Shown: one piece after another, positions 1 to 36,113 of the stretch
Layout: every line of letters starts with the position of its first letter
Position numbering within the stretch: the first letter of the stretch is position 1
Assembly (NCBI GenBank): GCA_902783315.1
Contig: CACZQK010000027.1
Location: 1 to 36,113, forward strand
Source of the DNA: an uncultured Erysipelotrichaceae bacterium
GTDB lineage: Bacteria > Bacillota_I > Bacilli_A > RF39 > UBA660
Direction: 5' to 3'
Length of the DNA: 36,113 nt
The notes under the pieces: generated by a model
What the model saw: the letters and a program-made list of their open reading frames with translations, nothing else
Told to the model about the DNA's origin: nothing
Databases searched by the model: none
Program-made: the position numbers and the translations under genes

Positions 1-32
1 ATCAAATCCCTTCTTTTTTTCATAATTAAAAA

Positions 33-611
33 CTACTTTGTGATTTTTTTTAGTTCATCTTTTAAAGCTTCATTAATACCATTAATATCTTTCTTTATGA
101 TTATCAGATCAAATATAGTAATCATAGAATGCATCATTATCATAACCCCTGTAAATAATGTCAATGAGATTGTTGCTTCAAATGGATTAAATATCATAAC
201 AATACCAGCAATTAAATCTAATATACCAAGAATTAGTATTTGTAACCAAGGAAGTTTTGTATGACTTAGTTTAATCGCTACTTTAATATGGTTAATACTT
301 GACAATATCATCCACATACCAATAATTATAGTAAATACTACTAGTAATAGATTAGATTTACAAAGAAGAAAAATTCCCATTAATATAGATAAAATACCAG
401 GAAAAAATCCATCAAATGGAATATAATAATTCGTTGCTTTAATATCTAAATAAATTAAGATAATTCCATGCATAATAATATAAGTTGATATTATAACTCC
501 AAATGTTTCAATTGATATTGCTGGAAATAGAACCATTATTAATCCTATAATAAAAACTAAAACTGATGAAATAATAATAGAATTAATTGTTTCATTAAAT
601 CTCTCTTTCAT
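33..611 (-). CDS. HdeD/DUF308-family integral membrane protein
   Basis: A 192-residue protein made almost entirely of hydrophobic segments. About six membrane spans can be drawn (roughly residues 12-32, 35-55, 68-88, 90-110, 121-142 and 148-168), with a short charged C-terminal tail. Length, paired helices and the 'PGILSILMGIFLL' and 'ILDLIAGIVMIFNP' repeats match the DUF308 (HdeD-like) family, whose members are inner-membrane proteins of unclear biochemical role; some are linked to acid stress in enterobacteria. The ATG is preceded on the minus strand by AGAAAGGAG at good spacing, which supports the start. A promoter reading toward it lies at 684-711. It has no co-directional partner inside the window, and its downstream side is cut off. 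Family call is fairly sure, role unknown. Confidence 0.75.
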   Translation of the reverse strand: MKERFNETINSIIISSVLVFIIGLIMVLFPAISIETFGVIISTYIIMHGIILIYLDIKATNYYIPFDGFFPGILSILMGIFLLCKSNLLLVVFTIIIGMWMILSSINHIKVAIKLSHTKLPWLQILILGILDLIAGIVMIFNPFEATISLTLFTGVMIMMHSMITIFDLIIIKKDINGINEALKDELKKITK

Positions 612-683
612 TAAAATTACTCCTTTCTATCATCATTATATCGCATAAAAAAAAAATAGGGAATAATTTGAAAAAATTTAAAA

Positions 684-711
684 AATATATAATACTTGTG
701 GTTTATGTCAA
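684..711 (-). promoter_or_regulatory. Sigma-A-type promoter for the DUF308 gene
   Basis: On the minus strand a perfect -35 TTGACA (706-711) is followed by a 16-base spacer and -10 TATATT (684-689). It points at the DUF308 gene, leaving a leader of about 70 bases. Confidence 0.55.
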
Positions 712-887
712 TAAATTAAAACTGTTATGTTTACCCGTAGACATTTCATGGTAACAAGCAAGCTAGTGCTTAATTTTTGCTGACAAAAAATCAACATTAT
801 AATAAGAATAGGGTGATTGTATAAAAATAAATCATAATATCAAAAGATATTTTGTTCTGCTTCTCATTTTACATAAATAATGAACTG

Positions 888-932
888 ATAAAAATAAAAA
901 AGAAAAGTACTATTTAATTACCTTTCTTTTTT
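888..932 (-). terminator. Rho-independent terminator after the tiny ORF
   Basis: Read on the minus strand, arms at 919-932 and about 896-909 form a stem of up to 14 pairs including one G-U. A T-rich run follows at 885-895. It sits about 10 bases downstream of the stop codon of the 26-codon ORF. Confidence 0.6.
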
Positions 933-942
933 GAATATACAA

Positions 943-1023
943 TTAAAAAATTAATCCAATTATGACAATAAGTAGTGCCAATATAACAATATATAAATAT
1001 AAGCATCGAAGATTAATAGACAC
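943..1023 (-). CDS. Putative tiny hydrophobic peptide (26 aa)
   Basis: A 26-codon frame on the minus strand encodes a single-span peptide (VSINLRCLYLYI..., then a run of I, V, L, A and G, ending GLIF and TAA). A perfect AGGAGG (1026-1031) lies just upstream. The GTG at 1021-1023 is only 2 bases from that site, so the real start may be the in-frame ATT at 1015-1017, or the frame may be regulatory. A promoter-like pair (TTGATT 1067-1072, TATATT 1043-1048, 18-base spacer) stands upstream and a terminator (888-932) downstream, so a transcript of about 140 bases is well delimited. Size and layout resemble small membrane toxins or holin-like peptides of type I toxin-antitoxin loci, but no antisense RNA was identified. 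The function is a guess. Confidence 0.4.
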   Translation of the reverse strand: MSINLRCLYLYIVILALLIVIIGLIF

Positions 1024-1042
1024 CACCTCCTATGTATATTCT

Positions 1043-1072
1043 AATATATTCTATTCAAAAGACATTAATCAA
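1043..1072 (-). promoter_or_regulatory. Promoter-like sequence for the tiny ORF
   Basis: Minus strand -35 TTGATT (1067-1072), 18-base spacer, -10 TATATT (1043-1048), ending about 12 bases before the AGGAGG. The region is AT-rich, so a chance match is possible. Confidence 0.35.
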
Positions 1073-1124
1073 AGTAGTAATTATATCCCTAACAAAGTGA
1101 AAAAGCTTTGAATTCTAAAAATTG

Positions 1125-1153
1125 TTGAAAAAAAGAAGAAAAAATAGTACAAT
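1125..1153 (+). promoter_or_regulatory. Sigma-A promoter of the surface-protein gene
   Basis: TTGAAA (1125-1130), exactly 17 bases, TACAAT (1148-1153); about 60 bases before the start codon of the gene at 1215. Confidence 0.6.
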
Positions 1154-1214
1154 AAAAAATAAGATAGAGGGATAAATAAGTCATATATATAAAGAAGAAT
1201 GGATTGATAGGAGT

Positions 1215-3482
1215 ATGAAAAAATTCAAGACAATAGTTTTAGGAATTTTGTTTATCATATTGATAATAGGAATAACATCAGTAAATGCCACTACAAACAA
1301 TATTGAAATAGTAGATGCAAAAGTTAAAGAACAAAGTAGTACTATAACAGTATCACCACTAACTATTTCCAATAATTTAATTGATAGTACTATAACATTC
1401 AATGAATTAAACGATTATGTTACAGTCGAACTTGATTTAAAAAACAATGAATTATCAAAATATAAGATAAATTCTATAGTAGATAATAATACAAGTGATA
1501 ATATAAAAGTAGAATACAATTTTGATGAAAATTATATATCCCAAGGAAAAACAACTAAAGTTACTGTAAAGTTTGTTTATAATAAGCAACTACTAAATGA
1601 AAGCAAAATACAGCTTAGTGATTTAACCATAAAAATTAATTTTGTAAGAGAAGATGGTAAAAAAACAGAAATTATTGTAAATCCCAAAACCGGAAATAAT
1701 ATAATAACTTTGATACTTCCTCTAATAATATGCATGTTTGGACTATTCTTAACTTTAATAAACAAAAAATCAAAAAAATTAAAAGTTGGCACATTATTAC
1801 TGCTATTAAGTATATTACCTATTCCATTTATTGTAATTGCACAGAAGAATTTCGAAACTTCAATAAAATTTACAGACATAAACATAATTGGAAAATTTGA
1901 AACATATGATATTACAATAAATAGAAATGATGGAGAACCGTTAATAACTAAAAAAATTACTTATGGAGAAGCAATAGGAGAACTACCCCTACCAACAAAA
2001 ATGGGATATGACTTTATAAAATGGGTAGACAATAAGGAAAACGAAGTAACATCTAATACGATTGTTAAAGGACCTTTTACAATAGAGGCAATATTCGTTG
2101 CTAGAACTGACACACCATATAAGGTAATACATAAAAAGCAAAATTTAGACCTAGATAACTATTATATAGCCGATACAGAAGAGAATATGGGGACTACGGA
2201 TGAGAAAGTAACCCCACCAGTAAAGAACTATCAAGGATTTACTTCTCCATCAACTAAAACTATAACTATTAATGGTGATGGTAGTACTGAAGTGATTTAT
2301 GAATACCATAGAAAACAATACAATTTAACAATAAATAACCCACAATATATATTGGAAGGTAATTTATCGGGGACATATAGCTATGACACTTCAATCACCT
2401 TAACAGCAGTAAACAGAGAATCAGAAGGACTAGATATAAAATGGAATGACGATATTACTACATATCAAAGAACTATTAAAATAACAGAAAATATTACATT
2501 ATCACCAGAATATATAAAGAAGGATTTAACGTTAACTTTTAATCCAAATAGCGGCACTATTCCAAATGGTGAAAAATGGACTGGAAGCGGGGATACCGCT
2601 ACTAAGATAGTGCATGTAGATGAAGTTTATGGGGAATTGCCTATTCCAACAAAGGATGGCTATGATTTTGTTGGTTGGATTAGTAGCGATACTACTATTC
2701 CAGATGAGTATCAAGAGGTTGAGTATATTGAAGGAACTACTACCGTCGAGCATGCTAATGGGCAATATATAAATACAGGATTTACACCAAATCAAGATAC
2801 TAGAATTATAGCTGACTTTCAGTATACGACCAAAAAGAATGAACACGGTTTCTACTTTACTGGAACAGAGGACGCTAATAATAGCAAGCAACGCTTTAGG
2901 TTTGGCTCAACTTGGGCTAATGGTGGTCAATGGTTAGTGGGATACAATTCATTAAATGTCTCTAAGGGGACATCTGATACCTTAAGACATATTTTGGACT
3001 TTAATAAAAATATAGTATCACTAGATGGAAATATTCTCCACGAATTTGCCTATGAAAGCTTCCATGGTTATGACAATATGTACATCTTTTCAGTTAATAC
3101 AAATAATGTAAGATCACAAGGACCTCAAAAATTATACTCCTACAAAATATATGATAATGAAACATTAGTTAGAGATTTTGTTCCTTGTTATCGAAAAAAT
3201 GATGGTGAAGCAGGATTATATGATAGAATTAATGGAACCTTTTATGTAAATCAAGGAAGTGGTGAATTTCTTGTAGGAGAAGATATTTACAGTGGTGAAA
3301 TAGTTAATTCAGAAACCGTTGTAGACAAAGTTGAAAACCATATTGTATATGCAAAATGGGTTGTTCACCGCAATACAAATCAAACATCAGGACAATTATT
3401 CTCAAGTGTGAGAGATATATATAACCCTCAAAATTTTGTCAACACTTTAATTGAACCCTTAAAGAAGAAAATAGCTAAATAA
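1215..3482 (+). CDS. Large surface protein with InlB B-type repeats, MucBP-like domain and nested LamG-like domain
   Basis: 755 residues. Residues 1-26 are a signal peptide with likely cleavage after VNA. A Thr/Asn-rich domain follows to about 160. Two spans at about 161-182 and 191-210 are separated by a Lys-rich loop, which by the positive-inside rule places the rest outside the cell. Residues about 230-295 form an InlB B/Flg_new-type repeat (GYDFIKW), 300-380 a MucBP-like domain, and 437-715 a second repeat (GYDFVGW ... VYAKWV). That repeat is interrupted at about 494-690 by a concanavalin/LamG-like module with 'EYQEVEYIEGT' and 'VRDFVPCYRKNDGEAGLYD'. There is no LPXTG motif, so the membrane hairpin is the probable anchor. 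AGGAG lies only 1 base before the ATG, unusually close, although no better start exists. Adhesin or matrix-binding role is inferred. Confidence 0.75.
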   Translation: MKKFKTIVLGILFIILIIGITSVNATTNNIEIVDAKVKEQSSTITVSPLTISNNLIDSTITFNELNDYVTVELDLKNNELSKYKINSIVDNNTSDNIKVEYNFDENYISQGKTTKVTVKFVYNKQLLNESKIQLSDLTIKINFVREDGKKTEIIVNPKTGNNIITLILPLIICMFGLFLTLINKKSKKLKVGTLLLLLSILPIPFIVIAQKNFETSIKFTDINIIGKFETYDITINRNDGEPLITKKITYGEAIGELPLPTKMGYDFIKWVDNKENEVTSNTIVKGPFTIEAIFVARTDTPYKVIHKKQNLDLDNYYIADTEENMGTTDEKVTPPVKNYQGFTSPSTKTITINGDGSTEVIYEYHRKQYNLTINNPQYILEGNLSGTYSYDTSITLTAVNRESEGLDIKWNDDITTYQRTIKITENITLSPEYIKKDLTLTFNPNSGTIPNGEKWTGSGDTATKIVHVDEVYGELPIPTKDGYDFVGWISSDTTIPDEYQEVEYIEGTTTVEHANGQYINTGFTPNQDTRIIADFQYTTKKNEHGFYFTGTEDANNSKQRFRFGSTWANGGQWLVGYNSLNVSKGTSDTLRHILDFNKNIVSLDGNILHEFAYESFHGYDNMYIFSVNTNNVRSQGPQKLYSYKIYDNETLVRDFVPCYRKNDGEAGLYDRINGTFYVNQGSGEFLVGEDIYSGEIVNSETVVDKVENHIVYAKWVVHRNTNQTSGQLFSSVRDIYNPQNFVNTLIEPLKKKIAK

Positions 3483-3521
3483 TAATTATTATTCACCATT
3501 TAAATATAACATAAATAACGG

Positions 3522-3545
3522 ACAGGATTTTAAGTCCTGTTTTTT
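3522..3545 (+). terminator. Rho-independent terminator of the surface-protein gene
   Basis: ACAGGA (3522-3527), 7-base loop, TCCTGT (3535-3540), followed by further T residues to 3545. The T-tract is only on the plus side, so it serves the surface-protein gene. Confidence 0.85.
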
Positions 3546-3566
3546 AATATATAGAATATACTCAAG

Positions 3567-3593
3567 AAAAAAATATTATTAGTATTTGATATT
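3567..3593 (-). terminator. Weak terminator of the permease gene
   Basis: On the minus strand AATAT (89-93 of the 3500s) and ATATT (3572-3576) can pair around a loop containing the permease stop codon, followed by a seven-T run. The stem is only five A-T pairs, so confidence is low. Confidence 0.3.
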
Positions 3594-4376
3594 GATAAAA
3601 TTCCAAATTTTATCAATAATTATATACATAAGATAGGAAACAACACCAAGAATAAAAATGCTACTAATAACAAGATTGAGCTGAAATACTTGAGAACCAT
3701 ACATAATAAGAAAACCTAGACCATTTTTAGATACTAGTAATTCTCCCATAATAACTCCAATCAGACTTAATGAAATATTTATTTTTAAAGTAGAGAAAAT
3801 CAAAGATAAATTACTAGGAAAAATAACTTTTCGATATATTTGATGATCTTTTGCACCAAAACTCTTTAATAAGATAATATATTTTTTATCTACAGATATA
3901 AAACCATTATAAATAGTAATAATAGTAGTAAAAATACTAATAGTTAATGCCATAAAAACAATAGAATGAATACTAGCACCAATCCAAATAATAATTAATG
4001 GTCCTAAAGCTACTTTTGGCAAAGAATTCAAAATAACAATATAAGGATCTAGGATTTTTGATAATCTTTCAAATCTCCATAATAAAGAAGCAATAAAGAT
4101 TCCCAAAATAGATGAAATCGTAAAACTAAGAAAAACTTCCCAAATAGTAACAAACATGTGATGATATAACTCTCCACTTTTACTTAAAGAAAGAATAGTA
4201 TGAAGAATTTGACTAGGAGAAGAGTATAAAAAAGAATTAATAATAGAAAAGCGAGCAAGACCTTCCCAAAGAAGAAGAAAAAAAATGCAAATAAAAATTT
4301 GATAAAAAAGAACAATCTTCTTTTCTTTTTTTATCTTTTTTATAAATTGATCGTGCTCACTACTAAATATGAACAT
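3579..4376 (-). CDS. ABC transporter permease, SsuC/TauC/ThiX family
   Basis: 265 residues with about six membrane spans. The cytoplasmic EAA-type loop near residues 170-190 (KSFGAKDHQIYRKVIFPSN) couples the permease to its ATPase. Family knowledge: SsuC, TauC and ThiX-type permeases form importers for sulfonates, taurine or pyrimidine/thiamine precursors. The substrate cannot be read from this sequence. The ATG is preceded by GGAGGG with good spacing, and the reading frame overlaps the end of the upstream ATPase gene by 14 bases, showing translational coupling. The matching binding protein lies about 5 kb away on the same strand, beyond a block of plus-strand genes. Confidence 0.85.
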   Translation of the reverse strand: MFIFSSEHDQFIKKIKKEKKIVLFYQIFICIFFLLLWEGLARFSIINSFLYSSPSQILHTILSLSKSGELYHHMFVTIWEVFLSFTISSILGIFIASLLWRFERLSKILDPYIVILNSLPKVALGPLIIIWIGASIHSIVFMALTISIFTTIITIYNGFISVDKKYIILLKSFGAKDHQIYRKVIFPSNLSLIFSTLKINISLSLIGVIMGELLVSKNGLGFLIMYGSQVFQLNLVISSIFILGVVSYLMYIIIDKIWNFINIKY

Positions 4377-5109
4377 CTAAATCCCTCCATATTTTTTCAT
4401 AATAAGAAGAAAACTCTTTTGCCTTTCTATTTTCAACAGGAAGTTTTCTTTTTTCAAAAGAGATGTTATAAATGCTTTTAACACAAGCTGGGCGCTTTGA
4501 TAAAACAACAATTCGATCAGACATACTAATAGCTAAAGAAATATCATGAGTAACCATAATAGCTGTTTTGCCTTCTTGTTTAATAATTTGATAAATATCA
4601 TTACTAATAGCTAATCCAGATTGATAATCTAAAGCTGAAGTAGGTTCATCTAGTAGAAGAATATCTGGCTTTATAGCTAAAGTTCGAATAAGAGCACAAC
4701 GTTGCCGCATCCCACCAGACAAACTATCAGGATATTGATTCATAAAATCCTCAAGACCATAAGTTTTTAAAAGATAAATAACATAATTTTTATTATCTTC
4801 ATTTAATAAACCATTAACTTCTAAGCCAATAAGACAATTATCTAAAACAGTACGAAAAGGAAGAAGACAATCATCCTGTAACATATAAGCAATTTTACAA
4901 GAATCTTTTATAGAAATAGTTCCACCAGATTTCATTGTAAGACCACTAAGAATAGAAAGAATAGTACTTTTTCCACATCCACTAGGTCCAATAATAGAAA
5001 TAAATTCATTTTCAAAAACAGAAAAACTAATATCTTCTAAAGCTAATATTTCTTCTTTTGATGTTTGATAATTCTTTTTTAAATGATGAAGCTCCAATAC
5101 TTTATTCAT
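4363..5109 (-). CDS. ABC transporter ATPase, SsuB/TauB/ThiZ family
   Basis: 248 residues with a full set of ABC motifs: Walker A GPSGCGKS near residue 42, Q-loop in AYMLQDD, signature LSGGMRQRCAL, Walker B ILLLDEPTSALD, and switch His in THDI. Overall this matches the nitrate/sulfonate/taurine class of importer ATPases, which energise the permease encoded directly downstream. AGGAGG precedes the ATG at ideal spacing. A possible -10 TACAAT lies just upstream of the ribosome site, but the -35 is poor. Divergent from the plus-strand gene beginning at 5243. The substrate is not evident. Confidence 0.9.
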   Translation of the reverse strand: MNKVLELHHLKKNYQTSKEEILALEDISFSVFENEFISIIGPSGCGKSTILSILSGLTMKSGGTISIKDSCKIAYMLQDDCLLPFRTVLDNCLIGLEVNGLLNEDNKNYVIYLLKTYGLEDFMNQYPDSLSGGMRQRCALIRTLAIKPDILLLDEPTSALDYQSGLAISNDIYQIIKQEGKTAIMVTHDISLAISMSDRIVVLSKRPACVKSIYNISFEKRKLPVENRKAKEFSSYYEKIWRDLDVHI

Positions 5110-5202
5110 AAAATCCTCCTAACAATATATTGTATGAAAAAAGAAAGGAAATGCCCATGATATATTTATTAGAAAAATAAAATCCAGAAAATTATTTTTT
5201 TA

Positions 5203-5221
5203 GTTTTAGTGATATGATATA
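5203..5221 (+). promoter_or_regulatory. Extended -10 promoter of the accessory block
   Basis: TGA-TATACT (about 5213-5221) is an extended -10 element upstream of the ATPase gene at 5243, with only a T-rich stretch in the -35 position. A second TATAAT follows at 5224-5229. The exact element used is uncertain. Confidence 0.35.
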
Positions 5222-5242
5222 CTTATAATGAGGTGATAAGCT

Positions 5243-7099
5243 ATGAGGTTAATGTTTGAAGTATATTTAACAAAAAAATCCACCTCACAAGATGAATGGT
5301 CAAAATTAATAAATATAATATCAAACTATAATGGTTTTTTAAAAAAATGGAAAATTTTAGTTGTTAATGATAAGAATCAAATTAGATATTTTATAAAAAC
5401 AAACTGTACTCTTCCACCTACAATTAATGATCTAAATGCTTTTTTATTAAAACCCGTAAAAGCAAAAAATGTCCCCAAACCTACATATGTATTACCTACA
5501 CTTCCTAAAAAAGAAAATAGTATTATAGGTTTAATTAACTATTATGAAGTTAAAAACAAAGGAATCCTAAAATACCTAGAAATTAGTTTTGTAAAATTAT
5601 ATGACCACAAAGTAAAATCAAAAATAGCTTATTATGTTAAAGAAAATAAAAGTTTAAAAAAGTATCATCTGCTTCTTGAAGAACCAACTAATGTATTAGC
5701 CATAGATTTTGGCAGTAACAAAAGATACTTTTATAAAAGTTGCCCAAAATATTTAGAAATTAACAAAATATTACATTTATTAAATACCGATTCTAATAAT
5801 GCAATTTTAGCAGTTGATACCTTTCCATATTTACAAGGTAGTTTCTATTTAAGTCAAAATAATTTTAGTTTTGATAAACATTCGATAATAATGGGAGCAT
5901 CTGGATGTGGAAAATCAAAATTTATCAGCTTAATAATTAATAGTATTAATAAGAATAGAAACTTAAAACAAAAATATAAATTTGTAGTAATTGATCCACA
6001 TGCAGCACTAGAAAACGATATAGGAGGAATTGGTAAAGTAATTGATTTTAAATCTACTTTAGATAGTATTGATTTATTCATGAATAATAGTAATGATATC
6101 GTATCATCTACAGAATTATTATTAGAACTATTAAAATCATTGCTTTCTGATCAGTACAATTCAAAGTTAGAAAGAGTCTTAAGACATTCAATACATATAC
6201 TCTTAAAAAATGAAACATTTAATTTTAAAAACTTAAGAAAACTATTATTAGAATTAGAATACAGAAATGAATTAATAAAAAAACTTCAGTTAGACTTACC
6301 AAATAGCGTTATTGATTTCTTTTTATCTGACTTTAATGATTTAAAAACAAAATCATATGGAGAAGCAATATCTCCAATTATAGGATTTATAGATGAAATG
6401 GAAATGATACCTGTATTTAATTCAGAACAAAAAAGTGAAAACTTAAAAGATACAGTTCATGAAAACTTTTTAACAATATTTTCTCTTGATAGAACAAAAC
6501 TAGGAGATAAAGTTACTAAAACGATTTCAGGATTAATAATGCAACAATTACTAACGATAATCCAAGAAAGAGTAATTGATGAACATATAATTTTTATTAT
6601 TGATGAAGTTGCTGTAATAGAAAATCCAATTTTATCAAGATATTTATCAGAAGCAAGAAAATATGACTTGTCTTTAATTTTAGCCGGACAGTATTTTAGT
6701 CAGATTTCTGAAGAACTAAAACACTCAATATTTGCTAATGTTATAAATTATTTTATTTTTAGAGTATCAAAATTAGATGCCAATATATTAGTAGATAATT
6801 TTAACATGAAAATTCCTTTAGATGATTCGAAAGATTTAAAAGTAAAACTATTGACAGAATTAAATAATAGAGAATGCATCGTTAGAATTGGAGTTAACGG
6901 AATAATGATGCCTGCATTCAAAGGAATGACTCTAAATTATACAAGTATACCTAGAGTTAAGAGAAAAAATAGCATAAGTAGTAAGGATAATGAAAACAAA
7001 GAACAAGAAAAAATAAGCTTTAGTTTAAATAGTAATGTAAAGTTAAAAGACATTTTAATATCTAATTCCACAAGAAAGGAAGTAATAAAAGATGAATGA
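5243..7099 (+). CDS. HerA/VirB4-like (DUF87-type) P-loop ATPase
   Basis: 618 residues. Residues about 1-200 form an unrecognised beta-rich N-terminal domain. A RecA-like motor follows, with Walker A GASGCGKS at 218-225 (Lys224), 'VVIDPHA' after it, Walker B FIIDE with Asp454-Glu455, and a sensor-like LAGQYFSQ about 25 residues on. The long helical insertion (about 285-400) and motif order are typical of the HerA/FtsK superfamily, which includes VirB4/TraC-type conjugation ATPases and DNA-pumping motors. The C-terminus (about 575-618) is Lys/Ser/Glu-rich and probably disordered. There are no membrane spans, so it is cytosolic or membrane-associated through partners. AGGTGA sits 6 bases before the ATG. 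It overlaps the next gene by 8 bases. No other secretion or conjugation genes are nearby, so the job of this motor is open. Confidence 0.65.
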   Translation: MRLMFEVYLTKKSTSQDEWSKLINIISNYNGFLKKWKILVVNDKNQIRYFIKTNCTLPPTINDLNAFLLKPVKAKNVPKPTYVLPTLPKKENSIIGLINYYEVKNKGILKYLEISFVKLYDHKVKSKIAYYVKENKSLKKYHLLLEEPTNVLAIDFGSNKRYFYKSCPKYLEINKILHLLNTDSNNAILAVDTFPYLQGSFYLSQNNFSFDKHSIIMGASGCGKSKFISLIINSINKNRNLKQKYKFVVIDPHAALENDIGGIGKVIDFKSTLDSIDLFMNNSNDIVSSTELLLELLKSLLSDQYNSKLERVLRHSIHILLKNETFNFKNLRKLLLELEYRNELIKKLQLDLPNSVIDFFLSDFNDLKTKSYGEAISPIIGFIDEMEMIPVFNSEQKSENLKDTVHENFLTIFSLDRTKLGDKVTKTISGLIMQQLLTIIQERVIDEHIIFIIDEVAVIENPILSRYLSEARKYDLSLILAGQYFSQISEELKHSIFANVINYFIFRVSKLDANILVDNFNMKIPLDDSKDLKVKLLTELNNRECIVRIGVNGIMMPAFKGMTLNYTSIPRVKRKNSISSKDNENKEQEKISFSLNSNVKLKDILISNSTRKEVIKDE

Positions 7100-7790
7100 T
7101 AGTAAAGCCCTTGAAATAGTTGATAAAATATTTAAAGGTATCTTTGATACAAATAATAATAGCTCATTAGAAACAATATTAGAGAAATTTGCCTTTGATG
7201 TAAAACTACCAAAACAAGTCAATGATTCTACGACAAATGAGATAACATGGGCAGATTCAATTAGTAGTGGTAGATTTATAACAAATGAAAATATGGAAAA
7301 AAGAGATTCAACAATAGGTTGGATGATTCCAAAAAGAAAAATAAATAATTTGCAAGAATTGATTGATATTTGGAATACAATTAATTTAACTACAACAGAA
7401 AGAGTTTATGATTCAATAAATGTAGTAAAAAGTGATACTATTTATCGTTGTGAAAATGTCTATCGTTGTACAGATTGCAATGACTCTAAAAATATAGTTT
7501 ACTGTGATTCTTGTGTAAATTCTGAATTTTTACTTGCCTCTCAACGATCAAGTACCTGCAATTTTTGTATAAGATGTGATGATTCAAAAAATTGCAGTAA
7601 TAGTTATAATGTTATTTGTTCAAATAAAGCCAACAATTCCTTATTTATTCAAGATTGTTATGATGTATATGAATGTATGTTTTGTTCTCATATTGCTTCC
7701 AAAAAATACTGTATAGCAAATATGCAATTTGAAAAAGAAGAGTATTACGAAATAAAGAAACTTATAATAGAATGGATATTAAATTCATAA
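7092..7790 (+). CDS. Cys-rich repeat protein, partner of the HerA-like ATPase
   Basis: 232 residues. The first 118 residues are an ordinary globular stretch. Residues 120-207 hold 14 cysteines in short repeats (YRCENVYRCTDC, YCDSC, CNFCIRC) spaced like rungs of a beta-helix or stacked zinc-binding knuckles. The end, KKYCIANMQFEKEEYYE, resembles a motif I recall from Cys-rich hypothetical proteins of candidate phyla; that link is from memory and unverified. There is no signal peptide, so the cysteines probably bind metal in the cytosol. It starts 8 bases inside the ATPase gene, in a different frame, with AGGAAG about 11 bases upstream, so the two are translationally coupled and probably act together. 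Function unknown. Confidence 0.6.
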   Translation: MNDSKALEIVDKIFKGIFDTNNNSSLETILEKFAFDVKLPKQVNDSTTNEITWADSISSGRFITNENMEKRDSTIGWMIPKRKINNLQELIDIWNTINLTTTERVYDSINVVKSDTIYRCENVYRCTDCNDSKNIVYCDSCVNSEFLLASQRSSTCNFCIRCDDSKNCSNSYNVICSNKANNSLFIQDCYDVYECMFCSHIASKKYCIANMQFEKEEYYEIKKLIIEWILNS

Positions 7791-7831
7791 AAGCTAAGAC
7801 TAAAATTACTGTAAATTATCAAAAATTAGTA

Positions 7832-7859
7832 TTGATTTTACATATTTCTGTTGTATAAT
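7832..7859 (+). promoter_or_regulatory. Sigma-A promoter of the orphan helical gene
   Basis: TTGATT (7832-7837), 16-base spacer, TATAAT (7854-7859), 21 bases before the ATG at 7881. A TTG start at 7851 would fall inside this promoter and is therefore rejected. Confidence 0.6.
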
Positions 7860-7880
7860 AATACTCCAATGGAGGATTAT

Positions 7881-8828
7881 ATGGAAAAAAGAAAATATGA
7901 TTTTTTTAAAATCTCTAAAGTGAAAAAAATGGCAATCGAGTATTTTCCTAATTTTTTTGGAGAAAATTTGATTGTTACAACTGATCATAATATTGATGAT
8001 TTAGAAAGAGAATATTTAGAATACTGCAAAAAGTACTTTAATATATTTGAGCGTGATACTAATAATGAAAGATATCAAATTCTGCAGGCCTATGAATATA
8101 TTAAAACTCATTTGAAAGAACATACTAAATTTCAAGCCAATTCAGAATTATCAAAAAAAATTTTACAATCTTATGATGAATTGATATCAACGATGGGATC
8201 ATATAAATTTTCTACCTGTGATGATACTTCTTATGGTGCAGTGCAAAACAATACTAATAAAAACATACTACTTGAAATATCATTATTTCAACCATTTTTT
8301 GAATCAGTTTTAAAAAATATAGATGATTACTTTGCAACTATTTCAGAAGCAGAACAAATTGATGAATTTTATTGTGGGTTAGTTTCAAAATTAGAAGAAT
8401 TAAAGAATTTATTGGATCATAGTGAAAAAAAATTAAAATCTGCACAAGAAGAGTACCATACTGCTTGGAATGGCAAAAATGCACCGTACTACTATAGGAA
8501 AGAATACAACATTCCTCCATATACAGCATCAGAATTAGGAGAAGCCAAAAAAGAATGGAGATTGAAGAGAAACGAAGCATGCTATTCTATTTTAAAATTC
8601 TTTAAAGGACTTGAAAATATTAATAAAACGTTATATTGTAATGTAGCTGAATTTAGAGAAAAAGATAATGAATTAGAAATTAGTAATTTATATAATAATG
8701 CAGTTACAAATATAGTCAAAGGTCCAAATTATTTTTGCTATCTTGATGAAGGATATAAAAGAAAAGTGGCAGAACAAATTGAAGAAAAAGCAAGGCAAAA
8801 AGCAAAGGTTAAAAAAATCGAATCCTAA
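7881..8828 (+). CDS. Orphan helical protein, unknown function
   Basis: 315 residues starting MEKRKYDFFK; GGAGGA lies 4 bases before this ATG. I do not recognise a family. The protein is mainly helical and charged. Residues about 170-210 (EEY..., KLEELKNLLDHSEKKLKSAQ) look like a coiled coil, and the C-terminus (EQIEEKARQKAKVKK) is a basic helix. No membrane span, signal peptide or catalytic motif is visible. It is the third plus-strand gene of the block lying between the two halves of the ABC importer, but it has its own promoter and a strong terminator, so it may be regulated apart from the two-gene ATPase unit. Confidence 0.65.
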   Translation: MEKRKYDFFKISKVKKMAIEYFPNFFGENLIVTTDHNIDDLEREYLEYCKKYFNIFERDTNNERYQILQAYEYIKTHLKEHTKFQANSELSKKILQSYDELISTMGSYKFSTCDDTSYGAVQNNTNKNILLEISLFQPFFESVLKNIDDYFATISEAEQIDEFYCGLVSKLEELKNLLDHSEKKLKSAQEEYHTAWNGKNAPYYYRKEYNIPPYTASELGEAKKEWRLKRNEACYSILKFFKGLENINKTLYCNVAEFREKDNELEISNLYNNAVTNIVKGPNYFCYLDEGYKRKVAEQIEEKARQKAKVKKIES

Positions 8829-8838
8829 GACAATTATT

Positions 8839-8874
8839 AAAACCTCAGTTCAATTTATCTTGAATTGAGGTTTT
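8839..8874 (+). terminator. Strong stem-loop terminator of the orphan helical gene
   Basis: Fifteen-pair stem (8839-8853 with 8860-8874, one G-T pair) with loop TTTATC, ending in TTTT then AAATTTT. It begins 10 bases after the stop codon and could work in both directions. Confidence 0.75.
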
Positions 8875-8965
8875 AAATTTTAAGAATAAACGTAATAATA
8901 TATTTAGTATAAAATAAGATGAATTATAATATTACAAATATCCATAAATATTTAATTTGCATCTA

Positions 8966-8997
8966 ATTAAAAAAATGCAGATTTTTTGTCTGCATTT
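8966..8997 (-). terminator. Terminator of the binding-protein gene
   Basis: On the minus strand AAATGCAGA (8989-8997), a 7-base loop and TCTGCATTT (8973-8981) are followed by a T-run. It lies about 87 bases past the stop of the binding-protein gene, so that gene is now transcribed separately from the ATPase and permease. Confidence 0.8.
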
Positions 8998-9083
8998 ATC
9001 CTACAAAATTGCTACAATCTGTTCCTATTTTTATTTGCAGCTATTATATTACTTTTTAGTAATAATGGTATAAAAGAAATTTT

Positions 9084-10088
9084 TTAAGAAATAGAATAAA
9101 ATAATTTTTTATAATCTACTTTCTCAGTTATTTCTCCATAATCAATCATAATATCTTGTAAATGATCAAATGACTTTTTAGAAAAATTAGTTGTTTTTGG
9201 CCAAGTATCATTGCTTCTATAATGAGAAATAGCACTTTCTAAATCATTTAAAGCAGTATCTGGAAATTGCTTTAAAATAGTCTTAGCAATCTCTTTATCA
9301 GTATGATTATGTACATAATCTAATCCTTTTTGAATTGCTTTATCAAAAGACTTAATTAATTCAGGATGTTTTTCAATATAACTAATTCTAGCAGAATATG
9401 AAGTATAAGGAACTACTCCACCTAATTCCCCAACACTAGCAACAACATACCCATAACCTTGTTTTTCAAGCATGGTGGCAGTAGGTTCAAATAAAGTAAC
9501 AAAATCTCCTTGGCCACCAATGAATGCTCCACTCATCGCCGCAAAAGCAATAGAAGTATCAATAGAAACATCGCTCCTAGGATCAATTCCATTCTTCTTT
9601 AAAGCATATTCAAGAGTCATCTCAGGCATACCACCAGCTCTACCACCAATGATATTTTTTCCTTTTAAAGAATCTAACGTAAAATTATCTATCTTTTTAC
9701 GCGAAACTATAAAAGTACCATCTTTTTGTGTTAACTGTGAGAATGTTTTCAAATAGTCTTTCTCCCCACCGTTATAAACATAGATAGTTGCCTCACTTCC
9801 AGAAAAACCAATATCAGCTTCCCCAGCTAATAAAGCTGCCGTAACTTTGTCAGCACCACTAGTAAGAATTAAATTAATATCAATTCCTTCCTCTTTGAAA
9901 AAGCCCTTTTCAATAGAAACATACATTGGTGCATAAAAGATAGTATGAGCAACTTCGGCTAAAGTAACTTTTTCTATTTTTTTAGAAATAGAATTATCCT
10001 TTTTTTCATTAAAGTTAAATAAAGTAGCCGATCCAACTAAAAAAATAGCACATAAACACAACAAGTAAATAAATAACTTTTTCTTCAT
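9084..10088 (-). CDS. ABC importer substrate-binding protein, SsuA/THI5 (NMT1) family
   Basis: 334 residues when started at MKKKLFIYLL, which has AAGGAG 7 bases upstream; the longer frame to 10124 has no ribosome site. A hydrophobic N-terminal helix (about 4-23) acts as signal or anchor, and no clear lipobox Cys is present. The mature part is a periplasmic-binding-protein fold of the NMT1/SsuA class: 'IFYAPMYVSIEKGFFKEEGI' near 46-65, 'LLAGEADIGFSG', and a glycine-rich loop GGRAGGMPE. This class binds sulfonates, nitrate or hydroxymethylpyrimidine-type ligands, and the substrate here cannot be decided. It is the likely partner of the permease and ATPase at 3579-5109, though no riboswitch marks it as a thiamine-precursor transporter. 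Confidence 0.8.
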   Translation of the reverse strand: MKKKLFIYLLCLCAIFLVGSATLFNFNEKKDNSISKKIEKVTLAEVAHTIFYAPMYVSIEKGFFKEEGIDINLILTSGADKVTAALLAGEADIGFSGSEATIYVYNGGEKDYLKTFSQLTQKDGTFIVSRKKIDNFTLDSLKGKNIIGGRAGGMPEMTLEYALKKNGIDPRSDVSIDTSIAFAAMSGAFIGGQGDFVTLFEPTATMLEKQGYGYVVASVGELGGVVPYTSYSARISYIEKHPELIKSFDKAIQKGLDYVHNHTDKEIAKTILKQFPDTALNDLESAISHYRSNDTWPKTTNFSKKSFDHLQDIMIDYGEITEKVDYKKLFYSIS

Positions 10089-10144
10089 AAAAATTCTCCT
10101 TACAAAGTAATATATGAAAAACAAAAAAATATGTTATTATAGTT

Positions 10145-10173
10145 TTTATCACAAAAAGAATAAAAAATGTCAA
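10145..10173 (-). promoter_or_regulatory. Promoter of the binding-protein gene
   Basis: Minus strand TTGACA (10168-10173), 17-base spacer, GATAAA (10145-10150) with an upstream TG. A TATAAT-like sequence slightly nearer the gene could be used instead. Confidence 0.45.
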
Positions 10174-10252
10174 AGAAAATGTAAAAAACACAAAAAAATA
10201 AGAAAAAAGTAGTAAAAAAAGCTACAAAAAGGAAGTGTTTTCAATGTTTTAC

Positions 10253-10281
10253 TTGAAAAAAGTTAAAAAAAATGTTATAAT
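10253..10281 (+). promoter_or_regulatory. Sigma-A promoter of the adhesin-sortase operon
   Basis: TTGAAA (10253-10258), 17-base spacer, TATAAT (10276-10281) with an extended TGT. About 31 bases before the start codon. Confidence 0.75.
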
Positions 10282-10311
10282 AAAGCCACATTAATGAGGA
10301 GGAATGAAAAA

Positions 10312-11862
10312 ATGAAAAAATTAAGCAAAATGACAAAGACAATTTTTACAATGATGATAGCTGTAATAATTACTATTACTTCAGTAATAAATACAAATGC
10401 AGCATCAGAAACAATTCAACTAGGACAAGCATATAAAACACAAAGCTATATAGCAGGAGTATCTTTTTCATACAAAGTAACAACTGATGGAAAATATTTA
10501 TATTGTTTAAATATTCATAAAGAAACAGCTCAAAATGTACAAGCTACTTTGGTGAAAAATAGCTCATACATCAATGGAGGAGTTGTATACATCTTAAAGA
10601 ATGGATACCCAAATAAATCTATTACAGGAGACAAAGACAAAGATTATTACATTACACAAACAGCTTTATGGTGGTATTTAGATAAGACAACAGGAAGTAC
10701 AAATTTAGGAGAACAATTTAAACAAGATGGTTCAGATCCACATGGACTTAGACAACATGTAATCAACTTAGTAAATGAAGGATACAATCATAGAAATGAT
10801 AGTATAGAAACAAAAGAACTTAAATTAGCAATTGATGCCGTAGGTGGAAAATCTATGACATTAAGTAACAATTACTATGTATCAAATGAAATTAAAGCAA
10901 CAGCTATTCAAAATCTTAATAGCTATAATGTAACATTAGAAAATGCCCCAGCAGGAACTGTAATTGAAAAAGCAGGACAAGCAATAAATTATACAGGTGC
11001 ATTTAATGTAAAAGCCAATGAGACTTTCAGAGTAAAAGTACCAGCAGCATCAATAAATGCGACAGCATCAATCAAAGTAGTTGCAAAAGCAAAAGGTGTT
11101 ACTCGTTATACAGCATTTGAATATAAGCCAGCAGATAACAATATGCAACATGTAGCTTTATTTGAAAAAGAAGAAAAAGAAGTATCTAGCAACATTACCT
11201 TAGATATTTCAACATCAAAAGTATCAATATTAAAAGTAGATGCTAATACAAAACAACCATTAGCTGGAGCAAAATTTGTATTAAAAGATGCCAACGGAAA
11301 AGAAATTACGAGTTGGACATCTACTAATAGTGCTCACATTATTAGAAATTTAGCAAATGGAAACTATACCATTGAAGAAGTTGAAGCTCCAATAGGTTAC
11401 GTATTAAATAAAAATATAACTAAGTTTACAGTTACGGATACAAACAGAGACATAAAAATAACAGTTGAAAATACAGCAAAAAAAGTAGTTGTTAATATTA
11501 TCAAAATAGATCAAGCAACAAGAGCACCATTAGCTGGAGCTATACTAGTAGTAAAAAAAGCTGATGGAACAGAAATTGCCAGATTTACAACAACAAATGA
11601 ACCATATGTATTAACAGATTTAGCAAATGGAACATATACAGTAGAAGAAGTAAGTGCACCAGCTGGTTATATTTTGAATACAGAAAAGATTACATTTACA
11701 GTTGATGAAAATCATTTATCTCATCAAATATCATTTGTAAATGCTAAAGAAACACCAGTACCAGATACTGCATCAGCATCTTCATTAATAATGATTATGT
11801 TAGGCCTTGGAATATTAGGTTTTGGAATTAAGTATATAACAAAAAATGCTAAGAGAATTTAA
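10312..11862 (+). CDS. Thioester-domain Cna-B surface adhesin with VPDTA sorting signal
   Basis: 516 residues from the ATG at 10312, chosen because AGGAGG (10297-10302) is 9 bases upstream; an in-frame ATG at 10294 precedes that site. A signal peptide ends near TNA-AS (residue 28). Residues about 33-160 form a thioester domain: Cys65 in YLYCLN and Gln116 in ITQTALW are the usual pair for an internal thioester that reacts covalently with host or other amines. Two Cna-B/SpaA prealbumin-like domains follow (about 303-394 and 396-480), each with the Lys (ILKVD, IIKID), Glu (IEEVEAP, VEEVSAP) and Asn expected for an isopeptide bond. The C-terminus has VPDTA, a hydrophobic span and KRI, a variant wall-sorting signal. 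First gene of a three-gene operon with its sortase. Confidence 0.85.
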   Translation: MKKLSKMTKTIFTMMIAVIITITSVINTNAASETIQLGQAYKTQSYIAGVSFSYKVTTDGKYLYCLNIHKETAQNVQATLVKNSSYINGGVVYILKNGYPNKSITGDKDKDYYITQTALWWYLDKTTGSTNLGEQFKQDGSDPHGLRQHVINLVNEGYNHRNDSIETKELKLAIDAVGGKSMTLSNNYYVSNEIKATAIQNLNSYNVTLENAPAGTVIEKAGQAINYTGAFNVKANETFRVKVPAASINATASIKVVAKAKGVTRYTAFEYKPADNNMQHVALFEKEEKEVSSNITLDISTSKVSILKVDANTKQPLAGAKFVLKDANGKEITSWTSTNSAHIIRNLANGNYTIEEVEAPIGYVLNKNITKFTVTDTNRDIKITVENTAKKVVVNIIKIDQATRAPLAGAILVVKKADGTEIARFTTTNEPYVLTDLANGTYTVEEVSAPAGYILNTEKITFTVDENHLSHQISFVNAKETPVPDTASASSLIMIMLGLGILGFGIKYITKNAKRI

Positions 11863-12493
11863 TAGGGAGAAAGAAAAATCTTATACAACAACAGCTTTTG
11901 TAGGAGCACTAATAACACTAATAGGAGGATTCTTTCTTTTCTATAATTATATAGAATCAAAAAAGATAGTAGCCTATGATTATATGGCAAATGTCTTTTA
12001 CAATGGAACAGAAGTTGCACAAATAAGTGAAGAAGAAGACATAAAAAAACCACTAGAAGAAGATCAATTATCTACAGAAGTAACAAACGAATATATAGGT
12101 TACTTAATCGTACCAAAAATTAATTTAACAAAAGGTTTTCTAGATAAAAGATCAAGTGAAAATGATGTTGAAAAAAATATTTTGGTAGTAAGTGGATCAA
12201 ATTATCCAGATACAGAGAAAGGAAACTTAATTCTAGCAGGCCATTCTGGAACAGGATGGAAGGCATTCTTTAATGATTTATATAAATTAAATATAGGAGA
12301 TGTAGCTTACATCAATTACAAAGGAAAAAAATACATTTATAATATAGTCAATATTTACACACAACCAAAGGTTGGTAAATTAGCTATCTATCGAAACTAT
12401 GATAAAACAACATTGACATTGATAACATGTACAAATAATGATTCTACTACACAAACAATATATATTGCAGAATTAGTAAGTATAGAAGAATAA
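11846..12493 (+). CDS. Sortase
   Basis: 215 residues. One N-terminal membrane span (about 17-34) leads to an extracellular sortase beta-barrel. Catalytic His133 is in LAGHSGT and catalytic Cys195 in TLITC, so the His-Cys pair is intact. The Arg that normally follows on the next strand is not visible: where it would be expected the chain reads STTQTIYIAEL. The gene starts 17 bases inside the end of the adhesin gene without a separate ribosome site, so it is translated by coupling. The likely substrate is the adigent adhesin with its VPDTA motif, which it would cleave and attach to the wall or to a pilin. Sortase class is not decided. Confidence 0.85.
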   Translation: MLREFNREKEKSYTTTAFVGALITLIGGFFLFYNYIESKKIVAYDYMANVFYNGTEVAQISEEEDIKKPLEEDQLSTEVTNEYIGYLIVPKINLTKGFLDKRSSENDVEKNILVVSGSNYPDTEKGNLILAGHSGTGWKAFFNDLYKLNIGDVAYINYKGKKYIYNIVNIYTQPKVGKLAIYRNYDKTTLTLITCTNNDSTTQTIYIAELVSIEE

Positions 12494-12515
12494 AATAAAA
12501 AAGGGGGGTTGAATT

Positions 12516-13691
12516 ATGAGTAAATTATCATTCTTAGATAAACTAAAAGTATTTTTTGAAGTTTCAAAAAATTCATATTGGTTTCCAATAATTATGATTT
12601 TACTTTTGGGGGTTGCAGTATTATTTCTTTCAAATAAGAAGAAAACTATAAAACAAGAAAAAACAATTTCAATAATTTTTTCAATCCTCATAATTCTACT
12701 AGTATTCATAGTATATCATACATCTATTGTAAATATCTTTGATTATATGATGGACAATTTATTTATAACAATTTATTTTCCAACAATTACTATCTATTTT
12801 GCTGCAATGATTATAACAAATGTAATTTTTTGGATTAGTTTAATAAATCAAAAAACATCACGAATAATTAAAAAAGTAAATATAGGTGTCTATGTACTAA
12901 TGAATTACTTATTAGCTTTAATATTAAATATAGTAAATACAGAAGAGCTAGATGTATTTACTCAAAGTTCAATATATGGTAATACCAAAGTAACTGCATT
13001 AATTGAATTATCAAGTATCATATTCATCGTATGGATTATCTTTTTAATCTTATATAGAATAATATTAGCTTATATTAGAAAAGATTATAAAGAAACAGAA
13101 AGAAGAAGCATCATAAAAAGAATAGAAAAAAGATTACCTGACAATTATAAGCCAATTCAGTTACCAAATTATATTAAAAAGTTGGGAAAAAATCAAAAAG
13201 AAGAAAATAAGACACTTCAACCAATTCCAGAAATTGTGGAGTTACAATTACAAACTCCTGAAAAGACAACAATTGAAGTAGATACTCTTGAAGAAATTAA
13301 AAGAAAGAAAGAAGAAACTGAGAGATTAACAAAAGAATATGAAAAGATGTTAACCGCTGATGATTATCGACTACTTTTAAAGTTGTTACAAGAGCAAAAA
13401 GAAAGAGGAATCAAAAAACAAAAAGAAAAACAGCAACAAGAAGAGCCTAAATTAATTCCGATAGAAGAATATAGGCAAGAAAAACAAAAAGAAGTGAAAC
13501 AAATAGAGGATTCCGCTAACGAAGAAAGATTAAAGGAAATTAGAAGACAAAAGGAAATCTTAGAAAGACAAAAAGAAGAAGCTTTACGTCTAGAAAGACT
13601 CCGTATTGAAGAATTAAAGAGACAGGAATTGGAAAGAGAACAAAATAATTTTACAGAGTTAGAAACGTTATATAGAGGAATAAGTAGATAA
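12516..13691 (+). CDS. Multi-span membrane protein with a long C-terminal coiled coil
   Basis: 391 residues. About five hydrophobic segments lie in residues 20-195 (YWFPIIMILLLGVAVLFL, ISIIFSILIILLVFIVY, and others). From about residue 200 the chain is charged and from about 255 it is a continuous coiled-coil rich in Glu, Lys, Arg and Gln (EEIKRKKEETERL ... RRQKEILERQKEEALRLERL). No enzyme motif is visible. It lies 22 bases after the sortase stop, has its own AAGGGGGG site, and shares the operon and its terminator. The probable topology puts the coiled coil in the cytosol. A scaffold or localisation factor for the surface-protein system is an inference from position only. Confidence 0.7.
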   Translation: MSKLSFLDKLKVFFEVSKNSYWFPIIMILLLGVAVLFLSNKKKTIKQEKTISIIFSILIILLVFIVYHTSIVNIFDYMMDNLFITIYFPTITIYFAAMIITNVIFWISLINQKTSRIIKKVNIGVYVLMNYLLALILNIVNTEELDVFTQSSIYGNTKVTALIELSSIIFIVWIIFLILYRIILAYIRKDYKETERRSIIKRIEKRLPDNYKPIQLPNYIKKLGKNQKEENKTLQPIPEIVELQLQTPEKTTIEVDTLEEIKRKKEETERLTKEYEKMLTADDYRLLLKLLQEQKERGIKKQKEKQQQEEPKLIPIEEYRQEKQKEVKQIEDSANEERLKEIRRQKEILERQKEEALRLERLRIEELKRQELEREQNNFTELETLYRGISR

Positions 13692-13704
13692 TTCCTCTTT
13701 TTTT
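13674..13704 (+). terminator. Terminator of the adhesin-sortase operon
   Basis: AGAGGAAT (13674-13681), 9-base loop, ATTCCTCT (13691-13698), then a T-run. The stop codon of the coiled-coil gene (13689-13691) falls in the loop and stem. Confidence 0.85.
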
Positions 13705-13751
13705 GCAAAATTTAAATAACAATAAATAGATAAAAAGCATTTCATAAAATA

Positions 13752-13760
13752 TGTTATAAT
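13752..13760 (+). promoter_or_regulatory. Extended -10 promoter of the nucleotidase-like gene
   Basis: TGT-TATAAT with no good -35 hexamer upstream; 33 bases before the start codon. Confidence 0.45.
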
Positions 13761-13792
13761 AACATAAAAGCTGATATAAAAGGAGGAATACC

Positions 13793-14428
13793 ATGAAAAA
13801 ACCTAGCTTGTTATTAGATGTAGATGAAGTCATCTGTTTTTCAATGTATTTAGAATACATAAATGAATTTTTACAAGAAAGCTATTCTATCGATGATTTT
13901 ACAGAATACTACCTAGAAGAAAGTGTTATTCCAAAAGAAAAAATGGAAGAATTTAATAAATTTATAGCAGAAAAAAATTTATACGAAAAGCCAACAATAC
14001 TTCCAGGAGCAATAGAATCAATTAAAAAATTAAGTGAGTATTATGAAATATTTATATGCTCAGATTGTATAAATCCTTTTGCTAAAGAAAATTCTGGAAT
14101 AATGTATAAAAATAAATATGATTTTTTATACAGGACATTTTCTCAAGATATTATTCCCTGCAAGAATTATATTTTTACGGGAACAAAAGATATATTTGTA
14201 GCAGATGTTCAAGTAGATGACTTAGTACGTAATTTTGGCTCTAATGTACCTAAAAAAATTTTATTTCCTTCATATCATAATAAAGAAGTTCCGGAAGAGT
14301 TTTTAAAAGAAAAAGGGATTATTCGTGCCGGAAATGATTGGCGAGAAGGTTGGAATATTTTGGAAAAAAAATTAATAGACAATTTTGATGAAAAACAGTT
14401 AAAATTAAAGAAAACAGTTTTTAAGTAA
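13793..14428 (+). CDS. HAD-superfamily 5'(3')-deoxyribonucleotidase-like protein (NT5C type)
   Basis: 211 residues. The N-terminal LLLDVDEVI supplies the nucleophile Asp9 and the second acidic residue Asp11 of a HAD phosphatase. IFICSD (about residues 82-87) is motif II and VQVDDLVRNFG near 140 is motif IV. The spacing and the small cap fit the NT5C family, which removes phosphate from deoxynucleoside monophosphates in the cytosol. AGGAGG precedes the ATG at good spacing. The gene sits alone between the adhesin operon and a GH13 enzyme. Substrate is not certain, because related HADs vary. Confidence 0.7.
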   Translation: MKKPSLLLDVDEVICFSMYLEYINEFLQESYSIDDFTEYYLEESVIPKEKMEEFNKFIAEKNLYEKPTILPGAIESIKKLSEYYEIFICSDCINPFAKENSGIMYKNKYDFLYRTFSQDIIPCKNYIFTGTKDIFVADVQVDDLVRNFGSNVPKKILFPSYHNKEVPEEFLKEKGIIRAGNDWREGWNILEKKLIDNFDEKQLKLKKTVFK

Positions 14429-14451
14429 TCAGTAGAAACAGTTACATTTTG

Positions 14452-14460
14452 TGTTATAAT
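14452..14460 (+). promoter_or_regulatory. Extended -10 promoter of the GH13 gene
   Basis: TGT-TATAAT, with a weak -35 region, 40 bases before the start codon. It follows the same pattern as the promoter at 13752. Confidence 0.45.
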
Positions 14461-14500
14461 ATTAAAGCTGTAAGAAAAAAATAAATTAAGGAAAAAAAAT

Positions 14501-15625
14501 ATGAAAATACTTCACTTTCAAAGCTGGCAACTAAAAAATATTATAAAAGAATTACCGAAAGTTAAAGAACAAGGATTTGATACCATTCAAATAAGCCCCG
14601 TTCAACCATATAAAATAGAAAAAAGAAATGTAAATGGAAAAATAGAAAACCGCTTTTTTTGGTGGTCTGTTTATCAGCCACTAGGGTTTAGAATTGGAAA
14701 TTCACTAGGAACAGAAGATGATTTAAAAAGGTTATGTGAAGCTGCTCATGAACTAGGACTAAAGGTCTGTGTCGATGTGGTTGCTAATCACACTGCTAAT
14801 AAGGGTGGAAGTGAGGAAGAAAAATTACTTCCTCATGAAGACGTTGATCCAGTCTTAAGAGATAATCCCAACTTTTGGAAACATCCAAACGGAAAGACTA
14901 AAGATGGCAAGCCAGCAAAATGTGTAGAAAATGGCGAAGATAGAGAAGATGCTGTTAAAAACGCTATAGGCTTACCAAGCCTTGATTGCAACAATCCAGA
15001 TTTGCAGAAGATTATTGGAAACTTTATAATAGAGTTACATGAATGTGGAGTTGATGGGATTAGATGGGATGCTGCAAAACATATTGGAACTCCAAGAGAT
15101 GGTGTAAGCTTTTTTCCAAACATGTCCAAGCTACTACAAAAATTAAATATGTTTAGTTATGCAGAAGTGTTGTCCAATAATCCTAAAAACACATCATGGG
15201 TTAAAGAATTTATAGATCCAAATTTATGTGGCTTGGATTTTGTTTTAACTGGTAAAGAAATAGAATTAGACCAGAAAAAGCAAATATTATACCCAGAAAC
15301 TCACGATTCATTATATCACGAGGAAGGAGAATTTGGATTTAAAGGTTCCACAAAGCATAAAAAACAAAGTATTATTGATCTTCAATATCTTAAAACTATG
15401 CTTCAAAAACCACAGGCAAACTTTCTTTATACCATAAGACCAAATCCAATAGCAATAGAAAACTTTTCTAAGAGTGGGTCTGATTTACCAAACGATAATG
15501 ATTTTACTAATGCCTGGAAAAGCAAATTTATATATTTTATAAATCATTATTTCGGTGTGAATGAATTTACAATAGCAGCTTCTAAAATAAAAGCAAGAGT
15601 AATGGGAAAATGGTTTAATGATTAA
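14501..15625 (+). CDS. Minimal GH13 (alpha-amylase family) enzyme
   Basis: 374 residues with the four conserved GH13 regions: I in VCVDVVANHT (about 88-97), II in GVDGIRWDAAKH with nucleophile Asp190, III in YAEVL with acid/base Glu222, and IV in YPETHDS with His268-Asp269. The catalytic triad is complete. The chain stops shortly after the barrel, so the usual C-terminal beta-sandwich is missing or very short. There is no signal peptide, so it acts in the cytosol, probably on alpha-glucans or glucosides; the exact substrate is unknown. AAGGAAA lies before the ATG. No sugar-transport or glycogen gene is adjacent. Confidence 0.85.
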   Translation: MKILHFQSWQLKNIIKELPKVKEQGFDTIQISPVQPYKIEKRNVNGKIENRFFWWSVYQPLGFRIGNSLGTEDDLKRLCEAAHELGLKVCVDVVANHTANKGGSEEEKLLPHEDVDPVLRDNPNFWKHPNGKTKDGKPAKCVENGEDREDAVKNAIGLPSLDCNNPDLQKIIGNFIIELHECGVDGIRWDAAKHIGTPRDGVSFFPNMSKLLQKLNMFSYAEVLSNNPKNTSWVKEFIDPNLCGLDFVLTGKEIELDQKKQILYPETHDSLYHEEGEFGFKGSTKHKKQSIIDLQYLKTMLQKPQANFLYTIRPNPIAIENFSKSGSDLPNDNDFTNAWKSKFIYFINHYFGVNEFTIAASKIKARVMGKWFND

Positions 15626-15727
15626 TATGAAAATATTCAATTTTATAAAGATACTAGTCCTAATATAAAAAACACCACTAATAAAAATATACGTTCAATT
15701 TAATAATGATAAAATTATAAAATAATA

Positions 15728-15767
15728 ATTCAGTTTTTAAATATCGGAAACTGAGTTTTTCTTTTTT
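15728..15767 (+). terminator. Terminator of the GH13 gene
   Basis: Arms TCAGTTT (15730-15736) and AAACTGA (15748-15754) around an 11-base loop, extendable by a G-T and an A-T pair, then a T-rich run. Confidence 0.7.
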
Positions 15768-15786
15768 TATTTCTAAAAAACTCTCA

Positions 15787-15815
15787 TTGTTTTGAAATAT
15801 AAAGTACGATATAAT
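15787..15815 (+). promoter_or_regulatory. Sigma-A promoter of pcrA
   Basis: TTGTTT (15787-15792), 17 bases, TATAAT (15810-15815). It shows that the longer pcrA frame beginning at a TTG (15792) is not used. Confidence 0.6.
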
Positions 15816-15836
15816 GGGAAAAGGGAAGTGAAAAGT

Positions 15837-17933
15837 ATGAATTTAGATGAATTAAATGATAGACAAAAAGAAGCTGTTTTATATAACGATGGACCACTAC
15901 TAATTATTGCGGGAGCTGGTGCTGGAAAGACTAAAACTTTAACAACCAAAATAGCTTTTTTAATTGAAGAAAAGGATGTAAGCCCCTATAACATTTTAGC
16001 TATTACTTTTACTAATAAAGCAGCTAAAGAAATGAAAGACAGACTATTTAGACAAATAGGAAATGAAGCCAAAAAGCTAACAGTGTCAACATTTCATAGC
16101 TTCGGCTTAAAATTACTAAGAGAAAACTACGAGGCCTTAGGATATGATAAAAACTTTGTTATTATGGATAGTGATGACTCTTTGACTGTTGTAAAAAAGA
16201 TTATTAAAGACATGGGATATGATCCAAAAATATATAATCCAAGAGCCATTAGAAATAAAATTAGTAGTTGCAAAAACGAAATGATGTCACCAGCCCAATA
16301 TAAACAATTTGTTGCTAGCGAATACGAAGATATCATTCAAAAAGTATATGAAACATATGAAGTAAAATTACAAAGAAATAACTCCGTAGATTTTGATGAT
16401 CTATTATTACTTCCCATAGAATTATTTAAAAAGCATCCAGATATCTTAGAAAAATATCAAAATTTATATAAGTATATTTTAATTGATGAGTATCAAGATA
16501 CGAATGAAGCACAATATATTTTAACAAAAGTATTAAGTGAAAAAGGAAGAAAAATAACTTGTGTAGGAGATGATTCACAAAGTATATATAGTTTTAGAGG
16601 AGCAAACTATAAAAATATTTTAAATTTTGAAAAAGACTATAAAGATGCTAAAACAATTCTTTTAGAACAAAATTACCGTTCAACAAGTAATATTTTAGAT
16701 GCTGCCAATCAAGTAATAAAAAACAATAAAATGAGAAAAGACAAAAACTTATGGACTGCAAGGGGAATAGGAGAGAAGATAACGTATTATAGAGCTTATA
16801 ATGAAAGAGATGAAGCACAATATGTTATAAGACAAATTAAAGACCTTATTAGTCAAGGAGTAGAGTATAAGGATATAGCCATTCTCTACAGAACGAATGC
16901 CCAATCACGTGTAGTTGAAGAAGAAATGTTAAAAGAAAATCTACCATATAAAGTAATTGGAAGTTTTTATTTCTATTCCAGAAAAGAAATAAAAGATTTA
17001 ATTGCTTATCTACGTCTTATTCATAATTCCAAAGATAATGTATCTTTACTTAGAGTTATAAATACTCCCAAAAGAGGAATTGGTTTAAAAACAATAGAAA
17101 ATTTAACTACTATAGCAGATCAAGAAGGAATAAGTATTTATGAAGCTATTTCATCTGGAAAAGAACTAGGTTTTAAAGAACTGATAGAAAGACTAAAAGA
17201 AGTATCAAAAAATATAACTCTTACAGAATTGATTGATAAAGTATTAGAATCAACTGGGATAAAAGAAGAATTAGAAAGTGAAAAAAGTCTAGAAGCAGAA
17301 GTAAGGCTAGAAAATCTAGAAGAATTTAAATCAATTACCAAGTCATTTGAAGAAAGAGAAGGTCTAATTTCATTAGAAGACTTTTTATTAGAAATAAGTT
17401 TAATAAGTGATGTAGAAGAATATAAAGATGATCCAAATAGAATAAGTTTAATGACCGTTCATTCTGTAAAAGGACTAGAATTTAATAATGTATTTGTAAT
17501 AGGTATGGAAGAAGGAATATTTCCTCATATGAATTCTTTAATGGAATCTTCTGAAGTTGAAGAAGAAAGAAGATTAATGTATGTCGCAATTACCCGTGCA
17601 AAAGATAAGCTTCATTTAATTAATGCTAGAAGAAGAACTTTATTTGGAAAAGAACAAATTAATCCTGTTAGTAGATTTTTAAGTGAAATTAATGAAGACT
17701 TAATAGAATCAAATTTAAAAGAAGAAAATAAAAAAGAAGAACAAAAAATAGAAGTAGGAGAAATGTTTAGAGAGGAAGATATCGATTACCAAGTAGGAGA
17801 CTTTGTCTATCATGAAACCTTTGGCACTGGAAAAGTAGTAGAAGTTACTAAAACTCTCGTTAGTGTAGCCTTTAAGCATCCCCATGGAATTAAGAAATTA
17901 ATGAAAAACCATAAAAAGCTATCTAAAGTGTAA
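15837..17933 (+). CDS. pcrA: ATP-dependent 3'-5' DNA helicase PcrA (UvrD/Rep family)
   Basis: 698 residues from the ATG at 15837; GGGAAG is upstream. It has the superfamily 1A motifs in order: Q-motif LNDRQKEAV, Walker A GAGAGKTK (Lys31), FTNKAA, TFHSFG, DEYQDTN, QNYRS, TVHSVKGLEF and EEERRLMYVAITRA. The C-terminal 45 residues (VGDFVYHETFGTGKVVEV...) form the Tudor-like domain that in PcrA binds RNA polymerase. PcrA unwinds DNA in nucleotide excision repair, plasmid rolling-circle replication and conflict resolution. Length is close to known PcrA. In many Firmicutes ligA follows pcrA; here the two are separated by three genes, a looser form of the same neighbourhood. Confidence 0.95.
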   Translation: MNLDELNDRQKEAVLYNDGPLLIIAGAGAGKTKTLTTKIAFLIEEKDVSPYNILAITFTNKAAKEMKDRLFRQIGNEAKKLTVSTFHSFGLKLLRENYEALGYDKNFVIMDSDDSLTVVKKIIKDMGYDPKIYNPRAIRNKISSCKNEMMSPAQYKQFVASEYEDIIQKVYETYEVKLQRNNSVDFDDLLLLPIELFKKHPDILEKYQNLYKYILIDEYQDTNEAQYILTKVLSEKGRKITCVGDDSQSIYSFRGANYKNILNFEKDYKDAKTILLEQNYRSTSNILDAANQVIKNNKMRKDKNLWTARGIGEKITYYRAYNERDEAQYVIRQIKDLISQGVEYKDIAILYRTNAQSRVVEEEMLKENLPYKVIGSFYFYSRKEIKDLIAYLRLIHNSKDNVSLLRVINTPKRGIGLKTIENLTTIADQEGISIYEAISSGKELGFKELIERLKEVSKNITLTELIDKVLESTGIKEELESEKSLEAEVRLENLEEFKSITKSFEEREGLISLEDFLLEISLISDVEEYKDDPNRISLMTVHSVKGLEFNNVFVIGMEEGIFPHMNSLMESSEVEEERRLMYVAITRAKDKLHLINARRRTLFGKEQINPVSRFLSEINEDLIESNLKEENKKEEQKIEVGEMFREEDIDYQVGDFVYHETFGTGKVVEVTKTLVSVAFKHPHGIKKLMKNHKKLSKV

Positions 17934-18036
17934 ATTGGTTATTTGTTTCAAATATAAGAAATCAACACCTTTATTATAGGTAAATAAAAAAATAATTGAC
18001 AAATAAATAAAAAATGATAAGATAATAACCAATTTA
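17931..18036. repeat. 13-bp perfect inverted repeat across the pcrA-orphan gap
   Basis: TAAATTGGTTATT (17931-17943) and AATAACCAATTTA (18024-18036) are exact reverse complements about 80 bases apart. The first arm contains the pcrA stop codon and the second overlaps the promoter -10/transcription start region of the next gene. No T-run follows, so it is not a standard terminator. Confidence 0.6.
17996..18023 (+). promoter_or_regulatory. Promoter of the duplicated-domain gene
   Basis: Perfect TTGACA (17996-18001), 16-base spacer, TAAGAT (18018-18023); GATAAT at 18021-18026 is an alternative -10. Confidence 0.6.
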
Positions 18037-18061
18037 GTAGTAACGAAAAAGGAGTGATTAT

Positions 18062-18907
18062 ATGTCTACTAATGAATTAGGAATTACTGAAAAAACTGCG
18101 CATTTCTATATAAAAGATGCTTATCATGTAGAAGCTTTACCCATAGAAATAGCTAGCGCCTATCTTGATTTTTTAGGAATAAATTTAGAAGATGACAACT
18201 CAGATTGGCAAGTTGATTTTAATGGCAATGGATATATAATTAAAGATAATGAAAAAGAAATAAGCATCAGGCTTACACTAGATATAGAAGGTTTCCCATG
18301 TATTTTAGCAAAAACAAAAAATTCAGGTACCTTAACAAATAAGTACTCTGTTATTCTAGACAATAGAGGTACAAATTCACAATTGCAAGTAACTAGTACA
18401 AATTATAGAACGTATACTTTAGAAGGTGAGATAAAATCGTTATCAGACATCAATAGAGCTTCTAAAATATATAGAGTAGAAAAAACTTCAGATAAAAATG
18501 AATTTGGTGCAAAACAAGGAGCTATATTGGATTATATTCATTTTTATCAAGAAACAGCTAATGCCTATCTTAAACTTTTAGGAATAACCCCAAAACAAGA
18601 CCCACAAGATTGGCAAACTACTCCTGATGAAAAAGGATATAAAATCAATGAAGCTAATGGAAACCAAATAAGAATAGGCCTTGAACCAGATACAGATGGT
18701 TCCTCATATATTTTAGTAGAAATAGAAAACTCAGATACCTTAATAAATGACTACGATGTTTTTCTAGACACTAGAGGGGAAAAACCACAACTTCTGGTGA
18801 CTGCTAGAAGTTATAGTACTTATGTTTTAGATGATAAGACACCAACGCTAATAGGCGCAAATATATTTCCTTCAGCAGGAAAAAAACCTTATCAGTTAGT
18901 TCGTTAA
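18062..18907 (+). CDS. Protein of two tandem copies of an unknown domain
   Basis: 281 residues, not recognised as a known family. Residues about 27-120 and 160-255 are diverged copies of one domain. Shared landmarks are IASAYLDFLGI/TANAYLKLLGI, SDWQ/QDWQ, GNGYIIKDNE/EKGYKINEAN, EISIRLTLDIEG/QIRIGLEPDTDG, NSGTLTNKY/NSDTLINDY, VILDNRG/VFLDTRG and NYRTYTLEG/SYSTYVLDD. There is no signal peptide, membrane span or Cys pattern, so it is probably cytosolic. AAGGAG precedes the ATG and it is flanked by its own promoter and terminator, a single-gene unit between pcrA and a nucleotidyltransferase. The fold would be all-beta with a leading helix by eye. Function unknown. Confidence 0.7.
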   Translation: MSTNELGITEKTAHFYIKDAYHVEALPIEIASAYLDFLGINLEDDNSDWQVDFNGNGYIIKDNEKEISIRLTLDIEGFPCILAKTKNSGTLTNKYSVILDNRGTNSQLQVTSTNYRTYTLEGEIKSLSDINRASKIYRVEKTSDKNEFGAKQGAILDYIHFYQETANAYLKLLGITPKQDPQDWQTTPDEKGYKINEANGNQIRIGLEPDTDGSSYILVEIENSDTLINDYDVFLDTRGEKPQLLVTARSYSTYVLDDKTPTLIGANIFPSAGKKPYQLVR

Positions 18908-18916
18908 TAGACAATT

Positions 18917-18942
18917 AAGAGTTCAATCGAACTCTTTTGTTT
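18917..18942 (+). terminator. Terminator of the duplicated-domain gene
   Basis: AAGAGTTC (18917-18924), loop AATC, GAACTCTT (18929-18936), then TTGTTTT. Confidence 0.85.
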
Positions 18943-18962
18943 TAGTTTGTATTAAAAAACAC

Positions 18963-19008
18963 AAAAAAGTGCTATCGAAATTTTGATAATTGTAATAGTT
19001 ACTTTTTT
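18963..19008. other. Imperfect stem-loop in the gap before the nucleotidyltransferase gene
   Basis: AAAAAAGT-G-CTAT (18963-18975) can pair with ATAG-TT-ACTTTTTT (18995-19008) around a loop that itself contains ATCGAAATTTTGAT. It could be a second terminator or part of a leader. The rest of the gap up to 19083 shows nothing else. Confidence 0.3.
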
Positions 19009-19083
19009 TAGTTAGTTATTATAAACCTATTTTAAATTTCATATATAACAACAAGCATTTATTACATTATCTTTGTAAACATT

Positions 19084-19112
19084 TTGTAAGAAGTGTAAAT
19101 ATATGTTACAAT
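19084..19112 (+). promoter_or_regulatory. Sigma-A promoter of the nucleotidyltransferase gene
   Basis: TTGTAA (19084-19089), 17 bases, TACAAT (19107-19112) with an extended TGT. Confidence 0.6.
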
Positions 19113-19135
19113 AAAGAAAAAGGAAGGATATTGAT

Positions 19136-20059
19136 ATGAATAAAGATTTAACACTAGTTATCTTAGCGGCCGGAATGGGAAGTAGATTTGGAGGGTTGAA
19201 GCAAGTTGAACCGATGGGACCAAATGGAGAGTTTATCATTGATTATTCCATTTATGATGCTCTACAAGCAGGTTTTAATAAAGTGGTTTTCTTAATAAAA
19301 GAAGAAAATTACAATATATTTAAAGAAACAATAGGAAAAAGAGTAGAACCTCATATTAAAGTGGAATATGCTTTCCAAAAAAATGATAATGTTCCAATCT
19401 ATCATGAAGAATTAAAAGCAAGAGTAAAACCATTAGGAACTTCTCATGCTATTCTTTGCTGCAAAGAAAAAGTACATGAACCATTTATGATGATTAATGC
19501 CGATGATTTTTATGGAAAAGATGCTTTTATTCAGGGAGCAAACTTTCTAAAAAATATGGATGCCCAAAAAGATATCCATGAGTATGGACTAGTTGGCTAC
19601 TTAGTAAAAAATACTATTACTGAACACGGAGCTGTAAAAAGAGGTGTCTGCGAAACAGAAAAAAATTATTTAACAAATATTATTGAAAGTAATGTAAAGA
19701 GATTAGAAGATAATACTATAGAGGCAGTTCCTCTAGATGAGAGAAAAGAGCCATTCAAAGTAGATGAAAATGATACCGTTTCTATGAATATGTTATTATT
19801 TGATTCAAGTATAATAGAAGAAATCGAAAGTAATTTTAAAGATTTCTTAGAAGAAAATAAGGACAATTTAGAGAAATGTGAATACTTAATTCCTGATACT
19901 TTATTCAAAGCTATAAGAGAAAATAGAGCAATATGTAAAGTGATTCCAACAACGGCTACTTGGTATGGCGTGACCTATAAAGAAGATGTCCCAAATGTAA
20001 AAGAAGCAATAAAAAGATTAGTAGAAAGTGGAGAATATCCACAGAATTTGTGGAAATAA
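19136..20059 (+). CDS. Sugar-phosphate nucleotidyltransferase
   Basis: 307 residues of the NTP-transferase (GT-A-like) fold. The N-terminal LAAGMGSRFGGLKQ is the nucleotide-binding signature with its conserved Arg and Lys. NADDFYG near residues 122-128 supplies the metal-binding Asp. The C-terminal part (TTATWYGVTYKED) fits the wider RmlA/GalU-like group. Such enzymes join a sugar-1-phosphate and an NTP to give an NDP-sugar for cell-envelope polymers. Which sugar is not clear, and it lacks obvious features that would decide between UTP-glucose and dTTP-glucose enzymes. AAGGAAG precedes the ATG. A small orphan gene begins 4 bases after its stop. Confidence 0.8.
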   Translation: MNKDLTLVILAAGMGSRFGGLKQVEPMGPNGEFIIDYSIYDALQAGFNKVVFLIKEENYNIFKETIGKRVEPHIKVEYAFQKNDNVPIYHEELKARVKPLGTSHAILCCKEKVHEPFMMINADDFYGKDAFIQGANFLKNMDAQKDIHEYGLVGYLVKNTITEHGAVKRGVCETEKNYLTNIIESNVKRLEDNTIEAVPLDERKEPFKVDENDTVSMNMLLFDSSIIEEIESNFKDFLEENKDNLEKCEYLIPDTLFKAIRENRAICKVIPTTATWYGVTYKEDVPNVKEAIKRLVESGEYPQNLWK

Positions 20060-20062
20060 AAA

Positions 20063-20454
20063 ATGACAATAATTATTGGATGTACAAATGAAAAAATAAC
20101 AGGCACAGCATGGGAAGATAATAAATTTAAATACGCCATAAAAGATAGTGATATAAGGAAATATGTTGGAAGTGACAATGAAATAACAAATCTTTTAAGT
20201 CAGGGGTATGAATTAAATATAGATAAAAGTGGTATTGGTATTATTGCAAGGATAGGTAAAACTAAAATTATTGGATGTTGTTATAAACCTGAAGAAATTA
20301 TTTTTGAAAGTATATATGAAGCTGAGGGATGTAGTCTCAAAGAAACTATTTCAACTTTAAATAAAATGATTAACGCCGGGCAAAAAAAAGAGCCACCAAA
20401 ACAATATACAAAAAGTTATTTTGGACATGAATTGTCTAGAAAAACAGGTAACTG

Positions 20455-20455
<1 letters not shown>
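20063..20455 (+). CDS. Small orphan protein downstream of the nucleotidyltransferase
   Basis: 130 residues, family not recognised. The first 75 residues alternate short hydrophobic beta-like segments (MTIIIGC, GIGIIARIG, KIIGCCY), and a helix with an adjoining basic tail (residues about 90-130) follows. There is no signal peptide or membrane span. It begins 4 bases after the nucleotidyltransferase stop with only a weak GGAAA upstream, so it is probably translated by coupling, and its stop codon lies at the foot of a terminator. It is thus the second and last gene of that unit. Role unknown; a link to NDP-sugar metabolism is only positional. Confidence 0.6.
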
Positions 20456-22513
<2,058 letters not shown>

Positions 22514-22545
22514 AAATGATAAATATTGCAAAGTAGGGGGAAAAT

Positions 22546-23322
22546 ATGAATAAATTAAAAAAACAAAAAGATGAAAAAATAAGAGAAGAAGTCATCACAA
22601 TGGCAATGAAGGAAGAAGAAATAAAACAAGCGTATAGTAATATTCCACTAAAAAAGGTAATAAAAAAAACAAATAACAGTATCTCTAAACAAAAGAAGGA
22701 AAATACCACAAAAATTCAAAAAAAGAAAACTGAAATAAGGAATAAAAGTAACTTCAAAAAAATATTATTATTTATAATTTTAATACTCCTACTATTCATC
22801 TCAATAGATATTATTTCAGTAGCAAAATTTGATAAAGGTCCTTTTTTTGCAATTCCAATCAAAAAACACAAAGATGGTTCTAAAGAATACTATGGAATTG
22901 GCTATAAAGTTATAACATATAATGAAAAAGTGGGAAGAACACATAGAAAAATTGGTTTTTGGAACTTAAAATATAAAAAGATAATTCATATAAAAGACAG
23001 TAACTTATTAATGGAACTACTAGATAATGACAAAAAAACATATAATAAGTACAAAGATAAACTAATTAAAATCAACACAACTTTATATGAAATAGATCCA
23101 GAAAGTCAAAAAACAACGGCCAAGTATAATGCCAACGAAAAAGATACTATCTTATTTATCATATGTCCTATAGATGAAACAGAAAAGCAAAATACTTACA
23201 ATAAGATTAAAACAGGAGAAAATAGTAATGTAGTTGGGAATATTACAAAAATAAAAACGAAAATAAAAGACGAAAAAAAGAAGATAAATATTTATATGAG
23301 GAATTGTTCTATAGAACAATAA
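22546..23322 (+). CDS. Single-span membrane protein with a tRNA_anti-like OB domain
   Basis: 258 residues. A very basic cytosolic N-terminus (1-69) precedes one membrane span at about 71-93. Residues about 99-140 (GPFFAIPIKKHKDGSKEYYG...) form a conserved-looking beta module. Residues about 165-258 (YKDKLIKINTTLYEIDPES ... FIICPID ... VGNITKIKTKIK) have the strand pattern of the tRNA_anti-like OB fold found in many extracytoplasmic proteins, where it need not bind RNA. GGGGGA lies before the ATG. It follows ligA by 32 bases and precedes gatC, but gatC has its own promoter. Function unknown. Confidence 0.6.
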   Translation: MNKLKKQKDEKIREEVITMAMKEEEIKQAYSNIPLKKVIKKTNNSISKQKKENTTKIQKKKTEIRNKSNFKKILLFIILILLLFISIDIISVAKFDKGPFFAIPIKKHKDGSKEYYGIGYKVITYNEKVGRTHRKIGFWNLKYKKIIHIKDSNLLMELLDNDKKTYNKYKDKLIKINTTLYEIDPESQKTTAKYNANEKDTILFIICPIDETEKQNTYNKIKTGENSNVVGNITKIKTKIKDEKKKINIYMRNCSIEQ

Positions 23323-23330
23323 AGAAAGGT

Positions 23331-23355
23331 AAGATTCGTATGAGAATCTTCTTTT
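23331..23355 (+). terminator. Terminator after the ligA unit
   Basis: AAGATTC (23331-23337), 6-base loop, GAATCTT (23344-23350), followed by CTTTT. The T-run is short. Confidence 0.55.
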
Positions 23356-23390
23356 AAATTAAAAAAAGTAAAGTATAAAAATATCTTCCG

Positions 23391-23419
23391 TTTACTACTA
23401 AAACTAAGCGTGGTATAAT
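23391..23419 (+). promoter_or_regulatory. Promoter of the gatCAB operon
   Basis: TTTACT (23391-23396), 17 bases, TATAAT (23414-23419) with an extended TGG. Confidence 0.6.
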
Positions 23420-23446
23420 AAAAAAGATTATGGAAGGAGTTTACCT

Positions 23447-23755
23447 ATGAAAGACAAACTATCAAGAGAAGAATTACTACATGTTGCAGAACTTGCTAGA
23501 ATTGAATTAACTGAAGAAGAAATTGAAAAATATCAAATTCATATAAAAAAGCTTTTAGATGACGTTGAAAAAATAAAAGATGTAGAAGGCTATGATGAAG
23601 AACAATTAATTGCTCCATGGAGTGAAAATACCCACTTAAGGGAGGACAAAATAGGAGAGATGTATGATCCAAAAGAAGTAATTAATCGTGCTCCAAAGCA
23701 TAGCGGAAATTATATAGAGGTGCCAGTAGTAGTAGGAGAAAGTGAGGGAGCATAA
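23447..23755 (+). CDS. gatC: Asp/Glu-tRNA(Asn/Gln) amidotransferase subunit C
   Basis: 102 residues. LSREELLHVAELARIELTEE at the N-terminus and the late APWSENTHLREDKIGE match GatC, the small stabilising subunit that wraps around GatA and GatB. The complex amidates Glu-tRNA(Gln) or Asp-tRNA(Asn), letting organisms without GlnRS or AsnRS make correctly charged tRNA. GGAAGGAG precedes the ATG. The stop codon overlaps the gatA start by one base (TAATG), so it is first in a tightly coupled operon. Confidence 0.93.
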   Translation: MKDKLSREELLHVAELARIELTEEEIEKYQIHIKKLLDDVEKIKDVEGYDEEQLIAPWSENTHLREDKIGEMYDPKEVINRAPKHSGNYIEVPVVVGESEGA

Positions 23756-25212
23756 TGAGATATTTAAATTTGCCATTAGTAGAAATAAACAAACTTTTAA
23801 AAGAAAAAAAGATTAAGCCAATTGATTTAGTAAATGAAGCTTATGAAAATATTGAAAAGCATAAAGAGTATAATGCTTATATCACCCTAAATAAAGAAGA
23901 TGCCATTAGACAAGCAAAGGAACTAGAAAATAAAGAAGTGGATAATCTCTTTTTTGGTATTCCTATTGCTGTAAAAGATAATATTGTAACAAAGGGATTA
24001 AGAACAACCGCTGCTTCACATATATTAGACAATTTCATTCCCCCATATGATGCCACTGTTGTTGAAAAAATAAAAGAAAGAAATATGATTATTATTGGAA
24101 AGACAAATATGGATGAATTTGCCATGGGTTCAAGTTCTAGAACAAGTTACTTTGGTCCTCCAAAGAATCCTTGGAATAAAAATAAAATATCTGGAGGAAC
24201 CTCAGGTGGTAGTGCTACTACAATAGCATTACGGGATGTACCAATTGCCTTAGGAAGTGATACTGGTGGTAGTATTAGACAGCCATCTGCCTATACTGGA
24301 ATAGTTGGTCTAAAGCCAACTTATGGTAGGGTATCACGCTATGGCTTAATTGCCTATGCTTCTAGTTTTGATCAAATAGGTGCCATGACAAGAAATGTAT
24401 ATGAAAACGCTTTGCTACTAAATACGATTGTTGGACATGACGACAAAGATCTAACTAGTTCAAAAAAAGAAAACGAAGACTTTACAAGACTAATTGGTGA
24501 AAGTGTTAAAGGCAAAAAAATAGCTATCCCAAAATTCTTTGTAAGTGAAATAGTTAGTAAAGATATTTTAGATAATATAAAACAAGTAGTAAAAATATTA
24601 GAAGAAAATGGTGTAATTGTAGACTATATTGATATGAAATATGTAGAAAATACTGTTACTTTATATCAAATAATTGCTATGGCAGAAGCTAGTTCAAATT
24701 TAGCTAGATATGATGGGATTCGTTATGGATATTCATATGAAAAACCAAATAATATAGATGATTTATACGTAAAAACAAGAGCAAATGGTTTTGGTGAAGA
24801 AGTGAAAAAAAGAATTATGGTTGGTTCATATTTACTTAGCGGAGAAAATGCCAAAACGTATTATAATAAAGCTTTGTCAATAAGAGATGACATTAGAAAA
24901 GAATTTAAAAGAGTTTTAAATGATTATGATTGGATTATGGGACCAACTACTGCTACTACAGCATATGATTTAGATGATCCAATGGATGATCCATCAAAAT
25001 CTTTCTTGGATGATGTATTGGTAATGCCTGCGAATATGACTGGGCTTCCTGGTATAAATGTTCCAATAGGTTTTGGTAAAGACAATATGCCAATTGGTTT
25101 ACACATCATGGGAGATTCTTTTGAAGAAGCCAAACTATATCAAATTGCTAGTTTCATAGAAAAAGAACTAAAGCTTGATTTAAATCCTTGGAAAGGAGAA
25201 GAAAATGAGTAA
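23755..25212 (+). CDS. gatA: Asp/Glu-tRNA amidotransferase subunit A (glutaminase)
   Basis: 485 residues, the usual length. The amidase signature triad is visible: Lys74 in VKDN, cis-Ser150 in GGTSGGSA, and nucleophile Ser173 in DTGGSIRQP. GatA hydrolyses glutamine and feeds ammonia to GatB. It overlaps gatC by one base and gatB by eight bases, and GGAGAAG near its end provides the gatB ribosome site. It ends in TGA, evidence that the organism uses TGA as a stop. Confidence 0.96.
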   Translation: MRYLNLPLVEINKLLKEKKIKPIDLVNEAYENIEKHKEYNAYITLNKEDAIRQAKELENKEVDNLFFGIPIAVKDNIVTKGLRTTAASHILDNFIPPYDATVVEKIKERNMIIIGKTNMDEFAMGSSSRTSYFGPPKNPWNKNKISGGTSGGSATTIALRDVPIALGSDTGGSIRQPSAYTGIVGLKPTYGRVSRYGLIAYASSFDQIGAMTRNVYENALLLNTIVGHDDKDLTSSKKENEDFTRLIGESVKGKKIAIPKFFVSEIVSKDILDNIKQVVKILEENGVIVDYIDMKYVENTVTLYQIIAMAEASSNLARYDGIRYGYSYEKPNNIDDLYVKTRANGFGEEVKKRIMVGSYLLSGENAKTYYNKALSIRDDIRKEFKRVLNDYDWIMGPTTATTAYDLDDPMDDPSKSFLDDVLVMPANMTGLPGINVPIGFGKDNMPIGLHIMGDSFEEAKLYQIASFIEKELKLDLNPWKGEENE

Positions 25213-26626
25213 TTATATTCCAACGATTGGTGTTGAAGTACACTTAGAATTAAAAACAAAAACAAAAATATTCTCTCCCTCAGAAAATGGCTATGGAAAA
25301 ATGGCTAATTCCTTAACGAATGAAATAGACTTAGGATATCCAGGTACTTTACCAACGCTAAATGAAGAAGTAATTAATATAGGAATAAAAGCTGCAACTA
25401 TTCTTAATTGTAAAATAAGAAAAGTAATGCATTTTGATAGAAAAAATTACTTTTATCCAGATAATCCAAAGAATTATCAAATTACTCAAGATAGAACACC
25501 TATTGGATATGATGGATATGTAGAAATCGAAGTTAATGGAGAAAAGAAAAAAATAGAAATAAAAGAAATGCATATAGAAGAAGATACATGTAAAAGCGCA
25601 CATAGAGGAAATAAAACATTACTAGACTTTAATAGAGCAGGAGTTCCTTTATTAGAAATAGTAACAAAGCCATGTATTTCAAGTAGTGAAGAAGCTAAAC
25701 TATATTTAGAAAAACTAAGAGAATTATTAACCTATGGAGATATAAGTGATTGTAAAATAGAAGAAGGTTCTATGAGAGCCGAACCAAATGTATCTCTTAG
25801 AAAGAAAGAAGAAGATCCATTTGGAACAAAAGTAGAAATAAAAAACATAGGTTCCATTTCTAATGTAGTAGCTGGAATTGAAAAAGAAATAGAAAGACAG
25901 ACAAAATTATATGACCAAGGCCAAGAAATTGTGCCACAGACAAGAAGATATGATGATAAAATCCAAAATACAGTTCTAATGCGGGTAAAAGAAACAGGAA
26001 ATGATTATCGTTATTTCCCAGAACCAGACATTCCATTTGTTGTTTTAACAGATGAAATGATTGAAGAAGCAGTTAAAGAAATTCCAATGCTACCAGATGA
26101 AAGACGAAGAATATATCAAGAATTAGGAGTAAGCAAATTAAATGCTAATAAATTAGTACAAAATAGACCACTAAGCGATTATTTCAATGAGTTGTTAGGA
26201 GAAAAAATAAATCACCAGACAGCTAGTAATTTATTATTAGGAGATATTTCAGCTTATTTAAATAGAAATGAAAAGGATATAAAAGAAACAACACTTACAA
26301 AAGAGAGATTTATTGAATTAGTAAATCTAATTGATAATAATACTTTAACAAGTAAAAATTTAAAGGAAATAATAATCCCTCTTTTAGAAGAAGAAAAAAC
26401 AATTCAAGAGATAATGAAAGATAATAATATTGAAAACATCACTGATGATACTGAAATAAGAAAAATAATTAGAAAAGTAATTGAAGAAAATAAAGACAGT
26501 GTTGAAGACTACAAAAACGGCCACGAAAGAGCAATTAAATTTTTAATGGGCCAAATTATGAAAGAAACAAAAGGAAAAGCGAATCCTAAAATGACCATGG
26601 ATATTTTACAAGAAGAATTAAAATAA
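25205..26626 (+). CDS. gatB: Asp/Glu-tRNA amidotransferase subunit B
   Basis: 473 residues, typical length. The N-terminal kinase-like domain begins IGVEVHLELKTKTKIFSP; AGVPLLEIVTKP and GSMRAEPNVSLR are the conserved core motifs, and VEIKNIGSI with YRYFPEPDIPF follow. The C-terminal Yqey-like tail ends KANPKMTMDILQEEL. GatB activates the misacylated tRNA with ATP and transfers ammonia. Its start lies within gatA. No terminator follows before the next gene, though a promoter lies in that gap. Confidence 0.96.
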   Translation: MSNYIPTIGVEVHLELKTKTKIFSPSENGYGKMANSLTNEIDLGYPGTLPTLNEEVINIGIKAATILNCKIRKVMHFDRKNYFYPDNPKNYQITQDRTPIGYDGYVEIEVNGEKKKIEIKEMHIEEDTCKSAHRGNKTLLDFNRAGVPLLEIVTKPCISSSEEAKLYLEKLRELLTYGDISDCKIEEGSMRAEPNVSLRKKEEDPFGTKVEIKNIGSISNVVAGIEKEIERQTKLYDQGQEIVPQTRRYDDKIQNTVLMRVKETGNDYRYFPEPDIPFVVLTDEMIEEAVKEIPMLPDERRRIYQELGVSKLNANKLVQNRPLSDYFNELLGEKINHQTASNLLLGDISAYLNRNEKDIKETTLTKERFIELVNLIDNNTLTSKNLKEIIIPLLEEEKTIQEIMKDNNIENITDDTEIRKIIRKVIEENKDSVEDYKNGHERAIKFLMGQIMKETKGKANPKMTMDILQEELK

Positions 26627-26631
26627 GCAAG

Positions 26632-26660
26632 TTGAAAAACCCATATACTTAGTGTATAAT
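26632..26660 (+). promoter_or_regulatory. Sigma-A promoter after gatB
   Basis: TTGAAA (26632-26637), 17 bases, TATAAT (26655-26660). It drives the orphan, GGDEF and YihY genes and may supplement read-through from gatCAB. Confidence 0.75.
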
Positions 26661-26683
26661 GTTATGTATTAGGATGTGAAAAT

Positions 26684-27139
26684 ATGAAATTTATGAAGTT
26701 TATAAAAAAACATACAAGTATGGTTGTAATAGTATTAGTTTTTATACTTATTGTAGTAGGGTTATTAGTTTTAAAAGAAATAGCATTTCCTGAGGAAAAC
26801 GAAGCAATTTACGGTACAAGATTGGAAGGAATAAAAAACGTTCCAATTAGCAAAGAAAAAAAGAACAACATCATTGGAGCATTTAAAGATATATCTCCTA
26901 GTACAACAGTTAGAGTGGCTGGAAGAATAATCTATATTAATGTAAAAGTAAATGGAGATATTTCAAGAGATACTGCCAAAGATTATTCTAATAAATCATT
27001 AGAAGTATTTTCAGAAGAAGAAAAGAATTTCTATGACATACAATTTTTAATCGACAATAAAGAAAATGAAGCTCAATTTCCTATTATGGGATATAAACAT
27101 CATACAAATCCAGATATAAGTTGGACAAAAGATAGATAG
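26684..27139 (+). CDS. Membrane-anchored orphan protein upstream of the GGDEF gene
   Basis: 151 residues. One membrane span (about residues 12-31, VVIVLVFILIVVGLLVL) follows a basic start, leaving about 120 residues outside. The outer part (KNVPISKEKKNNIIGAFKDISPSTTVRVAGRIIYINVKVNGDISRDTAKDYS...) looks like an alpha-beta module of unknown family. GATGTGA is a weak ribosome site before the ATG. It lies 9 bases before the dual-sensor GGDEF gene on the same transcript, so an accessory role in sensing is possible but only positional. Confidence 0.6.
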   Translation: MKFMKFIKKHTSMVVIVLVFILIVVGLLVLKEIAFPEENEAIYGTRLEGIKNVPISKEKKNNIIGAFKDISPSTTVRVAGRIIYINVKVNGDISRDTAKDYSNKSLEVFSEEEKNFYDIQFLIDNKENEAQFPIMGYKHHTNPDISWTKDR

Positions 27140-27148
27140 GAGAGTTAT

Positions 27149-29188
27149 ATGAAAAAGAAGTTATTAATTGGGGTTCCTATTTTTATAGCCGCTATAACAT
27201 TCTTTTTTGTTTATAGGTATTATAACAAAGAAGACAAAACCACAACATTAACAGTAGCAGAAAAAAGATGGGTGGAAGAGAATAATGAAAAAGCTTATGA
27301 TTTTGAAGTGGTAAATGATTATCCACTATATGGGCTAAATGGAGAAGGCGTAATCTTTGATTTTTTGAAAGACTTTGAAGAAAAAATAGGTATAGAGTTC
27401 AACAAAATTCCATATTTAAAAACATCGACACCAACAACGAATAGTTTTCGTATTAGTATTTTAGGAAATGATGAAAAATTAACAGAAAAAGACTTATTTC
27501 TATTTTATGATAATTATGTTGCTGTAGGAAAAACTTATCAAAGAATTAATCATATTAGTGAAATGAAAAATATAGTATTCGGTGTTTTAAAGGAAGATAC
27601 AGATGAAGTAAGCTTTTATTTAAAAAGTGGTACTAATCTTTCATATAAGTCATATGAAAATATAGCAGAATTATACGCTGCTATAGATTCTGGAGAAATA
27701 AACATGGGAGTAGTTCCCAATATTATGTACTTAGACTATACTATTGAAAAAAATAAATACTCCATAAATTACTATTTCACAGAAATGAGAAAGCAAATAG
27801 TTTTGACACTAAGCGATAATAATCAAGAGCTAAACAATATTGTAATGAAGTACTACAACAAGTGGAGACAAACAAATTACATAAAAGAGTATAATGATGC
27901 ATATTTAAATTACTATTTAGAAAAAAATAAATTAAGTGCTAAAACAAAAGCAACTCTAATTTCCAAAAACTATGTATATGGATATATAGAAAATCCTCCA
28001 TATGAAATAAAAGTAGGAAACAAAGTTTTAGGGATTGCTGGAGAATATATGAATAGGATCTCACGTTTAGCAAATATTAATTTCGAATATAAAAAATATG
28101 CTAATAAAAAAGAACTTCAAAAAGCCATAGAAGCGGGAAAAATTGATATTTACTTTGATTATTACAATTATAATAATGACAAATATTTAGCAACTTTATC
28201 TCCTTTTGTAGAGGATTATGTAGTCTTAGGAAGACAAAAAGATAATCATATTGTAAACACCTTTGAAAGCTTAAAAGGTCAAGACATAGCAATGGTAAAA
28301 GAGGATTCACTATATAATTATTTTCTAAACAATTCAAGGGCTAATATTAAAGAGTATGATAATTTGGATAGTCTGTTAAAAAAAGCTAAAAATAATTTAG
28401 TAGTAGTAGATAGAGAGATTTATACATATTATCAAAATAGTAAATTTAAAAAACTAAAAATGATTTATCAAGATACTATGATGAATGACTATAAATTTAT
28501 GATAAAAAGTAACAATGAAGCTTTCTATGACTTAGTAAACTATATGATTAATACGAATTCATATTACAATTATAGAAATTCTGGTGTTGAGAACTTAAAT
28601 GCTAAAATACTAGAAGATTCTACTTTAGAGCAAGTTTATATAATTGCACTTTCTATAATATTTATACCATTAATTATTTTTGGAATTATATACTTAGTAC
28701 TAAAAAAGAAAAAGCAAGTGAAAAAAGTTAAAATTCAAGATAGACATAAGTATACCGATATGTTAACATCACTAAAAAATAGAAATTACTTAAATGCAAA
28801 AATGAAAGAATGGGAAGATTGTGAAGTATTTCCACAATCAATTGTAATGGTTGACTTAAACAATGTAAAATATGTAAATGATAATTATGGACATGAAGAA
28901 GGAGATCAATTGATTATCAAAGCAGCAGGAATATTAGTAAACACACAATTGGAAAACAGTGAAATTATTAGAACGGATGGAAATGAATTTTTAATATATC
29001 TAGTTGGTTATAGTGATAGACAAATTAGTACTTATAGTAAAAAACTAGCCAAAGAAATGAAAAATCTTCCACACGAGTTTGGAGCAGCAGTCGGATATAG
29101 TATGATTACAGATGAAATAAAAACACTAGATGATGCTATAAATGAAGCAACTCTAGAAATGATAACGAATAAGGAAGAATATAAATAA
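27149..29188 (+). CDS. Membrane sensor with two SBP-like domains and a degenerate GGDEF domain
   Basis: 679 residues. An N-terminal span (4-22) is followed by an extracellular part. Residues about 35-255 look like a diverged solute-binding domain and 265-480 are a clearer SBP_bac_3-type domain (VYGYIENPPYEIKVGNKVLG, IEAGKIDIYFDYYN). A second span lies at about 491-514. The cytosolic GGDEF domain (about 535-679) keeps the Mg/GTP segment VDLNNVKYVNDNYGH, but the signature reads DGNEF (Asp610-Phe614): the first Gly is Asp and the acidic residue is Asn. Active cyclases need an acidic residue there, so cyclic-di-GMP synthesis is doubtful, and it may bind nucleotide without making it. No EAL, HD-GYP or PilZ gene is in the window. 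AGGAG precedes the ATG; YihY follows by 10 bases. Confidence 0.8.
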   Translation: MKKKLLIGVPIFIAAITFFFVYRYYNKEDKTTTLTVAEKRWVEENNEKAYDFEVVNDYPLYGLNGEGVIFDFLKDFEEKIGIEFNKIPYLKTSTPTTNSFRISILGNDEKLTEKDLFLFYDNYVAVGKTYQRINHISEMKNIVFGVLKEDTDEVSFYLKSGTNLSYKSYENIAELYAAIDSGEINMGVVPNIMYLDYTIEKNKYSINYYFTEMRKQIVLTLSDNNQELNNIVMKYYNKWRQTNYIKEYNDAYLNYYLEKNKLSAKTKATLISKNYVYGYIENPPYEIKVGNKVLGIAGEYMNRISRLANINFEYKKYANKKELQKAIEAGKIDIYFDYYNYNNDKYLATLSPFVEDYVVLGRQKDNHIVNTFESLKGQDIAMVKEDSLYNYFLNNSRANIKEYDNLDSLLKKAKNNLVVVDREIYTYYQNSKFKKLKMIYQDTMMNDYKFMIKSNNEAFYDLVNYMINTNSYYNYRNSGVENLNAKILEDSTLEQVYIIALSIIFIPLIIFGIIYLVLKKKKQVKKVKIQDRHKYTDMLTSLKNRNYLNAKMKEWEDCEVFPQSIVMVDLNNVKYVNDNYGHEEGDQLIIKAAGILVNTQLENSEIIRTDGNEFLIYLVGYSDRQISTYSKKLAKEMKNLPHEFGAAVGYSMITDEIKTLDDAINEATLEMITNKEEYK

Positions 29189-29198
29189 AGGTGATAAA

Positions 29199-30014
29199 AT
29201 GGAAAAAGCAAGAGACTTTATATTAAAAATATTCAAAATATTACAAAAACCAGAAATGAGAATATTACCAGGGCATCTTGCTTTTTTTCTTGTTATGACA
29301 ATAATTCCATTAGTCGCATTAATTACAACCATAGCAGCAGCTTTATCAATTTCAACAGAAACAATTCGTCAAGCAATTATGACCTATGCTCCATCTAAAG
29401 TGGCCACCGTATTAAATAGTGTAATATCTGGGGATGGAATAAATTTCAATATCATAATATTTTATTTATCAGCTTTTTTACTAGCATCGAATGGGGCTTA
29501 TTCAATGATAAATTCATCAAATGAGATTTATAAAGTATCTTCTAAGAATATAATTCAAAGACGAGCAAAAGCAATTATGATGACATTCATACTAGTAGGA
29601 TTATTTCTATTTTTACTAATCGTTCCCTTATTTGGAGGAACAATATTTGATGTATCAAAAGAAGTAATATCAAATAAAAATCTTATTAATATAATAGAAA
29701 AAATATTAGTGATAATGAAATATCCAATTATCCTATTATTTCTCTTTATAAATATAAAATTAATGTATGTAATTGCACCAGATAAAGAAATTCCACCAAG
29801 TTCAACAAATAATGGAGCAATATTTACCACAATTGGATGGATCCTAGCAACTGAAATATTTGCTTTTTATATTGAAAGATTTTCAAGATATGACGTTTTC
29901 TATGGGAGTATTTCTAATATATTAGTATTGATATTATGGGTTTATTTATTATCATATATATATGTTTTCGGTATGGTCATTAATGCTAGCAATTATAAAG
30001 ATGAACTAGAATAA
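29199..30014 (+). CDS. YihY/BrkB-family integral membrane protein
   Basis: 271 residues with about six membrane spans. Conserved family landmarks are LAFFLVMTIIPLVALI near residues 27-42, SNGAYSMINSSNEIYKV near 95-110, and the late YGSISNILVLILWVYLLSYIYVFG. The family includes proteins once annotated as RNase BN and others labelled BrkB; the molecular function is unsettled. AAAGGTGA precedes the ATG, and it starts 10 bases after the GGDEF gene, the last of that operon. An AT-rich terminator lies at 30186-30223. Confidence 0.85.
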   Translation: MEKARDFILKIFKILQKPEMRILPGHLAFFLVMTIIPLVALITTIAAALSISTETIRQAIMTYAPSKVATVLNSVISGDGINFNIIIFYLSAFLLASNGAYSMINSSNEIYKVSSKNIIQRRAKAIMMTFILVGLFLFLLIVPLFGGTIFDVSKEVISNKNLINIIEKILVIMKYPIILLFLFINIKLMYVIAPDKEIPPSSTNNGAIFTTIGWILATEIFAFYIERFSRYDVFYGSISNILVLILWVYLLSYIYVFGMVINASNYKDELE

Positions 30015-30185
30015 GAGATTGCAAAAAACAATTAAAAAATGATAAAAGACTTAGGAATGAAAAAAGTATGTATTACTGTTATAATTTATTTCTCATATCA
30101 GTTCAATAGCTTCAACAATTATGGAATATAACTTAAAAAAAGGAAAAAAAATAGACAAAACTAATTTATTACAATATCAAATCAT

Positions 30186-30223
30186 AAATATTTATAGTAA
30201 AATCTATAAATATTTTTTATTTT
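30186..30223 (+). terminator. AT-rich terminator after YihY
   Basis: AAATATTTATAG (30186-30197), 6-base loop, CTATAAATATTT (30204-30215): a perfect 12-pair stem, then TTTATTTT. AT-only stems are weaker, but the symmetry and T-run are convincing. Confidence 0.65.
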
Positions 30224-30268
30224 AATACTATAATTAAAAAACAGTAAATATATTCTTAAGCCTTTTTA

Positions 30269-30297
30269 TTGAAAAAAGTTTTCTTTTAGTATAAAAT
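30269..30297 (+). promoter_or_regulatory. Sigma-A promoter of the pilin-like gene
   Basis: TTGAAA (30269-30274), 17 bases, TAAAAT (30292-30297), 23 bases before the ATG. Confidence 0.55.
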
Positions 30298-30320
30298 GAA
30301 AAAGTAAGGTAGGTGTAGAT

Positions 30321-33098
30321 ATGAAAAGAAAAAAACTAGGAAACAGGGGATTTACATTACTTGAATTATTAGCTACAGTTACTATATTAGGAATAATTAT
30401 GACAGTTACAGTTTCCTATGCAATAAGATTAATTAGTAAGGCAAAAGATGATTCTATGGAACAACAAAAAAATGTTGTAATCATAGCAGCGGAAAGTTAT
30501 TTTCAAGCTCGTAGAGAGCAACTGCCAAGATTAATTGGACAAACAACATCTGTTCCAATTAGTACCCTTCTAGAAACAAACTATTTGAAAAAACCAATAA
30601 AAAATTCTAATGGAGAAAGCTGTATGGAAAAGTCTTTTGTTACAGCACATAAAGATTCGACGGTAAAATATAGCTACAAAGCTCACTTATATTGTGGAAA
30701 AGAAAATATTCCAACGGAAGAAAAACCACCAACACCAAGTATAAAAATTGACTTCTGTCAAGAAAAAGAAGGAGTTTATAGCTGCCGCGATAAAGATAAT
30801 GATCCGGAAGTACCATCAGCAGTTTCTGAACCGTTTATTCTAATTGAAATTGACGGAAATCAACCAGGGGAAGAAACAACTACATTGGAGGGTTACAGTT
30901 GGAGCATTTCGGCACTATATAAGGGAGAATTAGAAGAAAAAGAAGTATATAGCTCTGGTGAATTAAGTGCGAGAGGTCATCAATCAATAAAATTGCCAAA
31001 AGAAGACTCAAAACAAAAATATATTTTAAAGAATTATGTAGATATTACATCTACAACGAAAATAGCTATTCATGTTATTGCTACAAATACCAAAGGAGGA
31101 ATTTCAGAAGAAGAAAAAGCAGAAATAACATATAGAGACAATAATCTCCCATACTGTGGTAAAATTAGTGGCCAAGCTGAATCAAGTCAAGATTGGATTA
31201 ACAAAAAGAGTAGCCAAAAATCACGGAAAATTATAGCAGAATGTGTAGATGGAAGTGGAAGTGGATGTGTTCGCAGCAAATTCACTCAGACATGGCCAAC
31301 AAAGAATCAAAAGGCCGTAGAATTTGCTTATATCAAATTAGATGATAATGCTGGAAATAGTAATAGACCAATAGAAATACTAAATCAAGATCCATGTGCC
31401 ATGAATACTTCAGAAAATATAGATGGCTGTAGAGTAAGAGTAAATGTTGATTTAGAAGCTCCAATAATTACTTTAAAGAGTGCCAATAAAGTGGGAGAAA
31501 ATACGAATATATTAGATTTAAATAAAATCAGTAATATGACAACGAATGGGACAGAAAATGATTCAGTAACTTTAGAATATAATCAATACAAAAATCTAAA
31601 AAGCAGCAAGTGGATGAATCAAGAAAACTATCCAAATGGAATAGTTTATACATTTTCCATTACAGATAATTTAAGATTAGCCAACTGGAAATTTGAAACT
31701 AATAAAGCAAATGGAGATCCAAATAAAAATAGTGAATATAAAAATTTAAGTGTAACAAATGAAGATGCTATAAATAAAACTCAGATTGATCAATCAGATA
31801 GCATCAACAACTGTGGTATACGAGAAAATGAAATTCAAGTTTCTTTCTTAAATGATGGAATTCGCAAAGGAAAATTAACCGTTACCGATATTGCAGGAAA
31901 TACATCAACCTATATTATAGAAGCAAATTTGGACAGACAATCCCCATCTACTCCAAAAGTTTATTTACGAAAATGGACTGATAACAACATGGATGTCCCA
32001 ACAAGCCTAGATGGATTAACCACAAAATATACTGCCGGAACATGGTCTAATAAAAATGTATATACAGAAGCTCAGAAAAATGGTGAAGATAACGTATCAG
32101 GAATATCTCATTTTGAACTTGTTACAGAAGGAGCAACACAGAACCATTCTGAAAGTGATCACTATCATTCTGCATATTGGGATGATGAACATGCATATTG
32201 GAATGTACAAGCTCAAAGAGAGTCAACTTTAAAATACAAAGTCTGTGATAAAGCAGGAAACTGCAGTAATTACAATGAAAAAAAGGTCTTTGTAGATAAA
32301 ACAGCACCAACATTAAATGTTTATATGAAAAATTATACAAATAACAAACCAACTTCAATCAATGCTAATGACCCTAATCTATATTATGGTGCTGATACAC
32401 AACAAAACGTATTTTTCTATCCGGTTGGAAATGATTCCATATCTGGAATAAACAAATATGAAATAAAAAAACAAAAAGCAAATGCAGCAGGAACCTATCC
32501 AAGCAGTTCCTATGCTGCTTATAATACAACAAACAACTTTGAATCAGCCGAAGGTAAATATAAGATTACCATTAAAGTGTATGATAAGGCTGGAAATACT
32601 ACCACCGTAGCGAAAGAATTTATTATTGATAGAACTCCACCTGTGATATCCCATAAGTGTGTAAGATTGTATACAAATCACACTGCTAATCCTAGCTATG
32701 ATACGCTAGAACAGGAAGGATTTCTTGTTCTTGATACAAAAGAATCCCTACAAAAATGGAGCGAAGTCGGACAGTGTAAAAGTAAGAAAGGTTGCAAGTA
32801 TGCGGTAATAATCAAGTATGATGATACCTTTAGCAAAGATATAGTATCAAGAAATATTGTATTAGGAGACTTAAGTTCTCCACCGAATTCTAGTATGCCA
32901 GGAGTATCAACAGTAATTAATAGTACAGGAACTTTCAATAATGCTACAGGAAAATGGAGCGGAGGAGTACGTATAGTAGATCATCCTGGAGCAGATGACC
33001 CACTTGATGTTTTAATACGATATGTTTGTGATCGTGCTGGAAATTGTGCACATAACTCAAGTTCAGGAAAAGAGATAAAGTGTCCTGTAATGAATTAG
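30321..33098 (+). CDS. Giant prepilin-headed surface protein with Ig-like repeats
   Basis: 925 residues. The N-terminus is a class III prepilin signal: basic MKRKKLGNRG, then FTLLELLATVTILGIIMTV with Glu at mature position 5 (Glu15), which a PilD-type peptidase would cut after Gly10. The next 100 residues resemble a pilin head. Beyond that the chain is a series of beta-sandwich modules, marked by D-x-AGN motifs near residues 340, 522, 643, 753 and 903 (for example CDKAGNCS, YDKAGNTT, CDRAGNCA), with linkers such as DKTAPTL, DRTPPVI and DRQSPSTP. Paired Cys residues suggest disulphides. It would be displayed on the surface, perhaps as a tip or minor pilin with an adhesive stalk. Pilin assembly genes are not in the window. 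AGGT lies before the ATG. Confidence 0.75.
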   Translation: MKRKKLGNRGFTLLELLATVTILGIIMTVTVSYAIRLISKAKDDSMEQQKNVVIIAAESYFQARREQLPRLIGQTTSVPISTLLETNYLKKPIKNSNGESCMEKSFVTAHKDSTVKYSYKAHLYCGKENIPTEEKPPTPSIKIDFCQEKEGVYSCRDKDNDPEVPSAVSEPFILIEIDGNQPGEETTTLEGYSWSISALYKGELEEKEVYSSGELSARGHQSIKLPKEDSKQKYILKNYVDITSTTKIAIHVIATNTKGGISEEEKAEITYRDNNLPYCGKISGQAESSQDWINKKSSQKSRKIIAECVDGSGSGCVRSKFTQTWPTKNQKAVEFAYIKLDDNAGNSNRPIEILNQDPCAMNTSENIDGCRVRVNVDLEAPIITLKSANKVGENTNILDLNKISNMTTNGTENDSVTLEYNQYKNLKSSKWMNQENYPNGIVYTFSITDNLRLANWKFETNKANGDPNKNSEYKNLSVTNEDAINKTQIDQSDSINNCGIRENEIQVSFLNDGIRKGKLTVTDIAGNTSTYIIEANLDRQSPSTPKVYLRKWTDNNMDVPTSLDGLTTKYTAGTWSNKNVYTEAQKNGEDNVSGISHFELVTEGATQNHSESDHYHSAYWDDEHAYWNVQAQRESTLKYKVCDKAGNCSNYNEKKVFVDKTAPTLNVYMKNYTNNKPTSINANDPNLYYGADTQQNVFFYPVGNDSISGINKYEIKKQKANAAGTYPSSSYAAYNTTNNFESAEGKYKITIKVYDKAGNTTTVAKEFIIDRTPPVISHKCVRLYTNHTANPSYDTLEQEGFLVLDTKESLQKWSEVGQCKSKKGCKYAVIIKYDDTFSKDIVSRNIVLGDLSSPPNSSMPGVSTVINSTGTFNNATGKWSGGVRIVDHPGADDPLDVLIRYVCDRAGNCAHNSSSGKEIKCPVMN

Positions 33099-33125
33099 AC
33101 TACCAAACAAAATATAAAAATTAAT

Positions 33126-33157
33126 AAAATCCCTAGAATTTTCTAGAGATTTTTTTG
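33126..33157 (+). terminator. Terminator of the pilin-like gene
   Basis: AATC-C-CTAG (33128-33136) pairs with CTAG-A-GATT (33143-33151) around a 6-base loop with one mismatch, followed by a T-run to 33157. Confidence 0.7.
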
Positions 33158-33201
33158 TTATAATAATTTACATATTTTATAATAGCACTAAAGACCAATA
33201 A

Positions 33202-33230
33202 TTGAAAATCTTAATAGATAGTGATATAAT
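33202..33230 (+). promoter_or_regulatory. Sigma-A promoter of the LtaS-like gene
   Basis: TTGAAA (33202-33207), 17 bases, TATAAT (33225-33230) with extended TGA; 17 bases before the ATG. Confidence 0.8.
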
Positions 33231-33247
33231 AAAAACGAGGTATTGAT

Positions 33248-35317
33248 ATGAAAAGAATAAAAATTATATTCAATCAAATAAAAATGAATATCACAAAAAA
33301 TATTAAAAAAGTAAAAAAAGAACATTTAATAAGGACATATATAAAAAATAATAAATTATTTCTATCATTTGTCTTCATATGTATCATAAATTCAACTGTG
33401 TTAAGATTTTTTTGTATGCATTCACTTGAAAATTACTTATCATGGAGAGCTATTTTGGCAGACTCAGTAATTGTAACTTTAGTAGGCTCTTTTGGGTATT
33501 TATTGAAGCCAAAGAACAGATTTATCTATTATTTTTGCTTTTGTATATTCTTTAGTGCTATTTGTATGATTAATTCCGTATATTATACTTTTTATACATC
33601 TTTTGCATCTATTTCAATGCTATCACTTACACAGTATATTGGAGATGTAGGTGATGCCGTTGTTGAAAATGTTCTGCAAATAAAAGATTTGTTTTATGTA
33701 ATTGGACCAATAGCTTTATTTTTAATTCATTTGAAATTAAAGAAAAAGAATTACTATAAAAAAGTAGAAATGAAAACAATAAGAAAGAAGAAAACATTTA
33801 AATCACTAAGTATTACAGGCGTGTTATTACTGCTATTTTTATTGACCTTATCACCTTTAGATGTATCAAGATTCTTTAAGCAATGGAATAAAGAGTATAT
33901 TGTAATGAGATTTGGAATATATGTGTACCAAACAAATGACTTATTTACTTCAATTCAACCAAAAATAAATTCAATGTTTGGATATGACAAAGCAAATAAA
34001 AAATTTCAAGATTATTTTAAGAACAAAGAACCTTCTGCCACTAATGAATATACCAACATATTTAAAGACAAAAATGTCATTGTAATACATGGAGAAAGCA
34101 TGATGACAAATGCCATAGGTTTAAAATTTAATGATCAAGAAGTGACTCCAACCTTAAACAAATTATCAAGTGAAGGGATGTTCTTTTCAAACTTCTATTC
34201 TCAAGTAAGCGTTGGAACAAGTAGTGATTCAGAGCTAACCTACAATACATCTTTAATGCCAACAAAGAGTGGCACAGCTTTTGTATCTTATTCAGATAGA
34301 AAATATATTGGAATACCAACATTATTAAAAGAAAAAGGATATTATACATTTAGTATGCATGCGAATAACGCAGATTTTTGGAATCGCCGAGCAATGCATA
34401 AAAACTTAGGATATGATAGATTCTTTAGTAAAACAGATTATAATGTAACAAAAGAAAATACAATTGGCTTAGGCTTATCAGACAAAGAGTTTTTTCACCA
34501 ATCAGTTGAAAAGATAGAAAGAATAAACTCCGAGCATGAAAAGTGGTATGGACTTTTAATAATGCTAACGAATCATACCCCATTCTCAGAAATTGAAAAA
34601 TATGGGGAGTTCCCAGTTGACATGAAAGAAACAATTACAAAAGAAGATGGAACAACAGAAGAAAAAGTGTATCCATACATGGAAGGAACAAAACTAGGAA
34701 ATTACTTTAAATCTCTACATTATGCTGATGAAGCTTTAGGAGAGTTTATTCAAGAATTAGAAGCAAAAGGATTATTAGAGAATACAGTATTCATACTTTA
34801 TGGAGATCATGATGCTAGATTATCGAGAAAAGACTATAATCTTCTTTATAATTATGATAAAGAAACAGATGATGTTTTAGATAAAGAAGACCCTGAGTAT
34901 AAAGAATATGATTCATATCAATATGAATTAGGTCGAAAAGTTCCTTTTATTATTTGGACTAAAGATATGAATAACACAAAACTAAATTTTGAAAATAAGA
35001 ATGTAATGGGTATGTACGATGTTTCCCCAACGCTTGGAAATATGTTTGGATTTTATAATAAGTATAGACTAGGTCATGATATTTTTGATATAAAGGAAAA
35101 TAATATTGTAATATTCCCTACTGGCAATTGGGTAAATAATAAGATGTATTATAATAGCCAAAAATCAGCTTATTTTCCATTATCAGAAGAGCCGATAACT
35201 GAAGAAGAAATTAATTATAATACTGAATACACGAATCAATTATTAGACATATCTAATGATATTATTTCATTTGACTTGTTAAATGAGAAAAAAGACCAAG
35301 AGAGAGAAGGGGAGTAA
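33248..35317 (+). CDS. LtaS-family phosphoglycerol transferase-like membrane enzyme
   Basis: 689 residues. About five N-terminal spans (about 37-56, 71-89, 94-116, 148-166, 183-205) are followed by an extracellular sulfatase-fold domain from about 270. Metal and active-site residues fit the LtaS/MdoB group: Glu283 in IHGESM, MHANN and FWNR near 370-380, and Asp520-His521 in YGDHDA. The nucleophile segment reads GTSSDSE (323-329); where LtaS has catalytic Thr in GKTSD, this protein has Thr324-Ser325, so Ser may be the nucleophile. LtaS builds glycerol-phosphate teichoic acid from phosphatidylglycerol. Whether this one makes lipoteichoic acid or modifies another glycan is not shown. GAGG precedes the ATG. 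The next gene follows by 7 bases. Confidence 0.8.
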   Translation: MKRIKIIFNQIKMNITKNIKKVKKEHLIRTYIKNNKLFLSFVFICIINSTVLRFFCMHSLENYLSWRAILADSVIVTLVGSFGYLLKPKNRFIYYFCFCIFFSAICMINSVYYTFYTSFASISMLSLTQYIGDVGDAVVENVLQIKDLFYVIGPIALFLIHLKLKKKNYYKKVEMKTIRKKKTFKSLSITGVLLLLFLLTLSPLDVSRFFKQWNKEYIVMRFGIYVYQTNDLFTSIQPKINSMFGYDKANKKFQDYFKNKEPSATNEYTNIFKDKNVIVIHGESMMTNAIGLKFNDQEVTPTLNKLSSEGMFFSNFYSQVSVGTSSDSELTYNTSLMPTKSGTAFVSYSDRKYIGIPTLLKEKGYYTFSMHANNADFWNRRAMHKNLGYDRFFSKTDYNVTKENTIGLGLSDKEFFHQSVEKIERINSEHEKWYGLLIMLTNHTPFSEIEKYGEFPVDMKETITKEDGTTEEKVYPYMEGTKLGNYFKSLHYADEALGEFIQELEAKGLLENTVFILYGDHDARLSRKDYNLLYNYDKETDDVLDKEDPEYKEYDSYQYELGRKVPFIIWTKDMNNTKLNFENKNVMGMYDVSPTLGNMFGFYNKYRLGHDIFDIKENNIVIFPTGNWVNNKMYYNSQKSAYFPLSEEPITEEEINYNTEYTNQLLDISNDIISFDLLNEKKDQEREGE

Positions 35318-35324
35318 TAAAGAA

Positions 35325-35948
35325 ATGAAATTAAAAAAGAAAGTTAAAATTTTACTAATAATTTTACTCTTAATTTCACTGGCAATCATCGGTTTTTTAA
35401 CATACAAAGACTTAGTCGCAGATAAATCACCAAAAGAGACCAAAATTATTAATGAAGTTGAAGATTATGGATATAAACTAAAAGAAAATAAACCAGAAAA
35501 GTATAAAAAAATGTTTGAAGATTTAAAAGGAATATTAGCTGAAGAAAAAGTAGACGAAGAAAAATATGTCAAAAAAATATCAGAAATGTTTATTTATGAC
35601 TTTTATTCTTTAAATGATAAAGCTGCCAAAACAGACATTGGTGGAGTAGACTTTGTTCATAGTGAAATCTTAGAAAATTTCTTACAAAATGCTCAGAATA
35701 CATATTATAAGTATGTAGAAAGTAATATCTATAATAACAGAAAACAAAAACTACCAGTTGTAGATGAAATAATAATTGGTGAAACAGAGCAAAAAGCATT
35801 TGCATATAATAGCAAAGTAGATGAACAAGCATATTATGTAAAAGTAAATTGGACATACGTAGATAATGAATTTTCTTCTTATCAAAAAGAAGCTCAATTA
35901 GTTTTTGTTCATGATGGTAAAAAATTATCTCTAGTAGAACTACAATAA
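35325..35948 (+). CDS. Membrane-anchored orphan protein co-transcribed with the LtaS-like gene
   Basis: 207 residues from the ATG at 35325; GGGGAG lies 10 bases upstream, whereas the longer frame from 35283 starts inside the LtaS-like gene without a ribosome site. A basic N-terminus and one span (about 8-27) anchor a chain of about 180 residues outside the cell. The outer part has a helical first half (KPEKYKKMFEDLKGILAEEK...) and a beta second half (QAYYVKVNWTYV ... EAQLVFVHDGKKLSLVEL) reminiscent of NTF2-like folds, but the family is not recognised. Seven bases after the LtaS-like stop, so it is probably a partner or part of the same envelope pathway. Its stop codon lies in the loop of the terminator. 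Confidence 0.65.
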   Translation: MKLKKKVKILLIILLLISLAIIGFLTYKDLVADKSPKETKIINEVEDYGYKLKENKPEKYKKMFEDLKGILAEEKVDEEKYVKKISEMFIYDFYSLNDKAAKTDIGGVDFVHSEILENFLQNAQNTYYKYVESNIYNNRKQKLPVVDEIIIGETEQKAFAYNSKVDEQAYYVKVNWTYVDNEFSSYQKEAQLVFVHDGKKLSLVELQ

Positions 35949-35961
35949 TAGTTCTTTTTTC
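35936..35961 (+). terminator. Terminator of the LtaS-like unit
   Basis: AGAACTA (35936-35942), loop CAATAA holding the stop codon, TAGTTCT (35949-35955), then a T-run. Confidence 0.8.
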
Positions 35962-36042
35962 TTTTACATTAATTTACACATAATGCTATTTTTTAAATAT
36001 CAACAAAATAGTTAATATGTTAAACTAACAATAGGTGAAACT

Positions 36043-36113
36043 ATGAAAAAGATATATATTTTTATTATAATGATTTTACTATTTCCAATGTTTGTTTATG
36101 CTGAGGATAATAA
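36043..36113 (+). CDS. Truncated start of a secreted protein
   Basis: An ATG with AGGTGA 6 bases upstream opens a frame that runs off the window. The 23 visible residues (MKKIYIFIIMILLFPMFVYA then EDN) are a complete signal peptide with a likely cut after VYA. What follows is unknown. Confidence 0.6.
   Translation, partial: MKKIYIFIIMILLFPMFVYAEDN

Follow-up and report, generated by a model that had tools for sequence, protein, structure and literature searches.

Organization of the locus

The window, a stretch of 36,113 nucleotides from an uncultured Erysipelotrichaceae bacterium (contig CACZQK010000027.1), carries two adjoining genes, for a motor ATPase and a cysteine-rich protein (Cys protein), within an insertion between genes of an ABC transporter:

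3579-4376 and 4363-5109, minus strand: ABC-transporter permease and ATPase genes, respectively, flanking the insertion on one side
5172-9080, no strand: approximate extent of the insertion (from comparison with sister genomes)
5226-5242, plus strand: TATAAT and GAGGTG as the likely -10 box and ribosome-binding site, respectively, of the motor-Cys operon (from sequence)
5243-7099, plus strand: motor ORF, 618 aa (Pfam, predicted structure, invariant Walker motifs)
7092-7099, plus strand: 8-base overlap of the motor and Cys-protein ORFs (from sequence)
7092-7790, plus strand: Cys-protein ORF, 232 aa (directly 3' of the motor in relatives; predicted structure; repeat analysis)
7851-8828, plus strand: third ORF in the insertion, outside the conserved module (without family match or relatives)
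9084-10124, minus strand: ABC-transporter substrate-binding gene flanking the insertion on the other side

The first-pass annotation had described the ORFs at 5243-7099 and 7092-7790 as overlapping by 8 bases, which is correct: the Cys-protein gene starts with the ATG at 7092 and the motor gene ends with the TGA at 7097-7099. Judged from this overlap, the two genes are probably translationally coupled. The third ORF is 325 aa long if read from TTG (7851) or 315 aa if read from ATG (7881); it matched no family in the profile libraries and no other locus compared, and was found in this genome only. It looks coiled-coil-like, and is followed by a hairpin terminator (approximately 8840-8876).

The substrate-binding, ATPase and permease genes of the ABC transporter are uninterrupted in nine sister genomes; hence, the pair lies inside a real insertion, as had been suspected, and the window copy has been relocated. 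The earlier reading was also right that the pair is not adjoined in the window by a relaxase, NurA or any other conjugation gene. Further downstream (10294-12493), repeated Cna-B-like domains in a surface protein are followed by a sortase-like gene, an arrangement that by eye resembles a pilus or adhesin operon.

Properties of the motor and of the Cys protein

The motor comprises an N-terminal domain (residues ~1-166) that is predicted to be alpha/beta, a VirB4/DndH-like ATPase domain (~167-574) and a variable tail. Its Walker A (GASGCGKS, including K224) and Walker B motifs (FIIDE, D454-E455) are intact, as annotated before, and invariant across 52 diverse homologues. The protein passes the Pfam cut-offs for DUF87 (PF01935; 26.4 bits, cut-off 23.2) and TrwB_AAD_bind (PF10412; 24.4 bits, cut-off 20.5). 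Structure prediction, which had been proposed for each protein, gave a motor model with a pLDDT of 86.1, for which the fold search returned DndH-C on top (Z 28.3), VirB4 (Z 27.9 over 328 residues), TrwB (Z 25.1) and HerA structures (Z ~20-25; 24.8 given for HerA). These matches essentially span residues 167-574, and no fold match was obtained for the N-terminal domain in this whole-motor search. The motor is an FtsK/HerA-superfamily ATPase whose core resembles VirB4, DndH and TrwB no less than HerA; its former description as HerA/VirB4-like is corrected in this respect.

HerA is characterised by an N-terminal HAS barrel and a profile match over its full length. Against the NCBIfam model HerA_antiphage, the motor scored 14.3 bits (cut-off 800) over residues 210-240 only. 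The best profile matches were phrog_5156 (1.9e-15) and PADLOC mad8 (2.2e-15), each on the ATPase core only; mad8 was the best defence-library match in 52/52 motor members (best 4.5e-18), with HerA models ranking lower. Mean identity to relatives is 48% for the N-terminal and 72% for the ATPase domain. The window's genome contains two further HerA-like genes elsewhere, so that the motor of the pair is distinct. Among the best viral fold matches was gp156 of Bacillus phage G (E 5e-20), a strong match to the motor; despite this, no phrog_15341-type protein (see below) was found in phage G. In that phage, gp155-gp156 (L134, 4195-8337) are adjoining ATPase genes annotated as VirB-like and MsbA-like.

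The Cys protein consists of an N-terminal domain (residues 1-100), a solenoid (~102-208) and a C-terminal helix (215-231). The 14 Cys in about 88 residues that had been noted before are located at positions 120, 126, 129, 138, 141, 156, 159, 162, 168, 176, 189, 195, 198 and 207, that is, within residues 120-207, and, counted modulo 3, 13 of the 14 are in the same phase (binomial ~6e-6 for one named phase). Column profiles recur at lag 12 (z 5.3), and with Cys and Ser excluded, lags 12 and 24 are still significant (z 3.4 and 3.5) and lag 18 is not (z -0.1). Laid out in rows of 12, the sequence places Cys or Ser at each third position and has Asp and Asn in the intervening ones. Judged by this periodicity, the repeat is a putative 12-residue, Cys/Ser-cored beta-solenoid. 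The predicted structure (pLDDT 86.5 overall, but 62-71 across residues 151-210) has short strands each six residues. Its best fold matches are left-handed hexapeptide helices at only Z ~5; a BFVD fold search gave nothing below E 1.

Left-handed hexapeptide beta-helices, as in acyltransferases, have 18-residue turns and an aliphatic core residue at each sixth position, and the antifreeze-type 12-residue beta-solenoid is a right-handed coil with a disulfide-bridged core. Outside Cys and Ser, the period of the Cys protein is 12 and 24 rather than 18. Its 12-residue period with Cys, Ser and small residues at each third position is like that of a beetle antifreeze protein with the beta-solenoid repeat TCTxSxNCxxAx (PMC8038014). 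This likeness is one of pattern only, with no sequence match found, and in contrast to the antifreeze protein, the Cys protein is without a TCT array, has the additional N-terminal domain and C-terminal helix, and is apparently cytosolic; by eye, no signal peptide or membrane segment was apparent in either window protein.

Across 81 Cys-protein sequences, C168, C195, C198, C207 and H200 are invariant, and C138, C141 and C189 are kept in at least 94%; the remaining seven are variable (26-89% Cys), often with Ser instead. Half of the Cys thus vary, so that Cys abundance alone is no proof of metal binding; a narrow core explains it, which leaves the invariant set as the sole candidate for a metal or active site. 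The former description of the partner as probably metal-binding is weakened to that extent. No sequence relatives were found among solved structures, and no matches to Pfam metal-binding families or to enzyme families in the profile libraries searched. The solenoid is better conserved (79%) than the motor N-terminal domain (48%).

A family of phage proteins to which no function is assigned (PHROG 15341) was matched by 51/55 Cys proteins (best 1.2e-6), in the repeat only, where composition could inflate the score; a tblastn search of phages with the Cys protein found no relatives. Cys-repeat 'caib/baif' proteins of CPR genomes may be similar to the Cys protein. The search for them with approximate consensus queries returned only a 31-residue, Cys-rich, 'caib/baif'-like fragment (5874-5966 of contig L170), where a phage contig that has tail-like genes ends. 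Viral-contig scans with motor, A1 and A3 queries found no relatives either, and a viral origin was rejected on these scans.

Distribution, neighbourhood and regulation of the pair

A scan for the Cys protein in one genome per species (84,980 species) yielded 248 relatives; the 80 of these that were listed are all metagenome-assembled genomes labelled Bacilli, Tenericutes, Erysipelotrichaceae, Firmicutes, Clostridia or similar. Together with the window and loci L026-L035, nine of which are on contigs already among the 80, they represent 82 distinct loci. The Cys gene is directly preceded by the motor gene in 81 of them; at the sole exception (L038), the contig ends 162 bases upstream. The gaps between the genes are mostly -11 to +9 in relatives (common values, -8, -4, -1 and +3). 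Separate searches of 99 relatives with the motor and with the Cys protein found an identical set of 12 genomes, with the genes adjoining and no singletons. In an order-level sample, the Cys protein was present in 47/385 genomes and 25/117 genera, all of one family, as a single copy per genome, and some copies are decayed (G418 and G461). A class-level motor search (E 1e-12; three candidates per genome scored) found the motor only in that same family. The divergences of motor and Cys protein are correlated (r 0.91, Mantel p 0.001), which shared host descent would also give; those of motor and AraC regulator (r 0.83) and of Cys protein and AraC regulator (r 0.86) are likewise correlated (Mantel p 0.001).

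The module is an accessory operon that belongs to a single family of uncultured gut Bacilli, and from the comparison of these sequences, it is near certain that motor and Cys gene form a conserved, coupled module; the pair was not found apart, and hence looks like a real machine. A disrupted conjugative element was ruled out, since in 82 loci the two genes are conserved on their own.

The neighbourhood survey confirmed that the pair stays together at different chromosomal sites; for the suggested defence-type module, it gave no positive evidence, the neighbours being mostly housekeeping genes. Positions of the pair differ widely, and a few loci have neighbours in common (by eye, coaD/coaE, MTA-nucleosidase and ASCH-like clusters), so that vertical descent with loss and occasional relocation both seem to have taken place. 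The 136 flanking proteins have few, scattered defence matches and ordinary functions, e.g. uracil-DNA glycosylase, Ham1, HD hydrolases and aminopeptidase (Pfam tally, first 25 families listed); they offer no clue to the role of the pair. Other than an AraC-family gene, there is no recurrent neighbour across 81 loci, and no secretion, membrane, conjugation or defence gene recurs beside the pair among the loci compared; no integrase or transposase is present within the module.

The AraC-family gene lies within 4.5 kb of the motor in 52 of the 63 loci with at least 1.2 kb of sequence upstream of the motor, usually directly upstream and on the same strand; 11/63 loci, the window included, are without a linked regulator. 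No unlinked copy was detected in the window's genome, which is 72% complete. HTH_18, Cass2 and GyrI-like domains were found in 22/22 linked AraC proteins scanned, as in the AraC-Cass2/GyrI drug-responsive regulators (BmrR, Rob-like), to which these proteins are likened by their domains. Cass2 in isolation is able to bind cationic drugs (PMC3048380).

A conserved element of ~35 bp, ACTGACAAAACTGATTATTAAAAAGTCAGTTTTTT, is located between AraC gene and motor and ends ~20 bases before the -10 box of the motor promoter. It adjoins the motor in all 47 loci with an adjacent AraC gene, and also in three with an intervening gene or a broken AraC copy; it is absent in the remaining 19 loci, the window included, some of which represent contig ends or misplaced start codons. 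The element is able to fold as a terminator hairpin, and may therefore be a terminator, an operator, or both; it may be merely the terminator of the AraC gene, a second copy in L070 following the AraC gene. In that locus (L070, 3040-4156), an extra gene of 309 aa between AraC gene and motor is bracketed by two near-identical 35-bp elements, as if inserted by element duplication. At L079 (2514-4145), a second AraC C-terminal remnant and the element are located just upstream of the motor, which suggests that the regulator was duplicated and then decayed. The designation as a two-gene system therefore had to be corrected: the pair itself is constant, and an AraC regulator gene, usually with the cis element, accompanies it in most genomes.

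Comparison with known systems and possible function

Nucleases, NADases and secretion proteins are known as partners of ring-type ATPases of the FtsK/HerA superfamily, and a motor of this superfamily with a dedicated partner is a known kind of machine. DndH, HerA-DUF4297, HerA-SIR2 and HerA-NurA resemble the pair in this combination. In contrast to these systems, the partner is a Cys/Ser-cored solenoid with no recognisable nuclease or NADase, the N-terminal domain of the motor is predicted to be alpha/beta, and a drug-type regulator is attached; a HerA-type enzyme partner (NurA, SIR2, DUF4297 or other) is absent, and the only constant partner is the Cys protein. Neither protein has a full-length match to a known type IV secretion, HerA-NurA or PADLOC defence protein, so that the pair appears undescribed, as had been proposed; for this type of solenoid partner combined with this regulator, no description was found in the profile libraries and literature searched.

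The best explanation, which we hold tentatively, is a small-molecule-induced translocase with the solenoid as its adaptor, protecting the cell under chemical stress. A small toxic or signal molecule would bind the AraC/Cass2 regulator, which would then switch on the motor-Cys pair; the motor would assemble into a ring, as in VirB4, DndH or HerA, and pump DNA or protein at the expense of ATP. The solenoid would dock on the motor, the fast-changing N-terminal domain being the most likely place, and act as an adaptor or clamp that recognises the substrate via the invariant C168/C195/C198/H200/C207 set together with conserved charged and polar residues. Rather than serving conjugation, the pair would probably remove or remodel DNA-protein or protein complexes.

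An anti-phage defence pair, in which invading DNA is seized by a HerA/DndH-like motor that has the Cys protein as its sensor or effector, appears rather unlikely. It would account for mad8 as top defence-library match in 52/52 motors, for DndH-C as top fold match and for the patchy accessory distribution with decayed copies; however, these matches do not extend beyond the common ATPase core, the partner cannot be recognised as a nuclease or another enzyme, control by a drug-type AraC regulator would be unusual in defence, and the Cys partner is slow to evolve. MADS defence is a set of genes, mad1-mad8, with a methyltransferase; the motor matches mad8 on the ATPase core, and a single mad3 match was found among the 136 flanking proteins. 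We consider it improbable that the pair represents an orphan secretion or DNA-uptake motor, i.e. a VirB4-like ATPase that exports the Cys protein or another substrate. The core in common with the type IV secretion ATPases VirB4 and TrwB (Z 25-28), the TrwB_AAD_bind score above cut-off and the phrog_5156 match would fit, but no other secretion or conjugation gene and no membrane partner recurs at the 82 loci, where only the two genes themselves are kept, and by eye, the window proteins show no signal peptide or membrane segment.

In favour of a metal or redox device, with a Cys ladder as the binding site of a metal or Fe-S cluster through which the motor is gated, are the four invariant Cys and H200 and the three further Cys at 94% or more; the substitution of the other seven, often by Ser, is what a tight solenoid core would give, and with no metal-binding family matched, this reading is an unlikely one. 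Least probable of all is a selfish or neutral accessory operon, unimportant to its host, kept by transfer and often lost: many different neighbourhoods, the decayed copies and the position of the window copy within an insertion are in its favour, whereas the strong conservation, the single copy per genome, the regulator of its own and the lack of integrase and transposase in the module argue against it.

The induced translocase with a solenoid adaptor would, if correct, possibly represent a new class of FtsK/HerA-superfamily machine, with an obligate non-enzyme solenoid partner and induction by a small toxic compound via AraC/Cass2. The drug-type regulator predicts an inducer, and makes the question testable. 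For this family of gut Bacilli, two hypothetical genes (in 47/385 genomes sampled from the order) are grouped into one system, and a Cys-cored solenoid partner kept across 25 genera would, if true, be a new kind of motor-adaptor pairing.
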